Assembly: GCA_030055235.1 (NCBI GenBank)
Contig: JASGUW010000021.1
Span: forward strand, 1-40,665
Direction of reading: 5' to 3'
Origin: Bacillota bacterium
GTDB lineage: Bacteria > Bacillota > Clostridia > Saccharofermentanales > Fastidiosipilaceae
Length of the DNA: 40,665 bases
Shown here: positions 1 to 40,665 of the stretch, one piece after another
Layout: each line of letters begins with the position of its first letter
Position numbering within the stretch: the stretch's first letter is position 1
Translations under genes and position numbers: made by a program
The notes under the pieces: model-generated
The model's database searches: none
Told to the model about the DNA's origin: nothing
Seen by the model: the letters and a program-made list of their open reading frames with translations, nothing else

Positions 1-3
1 CAA

Positions 4-80
4 ATCCACTCAACAAGAGGTATCATCCTTCTTCTTCACTCTATTCACGTTTGCTCTATTCACGCTCTCTTGAGTGGATC
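4..80. repeat. Imperfect inverted repeat at window start
   Basis: The sequence ATCCACTCAA-CA-AGAG near position 4 is answered by CTCTTGAGTGGAT ending near 80, giving a 13-bp stem with a two-base bulge around a loop of roughly 48 bases. It lies just before the first partial hairpin-repeat unit. Its function is unknown; it may be the edge of an element cut by the window. Confidence 0.4.
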
Positions 81-104
81 TGCCTATACCTACAATACAG
101 GATG

Positions 105-205
105 CTGTCCACCCCTGGCCAGAAATCGGGGTTTGTGCCCAGGTTCGCGGGCACATACGGCACTTTTGGGCCAGTCCCTGGACAAATCTCTCGATATTGC
201 CCCGA
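105..205 (+). repeat. Partial 61-bp hairpin-repeat array (families A/C)
   Basis: About one and a half units. TGTCCA-cccc-TGGCCA (106-121) is a spacer hairpin. GTTTGTGCCC / GGGCACATAC (131-158) is the main hairpin, followed by a short T-tract and a second spacer hairpin GGGCCA / TGGACA. The last part (191-203, CGATATTGCCCCG) is a broken family-C arm. It shows the same left and right arms as the arrays at 6884 and 15640, so it is a decayed or truncated member of that system. No F block was found beside it. Confidence 0.7.
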
Positions 206-262
206 AGCCAGCACGAAACATAGAAAATCAGCCGTACAGTCCAAAGAGAGAGGATGCCGCAA

Positions 263-627
263 CGCATGAGGTATTGTGAACGCTTATTAGACAAGCTTTC
301 GTACTGCATCAATCATCATGGCGCAGCAGGCTCACCCGTCCGACTATGAACCGCTTACCGTAACTTAGCGCGTGCACGTTCAAAACGTGTAAACATCCAA
401 TTCCTGTGCGCCTTCCCCCGGCTCGTGAAGAGCTGCTACCGCGCCTTTATAATTACATATATGCAGAGAGTATTCAGCGTGACCCGTGAGCAATATTACA
501 ATTTGATTACAAACAAATTACAACTTCCGGCAAAGCCCTTTTGGTTACCAGTTTTTCACTTCCGTCCGCTATCATGGAAATGTTTCTACTTGATATTTTC
601 CATCGTTGATGGAGCTGGGGGATCCTT
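263..627. other. Intergenic stretch without recognised gene
   Basis: No reading frame here has both a ribosome site and recognisable content. A TATAAT hexamer lies at about 447, with no convincing -35 box at the expected distance. It could serve the deacetylase gene starting at 628, but the leader would be about 170 bases long. Confidence 0.4.
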
Positions 628-1722
628 ATGAAGATGAGATTGTGCCGCCTGTGTTTGGCTTTAATTGGAACCGCCATGCTGCTGGTTTCCTGCCAGCCGG
701 CGCGCGATCCGCTGCCCCTGCCGCAGCATGAGCAGAGCGATCTGGACGAAATGATGAGCAGCACTCATCGCAAAGTCTCTCAGGAACAGGCTGCCATCAA
801 CGCCGGGCTTTTGGACGACGAGACCAGTGCGACAAAACGACATGATGTCAGCACGGCTTTCGGCGAAGATGCCGCGCCGCCTGCAGCCGCTGAAAGTGCC
901 ATCAAGTCCGGTTCGGATCGTGTCCTCAAAGACAGTGAACTGGCGGAAATCGGCGAATCCTCCGAAGCCGCTGAAGCCTCTGAAACCGGCGAAGAAGCGG
1001 AACCCGGCGAACTGCTGAATCACAAACCGGAATTCTCCTCTTACGCCTATGACACCCTTGCCGTGCGCGAAGCCATGCAGAATCAGGTGGCACTTGAAGA
1101 GGGAAAGCGCATAGCCTTCCTGACCTTTGACGACGGCATTGATGTGGTCAGCACGCCGCAGCTCCTTGATATATTGAAAGATATGGGCGTGCCCGCTACC
1201 TTCTTCATGCTGGGTCAGTCCATGCATGCAGATAATCGTGCCATTTTGGAGCGCATGCTGGATGAGGGGCATGCACTGGCCCTGCACTCCTTCAACCACA
1301 GCTACAAGCAGCTCTATCCTGAGGGTGTCGGCAATGTGGATGCGGTGCTCGAACAGCTCCGGACTTCGCAGGAAATGCTTGAGGAAACGCTGGACGGCAA
1401 ATACAGCTCCAAGGTCTGGCGCTATCCCGGCGGCCACATGTCCTGGAAGAATCTCGGTCCCGTCGATGATGCGCTCGCCGAGCTCGGTGTCCACTGGATT
1501 GACTGGAATGCCCTGAATGAAGACGCCGCCACCTATAAGCCGACGACCGTTGATGGCCAGGTTGAGGCGCTCCTTGACGGCTGGAGACGCTTCCACGGGG
1601 AAGCGGACACGATGGTCGTGCTGATGCACGATGGCGGCTACTACCAGCTGACGCGCGAATCGCTGCCCGCCATCATCCGCAAGCTGCGTGAACTGGACTT
1701 CAGCTTCGGCATTCTAAAGTAG
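628..1722 (+). CDS. Polysaccharide deacetylase lipoprotein (NodB/CE4)
   Basis: A predicted surface-anchored CE4 enzyme that removes acetyl groups from a polysaccharide, probably peptidoglycan or another envelope glycan. The N-terminus is a lipoprotein signal ending in LVSC (lipidated Cys22), followed by an acidic, Ala/Glu-rich linker (about 30-150) that probably lifts the domain off the membrane. The NodB domain fills 155-364: TFDDG supplies the catalytic and metal Asp pair (168/169), HSFNH the two metal histidines (220, 224), RYPGG the conserved Arg (265), and MHDGG the late His (334). These motifs are intact, so activity is likely. The ATG follows a GGGGG ribosome site. The exact substrate cannot be told from sequence. 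It converges with the helical-repeat gene. Confidence 0.92.
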   Translation: MKMRLCRLCLALIGTAMLLVSCQPARDPLPLPQHEQSDLDEMMSSTHRKVSQEQAAINAGLLDDETSATKRHDVSTAFGEDAAPPAAAESAIKSGSDRVLKDSELAEIGESSEAAEASETGEEAEPGELLNHKPEFSSYAYDTLAVREAMQNQVALEEGKRIAFLTFDDGIDVVSTPQLLDILKDMGVPATFFMLGQSMHADNRAILERMLDEGHALALHSFNHSYKQLYPEGVGNVDAVLEQLRTSQEMLEETLDGKYSSKVWRYPGGHMSWKNLGPVDDALAELGVHWIDWNALNEDAATYKPTTVDGQVEALLDGWRRFHGEADTMVVLMHDGGYYQLTRESLPAIIRKLRELDFSFGILK

Positions 1723-1751
1723 GGCGCTTTAACGTTACATAAGACACACTG

Positions 1752-1783
1752 CGGCCGGCGAGGCATTTGCCCCACACCGGCCG
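1752..1783. terminator. Candidate terminator hairpin after the deacetylase
   Basis: CGGCCGG and CCGGCCG form a 7-bp GC stem with an 18-base loop between two convergent genes. There is no clear T-run on either side, so this is a weak call. Confidence 0.35.
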
Positions 1784-1839
1784 TTGTCGTTTCGCGAGCC
1801 AGCCAGCCCGTTTCAGCCGGCCGCTGTCGCTTCAGCCCG

Positions 1840-3369
1840 TCAGGGCAGGCGGATCAGGATCTGCAGCAGATGCATGCGCTCCAGTGACGTGATCGCAGGA
1901 TGCTGTACCAGATATTCCAGCTGCTGCCGGCAGGCATCAAGGTGCTCGCGGTAAGGCTCCAGTGCCTTCTCTTCCTCCTGTAGATTGAGCGAAAAGAACA
2001 GCTCGGCGGCCTCTATGCGGATGTGAGCGTGCGGGCTTTGCAGGCATGCTTCCAGCAAAGGCAGCCCCGCAACGGCATCGTCGCGGAAGGCATCCATCAG
2101 GTAATGCATCTTCCAGGCGTTCGCATCCTCCTGCCGGGGCGAAAGGTCGCCTGCCTCTTCCGGCGGCCCCGTGACTGTGGTGAAGTCAACAAACTGCCGC
2201 ACCTGCTCCATCGTCCAGTCACCGCCCTTTTCCCGGACCAGGTGACCGGCCAGATTCACATACTCCTGAAAATCCTTTTCCCAGAGACGGAGGATGGTTT
2301 CGCTGACAGGGATCCCAAGCTCCACGGCAAGCGGAATGTAGCCCGGATTGTCCCCGGCGAGCTCACGGAGCACCCTGGCGCGGCAGCGTTTCGGCGTGAG
2401 ATAAGTCTGGATCAGATCCAGAGTCTGCTCATCCTCCATCTTATCGCCAAGTTTCTGCAGCAGGTCATAGCGGCTGAAACGGTCGGGATACGCCGTAATC
2501 TGCCTGACGAGGGCGGCGACGAAAGCCTCCCGCTCCTCGACGCTGATATTATCTTCGTCGTCGTCCTGCTGCCTTTCCAGATTGACGGCCAGGCAGGCGA
2601 AGCTGTCGAGCAGCTCCGGGTCGAGTCCGGCATCCAGGCGCCGCTCAAGTTCGCAGAGCCGGTAGAGGATGGAGGCGAAAGCGACCAGCGGTCCGTCGTC
2701 ACTGATGCGTGTCGCCAGAATCCGGTTCTGGACAGTCGTGTCCAGATGGTCGAAAAGGATCGTGGCAAATGCGAAGGCTTTCGTCCTGGCCGTGTCAACC
2801 AGAAGGTGGAGATTCTGTTCCTCAGGTGGCCAGTCCGACATGATGGCCAGGCAGAAGGGCGTGAAGGCTTCGTGGCAGGCCAGCGCCAGCAGGATGGGCG
2901 CGAACATCCGGCGCAGTTCCTGGTCCGTGGTCAGGTCCAGGACTTCCAGCAGGAGCAGAGCCGTCTGCAGCAGCTTCGGAGATCTCGTCGTCAGAATGGT
3001 ATCTACCGCCCATTGGCTCATGCCTTCAAGCTGCAGATCACTGTCATGGAGGGCCGACTGCACGAAGTTCAGCGCACTGCGCCGGATGATCTCCGGAGGA
3101 TACTCCAGCAGTGTGAACTCAAGCAGGCTGAGGCACACGGCATGGGTCGGCGTCTCGTCCGGCTGCTGCCCCAGCGTTTCAAAGAGCCGCTCCAGCACCA
3201 TCAGGCTGACCAGCCTGCCGAAGCCGTCCAGCGTCGGTTCATCAGGAATGTCCCGGAGCAGCACGGTCTTATCGGCGGGATCTTTGATGCTTAATGCGAA
3301 GTCATCAGGCAGGCGTCCGTGTTCAGCCAGCTGCTCGCGGATCTGTGCCTGTATGCTGGTGGAATTCAT
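1840..3369 (-). CDS. Helical-repeat (HEAT-like) hypothetical protein
   Basis: A 509-residue soluble protein with no signal peptide or membrane segment. It is almost entirely alpha-helical, with repeated Leu-rich amphipathic helix pairs (for example around residues 110-165 and 440-509), suggesting a HEAT/ARM-like scaffold. No catalytic motif was recognised. It is the last gene of a minus-strand operon, 39 bases after the DUF2075 nuclease/helicase gene. GAGGT about 7 bases before the ATG supports this start. Family identity is inferred from helix pattern only; a scaffold or partner role for the two upstream genes is speculation from context. Confidence 0.75.
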   Translation of the reverse strand: MNSTSIQAQIREQLAEHGRLPDDFALSIKDPADKTVLLRDIPDEPTLDGFGRLVSLMVLERLFETLGQQPDETPTHAVCLSLLEFTLLEYPPEIIRRSALNFVQSALHDSDLQLEGMSQWAVDTILTTRSPKLLQTALLLLEVLDLTTDQELRRMFAPILLALACHEAFTPFCLAIMSDWPPEEQNLHLLVDTARTKAFAFATILFDHLDTTVQNRILATRISDDGPLVAFASILYRLCELERRLDAGLDPELLDSFACLAVNLERQQDDDEDNISVEEREAFVAALVRQITAYPDRFSRYDLLQKLGDKMEDEQTLDLIQTYLTPKRCRARVLRELAGDNPGYIPLAVELGIPVSETILRLWEKDFQEYVNLAGHLVREKGGDWTMEQVRQFVDFTTVTGPPEEAGDLSPRQEDANAWKMHYLMDAFRDDAVAGLPLLEACLQSPHAHIRIEAAELFFSLNLQEEEKALEPYREHLDACRQQLEYLVQHPAITSLERMHLLQILIRLP

Positions 3370-3408
3370 GGGAGTACCTCGTTCGGCAGGTGCAAGTGCC
3401 CGGGTAAA

Positions 3409-5364
3409 TCAGCTGTCGGATCTGGTGCGGTAGCGCCGGAGCTCTTCGGCGGCGCCCAGACCATAGTCCAGGACATCGGCGTCGAGCCGGGCCAGGCGGG
3501 CTTCCTGCAGGCGGGTCTTCAGGTAGCGCGCCAGCGGGAGATCGGTGCAGAAGATGCGGCAGCCTTTCATGCCGCGGGTCATCAGGGTGCGGTAGGTGTT
3601 GCGGATGATGCGGTCGGCGGTGCGCCGGGCTTCTTCGGGGTCATGGCGGGCCAGTTTGCCGATGCCGCGGAGGGAAGCGTCGCTGGTGGCGCGGCGGCGG
3701 TAGTCGGTCTGGATGCTGCCCTTCGCAAAAAACATATCAGGGCCTATGATCACGCCCGTGTACTCAAATTCCAGGCCCTGTGAGGTGTGTATGCAGCCGG
3801 CCTGGCTGACGGAATCGGGCTCAATGGCCCAGATGCCCTCGTTGAGGTTCCAGCTCATGGCGAAATTGTGTTCCTCTATGACGATGTCATGGAAGTCGCG
3901 GTTGCTGCGCCCGGCGGTCGGCCATTCCCAGCAGTAGCCGGCCAGGATGCGGGCCTTGTTGTTGGTGTTGCGGGCGCGCACCCAGGCCTCCAGCTCCTGA
4001 GGTGTGTCGACGACATCGATGTCGTACTGGGTGTCGAGGACGGTGTAGGCACTTTCGCGGATCTGGAGCACATCGTCGAGCCAGCTGAGGTAGCCGTCGG
4101 AGCCGTTGCAGCGAAACTGTGAACTGAGCGTTTCCATGCTGAGCTGGGCACCGGCGCGGGCGGCCTGGCGGCGGATCTCGGCGACGGAGCCGATGTCCCT
4201 GATGGAGATCATCTGGTCTTCGTCGACGAAGAAGATGCTGCAGCGGCTGCTTCTGATGATCTCGTAGATCTGGTTTTCACCCTTATTGCCGTAAAAGCCG
4301 GATTTTTCGTTGAGGCGGTGGGCCTCGTCGACGATGGCGACGTCGAGGGTGTCGGGCTTGAGCTCGTAGTAGCTGCCCGAGCCCTTGAAGAGGTTGTCGA
4401 CGCTGGACATGCGGCGGTGGCCCTTGAGGCGGGAGCGGTAGACCTGGCGGGGGGCGGCGTTGCGGCTGATGTACTGGACCAGGCGGTCGCGGGCGGTCAG
4501 CTCGACCAGGAGGTTGATGGCGACGACGCTTTTGCCGGTGCCGGGGCCGCCTTCGACCAGGAGGACGCGCTTCTGGCCGTCGCGATGGGTGCGCTCGGCC
4601 ATGGAGAGGGCGTGCTCGAAGACCACCTTCTGGTCGTCGATCATGGTGAATTCCTGATTGCCCGCCAGCATGGAGACGAGGCGGTCCTGCAGGGATTTGG
4701 AGGGGCGGATGCGGCCGCTTTCGATCTCATAGAGGATGCGCTTCTGGTCGCCGCGGCGGACGAAGCGCTTGACGAAGTCGCGCAGCTGGCGCGTGCCGGT
4801 CTGGTCGAAGAGGGGGACCTGGCGGACGAGGTCGTGAAAGCGCGGGTCGAGGAGGGGTTCGTTTTCCCGGCGGAGGGGGTAGTTGTGCAGGAAGGCGCAG
4901 GGGTGGAGGTCGATGTGGCCCTGGCGGACGGCTTCGTTGAAGTCGGTCAGCAGGTCGGCGTAGGATTTGGCCTGATAGCAGGGATGGGGTACCGCGCGAT
5001 AGGCGCCGCCGATCCAGGTTGTGACGAGATCGACGTCGTCCGTCGGCGTTGTTGTTTCCTCCCACTGCTTGAGTTCGATGATGACGGCGGCTTTCTGTGC
5101 CTCATTGTCGAAGCCGCTGATGATGAAGTCTATGCGCTTGGCCGTTCCGGGGATCATGTATTCGATGGCGACGCCGGCGTCGCGGGGGATGTCCTGGTCG
5201 CTCAGGACCATGTACATGTACTGCAGCGAGTTCTTCCAGGAACGCAGCTCCGACTGGGCGGGGCGGCGGAAGCGCCGGCGCACCAGGTCGTCGAGGTGGT
5301 GGGCCAGGGTGCCTGCTTCGGTGCCGGCGATGAAGCCGGCGACGGTGTTGTTGTAGATGATCAT
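3409..5364 (-). CDS. DUF2075 nuclease/helicase (Schlafen group 3-like)
   Basis: A 651-residue protein with two parts. Residues about 60-130 resemble a PD-(D/E)XK nuclease core: Asp79 in RIDFII and E97-x-K99 in IIELK. Residues 265-640 are an SF1-like P-loop helicase of the DUF2075/Schlafen type, with Walker A GGPGTGKS (272-279), Walker B VDEAH, and a late HTSQGLEFEYTGVIIG motif. The family is thought to act on nucleic acids, in repair or phage defence. Its ATG overlaps the stop of the MazG-like gene (ATGA), implying translational coupling. The nuclease assignment comes from visible residues and needs a profile search; the helicase core is clear. Confidence 0.9.
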   Translation of the reverse strand: MIIYNNTVAGFIAGTEAGTLAHHLDDLVRRRFRRPAQSELRSWKNSLQYMYMVLSDQDIPRDAGVAIEYMIPGTAKRIDFIISGFDNEAQKAAVIIELKQWEETTTPTDDVDLVTTWIGGAYRAVPHPCYQAKSYADLLTDFNEAVRQGHIDLHPCAFLHNYPLRRENEPLLDPRFHDLVRQVPLFDQTGTRQLRDFVKRFVRRGDQKRILYEIESGRIRPSKSLQDRLVSMLAGNQEFTMIDDQKVVFEHALSMAERTHRDGQKRVLLVEGGPGTGKSVVAINLLVELTARDRLVQYISRNAAPRQVYRSRLKGHRRMSSVDNLFKGSGSYYELKPDTLDVAIVDEAHRLNEKSGFYGNKGENQIYEIIRSSRCSIFFVDEDQMISIRDIGSVAEIRRQAARAGAQLSMETLSSQFRCNGSDGYLSWLDDVLQIRESAYTVLDTQYDIDVVDTPQELEAWVRARNTNNKARILAGYCWEWPTAGRSNRDFHDIVIEEHNFAMSWNLNEGIWAIEPDSVSQAGCIHTSQGLEFEYTGVIIGPDMFFAKGSIQTDYRRRATSDASLRGIGKLARHDPEEARRTADRIIRNTYRTLMTRGMKGCRIFCTDLPLARYLKTRLQEARLARLDADVLDYGLGAAEELRRYRTRSDS

Positions 5365-5876
5365 TGGCTGTCGGGGAGGTCGGGGCTGGCGGGGAGGTCG
5401 GGGCTGTCGGGGTTGTCCTGGCAGTCGGGGTTGGCCGGGAGGTCGGGGCTGGCGGGGAGGTCGGGGCTGTCGGGGTTGTCCTGGCTTTCGGGGTTGTCAG
5501 GGCTTTTGTAGCCGTCGAGTTTTTCCTGACCGTCGAGCTTGGTAGAGTTGTTGTAGCCGTCGAGCTTGTCGTAGCGTGTGCTTTTGCCGCGGGCTTTGGC
5601 GACCGGATACTTCCGCTCGTTGATGGCGAGTTTTTCGCGCATGATGGTGTCGGGGTCCAGACCCAGCTTCCAGGTCAGCATATGGGTATAGATCAGGACA
5701 TCAGCGATCTCCTCCTGTACTTCGGAGAGATCCGCGTCGTCCGTCCACTGATAGTGCTCGAGCAGTTCGGCGGCCTCAATGGCGATGGATTTTGCCAGAT
5801 TGGCCGGAGTGTGGAATTGTTCCCATTCGCGCTCAGCGACGAAACGCTCTATCCAGCTCTTTGTGTCTTCCTTCAA
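5361..5876 (-). CDS. MazG-like nucleotide pyrophosphohydrolase with repeat tail
   Basis: A predicted NTP/dNTP pyrophosphohydrolase of the all-alpha MazG superfamily. The body shows the expected helices and acidic metal-binding pattern: EAAELLEHYQW and EVQEEIADVLIY (ExxE..ExxD), then NERKYPV. Members hydrolyse (d)NTPs to monophosphates and pyrophosphate and clear damaged nucleotides. The usual protein ends near KARGKS; here a further ~60 residues follow, rich in SPDLPA / NPDS units encoded by a GC-rich minisatellite (5366-5510). I choose the TTG at 5876 because GGAGG lies 10 bases upstream; an in-frame ATG at 5924 lacks a ribosome site. The stop overlaps the next gene by 4 bases. Confidence 0.88.
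   Translation of the reverse strand: MKEDTKSWIERFVAEREWEQFHTPANLAKSIAIEAAELLEHYQWTDDADLSEVQEEIADVLIYTHMLTWKLGLDPDTIMREKLAINERKYPVAKARGKSTRYDKLDGYNNSTKLDGQEKLDGYKSPDNPESQDNPDSPDLPASPDLPANPDCQDNPDSPDLPASPDLPDSQ
5366..5510 (-). repeat. Coding minisatellite in MazG-like tail
   Basis: Short direct repeats (core GGTCGGGGCT / GGTTGTCC on the plus strand) encode alternating SPDLPA and NPDSQD-like units at the C-terminus of the pyrophosphohydrolase. The repeat runs right up to the start codon of the downstream DUF2075 gene, so copy changes would move the coupled ATGA junction without breaking it only if they keep frame. Confidence 0.8.
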
Positions 5877-5986
5877 GCTTTTACTTCCTCCGGGTTCGGT
5901 CACCTTGTGGTGCCGGCGCTTCATTATCTGGCGTCGGGACCTGTTTTCCTCTGCCAGCGGGGGCTTTCCCCGGTGCCGGGGTTATC

Positions 5987-6418
5987 TCAGCTGCCCAGGC
6001 GGCCTAGCTCGTCATCCAGCTGGAACTCAATCTTCGTGACCTTGTGGGCTAATATTTCGAGCTGGCTCAAGGTGCCTTTAATTTCATCCTGGACACGCAG
6101 GTCCGTAATGATGTTGTCGAAAACGAGGTCGACGAGCAGGTCATAGCCTGTATCCGAGGGGCCTTCGGGTATGTTCAGCTGGACATCCCGCAATTCGCGC
6201 CGCAGGTCCTCGAGAGCTCTGTCGAGGCGACGCAATGTTGTATGCGCTTCGCTGATTCTGTCTCTTTTAACGATACCCGTCAGGAGACCGCCTCCAAATA
6301 TGTCGACGACACCCCAGTTGCGGGCACTGGACAGCTGCCTCTGGGCATCACGGATCAGATTCAGTGCACGCCTGGCAGCGTGTTTGGCCTCCAGCAGTTC
6401 GGTTTTACGATCTTTCAT
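5987..6418 (-). CDS. Small coiled-coil protein of unknown function
   Basis: A 143-residue protein that I do not recognise. Residues 1-30 and 50-85 are charged amphipathic helices (KTELLEAKHAARRALNLI, RLDRALEDLRRELRDV), consistent with a coiled coil. A glycine-rich segment (VDIFGGGLLTGIVKRDRI, about 36-53) sits between them, and the C-terminal third is another helix with regularly spaced Leu and Ile. There is no signal peptide. I start at the ATG at 6418 because AAAGGAC precedes it, though 12 bases away; the longer frame to 6799 has no ribosome site and low-complexity content. It stands just downstream of the first family-A repeat region, read outward from it. Confidence 0.6.
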   Translation of the reverse strand: MKDRKTELLEAKHAARRALNLIRDAQRQLSSARNWGVVDIFGGGLLTGIVKRDRISEAHTTLRRLDRALEDLRRELRDVQLNIPEGPSDTGYDLLVDLVFDNIITDLRVQDEIKGTLSQLEILAHKVTKIEFQLDDELGRLGS

Positions 6419-6810
6419 GGTGCAAACGTGTCCTTTCTGTGCGTGCGTGAAGCTTCTTCTGTCTGCGATGATAGCACGCGTTTTGGCGCTTATATGTGCA
6501 TGAACGTGTGAGGTGTGTACGTGCAGGTTAGAGGATGCTTCAGGGCTTTCAATGGCAGTAGCCTGCGGCGCAATGCTCTGACCTGATGAGGACTGGTTTC
6601 CAGTGCGCATAAGAATGAAAACGATAACAACGGCGGCGCGGGCGGAGACTGGCAGGTGGATGGAAGGGCTGTGGGAGAGGCAGAACTGGAGCCGGAAGGG
6701 CATCGGGCGAGCTACGGAAGCGGCATCATGATTGGAAAACTTTTTTGTTTTGAGTGGAAAGGCCTTCCTGTAGACAAGATATGGAGAAATACAAATCAAC
6801 TTTATCGTCC

Positions 6811-6864
6811 ATGTCTTTCGTTTCGTTCAAACCACAAAACGCTATGAACCGTTGGCAATGAGTG
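6811..6864 (+). repeat. F boundary block, copy 1
   Basis: A 54-bp block that aligns without gaps to 28662-28715 with about 41 identities, and to the reverse complements of 15577-15630 and 40397-40450. Shared cores here are TTTCGTTTCGTTCAA and CGCTATGAACCGTTGGC. It lies 20 bases before the family-A array. There is no reading frame or known motif. Confidence 0.75.
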
Positions 6865-6883
6865 GACTCTGGATAATGTCAAT

Positions 6884-7133
6884 TCTGGCCAATTTTTTCG
6901 TTCCTGCCCGGATTTCGGGGCACAAACGGCCTTTTTTGGCCAGCTGTGGCCAATTTTTTCGTTCCTGCCCGGATTTCGGGGCACCAGCGCAATTTTTGTC
7001 CATCCTTGGCCAGAAATCGGGGTTTGTGCCCCGGTTCAGGGCACAAACGGCCTTTTTTGGCCACCCGTGGTCAATTTTTTCGTTCCTGCCCCGGTTTTGG
7101 GGCACCAGCGCAATTTTTGTCCACCCCTGAGCA
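6884..7133 (+). repeat. 61-bp two-hairpin array, family A
   Basis: Four tandem units of 61 bp. Each has a main hairpin (TGCCC..GGGCA core with loops of about 6-8), a T5-T6 tract, then a spacer hairpin of TTGGCCA or TTGTCCA with TGGCCAA or TGGTCAA and a 4-base loop. Two different left arms (CGTTCCTGCCC, GTTTGTGCCC) and two right arms (GGGCACCAGCG, GGGCACAAACG) are combined along the array. The array sits between divergent genes, about 240 bases before the FAD oxidoreductase gene. Confidence 0.9.
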
Positions 7134-7382
7134 GCATTCTTAGATATTGCTTGATCTGTGGAGCAAAAGCATCATTTTTTTACGATCCATCTTAAAAGTC
7201 GAGGTTCATAAACAGCGGTTTCCCGGCTACCTGCCCGCTGCCCGCCGCCCGCCGCCCGCTTGCATCGATTTCTCCATCTCGTATGATGAATACCAGACGC
7301 TCGGAGAGCGCCCGGACACTTAAGTTCGGAGAGCGCCCAGCCGCTAAAGCTCTGGCAGATCGACAACAGGAGGCTACCCGAC

Positions 7383-8966
7383 ATGACCAAACTGACCTGC
7401 GACGTCGCCGTTATCGGCGGCTCCCTCGGTGGCATTGCCGCCACACTCGCCCTGCTGCGCCAGGGCCGCCGCGTCATCCTCACCGAAGAGACCGACTGGC
7501 TCGGCGGCCAGGCCACCAGCCAGGGCGTCCCACCCGACGAGAACCGCCGCATCGAGGACGTCGCCGGCACCCGCTCCTACCTCGCCTGGCGGGAGGCCGT
7601 CCGCGACTACTACCGCCGTCACTACCCGCTCTCGGACACAGCCCGCCACGACCCCCGCCTCAACCCCGGCGGCGGCACCGTCTCCGCCCTCTGCCACGAA
7701 CCCCACGTCTCCGCCCGCATCTTCGACGACCTGCTGGCTGCTGCGGTCAGCCTCGGGCGGCTGGTCATCCTTCGCAAAACTATCCCCATCTCAGCCACCG
7801 TTCATGACCATCACATCACATCGGTCACCGTCCGCTCCCAACATCAGGACTACGAGCTCCTTGCCGCCTACTATCTGGATGCCACGGAAATAGGTGACCT
7901 CCTGCCCCTTACCGGCACCGCCCATGTCACCGGCTCAGAGGCCCGCTCCGACACCGGCGAGCTCCACGCCGTCGACGTAGCCGACCCGCTCGACATGCAG
8001 TCGATTACCTGGTGCTTTGCCATGTCACGCGGCGGCACGGATGCCGACCGTATCGCGAAGCCCGCCGCCTACGAACACTGGAAGCGCCACCTGAGTCCCT
8101 TCTGGCCCGGCTCCCAGCTCTCCTGGTCTTACTCCCATCCCATCACGCTGAAGACCATCGAAGGTGCCATCGAGCCCCGCACCGGCACGAACGATCTCTG
8201 GCGCTACCGCAAGATCCTCGGCCAGGAGCACTATGACTTTCCCGTCGATGAGATCACGCTCGTCAACTGGCCGCAGAACGACTACTGGTTTGGCAATATC
8301 ATCGGCGAAACACCCGATGTGCATGAGCAGAGCCGCCGTGAAGCCCGCGAGCTATCCCTCTGCTGGTTCTACTGGCTCCAGAACGAGGCCCCGCGCCCCG
8401 ACGGCGGCCGTGGCTATCCCGACCTGCGCCTGCGCGGCGATGTCCTCGGTACGGAGGATGGCCTGGCCAAATACCCCTACATCCGCGAATCCCGCCGCCT
8501 CCTCGCCCTTGAACGCGTCACCGAAGCCGACATCGGCTACGAGATGCGCCGTGCCGCCACTGATCCCGACAGCCCCGTCCATGCCGTCCAGTTCTCCAAC
8601 AGCGTCGGCATCGGCTACTACCGCATCGACCTGCATCCCAGCACCGGCGGCCGCAATTACATTGACATCGAGAGCCTGCCCTTCCAGATCCCGCTTGGTA
8701 TTCTTATTCCCCGTGAAACCCGGAATCTTCTGGCTGCTGCCAAGAACGTCGGCACCACCCATATCAGCAACGGCTGCTACCGTCTGCACCCGGTTGAATG
8801 GAACATCGGAGAGGCGGCGGCTTATGTGAGTGATTTATGTCTGCGAAAGCAAAGCTCCCCCCAGCAGCTCTGGTCCGACCCCGCGGCCGTGCGTGAGCTG
8901 CAGCAGACGCTTCGCGCCGCCGGCGTTCCGCTGGAGTGGCCGGAGGAGCTGCGCGCCGGTCTCTAG
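7383..8966 (+). CDS. FAD-dependent oxidoreductase (FAD_oxidored family)
   Basis: A 527-residue flavoprotein. The N-terminus has a Rossmann dinucleotide fold, VAVIGGSLGGIAATLALLRQ (residues 7-26), followed by the ribose-binding acidic end of strand 2 (TEETDWLGGQ), both hallmarks of the PF12831-type FAD-dependent oxidoreductases. A late FAD-contact region includes GTTHISNGCYRLHPVEWNIGE (about 459-479). Many relatives lie in carbohydrate or secondary-metabolite loci, but the substrate is unknown. AGGAGG lies 10 bases before the ATG. It stands alone, with repeat arrays on both sides. The stop codon is followed at once by CGGGACTTGCC, a motif shared with two other gene ends in this window. Confidence 0.9.
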   Translation: MTKLTCDVAVIGGSLGGIAATLALLRQGRRVILTEETDWLGGQATSQGVPPDENRRIEDVAGTRSYLAWREAVRDYYRRHYPLSDTARHDPRLNPGGGTVSALCHEPHVSARIFDDLLAAAVSLGRLVILRKTIPISATVHDHHITSVTVRSQHQDYELLAAYYLDATEIGDLLPLTGTAHVTGSEARSDTGELHAVDVADPLDMQSITWCFAMSRGGTDADRIAKPAAYEHWKRHLSPFWPGSQLSWSYSHPITLKTIEGAIEPRTGTNDLWRYRKILGQEHYDFPVDEITLVNWPQNDYWFGNIIGETPDVHEQSRREARELSLCWFYWLQNEAPRPDGGRGYPDLRLRGDVLGTEDGLAKYPYIRESRRLLALERVTEADIGYEMRRAATDPDSPVHAVQFSNSVGIGYYRIDLHPSTGGRNYIDIESLPFQIPLGILIPRETRNLLAAAKNVGTTHISNGCYRLHPVEWNIGEAAAYVSDLCLRKQSSPQQLWSDPAAVRELQQTLRAAGVPLEWPEELRAGL

Positions 8967-8980
8967 CGGGACTTGCCGGG
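8967..8980 (+). other. Stop-adjacent CGGGACTTKCC motif
   Basis: CGGGACTTGCCGGG follows the TAG stop without a gap. The same motif, CGGGACTTTCC, follows the stops at 10209 (minus) and 37565 (minus), and a rearranged form follows 16495 (minus). Confidence 0.6.
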
Positions 8981-8984
8981 TGCC

Positions 8985-9105
8985 TCGAGTCGGTGCCCTG
9001 GCTGGAGCCAGTGCTCTGGTTCGAGTCGGTGTCCTGGCTGGAGTCGGTGCCCTGGCTGGAGCCGGTGTTCTGGCTGGAGTTGGTGCCCTGGCTGGAGCCG
9101 GTGAA
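8985..9105. repeat. 18-bp minisatellite downstream of FAD oxidoreductase
   Basis: About six to seven tandem copies of a GGTGCCCTGGCTGGAGCC-like unit with point changes. It lies just after the stop codon and can be read in several frames, but none has a start with a ribosome site. Probably slippage-prone non-coding DNA. Confidence 0.85.
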
Positions 9106-9117
9106 TGTCGGACCGCG

Positions 9118-9190
9118 GGTGAGCATGCCAGGAGGGTGGAGGGCGGTTGGCATGGGCCCTGCGCGCCGTTGCTGCAAGGCGCGCAGGGCC
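9118..9190 (+). repeat. Start module of 71-bp array B1, with strong hairpin
   Basis: 9118-9146 (GAGCATGCCAGGAGGGTGG core) resembles the reverse complement of 22071-22094 beside array B2. Then GGCCCTGCGCGCC and GGCGCGCAGGGCC (9155-9190) form a perfect 13-bp stem with a 10-base loop, leading into the first repeat unit. Confidence 0.65.
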
Positions 9191-9735
9191 AAAACAGCGC
9201 GAAATCCAAAAAACGATTTGGATTACAGGCTACTTTGGCCACAGAAGGCCTGATTCTGGTCAAAATAGCGTGTAATCCAAAAAATGATTTGGATACGAGG
9301 CTACTTTGACCACAAAGGGTCTGTTTCTGGTCAAAACAGCGTGTAATCCAAAAAACGATTTGGATAGCAGGCTACTTTGACCACAAAGGACCTGTTTCTG
9401 GTCAAAATAGCGTGTAATCCAAAAAACGATTTGGAAACGAGGCTACTTTGACCACGAAGGGCTTGATTCTGGTCAAAACAACGTGTAATGGCAAATTCGA
9501 TTGCCATTACAGCCTAAGTTGACCACAAAGGGCCTGTTTCTGGTCAAAACAGCGTGAAATGGCAAATTCAATTGCCATTACAGCCTAAGTTGACCACAGG
9601 AGGCCTGTTTCTGGTCAAAACAGCGTGAAATGGCAAATTCGATTGCCATTACAGCCTAAGCTGACCACGGAGGGCCTGTTTCTGGTCAAAACAGCGTGTA
9701 ATCCAAAAAACGATTTGGATATCAGGCTACTTTGA
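9191..9735 (-). repeat. 71-bp two-hairpin array, family B (B1)
   Basis: About eight tandem units with an exact 71-bp spacing (anchor GGCTAC or GCCTAA at 9299, 9370, 9441, 9512, 9583, 9654, 9725). Each unit holds hairpin 1 (TTGACCA..TGGTCAA, loop about 15) and hairpin 2. Hairpin 2 uses ATCCAAA / TTTGGAT in five units and ATGGCAA / TTGCCAT in three (9485-9652), so both arms change together. The array lies between the convergent FAD oxidoreductase and LysM genes. The minus call follows array B2, where the T6-containing form reads on plus. Confidence 0.93.
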
Positions 9736-9795
9736 CCACGGAGAGTCGCGCACGCCGCTATGCAGCGTGCAGGCCGCTGCACAGCGCGCAGGGGC
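9736..9795 (+). repeat. End module of array B1
   Basis: After the last hairpin-1 start, the sequence GACCACGGAGAGTCGCGCACGCCGCT leads into a GC-rich segment ending GCGCGCAGGG. Array B2 has the matching end (reverse complement of 21210-21250), so both arrays stop with the same module. Confidence 0.7.
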
Positions 9796-10196
9796 TTTCG
9801 GGATCGCCTTAATCATGCTGATTCAGTGCAACAGAATCTGGATTGCTTTGTTATCTCCTGGAAAATGCCTGGCAGTGCCAGTTATCTTCGTCGTTCACCA
9901 TCCTATCGCATACCATTCACATTCCGGCAGTTTGTGAGGACGATCGCTACGCAAGTAGCGGGAGATGAAATCTTCAAAACCCTCAAGAGCAAGCTGCCGC
10001 TGGAACAGCGGTATAACAGCGGTATATCAGTAATTTTCGAAAGACTCGGAAAAAGCTTTTACCAAGTCCCGACAGATATGACGTGCACCCAGGCAGCATA
10101 AAGCAACGGGCCGCGAGCACTGGCACCAATGTAGACCTTCGGTGTCGAATATTCGCTGTTAGGCAGAAGCGTACCAGCTCTTCTCAAGTGCCCAGC
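9796..10196. other. Intergenic stretch between array B1 and LysM gene
   Basis: Contains an open frame at 9760-10101 (113 codons) with no ribosome site and no recognisable domain; it starts inside the array end module, so I do not call it a gene. Nothing else was recognised. Confidence 0.4.
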
Positions 10197-10208
10197 AGGA
10201 AAGTCCCG
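10197..10208 (-). other. Stop-adjacent CGGGACTTTCC motif
   Basis: Read on the minus strand, CGGGACTTTCCT follows the TAG stop of the LysM gene with no gap. It is identical in its first 11 bases to the sequence after the stop at 37565. Confidence 0.6.
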
Positions 10209-12209
10209 CTAGCGGATGATCACGGTGACCCAGCGGTCATAGGCATAGTAGACCGTACCGTTGCCATGAGCGGCGGCGTTCTGGACGTTGGTCTGTACCA
10301 GACTGCCGGCGGAGGCGGCGCCGACCGGCACCAGAATGACCGAGGGCCTTGCCTGCTCATAGACTGGCGTCAGCCGATCGTTCCCGTGGTGTGCCTGCTG
10401 CACGATGTCGGCCTTGAGGCGACTGCCAAAGGTGCCGGCTATCCAGGACGCGGCATTGTCCGTTTGATCGGAGAGGATCAGCATGGTCATTCCCGTCGAA
10501 CCGAAGGTCAGCTTGGCCACCAGACTTTCATCATTCAGGCGCCAGAAACGATTGGTGTTGATGTGCAGGATCTCTATGACGAGCCCGTCGATTGTGTAGG
10601 TCTGGCCTGAGCTGATCTCAGTCCACTTGCCCTGCCGTTTGGCGATATCGACCGCGCCGAACTGAAAAGCAGATTCGTCAGGACCCTCTTCCGGTGTTTT
10701 GCTGTCGTGAGTAGACTTGCTGACCGTGGCACCGTACCAGCGTCCGACTTCGATGCCGTTGGGATTGCGGATGATGGCCGCCGGCACGCGGACATGGTCG
10801 TTATGCATGTGCGACATGAACCAGGCGTCGACGCGATTGTTTGCGTTCTGAGCCAGCCAGCCGCGGACATTCTCTTCTTCGCCCGTACTGTAGCCGGAGA
10901 TCGTAGACTGCTTGTCCGATGTTAGTGTCTGCATACCGCCATCTATGACAATGGTGCGTCCGTTGGGGGTCTGGATTATATAGCCCATGCCGATCTGATT
11001 GCCTTCTGTGTAGCCGGTGATGGGGATCTGCGTGACCTTGTATGCTCCGGCCTCGTGGCTGACCGAAGGGATGGGCAGATATGCCGTATTGTTGCCGGGT
11101 GCCTGTGCCAGCACGGAAATCCGACCCCGCTCCGCGGGGTTGGCTCCGGGTTCCGGGGTCGGAGAGCCGGGTTCAGGAGAGTTGGCGATTGCAGGACTGC
11201 CATTCCCGCCCCCGGGGATGCTGAGCACCTGACCGACGCGGAGCCAGTAGGGCGCAGCGATGTTGTTTGCCCGCGCAATGCTCAGGTAGCTGACGCCGTA
11301 TATCTGGCTGATATCCCAGAGCGTGTCGCCGGACTTGACCGTATGGCTGCCGGACGGGGCAGGTTTGGCAGGTGCCGGCGCAGGCGCAGGCGCCGGAGTC
11401 GGGGCGGGAGTGGGAGCCGGCGTGGGTGTAGGAGCCGCAGAACTGCCTGTCCCCGGGATGGTGAGCCGCTGCCCGATCTGCAGCCAGTAGGGTGCCAAAA
11501 TGCCGTTGGCCCTGGCAATGCTCAGGTGGTTGACGCCAAAGGCCTGCCCGATTTTCCAGAGCGTGTCGCCTGACTTCACCACATAGGTGCTGCCAGGTGC
11601 CGCAGGTGTTGAAGGTGTTGTAGGTGAGGGAGGTGTCGGTGCCGGAGCAGGACTGGGTGCCGGTGTCGGAGCAGGCACCGCCGGCGTTGTCGGAGCAGCC
11701 GCATTGCCGCTGCCCGGGATGCTGAGCACCTGGCCGACACGGAGCCAGTAGGGCGCCGTGATGCCGTTGGCTCTGGCAATGCTCAGGTAGTTGACGCCGA
11801 AGGCCTGCCCGATCATCCAGAGTGTATCGCCTGACTTGACCACATAAGTGCTGCCAGCTGCCGCGGGTGTCGGCTGTGCCGCGGGTGTCGGCTGTGCCGC
11901 AGGTGTCGGCTGTGTCGCAGGCAGCGCCGATGTAGGCACCGAAGTCGGCGCCGGTACCGGCGCCTGGGGCTCGCCGCCCGGATAAACCTGAACCCCGTTC
12001 GCATCGAAAACGCGGTAGCCGTTGTGACTGCGGGCTGCGGCGATGGCATTTGACAGAACACGATACGCCCCGATCTGTGATTGAGCATTTTCCCAGCTGC
12101 TGCGGACGCGGTAATAGTCACCCTGGGCTCCGACCGGGAGGCCGGCGCTCAAGCAGAATGCGAAAAGGACGATAAGAGTCATGAAAAGCAGGAAAGGTCT
12201 TCGTTTCAT
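10209..12209 (-). CDS. Secreted triple-LysM protein with metallo-beta-lactamase domain
   Basis: A 666-residue exported protein. A signal peptide (1-29, cut near GAQG) is followed by a SPOR-like segment (YRVRSSWENAQSQIGAY..) and three LysM domains (about 121-165, 208-252, 288-332, each with VKSGDTLW), which bind peptidoglycan. Pro/Ala/Thr linkers separate them; one is a run of AQPTP pentapeptides. Residues 400-660 are a metallo-beta-lactamase fold of the ComEC/Rec2 C-terminal type, with SHMHNDH (466-472) as the metal motif, VIDGG, LILSDQ and QQAHHG. So a metal-dependent hydrolase appears tethered to the wall; the substrate is unknown. AGGAG precedes the ATG. Confidence 0.9.
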   Translation of the reverse strand: MKRRPFLLFMTLIVLFAFCLSAGLPVGAQGDYYRVRSSWENAQSQIGAYRVLSNAIAAARSHNGYRVFDANGVQVYPGGEPQAPVPAPTSVPTSALPATQPTPAAQPTPAAQPTPAAAGSTYVVKSGDTLWMIGQAFGVNYLSIARANGITAPYWLRVGQVLSIPGSGNAAAPTTPAVPAPTPAPSPAPAPTPPSPTTPSTPAAPGSTYVVKSGDTLWKIGQAFGVNHLSIARANGILAPYWLQIGQRLTIPGTGSSAAPTPTPAPTPAPTPAPAPAPAPAKPAPSGSHTVKSGDTLWDISQIYGVSYLSIARANNIAAPYWLRVGQVLSIPGGGNGSPAIANSPEPGSPTPEPGANPAERGRISVLAQAPGNNTAYLPIPSVSHEAGAYKVTQIPITGYTEGNQIGMGYIIQTPNGRTIVIDGGMQTLTSDKQSTISGYSTGEEENVRGWLAQNANNRVDAWFMSHMHNDHVRVPAAIIRNPNGIEVGRWYGATVSKSTHDSKTPEEGPDESAFQFGAVDIAKRQGKWTEISSGQTYTIDGLVIEILHINTNRFWRLNDESLVAKLTFGSTGMTMLILSDQTDNAASWIAGTFGSRLKADIVQQAHHGNDRLTPVYEQARPSVILVPVGAASAGSLVQTNVQNAAAHGNGTVYYAYDRWVTVIIR

Positions 12210-12595
12210 ACGGGTCTCCTGTAAGCAGCCTTCTTAACTGCTGCTGGTCGTCGGGTTTCTGGCCGTACTACACCGGATTGTAGCAAAGCGCCACACTACA
12301 CCCGGCAGAAACACTTTTGGGTCTCTGTTCCGAGCCATCAGCACATGTGCACGGTCGCCGGTTTCACTCTTCGCAAAAGCACTCTTCGCAAAAAACACCC
12401 ATCGCCAAAAGCACTCTTTGTCCAAGATACACCGCTCACCGGGTGATGTGACCGAAGAAACTGTTAAGGCTGTGATAAGCCTGACCGTTAGCCGCTGCGC
12501 TTGAGGGGCGTGCTGCTGCGGTATACTGCTGACAATAAGCACAAAGACGGGCGGTTGGCTATCCATCCGCTATGGCGAAAAGGAGGATGCCTTTC
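12210..12595. promoter_or_regulatory. Divergent intergenic region with candidate promoter
   Basis: Short direct repeats of CTTCGCAAAAGCACT type lie near 12365-12415. A candidate promoter for the nucleoside hydrolase is TTGAGG (12501) with TATACT (12522), but the 15-base spacing is short. No gene was seen. Confidence 0.35.
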
Positions 12596-13558
12596 ATGTC
12601 AGAAGCGAAGAATCTGATACCGGTGGTGCTGGATACGGACTGCTGGAACGAGATTGACGATCAGTTTGCCTTGGGCTGGCTGCTGCGGCGGCCGGATGCG
12701 ATCAATCTGCTGGGCATCTATGCCGCGCCCTTCCACAACAAGCGCTCGACGGGGCCGGCAGATGGCATGGAGAAGTCGTATCAGGCAATCCTGCAGCTGA
12801 TTGAGCTGTCCGGGCGTCCGGAGCTTGAGGAGCGGGCGAAGCGTGGCGCGACCAGATACCTGCCGGATGAGACAACGCCGGTCAACTCTGAGGCGGCGAG
12901 GGATCTGGTGCGCCTGGCGCAGCAGGCAAGCCCGGGGAATCCGCTGACGGTGATAGCGATCGGGGCGATCACGAATGTGGCCTCGGCGCTTTTGCTGGCG
13001 CCGGAGATCGCGGACAATCTGCGCGTGATCTGGCTCGGCGGCCATGCCCTGCACTGGCCCGACAGCCGTGAGTTCAACATGTTCCAGGACATCGCGGCGG
13101 CGCGGGTTATCTTCCGGAAGGTCCGGGATCTGGTGCAGCTGCCCTGCCAGGGTGTGGTCTCGGATCTGCGCACGACGCGCTGGGAGCTTGAACACTGGCT
13201 CAAGGGCCGCGGGCCGCTCGCCCATTTCCTGCAGGAGATGGCGTCGGAGGACGAGGAGACCAACAGCTACGGCATGGTGCGCCCCAGTCGCCCGGAACTC
13301 GACGAGCTCCCGGCAGAGGAGCGTGCCGCCCTGCCGCGCGAGCGCGCCTGGTCGCGGGTGATCTGGGATATCGCGGCGGTGGCCTGGCTGCTTTGTCCGC
13401 AGGCATTTCGCTCGGAGCGCCGGCCGCGGCGCCTGCCCGGCTACGGTGGCCGCTATGAGCCCGTGCTCTACAACAAGCAGAAAGACTTTATCTACATCAC
13501 CAACGTCGATCGCGACCTGGTGTTTACCGAACTCTTTCATACTCTGGCGGACGAATAA
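12596..13558 (+). CDS. Nucleoside hydrolase (inosine/uridine-preferring family)
   Basis: A predicted 320-residue nucleoside N-ribohydrolase that splits nucleosides into base and ribose for salvage. The N-terminal calcium-binding signature VVLDTDCWNEIDDQFAL matches the family's DTDxxxDD pattern, and IAIGAITNVASALL and EFNMFQDIAAARVIF match later active-site blocks. The first ATG in frame (12572) would put AGGAGG inside the gene; the ATG at 12596 lies 9 bases after that AGGAGG, so I use it. The stop directly abuts the start of the next gene (TAAATG), so the two are co-translated. Some relatives act on other ribosides, so the exact substrate is open. Confidence 0.9.
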   Translation: MSEAKNLIPVVLDTDCWNEIDDQFALGWLLRRPDAINLLGIYAAPFHNKRSTGPADGMEKSYQAILQLIELSGRPELEERAKRGATRYLPDETTPVNSEAARDLVRLAQQASPGNPLTVIAIGAITNVASALLLAPEIADNLRVIWLGGHALHWPDSREFNMFQDIAAARVIFRKVRDLVQLPCQGVVSDLRTTRWELEHWLKGRGPLAHFLQEMASEDEETNSYGMVRPSRPELDELPAEERAALPRERAWSRVIWDIAAVAWLLCPQAFRSERRPRRLPGYGGRYEPVLYNKQKDFIYITNVDRDLVFTELFHTLADE

Positions 13559-14275
13559 ATGACGCGTTTCCATAAGGAGACTGTGACCTGCCCTTTCTGT
13601 GCCTCGGATGAGGAGGTCGTGATCTGGGATGTGATGGATGTCTCAGAGGATCCGGACCTCAAGGAGCGCCTGCTGACCAAGCGCTGCCAGGTGCTCGAGT
13701 GCCAGAACTGCGGAGAAGAGAGCATCCTGGCGCGGCCGCTGGTCTATCTGGACCCGGCGGCCGGGCTGCTGCTGGCGTGGCGGCCGGAGCTGGCCGAGTT
13801 TGAGGCGACCGAGCCGGACACGCCGTTTGACGGGCGCCCGGAGAGTCTGCTGAATCTGCCGGCGGGACTTGATGCGGCGCTGCTGCCGCAGCTTGACAGT
13901 CTGGCTGAGATGTCATGCGAAGCTCGGCACTGGCGACTGCGGCTGCTCGCGAGCTACAATGATCTGCTGGAGAAGATCCACGCATTCGGCGCCGGGCTGG
14001 ACGACCGGATTCTGGAGATCGTGAAGCTGGCGCTGGCAACGCGCTACGCGGATGAGGAGGATCTCTTCTTTGAGGCCATGCACCTGCTGGCGGCGCAGGG
14101 CGGACTGTTGCTGCTGCAGGTGCTGGAGCGCGAGCGTGGCTGGCAGACGCTTGAAATCAGCATGGAACTCTACGACAACGCCTACGACTTCCTGATCGAG
14201 CGCATGCCGGCGGAGGGGCAGTGGCAGCGGATTGACGGGCGCTTCGCACGGCGTTTCGTGACCGGCGCGGGTTGA
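13559..14275 (+). CDS. CpXC domain zinc-binding protein
   Basis: A 238-residue soluble protein. The N-terminal 75 residues fit the CpXC domain: CPFC at about 11-14, the stretch SEDPDLKERLLTKRC, and a second knuckle ECQNCGEE, ending PLVYLDP. Together the four cysteines likely bind zinc. The rest (about 100-238) is helical, with no known motif. Function of CpXC proteins is unknown. It starts on the base after the nucleoside hydrolase stop, so the pair forms one unit. Confidence 0.88.
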   Translation: MTRFHKETVTCPFCASDEEVVIWDVMDVSEDPDLKERLLTKRCQVLECQNCGEESILARPLVYLDPAAGLLLAWRPELAEFEATEPDTPFDGRPESLLNLPAGLDAALLPQLDSLAEMSCEARHWRLRLLASYNDLLEKIHAFGAGLDDRILEIVKLALATRYADEEDLFFEAMHLLAAQGGLLLLQVLERERGWQTLEISMELYDNAYDFLIERMPAEGQWQRIDGRFARRFVTGAG

Positions 14276-14309
14276 GAGGCCGCGGGCCGGGGGCGGAAGG
14301 CCACTGCGA

Positions 14310-14335
14310 GCGGATGCGGCGGAAGGCCACGGTGA
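14310..14335. repeat. Two direct copies near the CpXC gene end
   Basis: GCGGAAGGCCAC occurs twice, about 26 bases apart (near 14293 and 14319), just downstream of the stop. Probably a short slippage product. Confidence 0.45.
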
Positions 14336-14337
14336 GT

Positions 14338-14472
14338 TGAGTAAAAAACGACGTGTACACGTTTTAAGGTCATCTGGCTGCATGAATATCTGAAATGATA
14401 CATATAGCCTACCGTTATGCAGATATCTGCATAGATATGTACAGGTTTGTGTACAACCCGCTTTTTACTCAG
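14338..14472. mobile_element. Candidate 135-bp MITE-like element
   Basis: TGAGTAAAAAACG..GTGTACACG at the left is mirrored by GTGTACAACCCGCTTTTTACTCA at the right, giving terminal inverted repeats of about 23 bases with a few mismatches. Between them lie the palindromes CGTGTACACG (14352-14361) and ATGCAGATATCTGCAT (14417-14432). The segment is more AT-rich than its surroundings and codes for nothing. No target duplication is evident, so the ends could instead be regulator sites for the AraC-type gene 110 bases downstream. Confidence 0.5.
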
Positions 14473-14581
14473 CCGATACGGCACCTGATCTGCTGTCTGT
14501 ACCGTAGCACTCGGCACGACTTGGCCGGCGGGTTCGAGACATCTGACGTCTGTGCTGGCATGCTGGCAGCGGAGGTAGGAG

Positions 14582-15490
14582 ATGTCGGGATGTGAACAAC
14601 GCGAAGCCGTGATCCGCATGCAGGATCATATCCATGCGCAGGTGGAAGCGGAGCTTAGGCTCGAGGACATCTGCGCCGCCTCCCTCTATTCGGCCCGCCA
14701 TGCCAGACGGCTCTTCTGCGAGCTGCTCGGCATCACACCCACAGCTTATGTCCGGGAACTGCGTCTGGCACGCAGCGCGCTGCGTCTGCTTGAGAGGCGG
14801 CGGTCGGAGACGGTCGCAGACATCGCCTTCGCATCAGGCTTCCAATCGCCCGAGGGCTATGCGAAAGCTTTCCGACGCCGCTACGGCGTCCTCCCGCACG
14901 ACTATCGCCGCGGGCCACTGCCCGGCGAAAGGATACCGCGCCCCATGAGCAGCTACTACCTGCAGCTGCGCTCGCGTGGAAAAGAAACGAGGTCCAAGAT
15001 GCGTACGGTTACGGCTACTTTCTACGAAAAGCCCGCCGCCTGCCTGATCATCCGCCGCAGTACCCGCGCGACGGACTATTTTTCCTACTGTGATGAAGTA
15101 GGCTGCGAAATCTGGGACATCCTGACCGCCCTGCCCGGGCGCTGTGACGAGGTCGCGCTGCTGCATCTGCCGCCGTCGCTGACACTGCCGGGCGGCTCCG
15201 CTGTCTGTGTCGGCGTCGAGGTTCCGGCGGATGCCGCCGTCAGTCTGCCACCCGACTGCGAGCGCATTACAGCCCCAGCCCAGCTCACGCTCTGTCTCCA
15301 GAGCCAGCCCTATACGGATCCCGACGGGTACGGCCCGGTGCACGAAGAAGTGACAGCGGCCCTCGCCGCCCACGATCCCGCACGCTTCGGATACCGCTAT
15401 GCTCATGACGAAGGCATCGAATATCAGTTCAGTGCCAGCCCGGCGAACGGGGTGCGTCGCCTCATCCCCGTAGCCGCCCTCCACAGCTGA
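14582..15490 (+). CDS. AraC-type regulator with GyrI-like effector domain
   Basis: A 302-residue transcription regulator. Residues about 10-108 hold the double helix-turn-helix of AraC/XylS proteins, ending with the family signature IAFASGFQSPEGYAKAFRRR. Residues about 140-300 are a GyrI-like (SRPBCC-type) small-molecule binding domain, where VTATFYEKPAACLIIRR and the late YEVHEG-like region typically sit. Such regulators respond to hydrophobic drugs or metabolites. GGAGG lies 6 bases before the ATG. The upstream 135-bp inverted-repeat element contains palindromes that might be operators. No target gene is adjacent on the same strand. Confidence 0.9.
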   Translation: MSGCEQREAVIRMQDHIHAQVEAELRLEDICAASLYSARHARRLFCELLGITPTAYVRELRLARSALRLLERRRSETVADIAFASGFQSPEGYAKAFRRRYGVLPHDYRRGPLPGERIPRPMSSYYLQLRSRGKETRSKMRTVTATFYEKPAACLIIRRSTRATDYFSYCDEVGCEIWDILTALPGRCDEVALLHLPPSLTLPGGSAVCVGVEVPADAAVSLPPDCERITAPAQLTLCLQSQPYTDPDGYGPVHEEVTAALAAHDPARFGYRYAHDEGIEYQFSASPANGVRRLIPVAALHS

Positions 15491-15576
15491 GCAGATAAAG
15501 CAGAATTGGCCCAATGCGTCACGCACGCATATAAAGGAGCAAAACGGAATCATCAAACGTGTTGGATACCGTTATA

Positions 15577-15630
15577 CGCTCATCGCCACTGATTTATACC
15601 GTTTTATGCCTTGAGCGAAGCGAAAGGAAT
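15577..15630 (-). repeat. F boundary block, copy 2
   Basis: Read on minus, this copy matches copy 3 (28662) closely: CGCTTCGCTCAAGGCA and AAAACGGTATAAATC are shared, and similarity continues about 24 bases further (GCGTATAACGGTATC here, GCGCATAGCGGTATC there). It lies directly beside the next array. Confidence 0.8.
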
Positions 15631-15639
15631 GGATTACAA

Positions 15640-15876
15640 AGATGACGATATTGCCCTGTAGATCGGGCAATATCGGACACTTTGGCCAAGGGGTGGACAA
15701 AAAACGCGCTGGTGCACCGGAATCGGGGCAGGAACGAAAAAATTGACCAGGGCTGGCCAAAAAAGGCCGTTTGTGCCCGCAAATCTGGGCACAAACCCCG
15801 ATTTCTGGCCAGGGGTGGACAAAAAATGCGCTGGTGCCCCAAAACCGGGGCAGGAACGAAAAACTTGTCCACATCT
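15640..15876 (-). repeat. 61-bp two-hairpin array, families A and C
   Basis: One family-C unit (ATTGCCC..GGGCAAT, 15651-15674) followed by three family-A units with spacer hairpins at 15682, 15743 and 15804 (61-62 bp apart). Read on minus, left and right arms alternate: CGTTCCTGCCC with GGGCACCAGCG, GTTTGTGCCC with GGGCACAAAC, then the first pair again. The array sits between the convergent AraC-type and MntP genes. Confidence 0.9.
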
Positions 15877-15880
15877 ATTT

Positions 15881-16494
15881 GCTCCAACTGGCGGTGCGGC
15901 ACCGCCGCTTTCTTTCTTCATTCTTCATCACAAAGCGGCGGCAAACGAAACGAATCGATAGGAAACAGTTGTACGGGCGACACTTGCAGCGGCATCCCTA
16001 ACGGGGAGGAACGGATTAGCTGGCCACAGCTGGAAAACAACGCATTTGTGTCTGGCTACTTGAGTTAGATCTCCAATGCTCACATTGTGATTCACTCCAA
16101 GGAAGGCCAGTGTTCCAAAGAAGGCCAAAGACCAAGAAAAATGGAAAGATACTTATGTGTGCTCAAGCAGCTGGTAAGGGTTCATTGAAGAAGTCTGTGA
16201 AACACAATGGAGCGGAGAGGGATGTAATTTGTAGTTCCCTGTGATGCAGCGCGTGAGACAAGTACATTCTGTAGACATTGCCAGGCGAAGCCAGCCTTCA
16301 GTGTCGATATGCTTTCAGTGTCGATAAGCCATCAGCGTCAGTCTGAACCGCTATACACCACATGCAGAACTGTCAAAGCACCTGATTCCCAAACACCCGA
16401 TTCCCAAGCGCTTGATTCCAAAGCACCCGATTCCAGAGCGCCTGGGCCGCTTCCTGTTCCATGACCCGGGGCAGTCCCGCTGGAGAAAGTCCAG
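15881..16494. other. Intergenic stretch before the MntP gene end
   Basis: No gene was recognised. About four copies of an 18-19-bp unit (AAGCACCCGATTCC) lie at 16375-16445. GGAAGGCC / AAGAAGGCC repeats lie at 16100-16128. On minus, after the MntP stop, comes a short hairpin CTGGA..TCCAG and then GCGGGACTG, a rearranged form of the stop-adjacent motif. Confidence 0.5.
16375..16445. repeat. 18-19-bp minisatellite
   Basis: About four degenerate tandem copies of a unit like AAGCACCCGATTCC(C/A), non-coding, between convergent genes. Confidence 0.7.
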
Positions 16495-17064
16495 TTAGAC
16501 CCCTGTCAGCAGATGCGTAATGAGAATCCGCAGACCGATGGCGACTAGAACAACACCGCCGACGAGGGTGGCGGCGCGCTGGAGTACCAGACCCAGCCGC
16601 TGGCCGATGACGACACCGAGACCGCCGGCGACAGCCGCCACCAGAGCGATGGAGAGAGCCAGGGGAGCGAGCTCAATGTTGAGCAGAGAGAAGGAAACAC
16701 CAACCGCGAGGGCATCGATGCTGGTGGCAACTCCCTGGGAGAGGAGTGTCGGCAGATGCGTCAGTGCATCTGTGATCTCTGAAGCTTCTTCACCGCGGAT
16801 TGCTTCAAAAAGCATTTTGCCGCCAATGGCTCCAAGCAGGACAAAGGCGATCCAGTGGTCAAAACTCTGGATGAGATGGCAGAAACTGTGGCCGAGCAGA
16901 AAACCCAGAATGGTCATAAGTCCCTGAAAGAAACCAAAACAAAGGCCAACGCGCAGCACATCAGCAAGTCGCAGTCGCGGTGCCTGCATACCATTTGCGA
17001 TTGCAACGGCAAAGGCATCCATAGCCAGCCCAATGCTGACTGCAATCATGCTAACGAAATCCAT
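16495..17064 (-). CDS. mntP: Manganese efflux pump, MntP family
   Basis: A 189-residue membrane protein with about six hydrophobic segments, matching the MntP/YebN family in length and layout as two related halves. Conserved acidic residues lie in the paired motifs GLAMDAFAVA (Asp16) and ATSIDALAVG (Asp117), with GGKMLFEAIR between them. The family exports Mn2+ from the cytoplasm and protects against manganese excess. The ATG lacks a strong ribosome site, and a hairpin lies 22 bases upstream, so expression may be controlled at the message level; the known yybP-ykoY manganese riboswitch pattern was not seen. Confidence 0.9.
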   Translation of the reverse strand: MDFVSMIAVSIGLAMDAFAVAIANGMQAPRLRLADVLRVGLCFGFFQGLMTILGFLLGHSFCHLIQSFDHWIAFVLLGAIGGKMLFEAIRGEEASEITDALTHLPTLLSQGVATSIDALAVGVSFSLLNIELAPLALSIALVAAVAGGLGVVIGQRLGLVLQRAATLVGGVVLVAIGLRILITHLLTGV

Positions 17065-17085
17065 GCGCTCGAGTATACCACCGTA

Positions 17086-17107
17086 TCCTCAAGCCCGGAC
17101 TTGAGGA
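17086..17107 (-). promoter_or_regulatory. Leader hairpin before mntP
   Basis: TCCTCAAG and CTTGAGGA form a perfect 8-bp stem with a 6-base loop, 22 bases before the start codon. Its position suggests translation control or transcript stability, but no ligand class is recognised. Confidence 0.45.
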
Positions 17108-17257
17108 GTGCAGCGTTTCACCGTCCAGGCGGCAGTGGGTGTTTGGGATATGAGGTATGGATTAATATTCCGCTTGTATTTGGCGAAAAAATTGCCGCGT
17201 TATCGTATTTAAGACCTCATGCTGATATGGCGGAGACTGTATGACCTGAGATGTTTC

Positions 17258-17298
17258 ATTACCCTCCGGATTGGTGCACTACACAAACGGAGGGTAAT
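17258..17298. repeat. Perfect 11-bp inverted repeat between mntP and kinase gene
   Basis: ATTACCCTCCG and CGGAGGGTAAT are exact complements around a 19-base loop. There is no T-run, so it may be an operator or a weak terminator for the two-component operon ending at 17453. Confidence 0.6.
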
Positions 17299-17452
17299 TT
17301 CCACATCCAAAGCATTTTGCCAGACAGCATTTCCGCCTTCTTAGCAAGCTGTGTTGTCATTTGTCTTGGCAAGCCTTGTTGCCATCAGCCATGCAGAATG
17401 CTGCCCAGGCAGGGCCATCATCCGAACGCTGTTTTGCCTGGGACACTCCCGA

Positions 17453-20089
17453 TCAGGATGGGGCGCCTGCTGAATCCGGCATGAACTTCCCATCTGACAC
17501 AGCCCCGGGCCCGGCCACAGTTCCCAGAGCCTCAGCCGCCGTGGATTCTGACACCATCTTGTCGTCAGCACCAGCGTCAGCATCAGCACCAGCACCGCCG
17601 TCCGACGCCGTCGTCGTCCCGGCGCCCGTCCCCGCTGCTGCCCGCATGACCGTTTCGCTCCCCTCGGCGGGGAAACTCAGTTCGACGGTGAACAGGTCCT
17701 GCTCGACGGCGAGTGTCAGCACCCCGCCAAGACGCTCGGTCAGGCCACGTGCGATGGCCAGGCCAAGTCCCGAACCCTCGGACGAGCGCGAGCGATCACC
17801 GCGGACGAAGCGCTCCATCAGCTCGTCGGTCGACAGGTCAATGGGCTGCTCGGAGACATTTCGCACACGAATGGTCCAGCGCTCAGTGTTCAACAGCAAA
17901 GTGACGTGGACACGCGATCCGGAGAGGGCATATTTCGCTGCGTTGCCAAGAATATTTTCCAGAATGCGCCAAAGATGGCGGCTGTCACTTTCCACCTGGA
18001 GTGACTGCAGCCCCGGCGGCAGGTGCAGGATCAGCGCCAGCTGCCTTCTTTTCATCCGCTCCAGATTCTCGCCGGCTGCCTGCTGCAGCAGCTCGACGAC
18101 ATCAAAGCTTTCAAGCTGGACCTGGAGGGCGCCGGAGCTGGCCTTGGAGGCCTCGACCAGGTCTTCGGTCAGGCGCTTGAGCTGCTGCGACTTCTGCGTC
18201 AGCACGGCCAGACAGTCGGCCCGCTCCGCGTCGCTGAGACCCGGGCGGTGCAGCAGGTCGATGTAATTGATGATTGAGGTCAGCGGCGTTTTCAGATCGT
18301 GAGAGACATTGGTGATGAGTTCGGTCTTGAGTCGCTCGCTTTGCATGCGTTCCTCAACCGCTTGACGCACGCCCGCCCCGATGGAGTCGAGATTGCTTGT
18401 GATGTCGTCCCAGACCGGCATGCCCGGCGCCTGCATCCGGACCTCAATGTCGCCGGCTGCCAGGGCGGAGGTCGTCGCTTTCAGGCTGTCGCGGGCATCC
18501 AGCTGCCGGCGGTAGAGGTGCAGCAGCACCAGGAAGCCCGCCACCACATAGAGGATGGCCGCCGGGTAGAAGGCAGGTCTACCCACGGCGGTAAGAATCA
18601 CCAGGGGGACGCTGAGGACCCAGAAGGCGGCAAGCAGGAAGAGGCGGGTGCGGGTGGCCAGGGCCACGAGTGCCTTCCAGCCGGCGCGGATGCCGCGGAT
18701 AAGCAGCAGCAGCAGGGCACCTGCGATGGTGCTGCGCAGGAAGCGGTGCAGCTTGACACGGCGGATCACGCTCAGCAGCAGAATGCCGAAGAGAAGAACG
18801 GCGACAAAGAGCAAAAGGCCCCCAAGCGTCCAGTAGCGCAGCAGCAGCTGGGTGGCCGCCGTTTCATCGTAAAGCCGCGAGAGCGAAGAGAGATTTACAG
18901 TGCCAAAAGGGAAGAATCGGTGTGTGAAGAGGTACCAGAATGTCGAGCTGCCTCCAAGCGCAATCACAGGGAAGAAGAGGACGAACAGGAGCAGCAGGTC
19001 GAAGGGGATGTAGTCAAACCATGAGAGTTTGAGGCGCATGGTCTGGCTGCCGTCCGCCGCCTTTTCGCTCACGTAGCCGCTCGATGAGAAGAGCCAGACC
19101 ATCAGCAGGATGGCGGCAACGGCGCTCACGATCGTCGTGAGCAGCAGGTAGGTGAATTTACCGTGCAAGGCATACCAGACGAGCCAGGCACCCTGAAATC
19201 CGTCTATGTTGGAGTGAACTTTGGGAGTGAATGCGAAGCCCTTCACCTCGACCGGCGCCACCACGGCCTGAACACTGACTGATCCGTCGTCCCAGTACAG
19301 CTGCCCGTCGCTGAGACTGTAGTTGTAGTACTGCTCCTTCGCCGCCGCCGTAGCCACATCCATGGGGATTTTGTGGATGGTCAGCGGTGATTCCGGGGGC
19401 AGCAGGTCGCGCCGGTTGGTCAGGACGTCGTTTTCGCGCTGCAGTACGAATTCCCAGGCGGAAATGTCCCTGTCCCAGCTCAGGTTTGAGAAAGTTCCCT
19501 GGCGATTGAGCAGCTCCTGCAGTTTCTGCTCGATTTTCTGCTGTTCGCGCAGCAGCGGTTCCTGTGCCTTTTCTGCTGCCTGCAGGCTGCTTTCGTAATC
19601 TGACTGGCTATCAGCCGCCCAGGTACCTGCAGTGGCTTTTGTCATGGCAGGCTCGCGGGACCAGTTATTCTCTGCCCGATCCTCCTCAGCCCGGTCTTCC
19701 TCGGCCGGGTCCTTCTCTGTCCAGCCCACCTCTGTCCAGTCCTCTTCAGCACGGTAGTAATTCCCCATGAGCAGCAGGCTGATCTCCTCAGAACGTCGCT
19801 GCAGCAGCGCAATTTCAGAGTCGAGGCGGCGGCTCTCCTCCTCAAGCGTCTTCAAGTCCAGCGGTTCGTCATAGATTGCCATCAGATCGTCATATTCAGC
19901 GGCCTGATTCAGTGCGATCGAGAGCTGCTGTTCTAATTCGTTATTGAACATCGCCGACTCTTCCCAGGTCGGGTTGTCGTCCAGGAGTACAAGGCTCGCG
20001 ACCAGAAGAATCCCGGCGAAGATGGCAGTGCTTGTCAGCGTCGCCACGACCAGGCTGATGAAGGTTTTAAAGGTGACATTGCTCTTCAT
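17453..20089 (-). CDS. Sensor histidine kinase, multi-pass
   Basis: An 878-residue kinase. TM1 lies at 8-36. A long outside region (about 37-310) holds a coiled coil and an acidic minisatellite stretch (TEVGWTEKDPAEEDRAEEDRAE, 119-140, read in parts). About six more membrane helices span 312-526, then a HAMP-like linker (KATTSALAAGDIEVRM). The HisKA motif VSHDLKTPLT places the phosphorylated His at 597; NILGNAAKY (N box) and GSGLGLAIARG (G box) complete the ATPase. The last 60 residues are a low-complexity Ala/Gly/Asp/Ser tail. It phosphorylates the regulator encoded just upstream, whose stop overlaps its start (ATGA). The signal is unknown; an envelope cue is plausible. Confidence 0.93.
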   Translation of the reverse strand: MKSNVTFKTFISLVVATLTSTAIFAGILLVASLVLLDDNPTWEESAMFNNELEQQLSIALNQAAEYDDLMAIYDEPLDLKTLEEESRRLDSEIALLQRRSEEISLLLMGNYYRAEEDWTEVGWTEKDPAEEDRAEEDRAENNWSREPAMTKATAGTWAADSQSDYESSLQAAEKAQEPLLREQQKIEQKLQELLNRQGTFSNLSWDRDISAWEFVLQRENDVLTNRRDLLPPESPLTIHKIPMDVATAAAKEQYYNYSLSDGQLYWDDGSVSVQAVVAPVEVKGFAFTPKVHSNIDGFQGAWLVWYALHGKFTYLLLTTIVSAVAAILLMVWLFSSSGYVSEKAADGSQTMRLKLSWFDYIPFDLLLLFVLFFPVIALGGSSTFWYLFTHRFFPFGTVNLSSLSRLYDETAATQLLLRYWTLGGLLLFVAVLLFGILLLSVIRRVKLHRFLRSTIAGALLLLLIRGIRAGWKALVALATRTRLFLLAAFWVLSVPLVILTAVGRPAFYPAAILYVVAGFLVLLHLYRRQLDARDSLKATTSALAAGDIEVRMQAPGMPVWDDITSNLDSIGAGVRQAVEERMQSERLKTELITNVSHDLKTPLTSIINYIDLLHRPGLSDAERADCLAVLTQKSQQLKRLTEDLVEASKASSGALQVQLESFDVVELLQQAAGENLERMKRRQLALILHLPPGLQSLQVESDSRHLWRILENILGNAAKYALSGSRVHVTLLLNTERWTIRVRNVSEQPIDLSTDELMERFVRGDRSRSSEGSGLGLAIARGLTERLGGVLTLAVEQDLFTVELSFPAEGSETVMRAAAGTGAGTTTASDGGAGADADAGADDKMVSESTAAEALGTVAGPGAVSDGKFMPDSAGAPS

Positions 20090-20829
20090 GTCCCATCCTC
20101 CCCCGGCTTCAGATCCAGATCCTCAATCATATAGCCGCGCCCCCAGAAGACTTTCAGGTAGATCGGATTGCGGGGGTTGGGCTCGATCTTTTCGCGGATG
20201 TGGAAGACGTGGACCGAAACGACGTTTTCGCTGCCCATGCTTTCAGTCTTCCAGACAGCCTCATAAATGGCGGAGGTCGAGAAGACGCGTCCCTTGTTCT
20301 GCATCAAAAAAGCCAGAATGCGGTATTCCGACTGCGTCAGCCGCACCTCCTCGCCGTCGACCGTACAGGTCTTCGCACGGTCATCCAGGACCAGACCGCC
20401 GCTGGTATAGATGCGGTCGTCGTCCGGCCTGGTGCCGAGTACTGTGTAGCGGCGCAGCTGAGCCCGGACACGGGCGATGACTTCCTGTGGATTGAACGGC
20501 TTCGTGATGTAGTCATCCGCTCCGACAGAGAGGCCGAAGATCTTGTCCTGATCTTCCGACTTCGCCGAAATCAGGATGATGGGCAGGTTGTAATTGTCGC
20601 GGATGCGCTGGGTGGCGCGGATCCCGTCGAGCTCCGGCATCATGATGTCCAGCAGGACCAGATCAACGCTCTCGGTGTCCAGCAACTCCAGGGCTTCGCG
20701 GCCGGTGTGGGCGCGCAGCACCCGATAGTCGGCATCGCCCAGATAGATGGCGAGAGCTTCAACGATTTCACGGTCGTCATCGACGACCAGAACAGTGGCG
20801 TTTTCTGAAATGGGCTTTACTTGATCCAT
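20086..20829 (-). CDS. OmpR/PhoB-type response regulator
   Basis: A 247-residue two-component regulator. The receiver domain shows the acidic pocket VVDDDRE, the phospho-acceptor Asp61 in LLDIMMPELDG, and Lys110 in DDYITKPF. The C-terminal winged helix (about 150-240) fits the OmpR class, with LTQSEYRILAFLMQNKGRVFS and VSVHVFHIREKIE. It is the first gene of the operon and couples to the kinase gene by a 4-base overlap. AAGGAG lies 8 bases before the ATG. Confidence 0.95.
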   Translation of the reverse strand: MDQVKPISENATVLVVDDDREIVEALAIYLGDADYRVLRAHTGREALELLDTESVDLVLLDIMMPELDGIRATQRIRDNYNLPIILISAKSEDQDKIFGLSVGADDYITKPFNPQEVIARVRAQLRRYTVLGTRPDDDRIYTSGGLVLDDRAKTCTVDGEEVRLTQSEYRILAFLMQNKGRVFSTSAIYEAVWKTESMGSENVVSVHVFHIREKIEPNPRNPIYLKVFWGRGYMIEDLDLKPGEDGT

Positions 20830-21156
20830 GGGAAATCTCCTTCTGCGTGACAGAGTAACGGATCAGGGGAAGGGAAGTTCTTTAGCTTCCATTAAGTTTA
20901 ACGGCACTTGCCAGAGTCTGTCGGCACTGGCTCAAAATGACGGCACTCGCTTAGAATAACGGCACTCGTTGTTTGTTCGTTTCGTTCGCTGCTTTTGCGT
21001 GTCGCTTGTTGTCCCTTCGTGTCGCTTGCTGTTTTTGCGTATCGTTCGTTGTCCTGTTTGTGGTGAGCTCGCTTGGGAAGGTGGCGGATTGGCGGAGTCG
21101 GCCAGTTAGGAGGGATCGACAGGATCGAAAAGATCGACAGGAAGCAAATCCCTAAG
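20830..21156. repeat. Intergenic minisatellites upstream of response regulator
   Basis: Two sets of short repeats: four copies of a unit around AACGGCACTNGC (20899-20969, about 23-26 bp apart) and about five 20-bp units of the GTTGTCCCTTCGTGTCGCTT type (20969-21058). Neither codes for a supported protein. The first set lies where the operon's promoter should be. Confidence 0.65.
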
Positions 21157-21250
21157 TGGTCAAAAGAGGTTGAAATGGTAATCGTATTTGTTATTACACG
21201 CTGTTTTGACCCTGCGCGCCGTGCAGCGGCGTGCGCGACCCTTCCGTGGT
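21157..21250 (+). repeat. End module of array B2
   Basis: Holds a variant unit with GTAAT..ATTAC arms (21178-21197) and a GC-rich insert inside hairpin 1 (CTGCGCGCCG..CGGCGTGCGCG), matching on the reverse strand the end module of array B1. Confidence 0.65.
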
Positions 21251-22012
21251 CAAAGTAGCCTGAAATCCAAATCGTTTTTTGGATTGGACGCTGTTTTGAC
21301 CAGAATCAAGGCTTCCGTAGTCAAAGTAGCCTGGTATCCAAATGCTTTTTTGGATTGGACGCTATTTTGACCAGAAACAGGCCTTCCGTGGTCAAAGTAG
21401 CCTGATATCCAAATGGTTTTTTGGATTGGACGCTGTTTTGACCAGAAACAGGCCCTCGGTGGTCAAAGTAGCCTGAAATCCAAATGGTTTTTTGGATTGG
21501 ACGCTATTTTGACCAGAAACAGGCCTTCTGTAGTCAAAGTAGCCTGGTATCCAAATGGTTTTTTGGATTGGACGCTATTTTGACCAGAAACAGGCCCTTT
21601 GTGGTCAAAGTAGCCTGCTATCCACATGGTTTTTTGGATTGGACTCTGTTTTGACCAGAATCAGGCCGTCTGTGGTCAAAGTAGCCTGATATCCAAATGG
21701 TTTTTTGGATTGGACGTTGTTTTGACCAGAATCAGGCCGTCTGTGGTCAAGATGAAGAGAAATACAAAATCCTTTTTGTAAAACTCCCGATCTTGACCAG
21801 GAACCGGTCCTTCGTGGTCAAAATGAGGAGAAATACAAAATCCTTTTTGTAAAACTCTCGATCTTGACCAGAAACAGGCCTTCCGTGGTCAAGATGAAGA
21901 GAAATACAAAATCTTTTTTGTAAAACTCTCGATCTTGACCAGAAACAGGCCGTCTGTGGTCAAGATGAAGAGAAATACAAAATCTTTTTTGTAAAACTCT
22001 CGATCTTGACCA
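21251..22012 (+). repeat. 71-bp two-hairpin array, family B (B2)
   Basis: About eleven units at an exact 71-bp step (GGATT anchors at 21281, 21352, 21423, 21494, 21565, 21636, 21707). The first eight use hairpin 2 ATCCAAA / TTTGGAT and hairpin 1 with a stem of up to 13 bp (GCTATTTTGACCA). The last units (from 21735) keep the 71-bp length but carry TACAAAA / TTTTGTA and an ATCTTGACCA / TGGTCAAGAT stem. It is in the opposite orientation to B1, between the divergent regulator and folT. Confidence 0.93.
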
Positions 22013-22202
22013 TCCGGAATCTATCTGCTGATTTCCTATCCTTCTATTCTTCCTTCCACCATCCTCCTGCCCGCCACTCTCATGGCTTGCTCGCCAGCAC
22101 TCCGCCATTCCCGTGCCCCGCCATTCCTGGCGCGCGCCCAAGCTTGGGGCCTGTTCCCCTCCTCTGGCAGAAACATGCTAAGATGGTGCGGAAATTCTAT
22201 TC
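22013..22202. other. Flank of array B2 before the THF riboswitch
   Basis: 22071-22094 read on minus (GAGCAAGCCATGAGAGTGG) resembles the start module of B1 at 9121. No clear promoter for the riboswitch was found, although transcription must start here or inside the array. Confidence 0.5.
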
Positions 22203-22303
22203 GACAGAGTAGACGAGTCGCGTCAAGTGCCGGGACATGGGAAGTCGGTCCCGGACGAAGGCCTGCATACACAAGGCCGCGGTGGCTCGTCGCGTCCGCT
22301 GTC
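22203..22303 (+). ncRNA. Tetrahydrofolate (THF) riboswitch
   Basis: Matches the class-I THF aptamer: a closing stem GACAG / CTGTC, the conserved AGAGTAGACGA..CGCGTCAAGTG strand, a GGGA-type hairpin arm, GGACGAAGGCC, and the late GGCCGCGGTGG..CGTCCGC strand that returns to the start. It binds reduced folates and lowers expression of folate transport or synthesis genes when folate is plentiful. It stands 87 bases before the ECF folate transporter gene, the typical target. Confidence 0.92.
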
Positions 22304-22341
22304 AACGCTGCCGGTTGCTGTGCCTCGCGCTCTTGCGCCCT

Positions 22342-22381
22342 GAGGCTCGGCCTCCCGCTCGCGTTTACTGCGGGAAGGAGG
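22342..22381 (+). promoter_or_regulatory. Riboswitch expression platform masking the ribosome site
   Basis: CCTCCCGC (22351-22358) can pair with GCGGG-A-AGG (22370-22378), which covers the AGGAGG of folT. The overlapping hairpin GAGGC-tcg-GCCTC (22342-22354) takes away the left arm and would free the ribosome site. This suggests translational rather than termination control. Confidence 0.7.
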
Positions 22382-22389
22382 TAGCAACC

Positions 22390-23001
22390 ATGTCAGTCGT
22401 ATCCACCAGGCCGCCGCGTCCGCGGCCCGTCTACCAGCTCGCCCTCGCCGCTCTCTTTGTGGCGCTCAGCGTCATTCTGACGCGCCTCCTGAGCGTGATC
22501 GTCATCGGCGGCGCCTTTCGCCCGGAACTCGGCCATGTGCCCATCCAGCTCGCCGGTCTGCTGCTCGGCCCCGGCTACGGCGCGCTGACAGGTCTGGCCG
22601 CAGATCTCATTGGCGTGATCCTAATGCCACAGGGTACCTTCCACCCAGGCTTTACCCTGTCCAGTGTGCTCGTCGGACTGCTGCCGGGCCTCGCCGTGAC
22701 AGCCCTCGGCGTCGTGTACACCCGATCGGGTGGGAAGAAAGAGCCGGAAGTCAGGCAGCGGATGCCTGTCCTGCTGGCCGCCACCGTGCTCAGTGACTGG
22801 GCCATCGCGCAGTTTCTCTCCACGTTCTGGCTCAGCGGTCTGCTCGGCTCTCCGTGGACGACGCTCTTTGCCCTGCGCCTCGTTCCGGTAGCCGTGCGCA
22901 GTCTGCTGAACGGCGCCGTACTGGCGCTGCTGTTGCGCATTTCTGTGCAGCTGTCACTGCCCGGCCTTCACCTTAACCACAAAAACCGAAAAATCAGCTG
23001 A
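22390..23001 (+). CDS. folT: Folate ECF transporter S component (FolT-like)
   Basis: A 203-residue membrane protein with about six hydrophobic segments, the substrate-binding S subunit of an energy-coupling factor transporter. The segments LALAALFVALSVILTRLLS, HVPIQLAGLLLGPGYGALTGLAADLIG and the FHPGFTLSSVLVGLLPGL loop fit the folate-type family. It needs shared EcfA/EcfT subunits, not encoded here. GGAAGGAGG lies 8 bases before the ATG and falls inside the riboswitch-controlled hairpin. The upstream THF aptamer supports folate as substrate. The longer frame from 22237 overlaps the aptamer and is rejected. Confidence 0.92.
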   Translation: MSVVSTRPPRPRPVYQLALAALFVALSVILTRLLSVIVIGGAFRPELGHVPIQLAGLLLGPGYGALTGLAADLIGVILMPQGTFHPGFTLSSVLVGLLPGLAVTALGVVYTRSGGKKEPEVRQRMPVLLAATVLSDWAIAQFLSTFWLSGLLGSPWTTLFALRLVPVAVRSLLNGAVLALLLRISVQLSLPGLHLNHKNRKIS

Positions 23002-23092
23002 ATCACGGAAACCACAGGCGTCGAATAATCGCCAGCACCGGCCACACCGCCAGCACCGGCCACGCCGCCAGCGCCGGCCTCACCGGCCGCGC
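23002..23092. repeat. GC-rich 18-bp minisatellite between folT and DUF1836 gene
   Basis: About four copies of GCCAGCACCGGCCACGCC-like units lie between two convergent genes. Pairing within CGGCC-rich units could terminate both transcripts, but no T-run is present. Confidence 0.6.
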
Positions 23093-23677
23093 CTAATCCT
23101 TCCCGGCCTTCCCAGCCTTCCCGGCCGGAAGGCTGCAGCCTGTCAGCCGGCGCAGCGCCGCCAGCCGGCAGGCCCAGGCCGTGATTGCCAGGTCGAATGC
23201 CTCCAGCATGTCAGCGTCGGTGCCAACCTGAGGATCGTCGTCCAGAAGCTCCACATGGATGGCCGGCCGGGTCGGGCTCTCTTCGCTGGGTTCCCAGGTG
23301 GCGGCGCTGATACGCGAAAAGGCCACCTCGATCCCGATCAGGAAGCGCCGGTGCAGCTTCTCAGGCGTCATGCCGGGGATCTCGTCCAGACGTTCCAGCA
23401 GGAACTGAATTTCTGAGATGCTGAGAACATTCTTCAGCGTCGCGATGATCACCAGACGGGAGTGCTGGTCGCGGGTGTAGCGCTTTTTGACGGGCGGGGG
23501 CAGCAGCTTTTGCTTGACATAATTATTGATCATTGAAGACGTCAGCAGGCGCTCGCCCGTAGTGTTGAGGGGTTCAAGCTGCTCTTCGGTCAATGTCAGC
23601 AGCTGATCCAGGTAGAGGTCAATACGCGGCAGATCATCCCAGTTCAGGATGCTGCAGGGAGCCTTATAGAGATTCAT
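23093..23677 (-). CDS. DUF1836 family regulator-like protein
   Basis: A 194-residue soluble protein. The region about 35-110 (LTSSMINNYVKQKLLPPPVKKRY..RDQHSRLVIIATLKNVLSISEIQFLLE) is the DUF1836 core, which resembles a MerR-like winged helix and probably binds DNA. The C-terminus ends in a short GKAGKAGKD repeat coded by 9-bp units. AAGGAG precedes the start; a GTG one codon earlier (23680) is equally possible. It is divergent from the SGNH/beta-galactosidase operon, and a perfect inverted repeat lies on that operon's promoter, so it may regulate it. This regulatory link is inference. Confidence 0.88.
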   Translation of the reverse strand: MNLYKAPCSILNWDDLPRIDLYLDQLLTLTEEQLEPLNTTGERLLTSSMINNYVKQKLLPPPVKKRYTRDQHSRLVIIATLKNVLSISEIQFLLERLDEIPGMTPEKLHRRFLIGIEVAFSRISAATWEPSEESPTRPAIHVELLDDDPQVGTDADMLEAFDLAITAWACRLAALRRLTGCSLPAGKAGKAGKD

Positions 23678-23757
23678 CACTTATGTTCTCCTTACCAAGC
23701 TCGGATATGGCGACAGATAGTTTACAACAGTATAACGAAAACCAAAGGTTAAATCAC

Positions 23758-23786
23758 TTGACACTGATATACAAAACGGATAATCT
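23758..23786 (+). promoter_or_regulatory. Sigma-A-type promoter for the SGNH/beta-galactosidase operon
   Basis: TTGACA (23758-23763) and TAATCT (23781-23786) are 17 bases apart. The -35 box is perfect. The transcript would start near 23793, inside the operator below. Confidence 0.65.
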
Positions 23787-23802
23787 AGTTTTCAAAACTA
23801 GA
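23784..23802. promoter_or_regulatory. Operator-like perfect inverted repeat
   Basis: TCTAGTTTT-C-AAAACTAGA, a 19-bp perfect palindrome over the -10 box and start point. A bound repressor would block the operon; the divergent DUF1836 protein is the nearest candidate, untested. Confidence 0.7.
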
Positions 23803-23829
23803 TCTAACGAACGAATCGAGGATGACAGT

Positions 23830-24594
23830 ATGTCGGATCAGTTACAGAATGATCACTCTCCGGGCGTCATCCGCCGCCTCATCTACATCATCGGCGACTC
23901 CATCGGGCGCGGCGTCTTCCAGGATACCCAGACCAAGCGCTACCGCATTCGTCAGGAGGCGCTGATTGATGCCGAAAGCCTCGGTGCCAAAGTAGAGATC
24001 GTCAATCGCTCGCATTTTGGCTATACCATCGCCCGCGGCCGTCAGCAGATCGAAAAGCTTCTGGCCCGCGGTGAGCGGCCGGCCCAGATGCTGCTGGAAT
24101 ATGGCGGCAACGACTGTGACTTCGACTGGGCTGCCATCGCCGCCGACCCGACGGCCCAGCATCTGCCCAATACCCCTCTGAATTCCTTTCAGCAGCAGTA
24201 CGCTCAGTTGATCGACCGCCTGCGCCAGGTGGGGATCCAGCCGATCATTCTGAATCTGCCGCCGATCGACGCACAGCGTTACTTCCGCACCATCGTCGGC
24301 CGCGGCCATGACGGCGCCGCCATCCGCGCGTGGCTCGGCGACATTGCCAGAATCTATCGCTTTCAGGAACTCTACTCCAATGCGGTGGAGCGCATCTCGC
24401 GCGCCTTCCAGGTCCCGCTCGTGGATGTGCGTCAGGATTTCCTGGCAGCAGCCGATTTCCCTGATCTTATAGGCGAAGACGGCATCCATCCGACCGAGCG
24501 CGGCTATCGTATGATGGGGGAGAGAGTCTGCAGCTTCCTGCGGGAGCTGCTGGAAACCGGCTCCGACGACCCGCTCTTCCAGCCGCTGGCCTAG
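23830..24594 (+). CDS. SGNH/GDSL-type hydrolase
   Basis: A 254-residue cytoplasmic esterase-like enzyme. All four SGNH blocks are visible: IGDSIGRG (nucleophile Ser24), HFGYT (Gly64), YGGNDCDF (Asn94), and EDGIHPTERGY (Asp217 and His220). Such enzymes often remove acyl groups from sugars. It is followed 51 bases later by the beta-galactosidase gene, so de-esterification of oligosaccharides before hydrolysis is plausible. The start at 23830 is chosen because the longer frame begins inside the divergent gene and crosses its promoter; the ribosome site is weak (GAGG 6 bases before). Confidence 0.9.
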   Translation: MSDQLQNDHSPGVIRRLIYIIGDSIGRGVFQDTQTKRYRIRQEALIDAESLGAKVEIVNRSHFGYTIARGRQQIEKLLARGERPAQMLLEYGGNDCDFDWAAIAADPTAQHLPNTPLNSFQQQYAQLIDRLRQVGIQPIILNLPPIDAQRYFRTIVGRGHDGAAIRAWLGDIARIYRFQELYSNAVERISRAFQVPLVDVRQDFLAAADFPDLIGEDGIHPTERGYRMMGERVCSFLRELLETGSDDPLFQPLA

Positions 24595-24598
24595 GCGC

Positions 24599-24620
24599 CT
24601 CCGGGGGCAGGTCCCGGAGC
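24599..24620 (+). other. Intercistronic hairpin
   Basis: CTCCGGG and CCCGGAG form a 7-bp stem between the SGNH and beta-galactosidase genes. No T-run, so it may adjust message stability rather than terminate. Confidence 0.45.
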
Positions 24621-24645
24621 CCTGACGGACGACAGGAGACCTGCC

Positions 24646-27600
24646 ATGGGCTTTGCCGCTGACCTTCGCCGCCTGCTCGGCGATCCCCGGCTGACCAGCC
24701 TGGGAACCGCCGCCCCCCGCGCCCGCATGACACTCTGGCCGACGGCCTCTGAGGCCTTCGCCGCCGAGCGGATTGAGCGGCGGCTCGCAAGTTGGGCCAG
24801 GCACTTTGGTGTCGACGGGAAAACCCCGCAGCCGGCCGATTTCACGGCGGTGGATTATGCGGAAAGCGAATTCCTGCTGGCCGACCGCCCCTCCCCCTGG
24901 GAACTGTCGCTGACCGGCGAATGGCAGCTGCGCTATTACGCGGTCTGGGATGAGCTGTCCCGGGACTTCAGCTGGGACGGGCAGCGGCTTTTTATACGCG
25001 AAGGTCTGGACTGGGACCCGGTTACGGTGCCGCATCAGCTGGAACTCGACGGCTATGGCCGGCCGCGCTACATCAACCAGCGCTACGACTGGGCGGACGG
25101 GGTCGACCACCTGCATGTGCCCACGATTCCGGGCGAAGCTTGCCGGGCGGCCGTGTATCGCCGCCAGGTCCGGCTGCCGGACGCCATGCAGGCCGCGGGC
25201 CGGCTGCGCCAGCTGCTGCTGGAGGGCTTCGAGCAGACGGCCTTTGTCTTCTGTGACGGTCTCTTTGTCGGCATGGCGACCGACGGCAAGACCACCTCTG
25301 TCTTCGAACTCCCGCAGACAGCGTCCGGGGAGCACGAGCTCGTGATCGTGCTGGCCTCGCACAGCGCGCACAGTTATCTGGAGTGCCAGGACATGTGGCG
25401 CATGTTCGGCCTGATCCGGCCGCTCGCGATCCGCGCCCTGCCACAGGTCCATATCGAACAGGTGCGCTTTGACTGGCGGATTGTCTGGGAGGGGAAGACC
25501 CCGGTGCAGGCGGAGCTGGGCATCAGCGTCGCGGTGCGCAACCGCAGCGGAGCCCGCATTGAGATGCCGACCGTGGAGGGGGAACTGCGGTCGACTGCGG
25601 GGGCTTTGCAGAAAACATTTGTCGCTGACACAGCCACCGCCCCGCTCCGTCACCCCGAACAGGATGTATTTGCCCCCTTTCTGGGACTGGCGGACGGCTG
25701 TCTGGGGCAGCTTTACGCCAGGATCCCGTTGACAGGTCAGGAGCTTGGGCTCTGGGAGCCGGAAAGGCCGTTTTTCTATTTTGCCGCGCTGGCCGTCAGC
25801 GGCTGCCGTGGCCATGTGGCCCTGCGGACGGGCTGCCGGGAAATCGCTGTCGGAGAGTCCGGAGAGCTGCTGGTCAATCGCCGCCCGCTCAAGCTGCGGG
25901 GGATCAACCGCCATGACAGCCATCCCGTTCGCGGTCGTGCCGTCTCCCGGACAGACATGCTGCAGGACCTCAGGCTGATGCGCTGGGCGGGTGCCAACGC
26001 CCTGCGGACGGCGCACTATCCGCAGCAGGACTGGCTCTACCGGCTGGCGGACGTGTTCGGGCTGCTGGTCATGGATGAGGCGAATATCGAAACCCACGGG
26101 CTTTCCTACCAGCGCGACCTGCTGCCGGGCAGTGATCCGGTCTGGCTGCAGGCCTCGCTCGAGCGGGTGCGGACCATGCAGGCCGAGCACGGCCACCACC
26201 CTTCGATCTTCTGCTGGTCGCTGGGGAATGAGCTGGGCTTTGGGGAAAATGTGGCGCTGATGGCGGCTCTGCTGCGGACGCTGGACCCCGCGCGGCTGAT
26301 CCACAAGCGTCAGATGCCGAGCGTCGCCGACATGGACAGCACGACCTATCCCGCGCCGGAGCGGCTGCTCGATCAGGTCCGGGAGAAGCCCGGGCGCATG
26401 TACGTGACGAACGAATACGCCCATGCGATGGGGAACGCCATGGGAGAGATCGCGGCCTATCAGCAGGTGATCGCGGCTCATCCCGAGCTGGCGGGCGGCT
26501 TCGTCTGGGAGTGGGTGGATCACGGCCTGCTGGATTTCTGGCGGAGGCCTGAGGGCTATTACTACGGGGGCGATTTTGGCGAAAGCTTCCACGACGGCAA
26601 CTTCTGCATGGACGGCATTGTGACCGCCAATCGTGAAGTGACACCAAAACTGCTTGAACTGCGGCAGATCTGGAGTCCCTGGCGCTGCGAAGGGGCGTAT
26701 CTCGCCGCCAGCCGCTACCTGCTGCAGATCGGCTGTCGTCAGCAGCTGCCGCCGCGGGTCCTGCTGCTGGGCTGGACGCTGTTCGGAAACGGGGTCAGGC
26801 TGGATCGGGGACAGCTGTCCCTGCCGCGGCTTGAGGGGCAGGCGACAACGGCTGTCCGCTTCCCGCTCAGCCGGGCCGCCATGCATCGGCTGGCCGCCCG
26901 GCGTCTGCCAGCCGCCCCGGTCGTGGAGTTCGTGCTTCGCCTGAATTGGCCCAATTTATGCGAAGACTCCAACCTGAGCCCGCTCTGGACCCTGCGTGCG
27001 TCCCGCAGGTCGCAGCGACCTGCCCTGCCGCCGCTGCAGCCGCCCGCGCTCGGCCTGCCGCTGCCCGACTCAGAGGCGGCTTCTGTCTATCTGGAGACCT
27101 GGGAGAACCCCCGGCCGGCCCCTCAGCCGTGCGATCCGATCGAGTCCTGGGAGCTTGAACTTGATCTGGAGAAGGGCCGCATCCTGTGCCTGGAGCCCGT
27201 GATGGATGGCGTGGCGGGGGAGGGCTTCCGTGATCTGGAGGTCTCTTTCTTCCGGGCGCCCACCGACAACGATCGGCGGGCTGCCTACATGACCGGCAGC
27301 GCTCTGGGCTGGCAGATCAGGGGAGAGGCGGATCCCGAACCCGAGCTGACCTGGGGAGATCTGGACTTCGCCCGGCTCGATCCCGCGTCCGTGGAGCTCT
27401 CTCTTGACGGTGTGAGGACCGCCGCCGGCAGACTGCGTTTGGATGATGGCCATTTGCTCACGCTGGATCTTGACTACCGCTGGGCGAAGGGCGCGGCCTT
27501 TCGGGTGCGTCTGGAACTTGGGTTTACGGCCGGCGAGGGGCTGCGGCTTAACCTGCAGGGACAGGGATCGGGGCCGCTGCCGTTGCTGCCGCGCTTTGGC

Positions 27601-28251
27601 CTGGTCTGCCGTACGGAAGCTGCGAGGGCCCGCTGGTACGGGCTGGGACCGGGCGAATCCTACCCGGACCGCCAGTCGGCGGCGCTGCTCGGCATCCATG
27701 TGCTGGCGGCTCCGGCCTGCTTCAACGGCCAGTATGTCCGCCCGCAGGAGAACGGCCTGCGCCTGGGCACCCGCTGGCTGGAGCTCGTGCCGGGGACTGC
27801 GGGACGGGCGGGACGGGCGGGACAGGCCGGGCAGGCCGGGCAGGCCGGTCAGGCCGGGCTTGCGATTCTGGGCGAATACGATTTTGGCTGGCAGCTGCAA
27901 CCCTGGTCGGCTGTCGAGCTCGATCGCGCGGCGCATGTGCATGATCTGCCCGGCTACGAGGATTGGCTGGACGGCAAAATGCCCGGCGCCTCCTGGCTCT
28001 ATCTTGATATTGCCCAGCTCGGGCTGGGAAACCGCAGCTGTGGGCCGGAAGTCGCCGGCGCCTATGAGCTGCCGCCTACGTTGCGCTACGAGAATACCTG
28101 GCGGATTGTCGGCGCCGGGCAGATCGTGGGCTACCGGGCGCCGGCCGAATACGCGACGAGCTGGCAGGAGCGGCAGCGGCTCAAGGGCCCGGGCCGCAAC
28201 CGTCAGCACTACCGCGACCCCAGTGACCCGGACCTCTATCGGGTGCTTTAG
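24646..28251 (+). CDS. GH2 beta-galactosidase, LacZ type
   Basis: A 1201-residue glycoside hydrolase of family 2, longer than the usual 1020-1050. Layout: an N-terminal extension (1-85), sugar-binding jelly roll (about 86-300), Ig-like domain, TIM barrel (about 410-680) and C-terminal small-chain domain (from about 850). The acid/base is Glu529 in SLGNELGFG and the nucleophile Glu590 in VTNEYAHAMGN; FRAPTDNDRR lies in the C-terminal domain. It splits beta-galactosides in the cytoplasm. Odd: a (GRA/GQA) insert at about 1051-1072, coded by 9-bp repeats (27796-27860). AGGAG precedes the ATG. A perfect family-D hairpin with T6 lies about 320 bases downstream. Confidence 0.95.
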   Translation: MGFAADLRRLLGDPRLTSLGTAAPRARMTLWPTASEAFAAERIERRLASWARHFGVDGKTPQPADFTAVDYAESEFLLADRPSPWELSLTGEWQLRYYAVWDELSRDFSWDGQRLFIREGLDWDPVTVPHQLELDGYGRPRYINQRYDWADGVDHLHVPTIPGEACRAAVYRRQVRLPDAMQAAGRLRQLLLEGFEQTAFVFCDGLFVGMATDGKTTSVFELPQTASGEHELVIVLASHSAHSYLECQDMWRMFGLIRPLAIRALPQVHIEQVRFDWRIVWEGKTPVQAELGISVAVRNRSGARIEMPTVEGELRSTAGALQKTFVADTATAPLRHPEQDVFAPFLGLADGCLGQLYARIPLTGQELGLWEPERPFFYFAALAVSGCRGHVALRTGCREIAVGESGELLVNRRPLKLRGINRHDSHPVRGRAVSRTDMLQDLRLMRWAGANALRTAHYPQQDWLYRLADVFGLLVMDEANIETHGLSYQRDLLPGSDPVWLQASLERVRTMQAEHGHHPSIFCWSLGNELGFGENVALMAALLRTLDPARLIHKRQMPSVADMDSTTYPAPERLLDQVREKPGRMYVTNEYAHAMGNAMGEIAAYQQVIAAHPELAGGFVWEWVDHGLLDFWRRPEGYYYGGDFGESFHDGNFCMDGIVTANREVTPKLLELRQIWSPWRCEGAYLAASRYLLQIGCRQQLPPRVLLLGWTLFGNGVRLDRGQLSLPRLEGQATTAVRFPLSRAAMHRLAARRLPAAPVVEFVLRLNWPNLCEDSNLSPLWTLRASRRSQRPALPPLQPPALGLPLPDSEAASVYLETWENPRPAPQPCDPIESWELELDLEKGRILCLEPVMDGVAGEGFRDLEVSFFRAPTDNDRRAAYMTGSALGWQIRGEADPEPELTWGDLDFARLDPASVELSLDGVRTAAGRLRLDDGHLLTLDLDYRWAKGAAFRVRLELGFTAGEGLRLNLQGQGSGPLPLLPRFGLVCRTEAARARWYGLGPGESYPDRQSAALLGIHVLAAPACFNGQYVRPQENGLRLGTRWLELVPGTAGRAGRAGQAGQAGQAGQAGLAILGEYDFGWQLQPWSAVELDRAAHVHDLPGYEDWLDGKMPGASWLYLDIAQLGLGNRSCGPEVAGAYELPPTLRYENTWRIVGAGQIVGYRAPAEYATSWQERQRLKGPGRNRQHYRDPSDPDLYRVL
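27796..27860 (+). repeat. Coding 9-bp minisatellite in beta-galactosidase
   Basis: Repeated GGACGGGCG / GGGCAGGCC units add about seven Gly-x-Ala triplets in a C-terminal domain loop. Copy changes keep the frame. Confidence 0.85.
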
Positions 28252-28556
28252 GGGAGCGGGGGTCGGCTGTCAGGGGCGGCGGAACGTCCAGCTGGATCTT
28301 GTCGGTGGAGCGCCCAACAGGGTGTTGTCGTTGGTGCATTCGAAAAATCGAGGTGCATTTGAAAAATCGGGGTGCATTCAGGGTGCAGCCACGGAACGCG
28401 CATGGCACTGCTCCCGTTTCGGGGTGCCAGTGTCGTTTTGTCTGCCTCTGACCAGATTTTTCGCCATTGCCTGGCTCACGGGGCAATTGCGCTGTTTTTG
28501 TCATTGCTGTTGAGAGGAGTATCTGAGAGAACCCAGTACCTCTGACTTTCTTGATT

Positions 28557-28650
28557 TGGCAACTTTTGGAGTTGTGTCAGCTTTTCCTGACACAACTCGC
28601 TTTTTTGTCCAATTTGAGTTTGAAATGGTCAACTTTTTGAGTTGTGTCAC
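28557..28650 (+). repeat. 70-bp hairpin array, family D
   Basis: GAGTTGTGTCAG-cttttc-CTGACACAACTC (28569-28598), a perfect 12-bp stem, is followed by GCTTTTTTG and could terminate the beta-galactosidase transcript. A spacer pair TTGTCCA / TGGTCAA (28605-28632) follows, then a lone left arm GAGTTGTGTCA at 28639, exactly 70 bases on, cut off at the F block. Matches the array at 40192-40346. Confidence 0.9.
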
Positions 28651-28661
28651 TTTTGTGCCCC

Positions 28662-28715
28662 ATGCCTCTCGCTTCGCTCAAGGCACTAAACGGCATGAAT
28701 CGTTGGCGACGAGCG
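28662..28715 (+). repeat. F boundary block, copy 3
   Basis: CTTCGCTCAAGGCACTAAACG and CATGAATCGTTGGCG, in two blocks, are the best-kept cores across the four copies. TGCC / GGCA at its start could form a short stem that is TACC / GGTA in the 40397 copy. It joins family D on the left with family C on the right. Confidence 0.85.
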
Positions 28716-28744
28716 CATAGCGGTATCAAACCCGTTTCACTACC

Positions 28745-28912
28745 TGTGTAAAACTTCGCTATTGCCCGATCCGCGGGGCAATCTCGGCTTTTTTGTTCAC
28801 TCCCTGGTCAAATTCTTCGCTATTGCCCGGCCCGCAGGGCAATCTCGGCTTTTTTGCACACTTCCTGTACAAATTCTTCGCTATTGCCCGATCCTCGGAG
28901 TATCCGCTGGGA
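28745..28912 (+). repeat. 61-bp hairpin array, family C
   Basis: About two and a half units: ATTGCCC..GGGCAAT hairpins at about 28760, 28821 and 28882 (61 bp apart), each followed by CTCGGCTTTTTTG and a spacer TTGTTCA..TGGTCAA. Same orientation as 40465-40665 read on minus. Confidence 0.9.
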
Positions 28913-29487
28913 TAGCGCCTTGTCGGGGGAGGCGGAAGAGCATGGCAGCTTGATCTGGCAACTGCAGACCTTAGTGATTTCAAAACAAGCGTGAAATCCT
29001 CTTTGTCTCAAAAACTCCCCATGGCGTCATCAATGAACACCAGGTCCCAGCGATCACTCCGACCAGGTCCCCGCAGGAGTCACACATTCCTTGCAACACT
29101 TATTCAACAGTCTGATTCCATAGCTATGTTCATGTTTCAATCTGCTGGTTTGACTTAACTTAATTAAGAAAATAAAATAAATGTTGTGTGTGTGGAGATT
29201 TAATCTTTCCGTACCGCCGGCATCACCTCAATACGGCATCATAGGGAGGTGCGTTAGCTGAGTTAACATGAGCCTCTTTCTAATTTTTACCAATTCATGC
29301 AACAATAACGATTCCATGAAAGAAAACATGGTCTGCACAAATGACAATTAAGCAGTAGATAACATGAAGCACAGAATTTGCAGCGAACAAAAGAGTGCAC
29401 AGGAAATGTAGAAGTCGGTTCCATTGTTCTGACAAAGGAGCAAAGGACAAAGACTGACAGTCAAGGCAGGGCATGGAGGGCTTGGCC
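28913..29487. other. AT-richer intergenic stretch before fbp
   Basis: Contains AT-rich sequence near 29157-29182, possibly part of a promoter, but no clear -35/-10 pair at good spacing. No gene or RNA was recognised. Confidence 0.4.
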
Positions 29488-31440
29488 ATGGTGAATAAAA
29501 GAAAATATCTGGAATTACTGGCACGTGAATATCCGACCATACAGGCGGCAACCGGCGAGATTGTACGGCTGCGTGCCTATTGTGCCCTGCCCAAGGGCAC
29601 GGAGTACTTTTTTTCCGACCTGCACGGAGAGGCAGGTGCTTTCATCCATCTGATGCGCTCCGCCTCTGGCACAATTCGTGTGAAGATTCGTGAAGTGTAC
29701 GGAAACACCCTGACAGAGAGGGAGCAGAACCAGCTGGCCAATCTCATCTATGATCCGGATAAGATTTTGCATATTCTTTCTGAGCGTGGTCGGCTGGACA
29801 ATGAGTGGATTCGCTTTGCCATTATCCGCCTCGCTGAACTGTTGCGTTATGTCTCATCCAAACAGGCACGCTCGGCGATACGCGACAAGATGCCACCGGA
29901 GTATACAGAAATCATCACCGAACTCCTCTACGCGTATTCCGGCGATTTCGACCGCGAGACCTATTGGAACAGAATCATTGCCTTTATCATTGAGTCCAAC
30001 GCAGCGGAGAGCTTTATCAAGGCCCTTTGTCACATGATTCAGCGCGTATCTGTCTATCGCCTGCATATCATCGGAGACATTTTTGATCGCGGCAAGGCAC
30101 CCAACCGCATCATGGAGGCCCTGCTCGATTTTGGCCGCGTGGATTTCCAGTGGGGAAATCACGACATTCAATGGATGGGAGCGGCGGCGGGCAATGAAGT
30201 CTGCATCTGCTCGGTTATCCGTGCAAACATCGCCTATAACAATTTCGACCTTCTCGAGGACGGATACAGCTTTAACCTGCGCGCCCTCTCATCCTTTGCG
30301 CAGGAGGTCTATAAGGATGATCCCTGCGAGCGCTTCATCCCCAGAGTCCTGGAAGAAAATGTCTATGACATGGTGGATCTCCATCTGGCTGCCAAGATGC
30401 ACAAGGCGATTGCAATCCTCATGTTCAAGCTGGAAGCACAGCTTCTGGAGAGGCATCCCGAGTATGGCATGGACGACCGCAAATGCATTACCTTTACAGA
30501 TTTCCGCCGTATGGTGCATGTGGTGGACGGGAAAGAATATCCGATGCGCGACACCCATTTCCCGACAGTCGATCCGGACGATCCCACGAAATTAAGCCCT
30601 GAAGAAGAATTGCTCCTGCGGGCGTTGAAGTCATCCTTCCGCCACTCCGAGGAACTGCACCGCCACGTTGCCTTCCTGTATACCAACGGTGCATCCTACA
30701 AGGTGCACAACGGCAATCTGCTGTTTCATGGCTGCATCCCCATGCGGGAGGACGGCAGCTTTGACTGCCTGAACATCAAGGGGCAGAAACTCAGTGGAAA
30801 GGCGCTGATGGACTTCGTCACGGCCAAAACGGCCCATGCCTACTACGGTGAGAGAGGTACGCCGGAACATGATGAGGCTGTGGATTTCATGTGGTATCTC
30901 TGGGGAGGGCCGAAATCCCCGATGTTCGGCAAAAGCCGCATTGCTACCTATGAGAATTACTTTATTGAAGACAAAGAGCTGCGCCGTGAAGTCTATAACC
31001 CCTACTACCAGCTTGCCGAGAGAGAGGATATCTGCGACAAAATCCTGGCCGAGTTTGGTCTTGGCGATCGCCATGCTCATATCATCAACGGACATGTGCC
31101 GGTCAAAATCAAAGACGGCGAGCGCCCGGTGAAGGCCGGCGGCAAGCTCTTTGTCATTGACGGCGGCATTTCCAAGGCCTACCAGCCCCGTACAGGCATC
31201 GCCGGCTATACCCTCATCTTCAACTCCCATCACCTCGCCCTGGCTGAACACCACAGCTTCGAGCAGATTGAGAACGACATGGGTTCCTATACGCCCAGAT
31301 ACAGTATTGAGGATGTCATGGACAGGCGCCTGCTGAAGTCTGACACCGACAGCGGCAAGGAACTGCTTGAAAAGAGCAGGGATCTGGAGGAGCTCATCGA
31401 GGCCTATAAAGAGGGTCTCATCAAGGAGAGCCTGCTCTAA
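29488..31440 (+). CDS. fbp: Fructose-1,6-bisphosphatase class III
   Basis: A 650-residue enzyme of gluconeogenesis that converts fructose 1,6-bisphosphate to fructose 6-phosphate; the class is typical of Firmicutes and near the usual length of about 640-670. It uses a metallophosphoesterase fold: FFSDLHGE (Asp44, His46), GDIFDRG (Asp197-Gly202), QWGNHDIQW (Asn224, His225, Asp226), NGHVPVK and the late histidine region. The start is ATG 29488, since GGAGGG lies 7 bases before it and just after the alternative ATG 29473. A strong hairpin follows the stop. Confidence 0.95.
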   Translation: MVNKRKYLELLAREYPTIQAATGEIVRLRAYCALPKGTEYFFSDLHGEAGAFIHLMRSASGTIRVKIREVYGNTLTEREQNQLANLIYDPDKILHILSERGRLDNEWIRFAIIRLAELLRYVSSKQARSAIRDKMPPEYTEIITELLYAYSGDFDRETYWNRIIAFIIESNAAESFIKALCHMIQRVSVYRLHIIGDIFDRGKAPNRIMEALLDFGRVDFQWGNHDIQWMGAAAGNEVCICSVIRANIAYNNFDLLEDGYSFNLRALSSFAQEVYKDDPCERFIPRVLEENVYDMVDLHLAAKMHKAIAILMFKLEAQLLERHPEYGMDDRKCITFTDFRRMVHVVDGKEYPMRDTHFPTVDPDDPTKLSPEEELLLRALKSSFRHSEELHRHVAFLYTNGASYKVHNGNLLFHGCIPMREDGSFDCLNIKGQKLSGKALMDFVTAKTAHAYYGERGTPEHDEAVDFMWYLWGGPKSPMFGKSRIATYENYFIEDKELRREVYNPYYQLAEREDICDKILAEFGLGDRHAHIINGHVPVKIKDGERPVKAGGKLFVIDGGISKAYQPRTGIAGYTLIFNSHHLALAEHHSFEQIENDMGSYTPRYSIEDVMDRRLLKSDTDSGKELLEKSRDLEELIEAYKEGLIKESLL

Positions 31441-31503
31441 GCGAAAGCCCGAAGCGCAAGGAGGCGTTCAGGCCTTAATCTCGATTAAACACAGCATTTT
31501 ACG

Positions 31504-31540
31504 AGCAGACACCGCAGCCTCCGAAGCTGCGGTGTCTGCT
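31504..31540 (+). terminator. Strong hairpin after fbp
   Basis: AGCAGACACCGCAGC and GCTGCGGTGTCTGCT form a perfect 15-bp stem with a 7-base loop, followed by TTTCC. It lies between convergent transcripts and probably ends fbp. Confidence 0.75.
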
Positions 31541-31647
31541 TTCCGGGCGCCAAGTACCATGCAGACACTCAATCCGAAATCGGGCGACCACATACTTAAG
31601 CCTGATGGATTCAGGGGCATGGGACCCAGAAGCATGTGTGAATTCCT

Positions 31648-31690
31648 ATGTCGGGTGCCCTTTAGTCGGGTGCCCTTTAGTCGGGTGTTC
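31648..31690 (-). repeat. 15-bp minisatellite in the pseudogene tail
   Basis: Nearly three copies of TCGGGTGCCCTTTAG on the plus strand, coding RLKGT in the minus frame. Confidence 0.8.
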
Positions 31691-33193
31691 CTCTCAATCC
31701 TGGCTGCACCTGCCCAGGTGTCTGCTGTTGTGCCTTTTGTCTCAATATAAAAGACAAGTTTATAGAAGCCGACGCCGGCAAGGATTCCAGCATTGATGCT
31801 GAAAACCCAAAACAAGTCACCTGCAAAGGACTTAATAACACTTGCCGGAGTTCCGGTAATCAACGGGATGGACAAGAGCATAAGCGGCATCCGTGCATGA
31901 CGGATTCCGTCAACAATATGTTTCTTTCTTGCCCTCTTTTTTCCAGCGCTTGATGCCAAGAAGGGAATGCACGCTCATAATCGACAGCAGCAGGTACAGA
32001 GCTTTGATGAGCAGATGCAGTATCAGATACAAGTTGGGTCTGGCTTCCTGTTTTTCCCCGATAAGGGGGTTCACAATATTCTCAAGAAGCATATTGTTGA
32101 CGAGATAGTCGTTCATATTTACCAGCACCACCACGCCAATTCCTTTTTCCGGGAGAAGAAACATGTTCGATATGTAGTTCTCTACCAGTCCCGCATGCCA
32201 AAACATTGGCTGGCTGAACATCTCGGTAGAATACATCCATCCCATTCCGTAATAACAGGCACCGTCATCAGCAGGCACGTGATCGTGAAGCATTTGCGAA
32301 GTGCTGCCACTGCCAGGTATTCCATCGCCATCGTTCAGCTACATCTGCAGGTACTTGCCCATGTCAGATGCGCTTGACGAAAGGTATCCCGCCGGAACGT
32401 TTGTCCAGCTTCCCTTCGTGATGGCTCCCGGATAATCCGGTTCCCCTGCAACAGGAATACCGAAGTCATTCCTGTAACCGTCTATCAGGCCATGTTTTCT
32501 GCTTTGTTCCAGAGAAGCCGCAGAGCTCTTCATGCCCAACGGCGAAAAGATATGATCCGGCACGTACTCCTCATGGCTCATTTTGCTTACGTCTTTAATG
32601 ATCAAGCCCAGCAGACCGTAGTTGGCATTCGCATACACGTAAGTGCCAGAGGAATCTGTGCTCACAAGCTTTCCCAATGTCTGATATGTCGTGATTCCAC
32701 TGGTGTGCGTAAGAAGGTCTTTGAATGCGTATCCTGTCGCCGTCATCACTGTCCCTAAAGCATTTTTTTGCGTCAATGTAGTCGGAAATGAGCGTATCCA
32801 GCCCCAGCTTTCCCTCTTCTACAAGCTGCATGACGGCCAGGGCGCTAAAGGACTTGCTCATGGAGCCATGATGAAGGGGGTATCAATGCTGTCACAATTG
32901 CCATATGTCCCTTCAAACAGAACCTTGTCCTTATTCGCCACAACGACAGCCACGCCCGGGATGTGCTTTCTCTCTGCATCCCTGGCAATCTGATTGCCTA
33001 TCGCATCGTAATCGGGCTTATCCTTCGCCGACAACGGCACGGCACGGTATAAGACCAGACAAATGATCATCAGGCATACCATGAGTTTACCCGGGTGTGC
33101 TTTATGTCTGGAATTCATTTGAGGCATCTCTCATGAATGGTCAAATATGTATCTCTTGCTATGCGAAATCCGTAAACCCGCCGACCGATATCA

Positions 33194-33769
33194 TCATGGC
33201 CTTTCGTACTGCATGTATATCTTTTCGCTAAAGCCTTTTTGTTTGGCATGACGGACTTTTTCTCTGCGGTATTCTGTAAACCCGAATTTCCGATAACAGT
33301 TGATCGCTGCCTGATTGATATCCGTGACATCCAGTTCATAGCGGGAGTATTTCCCGTTCGCCATGGCACAGGACAGCAGCTGTGTCGTTATGCCTCTGCG
33401 GCGATAGTTCTCGGCGACAGCGACAAACTCGATATATCCAACCGTTTCCGGATAATCAAGCTGCTTTTCAAATTCTTCTTTCAGGACAAGCGCAGCAATG
33501 AAGCCTTTTACCAGGCCAAAGTGCCGTATATAGGCTCTGATGTCAGTCAATACGCTTCGCCCATTGCAGTCAGAAACAGCGAGCACCCCAACAACTGCTT
33601 CATCCTCCACCGCAACATAAAAGCGCTCTATCTGAATACCACTCTCCAGAGCACTGACAACAAGCTCAGTGTTTTTGCATAGGGCAGAGAAATCTTTTTC
33701 AAATGCCCTGGCGATACACAGAGCAATCTGCCCTCTGTCCGAAGCTGCAGCTTTTCTTGTAAGCATCAT
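33194..33769 (-). CDS. GNAT family N-acetyltransferase
   Basis: A 191-residue protein of the GNAT fold. The acetyl-CoA site is the motif A stretch VAVAENYRRRGITTQLLS (matching V..xxRxxGxGxxL, with Arg-Arg-Gly-Ile) and the late NQAAINCYRKFGFTEYRRE matches motif B (the Tyr-x-x-x-GF signature). The acceptor is unknown. Two adjacent ATGs (33769, 33766) offer a start, and no strong ribosome site is visible. It stands upstream of the broken serine hydrolase gene on the same strand. Confidence 0.85.
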   Translation of the reverse strand: MMLTRKAAASDRGQIALCIARAFEKDFSALCKNTELVVSALESGIQIERFYVAVEDEAVVGVLAVSDCNGRSVLTDIRAYIRHFGLVKGFIAALVLKEEFEKQLDYPETVGYIEFVAVAENYRRRGITTQLLSCAMANGKYSRYELDVTDINQAAINCYRKFGFTEYRREKVRHAKQKGFSEKIYMQYERP

Positions 33770-34251
33770 CTTTTTCTGGCAACACCTGATCTGGTATTGT
33801 CTCTCCTAACGTTTCAGATACAAAAAATGATACGTGTTTTGCAGGGAAAAATGAATATACTCTGTCCGAAAAAATGAATATTAATAAAAGAACCCTGAAG
33901 AATAAGCACTGTTTGCCCCTGTACGTAATAATCAAGAAACGAGATTCTAACAATAATGACCTCGTCCCTTTACAGCTGTATCTGTCCAGCTTCTTTCCTG
34001 CCCGGTCCAGGCATGTTTCTGTTCTTGCGGAGCTGAAAACACCACATCATGGAGCCAGATCGTCAATACAAGATTCAGACTATCGTGCAGCTGGCTTCAG
34101 ACTGGAGCCGCCTGAAACCCACTCAATTCAGAATCTCGAAAACGATTTTTTCGCAGTTTGTGAAGATCTTTGGCATACTCTTCCCGCAGGCTGAGACAGA
34201 CCTGACAGCTGTGAAAGCCGGCCGGATGCAAGCGAAGCGGAGGTGTGCGAA
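33770..34251. other. Intergenic stretch before the transposase
   Basis: An open frame (33874-34194, 106 codons) has no ribosome site and no recognised domain. The region is AT-richer to the left (33790-33950). No inverted repeat matching the right side of the transposase was found, so the element's left end is not defined. Confidence 0.4.
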
Positions 34252-35814
34252 ATGAATGATCTGCTCCAGGGCAAACGCCTCAATTATCTGCGCCGCCCGA
34301 ACGGCACGACCTATGTGTATGAAGTTCTGGATCGCTATTGGGACAAGGAAAAGAAACAGGCCCGAACCAGGCAGCGCTGTATAGGCAAACTCGATCCCCA
34401 AACCGGCGACTTCATCCCCTCAAAACGTTTCAGCCAGCAGCAGAAGGCGCCTCCGGACCCCAGCTGCAGAGCCAGGACCGTGATCGCCGGACCGGGTCTC
34501 CTCTTTCGCCATCTGGATCAGCAGATCGGCCTGTCGGACTGCCTTCAGGAGGCGGCTCCCCGGATCTGGGCAGAGATCCTTTCGCTTGCAGCCTGTCTGC
34601 TGGCTTCCGGCGGAGCGCTGTCGGATGCGGACATTTGGCTCAGTCAACACGAAAGCTGGTTGGATGGACCCCTGACGGGTGGAGAAATCAGCAATCTCTT
34701 GAAGGAGATCACAGCAGACGTGCGCCAGGCCTTCTTCAGGCAGTGGGGTACCTTGGACGGCGAGCGGCTCTGCTATCTCACCAGCTCAGTATCATCCTGG
34801 CAGGAACTAAAGGAATGTCTTCGATACGCATGTGATGAGTTCCCACAGATCTATCTGGCAACAATTTATGCGAAGGACAAGCTGCTTCCCGTCAGCTATC
34901 GTGAGCTTCCGGGACCGATCACGGATGTCACGGCGCTCCGGAATCTGCTTTCCACCTTTGACCTGCCTCGGACTTCAGGCGTCCATGTTGTCCTGGATCA
35001 GGCGTTTTACAGTCAGGAAAATATCGAGCAGCTATGCGAAAGTCGTCAGCCGTTTACACTGGCGCTTCCGGCAGATCTCGGCTGGGTAGAAGATCTCATC
35101 GATCAATACCGTGATCGTGTCGATGGCCCGGATGGCCTGAACTTCATCGACGGACAGCCGATCTATTGCCTGGCTGTTCCATACCCCTGGGGAGAGGCCG
35201 GGCGGAGCTGCTGGGCGCATATCTTTTATGACGCGGACCAGATGGTCCAGGATCGCCAGAATTACGATTGCTACATCCTCGATCTGGAAGAGGAGCTGCT
35301 GGGCGGGCAGCTGGTCAAAGAGCACCTGAAGGACTACGAGCGCTACTTCATTGTCAGGGAAACGCCGGTCAGGGGCCGCACGGTCAAACGCAATTCTGAG
35401 GCAATCACGGCTGGCCGCAGACAGTATGCGGGTTTTAGTGTCCTGTTATCCTCGGTTCTCAAGGATCCTTTGGAGGCGTTCAGGATCTATCGGGAGAAGG
35501 AGCTGGTGGAGAGCTGCTTCGACAACCTGAAGAACGAATCGGACATGAGCGTTCTTCGCATACATGGTTCTGTCGGCATGAGCAGCCGCAGCTTCATTCA
35601 GTTCATTGCCATGATTCTCCTGGCCCAGCTGCGTAAGCGCATGTTTGAGACAGGACTGTCGAAGTCATACACGGACCGGAGACTGATCCGGGAGCTGGAG
35701 TCGCTTATCCGGATTGAATATCCGGGCAGCGGGAAGGGCGAGCTGGGCAGGCTGTCCGAACAGCAAAGAGAAATCTTCGAAACGCTGGGGATCGCGGCTG
35801 ACGGGCAGCCCTAA
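34252..35814 (+). CDS. IS1634-like DDE transposase, altered catalytic motifs
   Basis: A 520-residue protein resembling IS4-superfamily (IS1634-type) transposases, with an N-terminal YVYEVLDRYWDKEKKQARTR block. The expected first acidic site (usually Y-D-x-T-S) reads YLTSSVSS, without an Asp at that place. The second block, normally D-R-G-F-Y, is D249-QAFYS. The third, RIYREKELVESCFDNLKN, keeps its Glu (420). So the protein is complete in length but may be inactive or domesticated. I start at ATG 34252; an in-frame ATG at 34243 is possible. No terminal repeats were found. Confidence 0.85.
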   Translation: MNDLLQGKRLNYLRRPNGTTYVYEVLDRYWDKEKKQARTRQRCIGKLDPQTGDFIPSKRFSQQQKAPPDPSCRARTVIAGPGLLFRHLDQQIGLSDCLQEAAPRIWAEILSLAACLLASGGALSDADIWLSQHESWLDGPLTGGEISNLLKEITADVRQAFFRQWGTLDGERLCYLTSSVSSWQELKECLRYACDEFPQIYLATIYAKDKLLPVSYRELPGPITDVTALRNLLSTFDLPRTSGVHVVLDQAFYSQENIEQLCESRQPFTLALPADLGWVEDLIDQYRDRVDGPDGLNFIDGQPIYCLAVPYPWGEAGRSCWAHIFYDADQMVQDRQNYDCYILDLEEELLGGQLVKEHLKDYERYFIVRETPVRGRTVKRNSEAITAGRRQYAGFSVLLSSVLKDPLEAFRIYREKELVESCFDNLKNESDMSVLRIHGSVGMSSRSFIQFIAMILLAQLRKRMFETGLSKSYTDRRLIRELESLIRIEYPGSGKGELGRLSEQQREIFETLGIAADGQP

Positions 35815-36051
35815 GAGAAGGCCGGACATCATTTGGCGCCTGATATAGAGCCTGCTTTCGCAGTGTCTCGTCCTCTTTTGTAGCAGCCGCTTTCCGACAG
35901 ATGCTCTCCTCAAGAAGCTGCCGGCAGCCTTTGTTTAAAGCGAAATTCCTTTGTGGTAGCATCGAGAAAAGCGATCGCATATTTCAGGACAATAGCAGTC
36001 TGTTCTTTTTTGTGATGAAAACCTGGATCTTTTAACCCTGTGGAGGATTCT
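35815..36051. other. Short intergenic stretch after the transposase
   Basis: No gene. A promoter for the epimerase is not obvious. The right end of the insertion element probably lies here but could not be located. Confidence 0.35.
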
Positions 36052-37260
36052 ATGGACAAGGGAAAAATGCTTGCGGCGCAGACATGGATTCGTTCCGAAC
36101 TGGACACCTGTATCCGTTTCTGGCTGAACAATGGTCTGGACGAAAAGCATGGAGGCATTTACACCTGCCTTGACCGTAAGGGCGAAGTCTTTTCCACCGA
36201 CAAAAGTGTATGGATGCAGGGGAGAGCGGCCTGGATCTTTGCCTGGCTGTGCAAATCTTATGGAAGCAGGCCCGAGTGGCTGGAGGCCAGTAAAAGCTGT
36301 CTTGACTTCATGGAGAAGTATTGCATCAACAGGGAGTGTCAGGACAGGATGTATTTTACCGTGACGGAAGATGGACTTCCTCTCCGTCAGCGTCGCCACT
36401 TTTTCTCTGAAGCTTTTTATTCCATGGCCAATGCCGAATATTATGGTCTGAGCGGCGAAAAGGTATATCTGGACCGGGCTTTGCGGGCCTACAACATGTA
36501 TTGGGATCTATGGCACGGCATGCCGGATCCAACCGGCCTGGGTCCCAAAACCATCCCTGAAACCAGAAGTGGCCGCAGCCTCGGGCTGCCCATGATTTAC
36601 CTGAATCTCAGCTCCGTTCTGCTGAGCGTTGATCCCTCCCATCAGGAACTGTACGAAAGCAGGTCGGCAGAATGTGTCCATGACATATTTACTTACCACG
36701 CACATCCCGAGCTGAAATGTGTTTTGGAGAATGTAGGCCCCAACGGAGAGGCACGTCTCAACTTTACGGAAGGTCGTTTTATCAATCCCGGTCATGTTAT
36801 CGAAGCTGTCTGGTTTGTTCTGGAATACGCCGGAAGGACCGGTCAGAGTGACCTGATCGAAAAAGCCGAAGAGATTTTTAACTGGTCTATCCATGCCGGC
36901 TGGGACGAGGAATATGGCGGGCTTCTCTACTTTATTGATGCCTGTGGCAAGCCGCCTGAGAATTACGAGCATGACATGAAGCTCTGGTGGCCTCATAACG
37001 AAATCCTCATTTCCTCCCTGATGCTGTTCAGAGACACCGGGAAGCAGGAATACCTTGACTGGTTCTATAAGACGCTTGAGTACTGCCAGACCTATATGTC
37101 CGATCCTGAATACGGGGAGTGGTACGGCTATCTGCGTCGCGACGGCAAACCCACCATGCCACCATGCAAAGGCTCCACCTTCAAGGGCCCTTTCCATTTG
37201 CCCAGAATGCTGGTTCTGGTAGATCAACTGCTGGGTGACTTAATACAGGAGAAAACCTGA
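36052..37260 (+). CDS. N-acylglucosamine 2-epimerase (AGE) family protein
   Basis: A 402-residue predicted cytoplasmic sugar isomerase or epimerase with an (alpha/alpha)6 barrel. Blocks typical of the AGE family: HGGIYTCLDRKGEVFSTDKSVWMQGRAAW, RRHFFSEAFYSM, NPGHVIEAVWFVLE (His in the active site), and KLWWPHNEILISSLML (second His), each seen in order. The family links N-acetylglucosamine to N-acetylmannosamine or interconverts other sugars such as cellobiose or mannose. TGGAGG (36041-36046) lies 5 bases before the ATG. A terminator hairpin follows. The exact sugar is not determined. Confidence 0.92.
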   Translation: MDKGKMLAAQTWIRSELDTCIRFWLNNGLDEKHGGIYTCLDRKGEVFSTDKSVWMQGRAAWIFAWLCKSYGSRPEWLEASKSCLDFMEKYCINRECQDRMYFTVTEDGLPLRQRRHFFSEAFYSMANAEYYGLSGEKVYLDRALRAYNMYWDLWHGMPDPTGLGPKTIPETRSGRSLGLPMIYLNLSSVLLSVDPSHQELYESRSAECVHDIFTYHAHPELKCVLENVGPNGEARLNFTEGRFINPGHVIEAVWFVLEYAGRTGQSDLIEKAEEIFNWSIHAGWDEEYGGLLYFIDACGKPPENYEHDMKLWWPHNEILISSLMLFRDTGKQEYLDWFYKTLEYCQTYMSDPEYGEWYGYLRRDGKPTMPPCKGSTFKGPFHLPRMLVLVDQLLGDLIQEKT

Positions 37261-37296
37261 GTTCTTATTTCCATCCCCGATACTCCGCCCGGACTC

Positions 37297-37332
37297 AAGC
37301 CGCCGTTTACGCCTGAAGGGCCACGGCGGCTT
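37297..37332 (+). terminator. Terminator after the AGE gene
   Basis: AAGCCGCCGT and ACGGCGGCTT form a perfect 10-bp stem with a 16-base loop, followed by CTGTTTG. Confidence 0.7.
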
Positions 37333-37391
37333 CTGTTTGTAATATGAGAATACTGGAAAACGGCAAAGCAGTCCTGCCTTGGGATCCTGAT

Positions 37392-37443
37392 GCTCAAAAA
37401 TCGTCTTATATGCCGCTTCTGGTGTACAGGTCGATTTTTGAGC
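37392..37443. terminator. Inverted repeat between convergent genes
   Basis: GCTCAAAAATCG and CGATTTTTGAGC are exact 12-bp complements around a 28-base loop. The A/T runs inside the arms suit a bidirectional terminator, with the GH17 gene ending at 37565 on minus. Confidence 0.6.
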
Positions 37444-37551
37444 CCTTAGTATGCAACAAAGCTCAGCAGAAGGGAGGGATCTATCGCCCCTGCTAACAAT
37501 GCAGGCCAGGTCGGCAGGGTATTCATCGTCAGGCTTCTTTAACGTACTATC

Positions 37552-37564
37552 GTGGAAAGTCCCG
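37552..37564 (-). other. Stop-adjacent CGGGACTTTCC motif
   Basis: Follows the TAA of the GH17-like gene without a gap and equals the sequence after the LysM gene's stop (10209). Confidence 0.6.
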
Positions 37565-38959
37565 TTAGTACCTTATGTTGACATGAGTGAAATCATCTTT
37601 GTCGCTGCCGTAGATCTCCTCATGGATGCTGCGGAAAAAGTCCGTCTGGGCATAACTGGACTTCAGCACAAAGTCCTTCGTCAAAATGCCCCAGTATGCG
37701 CCGGCTTCGCCCTCCTGTGTTATCTTCCACGGCTCATCGGCGGCAGCGAACCAGAGAACCGGTGTCCCGGTGGCTAAAGACCAGCGTCGCACTTCCTCAA
37801 AATACCATGCTGCTTCCTGTTCGCCGGCTCTTGCGCTGCCAATCGTCTGTCCCGAGCTCGGCCAGCCGGTCTCGGACACAAAGATCTCTTTGCCTGCAGC
37901 TGCTTCTCTCAAAGATTCCATCCAGGCGGCGAAGTTGGCACCTGCTTTGGCAATGCTGATGCCCGCCCAATATGGATAGCAGTTTGGCATCAGAATGTCG
38001 CAGGCATCCAGCAGCTCGGGATGCGCCAGGAGAAGGTCCACATTGTCCGCCGTCGTGACCGGGATCGAATCATCTGTCAGGTGTTCGCGAACATATTCGA
38101 TGTCCTGAATCAGGTCATCTGCCGTAAGTTCGTCGCGCAGGAGTGTTTCGCTGCCTACACAGGCAATTTGAACCAGGCCGTTGTTGCAGTGTTCAATGAG
38201 TGCGTCGAGCTCCGTCTGATCCGATTGGTCATCGCCTGAGAGCCACGCCGTTCCTACGACCTTTAAATGCATCGCATAGGCCAGCGTATATGCCTGGCTT
38301 ATTTCTCCTGCGGAGGCGTAAAAACGGACGGTATCGGCAAATTCTGCCGCGTAGTAGAGCTGCCTGCGCATCAGGTCAGGGGAAAGCCTGTCGCCCGGCC
38401 TGCTGCTGTCGGTGTGAAAACCGATGTTCACGGCGATACGATGGGCGCCTGCTGCCAGTCCGGATCTCCTGCAGCTGTTCTCCGGTTCGCCAGGTGCCTG
38501 CCGGCTCGGTGTAATGTTGACAAAACCCGATGCCTTGCGCGTGATCTTGACATAGTCCAGCGCATTCGCTTTCGTCTCTTCGAAGTCTGCGGTGGGCGTA
38601 CAGGTCGATGGAATCAGCATGATATGGAGAACTTCTGCGTTCTGATCCTGGCCGCCGGTCGTGTAGCAGATGGAGAACGAGCCATCGGAATTGAGATCTG
38701 CATAGGGTTCGGCAAAGCTTGGCTTGACCCAGTAGAGATCGCCGGCATAAAGCTGCAGATAAAGGGAGATGCGGTATTGGGCGGGATTAAAGCTGCCGCC
38801 GTCTTCGCGAAAGACTATGCCTTCAAAATCTTCGAATTCTCCGTATGCGGGCGTGAAGGTCAGGGCAATTACGGGTGTGTCCCCTGCGGCTGCGGCGGAG
38901 GACGGCAAAAAGCTTCGCAAAAAGACCATTGCAAGTAAAAGGCAAAGTGCTTTCTTCAA
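37565..38959 (-). CDS. Secreted GH17-like beta-1,3-glucanase
   Basis: A 464-residue exported protein. A signal peptide (KKALCLLLAMVFLRSFLPSSAAAA) precedes a beta-rich N-terminal domain (about 30-165) and a TIM-barrel domain of glycoside hydrolase family 17. The nucleophile motif FVSETGWPSSG (Glu363) is the GH17 signature, and CVGSETLLRDEL supplies the acid/base (Glu271). Substrates would be laminarin or similar beta-1,3-glucans. I use the TTG at 38959, since GGAAGGAT lies 6 bases before it; the ATG at 39001 would put extra charged residues ahead of the signal peptide. It follows the lipoprotein gene after 60 bases. Confidence 0.88.
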   Translation of the reverse strand: MKKALCLLLAMVFLRSFLPSSAAAAGDTPVIALTFTPAYGEFEDFEGIVFREDGGSFNPAQYRISLYLQLYAGDLYWVKPSFAEPYADLNSDGSFSICYTTGGQDQNAEVLHIMLIPSTCTPTADFEETKANALDYVKITRKASGFVNITPSRQAPGEPENSCRRSGLAAGAHRIAVNIGFHTDSSRPGDRLSPDLMRRQLYYAAEFADTVRFYASAGEISQAYTLAYAMHLKVVGTAWLSGDDQSDQTELDALIEHCNNGLVQIACVGSETLLRDELTADDLIQDIEYVREHLTDDSIPVTTADNVDLLLAHPELLDACDILMPNCYPYWAGISIAKAGANFAAWMESLREAAAGKEIFVSETGWPSSGQTIGSARAGEQEAAWYFEEVRRWSLATGTPVLWFAAADEPWKITQEGEAGAYWGILTKDFVLKSSYAQTDFFRSIHEEIYGSDKDDFTHVNIRY

Positions 38960-39019
38960 CTGATATCCTTCCCGGTTCTGAGTTCTTTGATTTCCGACCA
39001 CGAGGTATCGAAGAAGAAA

Positions 39020-39922
39020 CTACTGCACCGGAACCGGCAAGCTGGTGCAGTACAGAGGCTTGTCCTCCGCGGACATAATATACAAATCCAAGGTACCGCC
39101 GGCGAATGCATAGGAGATGGAATCGACGGGGCCGTGCTTCGTGCTGTTGAATTTAGCGTAATCGATGGTACCGGAAAATGAGATTCCCTCAACGCCGTCA
39201 GGCGAAACGATATCTCTGGGCGGATTCAGAAAAGACAGAGCGCTCATCATCGCCTGTGTCTCCGGCCTGAATATGCCCATTTTATAGATGTGTGACATGG
39301 CCGGGATCGTATACGTAAAGTCTGAGATATCCACCATCTCCAGCACATAACTGCCATCCTGGGCATAGTTGTACACATCGAAATAGTCCGCTGCTTCTTC
39401 AGCTTCAACGTCCTCATCCGCCCGGGTCGTATACGCTCTGGGAGAAAAGATGTTTGAATCCTTCGGCGCGGACAGCGAAATCTGCACGTACTGTCCTTCC
39501 ATGGGCGCGGAAAGATGTATTACGCAGGATAGCAGGCAGTTATCACAGGATGCGGCTTCAATATAGCTTCCTGCTGCGGCGGTCTTCGTATAGGTAGCCA
39601 GACGCTGGTACCACTTGGTGCCTTCCCAGCTGCTGTATTTTTCCACTTGCAGCAGAGCCTGATCAAAATCGCCCGCATCCAGATGCTGCTGGATGTCGGC
39701 CTGTGCGCAGTCCTGCGAAAGCCAGTTGGCATCTTTATGGTCGCCGATTTTAGAAAAAATGTCATAGGCCGCTTCATAATCGCCACTCTCATACAGTGAC
39801 ACGGCCTGCTCGTACTTTTTGTCTTTGCACCCGCTTAAGCAGACAGCCGCGAGCAGCAGCAATACCACGGCTGTCAGCCTATACATGGGATTTGCCGTAT
39901 TCCGTGAAGCTCTTTTTATCAT
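39020..39922 (-). CDS. Lipoprotein with tetratricopeptide-like repeats
   Basis: A 300-residue lipoprotein. The signal ends LSGC (lipidated Cys at about 32), then TPR-like helices KYEQAVSLYESGDYEAAYDIFSKI and QHLDAGDFDQALLQVEKY (about 37-95), which likely bind a protein or glycan. The rest is beta-rich and not recognised. The ATG at 39922 is 7 bases after GGAGGG, while the ATG at 39928 lies too close to it. It is the first gene before the GH17-like glucanase on the same strand, so it may help that enzyme. Confidence 0.85.
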   Translation of the reverse strand: MIKRASRNTANPMYRLTAVVLLLLAAVCLSGCKDKKYEQAVSLYESGDYEAAYDIFSKIGDHKDANWLSQDCAQADIQQHLDAGDFDQALLQVEKYSSWEGTKWYQRLATYTKTAAAGSYIEAASCDNCLLSCVIHLSAPMEGQYVQISLSAPKDSNIFSPRAYTTRADEDVEAEEAADYFDVYNYAQDGSYVLEMVDISDFTYTIPAMSHIYKMGIFRPETQAMMSALSFLNPPRDIVSPDGVEGISFSGTIDYAKFNSTKHGPVDSISYAFAGGTLDLYIMSAEDKPLYCTSLPVPVQ

Positions 39923-40012
39923 GTGCATACCCTCCTGCCTGCATTTTTCTGCCCGCCCTGGCTCACCTGACAGGGGGACTCAACATCAGGTCTATTCTTA
40001 ACTTTCTTGCAT

Positions 40013-40042
40013 GATATATCCGGGTTTGCATGACTAATCCAA
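40013..40042 (-). promoter_or_regulatory. Candidate promoter for lipoprotein/GH17 operon
   Basis: On minus, TTGGAT (40042-40037) and TATATC (40018-40013) are 18 bases apart, about 90 bases before the lipoprotein start. An inverted repeat ACCTGA..TCAGGT lies between the two. Confidence 0.4.
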
Positions 40043-40191
40043 GATCAGTAAAAAACCACAAGTCACAATGTAATCCAGATGCTCAGTTTCATACTCATTG
40101 ACAGCCGTTTCGCATTCCGAACCTGCACCTTCGGCAAAGCAGGCAGCCTGTTGTTAAGACAGATGCCAGGTGCGTGCTTGAGAGTGAGAGA

Positions 40192-40346
40192 GGAGTTGTG
40201 TAAGAGGAAAGATCGACACAACTCCAAAAGTTGGCAAATCCGCCCTCAGTTTTGACAAAAAATCGAGTTGTGTCAGGAAAAGGTGACACAACTCGAAAAG
40301 TTGGCAAATCCGTCCTCGGTTTTGACAAAAGGTCGAGTTGTGTCAG
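40192..40346 (-). repeat. 70-bp hairpin array, family D
   Basis: Two hairpins GAGTTGTGTCA..TGACACAACTC style (one perfect pair at 40265-40294) and an orphan arm (40335-40346), at 70-bp steps (GACACA at 40215 and 40285; GAGTTG at 40265 and 40335). Spacer pairs are TTGGCAAA with TTTTGACAA. Read on minus it matches 28557-28650, again next to an F block. Confidence 0.9.
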
Positions 40347-40396
40347 CGAAAGAAACTGAATCAAAAACGGGTTGCAAATAGATTAGACGTCGCTAA

Positions 40397-40450
40397 CATT
40401 CAGCGCCGACGATTCATGCCGTTTTGTACCCTGAGCGAAGTGAGAGGTAT
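40397..40450 (-). repeat. F boundary block, copy 4
   Basis: On minus it shares ACTTCGCTCAGGGTACAAAACG and CGGCATGAATCGTCGGCG (in parts) with copy 3. Families C and D again meet here, in the order C-F-D when read on minus, the reverse of the order D-F-C at 28662. Confidence 0.85.
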
Positions 40451-40464
40451 GGGCTATAAAAGTC

Positions 40465-40665
40465 GGTATTGCCCCTGGAATCGGGCAATATCGAAGTTTT
40501 TGACCAGGGAGTGGACAAAAATCACGGTATTGCCCCTGGAATTGGGCAATATCGAAGTTTTTGACCAGAGAGTGGACAAAAATCACGGTATTGCCCCTGG
40601 AATCGGGCAATATCGAAGTTTTTGACCAGGGAGTGGACAAAAATCACGGTATTGCCCCTGGAATC
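40465..40665 (-). repeat. 61-bp hairpin array, family C, running off the window
   Basis: At least three identical-length units (ATTGCCC..GGGCAAT, spacing 61) with spacer TTGACCA-gggag-TGGACAA, whose stem holds a conserved A-A mismatch. Units are almost identical, suggesting recent expansion. The array continues past the window end. Confidence 0.93.

What the first reader, a model, noticed from the sequence alone, without database searches (positions are those of the whole stretch)
6884..7133. Family A mixes two left and two right arms
Left arms CGTTCCTGCCC and GTTTGTGCCC and right arms GGGCACCAGCG and GGGCACAAACG are combined along the array (three of the four combinations occur here). The second left with the second right pairs fully; the first left with the first right pairs with a CC/CC internal loop. 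At 15640 the two pairings alternate strictly. This suggests shuffling by recombination at the GGGC core, or two interleaved repeat types.
Basis: seen in the sequence. Interest (0 to 1): 0.7.

Follow-up and report, generated by a model that had tools for sequence, protein, structure and literature searches.

The report
Modular 56-bp hairpin repeat arrays
Between its genes this uncultured Bacillota bacterium carries hundreds of tandem short palindromic repeats of almost fixed length whose two halves usually match but are now and then swapped, and a jumping gene always lands at one exact spot in them; this is an unusually regular new variety of the mosaic repeats known from other bacteria.

Summary
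Family A uses two left and two right arms. In 781 kb of this genome, 150 units have matching arms (118 L1R1, 32 L2R2) and 12 are hybrids (9 L1R2, 3 L2R1; Fisher p=3e-22). Across the linkers the arms combine freely. Hybrids are clean half-unit chimeras. In one orthologous array a sister species has a plain L1R1 unit where this genome has L1R2. The strict alternation is not general, but L2R2 never adjoins L2R2 (0 seen, 4.5 expected). Family A is one of four families (A-D) with one architecture: a 56-58 bp dyad, TGGNCA...TGNCCA, with spacers of exactly 4, 5, 14 or 15 bp. A relative in another genus shares it (57 bp, spacer 15). An IS110-family element sits at the same linker position (TGNCCA-N4/5-TGGACA|) in 20 of 20 copies. 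No RAYT gene was found. Stems show no compensatory change; array strand is random relative to genes. Best reading: NIME/BIME-like intergenic mosaic repeats, with arms exchanged by rare recombination or template switching. What first spreads them is unknown.

The parts
6886..6942 (+). A unit, hybrid L1R2 (57-bp body TGGCCA...TGGCCA)
6947..7002 (+). A unit, matched L1R1 (56-bp body)
7007..7063 (+). A unit, matched L2R2 (57-bp body)
   Evidence: terminator-like hairpin 7022-7048
7068..7123 (+). A unit, matched L1R1 (56-bp body)
6943..6946 (+). 4-bp spacer GCTG between TGGCCA and TGGCCA; the other spacers of this array are 7003-7006 (TCCT) and 7064-7067 (CCCG)
15694..15871 (-). A array of three units, L1R1 L2R2 L1R1 when read on the minus strand (bodies 15694-15749, 15754-15811, 15816-15871), spacers 4 bp
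15646..15675 (-). B-type hairpin next to the A array
15880..16050 (-). E module, the conserved flank of A arrays with the GCCGCCGCTTT hairpin
9257..9738 (-). D array (bodies of exactly 56 bp, spacer 15): D1 and D2 cores mixed in one array
21158..22012 (+). D array with D2, D1 and D3 cores (56-bp bodies, spacer 15)
28754..28891 (+). B array (period 61 = 56+5), beside C units and an F module
40193..40351 (-). C array (GAGTTGTGTCA hairpin, period 70 = 56+14)
40464..40665 (-). B array running off the contig end
1..104 (-). left end of an IS110-family element inserted in an array linker exactly after TGGACA; the contig starts inside it
105..210 (+). A2 unit and B-type remnant next to the IS110 end

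Best explanation
Family A is part of a superfamily of intergenic mosaic repeats. Each unit is a 56-58 bp quasi-palindrome, TGGNCA-(left half)-core-(right half)-TGNCCA, and units stand head to tail with a fixed spacer. Shown: arms are coupled within the unit and independent across the linker; hybrids are half-unit chimeras joined in the right part of the shared core; arrays differ in presence, unit number, arm type and even family between two species at the same gene gaps. Inferred: arrays grow, shrink and mix through unequal exchange, gene conversion or replication template switching. Exchange at linkers only reshuffles whole units; rarer exchange at the short core (about 11-19 bp shared by A1 and A2) makes L1R2 and L2R1. 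Shown: an IS110-family element uses the linker half-site as its insertion site. Inferred: the arrays act as tolerated landing sites, and matched halves are kept because units are copied whole or because a dyad-binding protein or selection on copying ability favours them.
For: Arm coupling 118/32 against 9/3, p=2.6e-22, and uncoupled junctions p=0.10. Chimera structure and loop length. Orthologous array E-L1R1-L1R1-L1R1 in G001 against E-L1R1-L1R2-L1R1-partial in G000; an array with six units in G001 whose site is empty in G000; a D array in G001 where the window has the A array. Body and spacer lengths by family. Within-array identity exceeds between-array identity, clearly for D1, D2 and B and slightly for A1. 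In family D 100 of 103 units have matching cores; the other three are variants or degenerate. IS110 left end at the same place in 20/20 copies. 0 of 150 arrays lie inside genes; convergent gaps are enriched (26/69 against 55/455, p=8e-7).
Against: Only one orthologous locus shows an arm change, and its direction is not polarised (A2 was not seen in the G001 stretches, so gain in G000 or loss in G001 are both open). The shared core is short for RecA-type recombination. A2 never adjoins A2, which free exchange at linkers does not predict. Recombination was not observed directly; both genomes are short-read MAGs. No source of new array sites was identified.
Confidence: 0.7

Rival explanations
1. 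REP/REPIN-type elements spread by a RAYT (Y1 tyrosine transposase) that recognises the single-stranded hairpin.
For: High copy number, extragenic palindromes, hairpins with conserved unpaired positions; D1 contains GTAG near the foot of its inner hairpin.
Against: PF01797 finds no RAYT: one decayed IS200 transposase in G000 and nothing in G001. Head-to-tail units instead of the inverted doublets that define REPINs; no GTAG or CGTC tag in A, B or C.
Confidence: 0.1
2. The arrays are transcription terminators or other RNA elements.
For: Several units end in a GC hairpin followed by a T run; 14 terminator-like sites against 9.0 (sd 2.7) in shuffles; enrichment in convergent gaps.
Against: Orientation relative to tandem genes is random (9 same, 15 opposite, p=0.31). 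Stems show no compensatory change (double changes 79, expected 90) and no clear G-T over A-C excess (206 against 166; in A1 it is reversed, 91 against 110). Tandem copies up to about 14 are not needed for termination.
Confidence: 0.15
3. Arrays of binding sites for an unknown dimeric DNA-binding protein, such as a chromosome-organising factor; the fixed dyad length and spacers that differ by one helical turn are set by that protein.
For: Body 56 bp in four families with different arms, 57 in another genus; spacers 4/5 and 14/15 only. TGGNCA ends do not covary (69 Watson-Crick, 65.6 expected) and unpaired positions are as conserved as paired ones, as for sequence recognition.
Against: No such protein was identified; common descent of the four families could also explain the shared length; array sites are often absent in the sister species, so no given site is essential.
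Confidence: 0.3
4. The hybrids are assembly chimeras.
For: MAG in 242 contigs; about half of the arrays (63 of 128) lie next to a contig end.
Against: A1 and A2 share at most about 19 bp at the core, below the smallest k-mers usually used in assembly (inference), so such a join is not expected. The hybrids at 6886 and in L125 lie inside contigs between unique flanks. Another genus has units with non-matching inner arms as its main type.
Confidence: 0.05

Closest known systems
Neisserial intergenic mosaic elements (NIME: dRS3 + RS units; PMC3898611)
   Same: Intergenic arrays in which longer units alternate with a short dyad (6-bp inverted ends, dRS3 = ATTCCC-N8-GGGAAT); the dyad is a landing site of a mobile element; recombination between copies is proposed.
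   Different: Different sequences (no dRS3 in the window); here the unit is a palindrome of near-fixed length (56-58 bp) instead of 30-160 bp, and the spacers take four exact values.
REP/BIME/REPIN elements (PMC3733652, PMC3116915, PMC2817692)
   Same: Many extragenic palindromes, several families per genome, hot spots for IS110-type insertion, enriched between convergent genes.
   Different: No RAYT, no general GTAG/CGTC tag, longer unit, head-to-tail instead of alternating orientation.
IS110-family elements that target REPs (IS621, ISPpu9, ISPpu10, ISPa11; PMC1525189, PMC11208160)
   Same: DEDD transposase (PF01548 and PF02371); one exact insertion point inside a palindromic repeat in 20/20 copies.
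   Different: New target: the TGNCCA-N4/5-TGGACA linker; the bridge RNA was not identified here.
Tandem GI-GIII REP arrays of P. fluorescens SBW25 (PMC3116915, section 'Tandemly repeated REP sequences')
   Same: Two repeat types alternating at fixed spacing in tandem.
   Different: Only a few loci there, with REP sequences; here hundreds of short arrays and hybrid units.

Membership tests
REP/BIME/REPIN | GTAG or CGTC tag at the foot of a 20-40 bp palindrome | tested here: not met
   Consensus of A, B and C lacks it; only D1 (and part of D2) contains GTAG
REP/BIME/REPIN | Cognate RAYT (Y1 transposase) in the genome | tested here: not met
   PF01797: one decayed IS200 in G000, none in G001; MAGs 94-96% complete
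REP/BIME/REPIN | Neighbouring repeats in alternating or inverted orientation | tested here: not met
   A units of one array run in the same direction
NIME | dRS3 sequence ATTCCC-N8-GGGAAT | tested here: not met
   0 matches with 1 mismatch allowed
NIME | Array of longer units separated by a short dyad with 6-bp inverted ends that is a mobile-element target | tested here: met
IS110 target repeat | Insertions at one fixed position of the repeat | tested here: met
   20/20 left ends after TGGACA; about 57% of such half-sites have A, so 20/20 by chance is about 1e-5
CRISPR or TIGR guide arrays | Unique spacers between constant repeats | tested here: not met
   Only scattered positions and the short spacers vary, with a few recurrent variants
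Intrinsic terminator or RNA element | Strand fixed relative to genes, compensatory changes in the stem | tested here: not met
Rfam family | Match at the gathering score | tested here: not met
   Only a THF riboswitch at 22203-22303

The most novel reading that the evidence does not exclude
The 56-58 bp dyad with spacers quantised at 4/5 and 14/15 bp is the footprint of an undescribed dimeric DNA-binding or recombining protein of this family of Bacillota; arm families diverge while the geometry is held, and half-unit swapping changes which partner halves meet.
Probability: 0.2. Interest if true: 0.75.

Novelty: new variant of a known kind. Interest (0 to 1): 0.5.

Why it matters
Intergenic mosaic repeats are usually described as loose mixtures. 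Here four arm families and a fifth in another genus keep one near-fixed dyad length, so geometry and sequence can be separated as constraints. The hybrids give a simple readout of recombination inside arrays, and the IS110 element with one exact site offers a new natural target for bridge-RNA work. The repeats also explain why this genome breaks into 242 contigs.

Tried and rejected
RAYT as the mover: not found. IS200 remnant between a C and a B array (L170): an ordinary decayed IS. Linker as a compensating RNA stem: no covariation. Stem covariation within families: none. E module as a transposon end: its flanks grade into further repeat modules with no clear boundary or terminal inverted repeats. 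Pattern search in 195 further genomes of the class: 1 chance match; in 75 genomes of the order other than G000, G001 and G004 only background counts. Paper search for the MAG's source or a description of these repeats found nothing.

Full report
Check of the observation. The four units at 6886-7123 are L1R2, L1R1, L2R2 and L1R1, so three of the four arm combinations are present. The array at 15694-15871, read on the minus strand, is L1R1-L2R2-L1R1.

Arm table. In 61 stretches (781 kb of 3.42 Mb) I found 118 L1R1, 32 L2R2, 9 L1R2 and 3 L2R1 units in chained arrays (Fisher p=2.6e-22). Junctions across the linker (R1-L1 77, R1-L2 28, R2-L1 30, R2-L2 4) are not coupled (p=0.10). L2R2 never stands next to L2R2: 0 seen, 4.5 expected, P=0.0014. 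A looser scan gave 12 L1R2 and 3 L2R1; its count of 58 for L2R2 includes both strands. A2 was not seen in 342 kb of G001.

Nature of the hybrids. A hybrid has the complete left half of one type, including its half of the linker, and the complete right half of the other. All 12 L1R2 have 8-nt loops and all 3 L2R1 have 7-nt loops, as the left parent (matched L1R1 122 of 124 with 8; matched L2R2 mixed), so the switch lies right of the loop in TTTCGGGGCAC. Since A1 and A2 share at most about 19 bp there, assembly chimeras are unlikely (inference).

Comparison with the sister species. Among 36 syntenic gaps, four carry repeats in at least one genome. One array is shared: G001 has E-L1R1-L1R1-L1R1, G000 has E-L1R1-L1R2-L1R1 and a further partial unit, at about 80-90% flank identity. 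A six-unit array of G001 is absent at the same gap in G000. Upstream of the FAD-dependent oxidoreductase (7383-8966), where the window has its A array, G001 has a D array. The fourth case is only a weak C-like match. So site occupancy, unit number, arm type and family all change on the scale of species with about 87% nucleotide identity.

Common architecture. Four families fill the gaps: A (A1, A2), B, C and D (D1, D2, D3). Measured from TGGNCA to TGNCCA, bodies are 56 bp in A1 (91 of 104), B (11 of 13), C (3 of 3), D1 (59/59), D2 (22/22) and D3 (13/13), and 57-58 in A2. Spacers are 4 (A), 5 (B), 14 (C) and 15 (D), with hardly any other value. The C values rest on few units, since many C linkers have degenerate ends. 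Outside arrays neither distance stands out. D1 and D2 can share outer arms but differ in both core arms together; 100 of 103 D units have matching cores. In G004, another genus of the same family, bodies are 57 bp (30 of 33) with spacer 15 and inner arms that mostly do not match. Elsewhere in the order or class the patterns are at background.

What kind of constraint. Single units fold well as DNA (z -2.8 to -5.2). Yet stems show no excess of double changes (79 against 90 expected), and G-T and A-C deviations are similar (206, 166). The two N positions of the linker do not covary. In A1 nearly all positions, paired or not, are 96-100% conserved while a few (4, 16, 25, 27, 30, 46, 53) vary freely. 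This looks more like sequence recognition than like RNA structure, though recent amplification could add to it. Arrays lie outside predicted genes (0 of 150 inside; genes predicted with a simple hexamer caller), favour convergent gaps (26 of 69 against 55 of 455, p=8e-7) and ignore gene strand (9 same, 15 opposite).

A mobile element that uses them. G001 contig 29 holds an IS110-family element (428-aa DEDD transposase, PF01548 and PF02371). Its left end, GCATCCTGTATTG, follows TGNCCA-N4/5-TGGACA in 20 of 20 copies where the flank could be read, 19 of them at contig ends of G000; two or three of the upstream half-sites are degenerate. The right end...GACACAATAGGG, is followed by the AAAATTGCG side of the target. 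Aligned ends are mostly 99-100% identical between the species. Window 1-104 is one such end. This parallels IS110-type elements in REPs (PMC1525189, PMC11208160) and the phage target role of dRS3 in NIMEs (PMC3898611).

Conclusion. These are NIME/BIME-like mosaic repeats with an unusually rigid geometry. Arm mixing is real, rare and consistent with exchange inside a short shared core. What first placed arrays in the gaps remains unknown; no RAYT is present in the data.

Noticed in passing
window 1-104; L158 4846-6713: IS110-family element with one exact insertion point in the array linkers; 24 further end matches in G000, nearly all at contig ends
   Followed up: yes
window 5366-5506 and 8987-9103: 18-bp-period tandem repeats at the ends of predicted genes, coding for low-complexity tails; similar 42-63 bp-period repeats in other contigs
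   Followed up: no
window 22203-22303: THF riboswitch (RF01831, 79.8 bits) just after the D array
   Followed up: no
window 9160-9190, 9745-9790 and 21215-21245: GC-rich inverted repeats of the type TGCGCGCC...GGCGCGCA bordering D arrays
   Followed up: no
L157 17976-18319, L152 6611-6836 (G001): A further 72-bp-period repeat family (GGTGCAAAATTTCAAGG...CTTGAAATTCTGC) seen in G001
   Followed up: no
L103, L143, L148 flanks of A arrays: Another shared flank module (CTGATGG[TC]RCACATGG...ATCGATTCCATGTCA) after R2 ends
   Followed up: no

Follow-up and report, generated by a model that had tools for sequence, protein, structure and literature searches.

A tandem-hairpin array as the probable core of a transposable element

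The 71-bp tandem array B1, at 9186-9739 on the minus strand of the 40,665-nucleotide stretch analysed here (the window), probably forms the tandem-hairpin core within a non-autonomous, MITE-like transposon with terminal inverted repeats (TIRs), a reading to which we give a probability of roughly 0.78. It does not represent a structured RNA or a satellite standing on its own. The array consists of eight units, each made of a 56-bp hairpin (TGGNCAA ... TTGNCCA) followed by a 15-bp spacer of the GAAACAGGCCCTTCG type. In B1 the unit ends are TGGTCAA and TTGACCA, and in the imperfect hairpin that they bound a base stem, TGGTCAAA/TTTGACCA, surrounds an inner stem, so that what a sequence-only reading had described as two hairpins per unit is mainly one nested hairpin. 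That reading's eight units, their 71-bp length and their place are borne out, but the units are not near-exact copies: in a matrix of 56-bp pieces shifted by one base from the unit register, which hardly alters the identities, the units are 68-98% identical overall, 93-98% within a type (except for the first unit, which has diverged to 80-86%) and 68-75% between types. The division into five units and three was correct; units 1-4 and 8 in plus-strand numbering form subfamily A1, with the inner stem ATCCAAA/TTTGGAT, whereas the adjacent units 5-7 form subfamily A2, with ATGGCAA/TTGCCAT. The folding check that had been suggested shows the array to be far more stable than its shuffles on both the plus strand (z -12.5) and the minus strand (z -15.4).

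Next to 71-bp arrays, flanks of about 330 bp on the left and about 100 bp on the right are conserved, both in this genome and in a second species of the same genus (G001), and the elements that they define, which we call A elements, are high in copy number and intergenic. Each consists of a left module, a number of units that varies from 1 to 14, and a right module, with the array orientation constant within its element, and is closed by TIRs of about 24 bp (GGGTGCACGTCA...TGTCGGGA) whose outer ends are inverted relative to each other (GGGTGCACGTCAnnnnTGTCGGGA / TCCCGACAnnnnTGACGTGCACCC). The TIR has 68 matches in the genome at up to 3 mismatches and none for the control, and facing TIR pairs flank hairpin units. 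What is left of the B1 element, about 1.0 kb on the minus strand (about 9090-10090), is one of dozens of copies across the genome, where a DNA search likewise found dozens of arrays resembling B1. Its left TIR, GGGTGCACGTCATATCTGTCGGGA, at 10067-10090 (minus strand), has 0 mismatches to the consensus. The left module (9740-10066, minus strand) includes a G/C-rich hairpin next to the array (about 9740-9794, TGCGCGC..GTGCGCG), and the right module (9103-9185, minus strand) has a G/C-rich hairpin, TGCGCGCC..GGCGCGCA, followed by a conserved tail, GCCAACCG..TGGCATGCTCACCCGC..CCGACATTC. The outer right TIR would be expected at 9090-9102 (minus strand) and is degenerate there. An 18-bp minisatellite, GAGCCGGTGCCCTGGCTG, at 8987-9103, adjoins this degraded right end and overlaps it, and a gene for a LysM-repeat protein (10209-12209) lies beside B1.

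Evidence that A elements have moved comes from their target sites. Among 17 copies with facing ends, the 9-bp sequences outside the two ends have an identity of 0.529, compared with 0.249 in mispaired controls (z = 8.0), with little or no duplication at about 7 of the 17 paired ends; the signal is absent at 5-8 and 10-12 bp in the same copies. Two A-element copies have perfect 9/9 duplications. For one of these (L033) G001 yielded a single flank, and hence no empty site can be read there. At the 500-bp copy at L101, G001 has the two flanks joined without the element, that is, an empty site, with the exact junction blurred because G001 also misses about 16 bp of local repeat. B1's own target duplication is not visible; its left TIR is intact and its right TIR is degraded. 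The orthologous site in G001 holds 73 bp in place of B1 and the LysM gene region, and is not a clean empty site because G001 also lacks that neighbouring gene.

We infer that a transposase supplied in trans would have moved the A element. No transposase was recognised at the TIR-bearing loci that we read, in an assembly that is broken at repeats, and no autonomous partner or transposase with GGGTGCACGTCA ends was found in it. An ISLre2-type search for the source of the 9-bp element gave no match, as did its own control. Many contigs of this genome, among them C39, C228, C26, C234 and C160, end within arrays, so the arrays are more numerous and longer than the assembly shows, and it may have left an autonomous copy out. 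A 113-aa open reading frame (9760-10101, plus strand) overlaps the B1 left module; it has no Pfam or NCBIfam match, the open reading frame of the L091 element has no NCBIfam match, and copies of the left module are full of indels, and on these grounds a conserved gene carried by the element was rejected. A phage or plasmid origin was likewise rejected: no viral contig matched the tandem pattern, and the element had no plasmid or phage match.

A 56-bp frame shared by unrelated elements

The frame TGGNCAA-N42-TTGNCCA has 656 exact matches in the 3.42-Mb genome and 141 in G001, and its reversed control has none in either. The gap length is fixed: in the loci of this genome that were read, 228 sites have the 42-bp gap, and each other gap length between 30 and 69 bp accounts for 0-4. 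Several interiors occupy the frame, namely A (71-bp period), B and C (61 bp), D (70 bp) and E (TACAAAA), and in families with different interiors the inner stems average 5-10 bp, compared with about 3.7 in shuffled interiors. Two sister genera hold few sites (11 and 4), with units (G004, G010) that keep the ends and the length and have weak inner hairpins; elsewhere in the order the counts fall to 1-2, which is the control level, and two G075 sites seem related on visual inspection. In G010 (L069 4026-4371, L072 and L073) the 56-bp frame recurs at a 145-bp period, in a repeat with an 89-bp spacer that has palindromes of its own.

The B-type arrays belong to a second element, with 27-bp inverted ends (GTAAGCGGTTCATAATCGGACGGGTGA), an array orientation that is again constant within the element, and 8-bp target duplications, which match at 8/8 positions at L091 and 7/8 at L110; the copy at L089 has no 8-bp duplication. 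A duplication of 8 bp is a hallmark of IS66. With its GTAA... ends and 8-bp duplications the B-type element has the features of an IS66-derived element, and the genome contains two intact IS66 transposase open reading frames; the ends of the genome's IS66 copies were not matched to the B-type ends. The A-type element to which B1 belongs differs from IS66 in having other ends and a 9-bp duplication. At L091 (222-2019) an A element encloses a B-type element (about 418-1756) that is bounded by a perfect 8-bp duplication, TTTCATCT, and therefore B moved after A at that site. The C and D arrays have other flanks again, which differ from those of A and B.

Since the A and B elements differ both in their ends and in the length of the duplication, at least two unrelated families of non-autonomous transposon carry one tandemly amplified hairpin frame that has constant ends, a fixed length and paired interiors that can be swapped. 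The 56-mer could be a separately selected module that folds as RNA or single-stranded DNA and is recognised by one lineage factor, and that unrelated transposon families, with 9-bp and with IS66-type 8-bp duplications, each acquired and amplified in tandem. We consider this unlikely; if it were true, a hairpin cassette hitchhikes on several transposons or is needed for their upkeep.

Covariation of the hairpin arms

The arms of the B1 hairpins had been said to change together such that pairing is kept, and a single recombined block from a non-hairpin source had been named among the observations that would refute the claim. Within B1, the variant units are adjacent and match a genome-wide subfamily (the A2 units' best matches elsewhere in the genome reach 0.95), so the covariation inside the array amounts to one block replacement, an exchange between two pre-existing subfamilies, and the eight units do not count as separate observations. 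The A1 and A2 consensus sequences differ at 13 of 56 positions, including the loop and the outer arm. Across subfamilies and both species the claim stands: for 30 divergent A and E units from this genome and G001, the covariation score is 0.278, compared with 0.161 +/- 0.014 for shuffled sets, none of 500 shuffles reaches it, and slid pairings score at most 0.098. In these units 86.5% of the cells pair, RNAalifold supports the base and inner stems, and eight pairs show changes on both sides, a number no higher than in the shuffles. Many of the covarying cells are the one inherited A1-to-A2 block, yet there are several separate compensatory changes genome-wide.

The covariation and the enriched inner stems together indicate that structure matters, or else a process that keeps the arms matched. 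Of the suggestion that selection on structure, and not a simple satellite, is at work, the second part is upheld, B1 being the core of a dispersed transposon-like element; selection on hairpin structure is plausible, and template switching could produce covariation without it. Co-changing arms in tandem hairpins thus need not imply selection for a local RNA. With hundreds of natural variants per genome, these arrays offer material for telling apart selection on folded DNA or RNA and mutation by template switching, something that has hitherto been hard.

Possible roles of the hairpin

A folded-strand role for the 56-nt module, as a transcript or as single-stranded DNA, is our tentative preference, at a little short of an even chance. 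The module would be kept as a folded single-strand motif, the invariant base TGGNCAA/TTGNCCA would be the part that is recognised, and the interior could change while pairing persists. Units would multiply and shrink through slippage or direct-repeat recombination, and this turnover may combine in one array two or three subfamilies that already existed. A strand bias hints at such folding. Scored on the strand where the spacer GAAACAGGCC lies 3' of the hairpin, the non-Watson-Crick symmetric pairs of the A units are more often G.T than A.C in this genome (465 vs 94) and in G001 (89 vs 15), an excess that fits the folding of one strand, be it RNA or single-stranded DNA. Recent changes between nearest neighbours lean the same way in this genome (88 vs 36, or 2.4:1, the events not being independent); those in G001 (8 vs 6) are not significant.

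Template switching between the arms of an imperfect palindrome, combined with block exchange between arrays, is a serious rival, for which we see a substantial chance, clearly below even. In this case the array would be a passive minisatellite within a MITE, under no structural selection. Published work documents that such switching both makes hairpins and repairs them (PMC8794818). Its standing as a rival comes from three observations: the passage from A1 to A2 alters three adjacent stem pairs and the loop together, no compensated pair occurs among the recent changes between nearest-neighbour units, and units of one subtype tend to lie side by side in an array (192 neighbours of like subtype and 32 unlike, where 51% like would be expected). 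It leaves unexplained, however, the invariant TGGNCAA ends and the strict 56-bp length across families, as well as the excess of G.T over A.C. It also fails to account for the mismatches that are maintained in two species: T.T and C.C mismatches persist in the B units of both, and it follows that conservation does not act on pairing alone.

Another alternative, which we think unlikely, is that the 56-bp unit is a double-stranded protein site in which inverted TGGNCAA half-sites 42 bp apart recruit a nucleoid-type or transposition protein and the hairpin is secondary. The ends are invariant in sequence beyond what mere pairing would call for, B units often have a mismatch at the N that separates TGG from CAA, and the sister-genus units retain ends and length around poor inner hairpins, all of which would suit such a site. 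On the other hand, in most families the inner stems far exceed chance, they co-vary, and a strand bias would be unexpected.

That the arrays are structured non-coding RNA genes, or RNA acting on neighbouring mRNAs as a terminator, stabiliser or riboregulator, is quite improbable in our judgement, and we propose no regulatory RNA at B1. The very stable folds (z -12 to -15), the strand-biased wobble pairs and the arm covariation speak for this explanation. Against it, the arrays occur in convergent, divergent and codirectional settings, and their orientation to genes is random, with 6 agreeing and 7 opposing in the codirectional settings (individual cases may be wrong because the gene calls are simple open reading frames), which makes a role tied to neighbouring mRNAs unlikely. 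Promoter-like and terminator-like matches are at about chance level, the presence of arrays is polymorphic between the two species, and Rfam gave no match to the B1 array above the gathering score, its sole match in the window being a THF riboswitch elsewhere.

Relation to known systems

The closest analogues among known systems are the pneumococcal BOX elements and the BrickBuilt MITE. BOX elements of S. pneumoniae and S. suis are dispersed composites in which fixed end modules surround a variable number of internal modules that are predicted to fold, and in S. suis two terminal pairs (boxA/C and boxE/F) surround one boxB (PMC3049150). The likeness is one of plan and lies in the modular A-Bn-C arrangement with variable n and in the presence of several terminal modules; Rfam reported no sequence match for the array. 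The elements described here differ from BOX in their long TIRs with 9-bp or 8-bp duplications and in a 56-bp frame that is invariant across families while the interiors are replaced, with hundreds of units per genome. BrickBuilt of Porphyromonas gingivalis is a MITE with a leader, an internal minisatellite of a 23-bp repeat without spacers, and a tail, and the repeat of the 464/PgRS MITE is 41 bp (PMC4596501). These are likewise intergenic and multicopy, with inverted-repeat ends and a plan common to several families, but their internal repeats have no shared hairpin frame. Tandem hairpin cores and IS66 do not come up under those names in a review of prokaryotic MITEs (PMC10969869). The new parts are the invariant frame common to unrelated families, its exact length and the strand bias.

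REPs are 20-40 bp long and have a RAYT partner (PMC3116915, PMC2817692, PMC3733652). REP, REPIN and BIME sequences resemble the present units in being intergenic imperfect palindromes in clusters, and differ in that here there are TIR elements and target duplications, and no intact Y1 transposase. Mobilisation of short, clustered intergenic palindromes by a Y1 (RAYT) transposase is highly improbable and was rejected, given the long TIRs, the 9-bp or 8-bp duplications (which Y1 enzymes are not known to make) and a single broken Y1 match in this genome with none in G001.

Other arrays in the window

A second 71-bp array, at 21157-22013 on the plus strand, contains A1 units and units of the TACAAAA subfamily, with spacers and a G/C hairpin like those of B1, and is absent from the orthologous site in G001, which measures 48 bp compared with about 1.26 kb here. 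At 6885-7124 (plus strand) lies a 61-bp array of B type, with the 56-bp frame and TGCCCC inner hairpins; the matching intergenic region of G001 holds an A-type 71-bp array. Another 61-bp B-type array, at 15633-15987 (minus strand), adjoins a B right module. In the region between about 14.3 and 16.5 kb synteny with G001 is interrupted, with a switch of contig around the B array at 15682-15871 that may mark a rearrangement breakpoint. Further units with the 56-bp frame, of D and B/C types, lie at 28556-28891 (plus strand), and D-type units (70 bp, GAGTTGTGTCA hairpin) occur with C-type units (61 bp) at 40193-40665 (plus strand). The THF riboswitch (22203-22303) is just upstream of a gene for an ECF transporter S component (22237-23001, plus strand), whose called start overlaps it.

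Follow-up and report, generated by a model that had tools for sequence, protein, structure and literature searches.

The hairpin array B2 most probably forms the internal part, variable in its number of units, of a non-autonomous DNA transposon of modular build (a MITE) of this genus, in a copy whose ends have decayed. The array lies in a 40,665-bp stretch of DNA, here called the window, which is one contig of a draft genome of 3.42 Mb in 242 contigs (G000); a single sister genome of another species of the same genus, also a draft (G001), was available for comparison. In the mechanism that we propose, a transposase supplied in trans would act on the ends of the element and so spread it, while slippage or unequal recombination between identical repeats would make the number of units grow and shrink. 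These same processes would keep the unit length at 71 bp and shift a small set of old unit types (A, G, T and S) in blocks, and selection or palindrome-correcting repair would hold the fold over the long term.

Hairpin units of arrays B2 and B1

B2 consists of 11 tandem units, each comprising a 56-bp hairpin and a 15-bp spacer, at positions 21247-22012 of the window as determined by TRF and direct reading. The first seven units, of type A, begin at 21247, 21318, 21389, 21460, 21531, 21602 and 21673 and carry the inner arm ATCCAAA or one-base variants of it; the last four begin at 21744, 21815, 21886 and 21957, every step is 71 bp, and the final hairpin ends at 22012. The exact unit length given in the preliminary description is thus borne out, as is the swap of the inner arms to TACAAAA/TTTTGTA in the last four units with a matching change of the outer stem, although one of these four has TGGTCAAAAT. 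Every unit of 56 nt forms a single long hairpin (z of -5.6 to -7.0 against dinucleotide shuffles), and the spacers of 71-bp units are related copies of AGAAACAGGCCnTTCnG. The features of B2 and its surroundings are:

21157-21212, + strand: decayed type-G hairpin unit (TGGTAAT/GTTATTA), a twelfth unit upstream of B2
21212-21238, + strand: GC-rich hairpin CTGCGCGCCGTGCAGCGGCGTGCGCG, between the decayed G unit and B2
21247-21728, + strand: B2 block of seven type-A hairpin units, outer arms TGGTCAA/TTGACCA, inner arms ATCCAAA/TTTGGAT
21744-22012, + strand: B2 block of four type-T hairpin units, inner arms TACAAAA/TTTTGTA, outer arms TGGTCAAGAT/ATCTTGACCA
22066-22143, + strand: weak match to the right module (RE-like), read as the decayed right end of B2 (13.7 bits and E 0.003 when 2.7 kb was searched)

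GC-rich hairpins like CTGCGCGCCGTGCAGCGGCGTGCGCG recur at the edges of many 71-bp arrays. Because the right-module match is weak and the module profile search recognised no left module at B2, its membership in the element rests on its units; read in this way, B2 is a copy of the element with decayed ends. Just downstream lies a THF riboswitch aptamer (window 22203-22303, 79.8 bits); the gene that follows it (22390-23001) encodes a membrane protein resembling a folate transporter subunit.

Array B1 was correctly described earlier as the counterpart of B2 in opposite orientation: it belongs to the same 71-bp family, is composed of type A and type G units, and lies on the other strand. Its flanks are far better preserved:

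9103-9155, - strand: partial right module (RE) of B1 (18 bits)
9187-9738, - strand: B1 hairpin array, with the units in the order A, three G, four A in unit orientation
9786-10090, - strand: left module (LE) of B1 (186 bits)
10067-10090, - strand: left terminal inverted repeat of B1, GGGTGCACGTCATATCTGTCGGGA, without mismatch

By these matches, B1 is a nearly intact copy of the element.

The enclosing element

The boundaries of the element emerged from G001, in which the flanks of S-type arrays are homologous to one another over about 300 bp upstream and about 90 bp downstream, with a sharp stop in most copies. The resulting order is a left module of about 300 bp, n tandem 71-bp hairpin units, and a right module of about 87 bp. 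In the module profile search, 17 of the 23 arrays of G001 have both modules and 20 have at least one; of the 34 arrays of G000, 10 have both, 26 have at least one and eight have neither. No module lies in the wrong orientation. The ends are terminal inverted repeats (TIRs) of about 24 bp that face each other, GGGTGCACGTCA-N4-TGTCGGGA. With up to three mismatches allowed, this pattern has 132 matches in the two genomes versus none for a reversed-pattern control. Paired ends, representing complete copies, are mostly 420-1000 bp apart, and none of these pairs encloses a transposase. Viral contigs contained no exact TIR.

Target duplications of 8-9 bp flank single copies (GTGCGCGT, TTCTGGATG and TGACGCTG). 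Matching flanks at the best register (no more than one mismatch in 7 bp) were present in nine of 34 complete elements against 0.85 expected with swapped flanks, though several of the nine share one host site and are not all independent; in most copies the duplication is no longer present. Arrays thus lie between modules that end in TIRs, some with target duplications, which makes the array the variable-number core of what appears to be a MITE: an element with TIRs and, in a minority of copies, a target duplication, that is short, non-coding and dispersed in many copies. Several S elements of G001 appear to share one insertion site, with the duplication CCATTTTG, in transposase DNA similar to window 34252-35814. 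The DDE transposase gene at that position in the window has a weak match to DDE_Tnp_1 and is, judged by eye, presumably IS1634-like.

A search for the mobilising enzyme found no intact transposase with the ends of the 71-bp element in G000 or G001. Genes for IS256- and IS1595-type transposases are absent from both genomes, and ISL3 transposases are represented by two short fragments in G000 and nothing more in either. Candidates that were considered and rejected are the DDE_Tnp_1 elements, whose loci lack the ends of the element, the tyrosine recombinases, none of whose seven matches has element ends nearby, and a RAYT/REP system, for which there is no more than a fragmentary REP-type (Y1) transposase interrupted by four stops. 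Three tyrosine recombinase genes stand in a row at G000:C198:1288-3740 (L150, L151 and L153), in an arrangement like that of a RIT (recombinase in trio).

Other hairpin arrays and their abundance

The window carries further arrays of related design:

116-358, + strand: single 60-type unit and right end of the second element, with the TIR GTAAGCGGTTCATAGTCGGACGGG reading inward from 358
6886-7126, + strand: 60/61-bp hairpin array (TGCCCC/GGGGCA) of the second element family
15682-15871, - strand: 60/61-bp array of the same second family; nine other copies match its left module of about 190 bp
40193-40367, + strand: 70-bp hairpin array (GAGTTGTGTC/GACACAACTC)
40464-40665, + strand: 61-bp hairpin array (TTGCCC/GGGCAA)

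The 60/61-bp arrays have modules of their own, about 190 bp on the left and about 170 bp on the right. The ends of this second element, GTAAGCGGTTCATAATCGGACGGG, resemble the ends that flank IS66-type transposase genes in this genome (GTAAGCGCTCAAAAATCGG, L210), and so are like those of its IS66 transposons (GTAAGCG...AATCGG). The left module is also found in opposite orientation at 61-bp 'P' arrays. A common hairpin style, marked by the outer boxes TGG-CAA/TTG-CCA, is therefore present in unrelated elements; no ends are defined for the 70- and 92-bp arrays. Relatives of the 92-bp family in G001 have 71/72-bp units with changed arms (TGTGCAAAATTTCGAGG...; L033 16450-16651 and L122 17978-18318).

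A DNA search with B2 as query detected about 45 arrays in G000; of 58 relatives searched, only the sister genome G001 has any. Likewise, of 188 genomes of the order, only the two of this genus have the full element, the one other match being weak and 40 bp long. In 0.81 Mb of G000 we counted 115 arrays with 464 hairpin units in all. An unbiased sample of 462 kb from the same genome held 63 arrays of all families, comprising 199 units; at this density of one array every 7.3 kb, the whole genome would have, by extrapolation, about 470 arrays and 1,470 units. The density in G001 is about threefold lower. As several contigs of the draft genomes start or end in arrays, the arrays probably explain part of the fragmentation of the assembly. 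A Treponema MAG contig (L094 1816-2008) has a 21-bp tandem array, TTCTTGACCAGAAACAGGCCG, that exactly matches the spacer motif of the 71-bp units; we rejected it as a relative, since its array differs, with a period of 21 bp, and the spacer match is probably coincidence.

Unit length, unit types and the hairpin fold

The constant unit length had suggested a length-sensitive reader. Such a reader is not needed, since the length is constant within each family but differs from one to the next (71, 70, 60/61 or 92 bp), as would be expected of tandem copies of one ancestor. Within the 71-bp family the step is 71 bp for 208 of 222 neighbouring pairs of the same type and for 14 of 24 pairs of different types, and the remaining steps are mostly 70/72 or 88-90 bp. 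In the sampled genome the 88-90-bp steps among 71-type neighbours reflect an inserted GC hairpin; at L013 10027-10216 and in other arrays of G000, this is a GC-rich hairpin of 18-19 bp placed in the spacer. The unit lengths of 60/61, 70/71 and 92 bp fall near 10.5k - 2.5 (k = 6, 7, 9), which could mean helical phasing, though the data points are few.

Arm sets do switch in blocks, as anticipated, with 17 boundaries in 15 mixed arrays, and the arms match in 316 of 324 units. What the preliminary description took for a rewriting of both hairpins is, in place of a unit-by-unit rewriting of arms, the shuffling of a few old unit types in blocks. Its alternative suggestion, a copying mechanism, is supported, for units are more alike within arrays, and it is a transposon-like element that carries the arrays as a whole. 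At lag 1 in an array, two units differ at 3.5-5.4 of their 56 bases, compared with 4.5-9.8 for units from different arrays; the nearest neighbour of a unit lies in the same array at about 7-10 times the chance rate for types A, G and S and about twice for T. One clear A/G hybrid unit sits exactly at an A-G boundary, and where a homologous flank marks one orthologous locus, the array has A units in G000 and T-like units in G001. From sequence comparison, the similarity of units, the hybrid and the type switch all fit local duplication, loss and recombination of few unit types. The 71-bp length would be kept because the copies descend from one unit; relative to substitutions, a rough measure because the aligner adds some false gaps, indels are rarer in the units (1:17 and 1:36) than in the left module (1:6) and about as frequent as in the right module (1:15).

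Pairing is retained as types diverge. In the comparison of types A, G, T and S, both sides of a pair have changed in 75 cells versus 34 in shuffles (none of 500 as high), a count inflated by the relatedness of the units; the covariation score is 0.284 versus 0.150 in shuffles, with slid structures far lower, and the number of covarying pairs (9) is not above shuffles. This retention of pairing by compensatory change suggests that the hairpin itself matters and that there is likely some constraint on its fold. Within types, new mismatches arise at approximately the proportions of neutral mutation and without strand preference (recent G.T versus A.C mismatches of 9:8, 11:10, 11:11 and 16:17). 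Taken with the compensation between types, this indicates that the fold is kept over long rather than short times, for which either selection or palindrome-correcting template switching could be responsible.

Alternative explanations

The arrays might instead be functional sites of the host at fixed places, such as nucleoid or replication sites or the arrays of a length-counting protein. Fixed unit lengths, outer TGG-CAA boxes common to several families and compensatory changes between unit types would all suit such a role, but it is made quite improbable by the disagreement of the genomes over where arrays lie: of seven orthologous intergenic slots with an array, five are filled in G000 alone and one in G001 alone, and in the seventh the two genomes have unrelated families. 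Transposon-like ends that bound the arrays also speak against it, as does their mixed setting, with 26 arrays between convergent, 25 between divergent and 36 between codirectional genes (as called by a simple hexamer-based script) and an orientation unrelated to these neighbours. Alignment of filled and empty orthologous sites gave no clean boundaries because the intergenic DNA is too diverged. In one orthologous intergenic region the two genomes have arrays of different unit length, 70 bp in G000 and 71 bp in G001 (L071 8591-8717 and L035 10651-10989). That the hairpins act as RNA, as regulatory or decoy RNAs or tandem terminators, and are retained for this reason is very unlikely. The folds are strong, and G.U pairs make one strand fold better than the other in types A, G and S; yet neither strand is favoured by the near-equal G.T and A.C mismatches among recent changes, the strand of neighbouring genes is unrelated, and the sampled arrays overlap no called genes. 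The units match no Rfam family, gathering and permissive thresholds returning only the THF riboswitch and chance matches. A terminator or promoter role inferred from context was similarly rejected, as there is no bias relative to neighbouring genes.

Two conserved boxes per arm around a variable mid-stem and loop, and an outer TGG-CAA box conserved in unrelated elements, recall single-strand recombination sites of the attC kind or REP/BIME-like substrates, from which a hairpin enzyme would build arrays unit by unit. The R boxes of attC sites have the consensus RYYYAAC/GTTRRRY. The outer boxes TGGTCAA/TTGACCA lack the AAC/GTT core of this consensus and the 15-bp spacers contain no cassette genes, so an integron attC array was rejected; a CRISPR array was likewise dismissed, the spacers being related copies and not unique. 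With no genes between units, the only REP-type transposase a fragment, and the terminal repeats of the enclosing element already explaining spread, we regard recombination sites of this kind as highly improbable. A further idea, unlikely in our estimation, is that an enzyme recognising the hairpin ends (TGG-CAA/TTG-CCA) builds or exchanges arrays in several unrelated transposons; if true, the hairpin unit and not the enclosing element would be the primary mobile entity. The internal module of a MITE remains our preferred explanation of B2.

Comparison with known systems

One genome seems to carry several hundred transposon-borne hairpin arrays from at least two unrelated TIR families, with unit types that turn over genome-wide between sister species. 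This would constitute a bacterial parallel to transposon-riding satellite DNA and offer a system in which to study the growth of such arrays, their homogenisation and the preservation of the fold.

Hairpins scattered between genes, in some cases as regular arrays, are familiar from REP/BIME and REPIN sequences, whereas the units described here are not tied to an intact RAYT and lie inside a TIR-bounded element (PMC2817692, PMC3116915). MITEPgRS/MITE464 of Porphyromonas gingivalis is likewise a MITE with internal tandem repeats, of 41 bp, but with other ends and repeats and with repeat flanks that are themselves repetitive (PMC4596501). A closer parallel is the BOX element of Streptococcus pneumoniae, boxA-boxB(n)-boxC, whose ends have been likened to ISSpn2 (PMC3049150). 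Left module, hairpin units and right module follow one another in fixed order and strand here too, a likeness of plan for which we claim no homology; boxA and boxC are about 50 nt and belong to another host group (PMC3049150), and our end modules are longer. In S. suis, different end modules share one boxB and the number of middle modules varies, much as a hairpin style is common here to elements with different ends (PMC3049150). The BrickBuilt MITE of P. gingivalis comprises a leader, tandem 23-bp repeats and a tail with short inverted-repeat ends; its approximately 20 copies are intergenic, are predicted to form long stem loops and are restricted to few species (PMC4596501). End modules around a variable-number tandem repeat, inverted-repeat ends, intergenic location, stem loops and narrow distribution are thus shared, while BrickBuilt has 23-bp repeats without spacers and IS5-type ends (PMC4596501). 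The element described here differs in its self-contained 71-bp hairpins with spacer, its 8-9-bp duplications, its several families and block-switching unit types, and its abundance of a few hundred arrays per genome by extrapolation. By analogy, then, the element is built on the same plan as BrickBuilt and BOX, with a different host, module size and ends, a higher density, and several families that share a hairpin style; modular elements are already known in other bacteria, but by this comparison are rarely so dense or marked by whole hairpins that switch in blocks.
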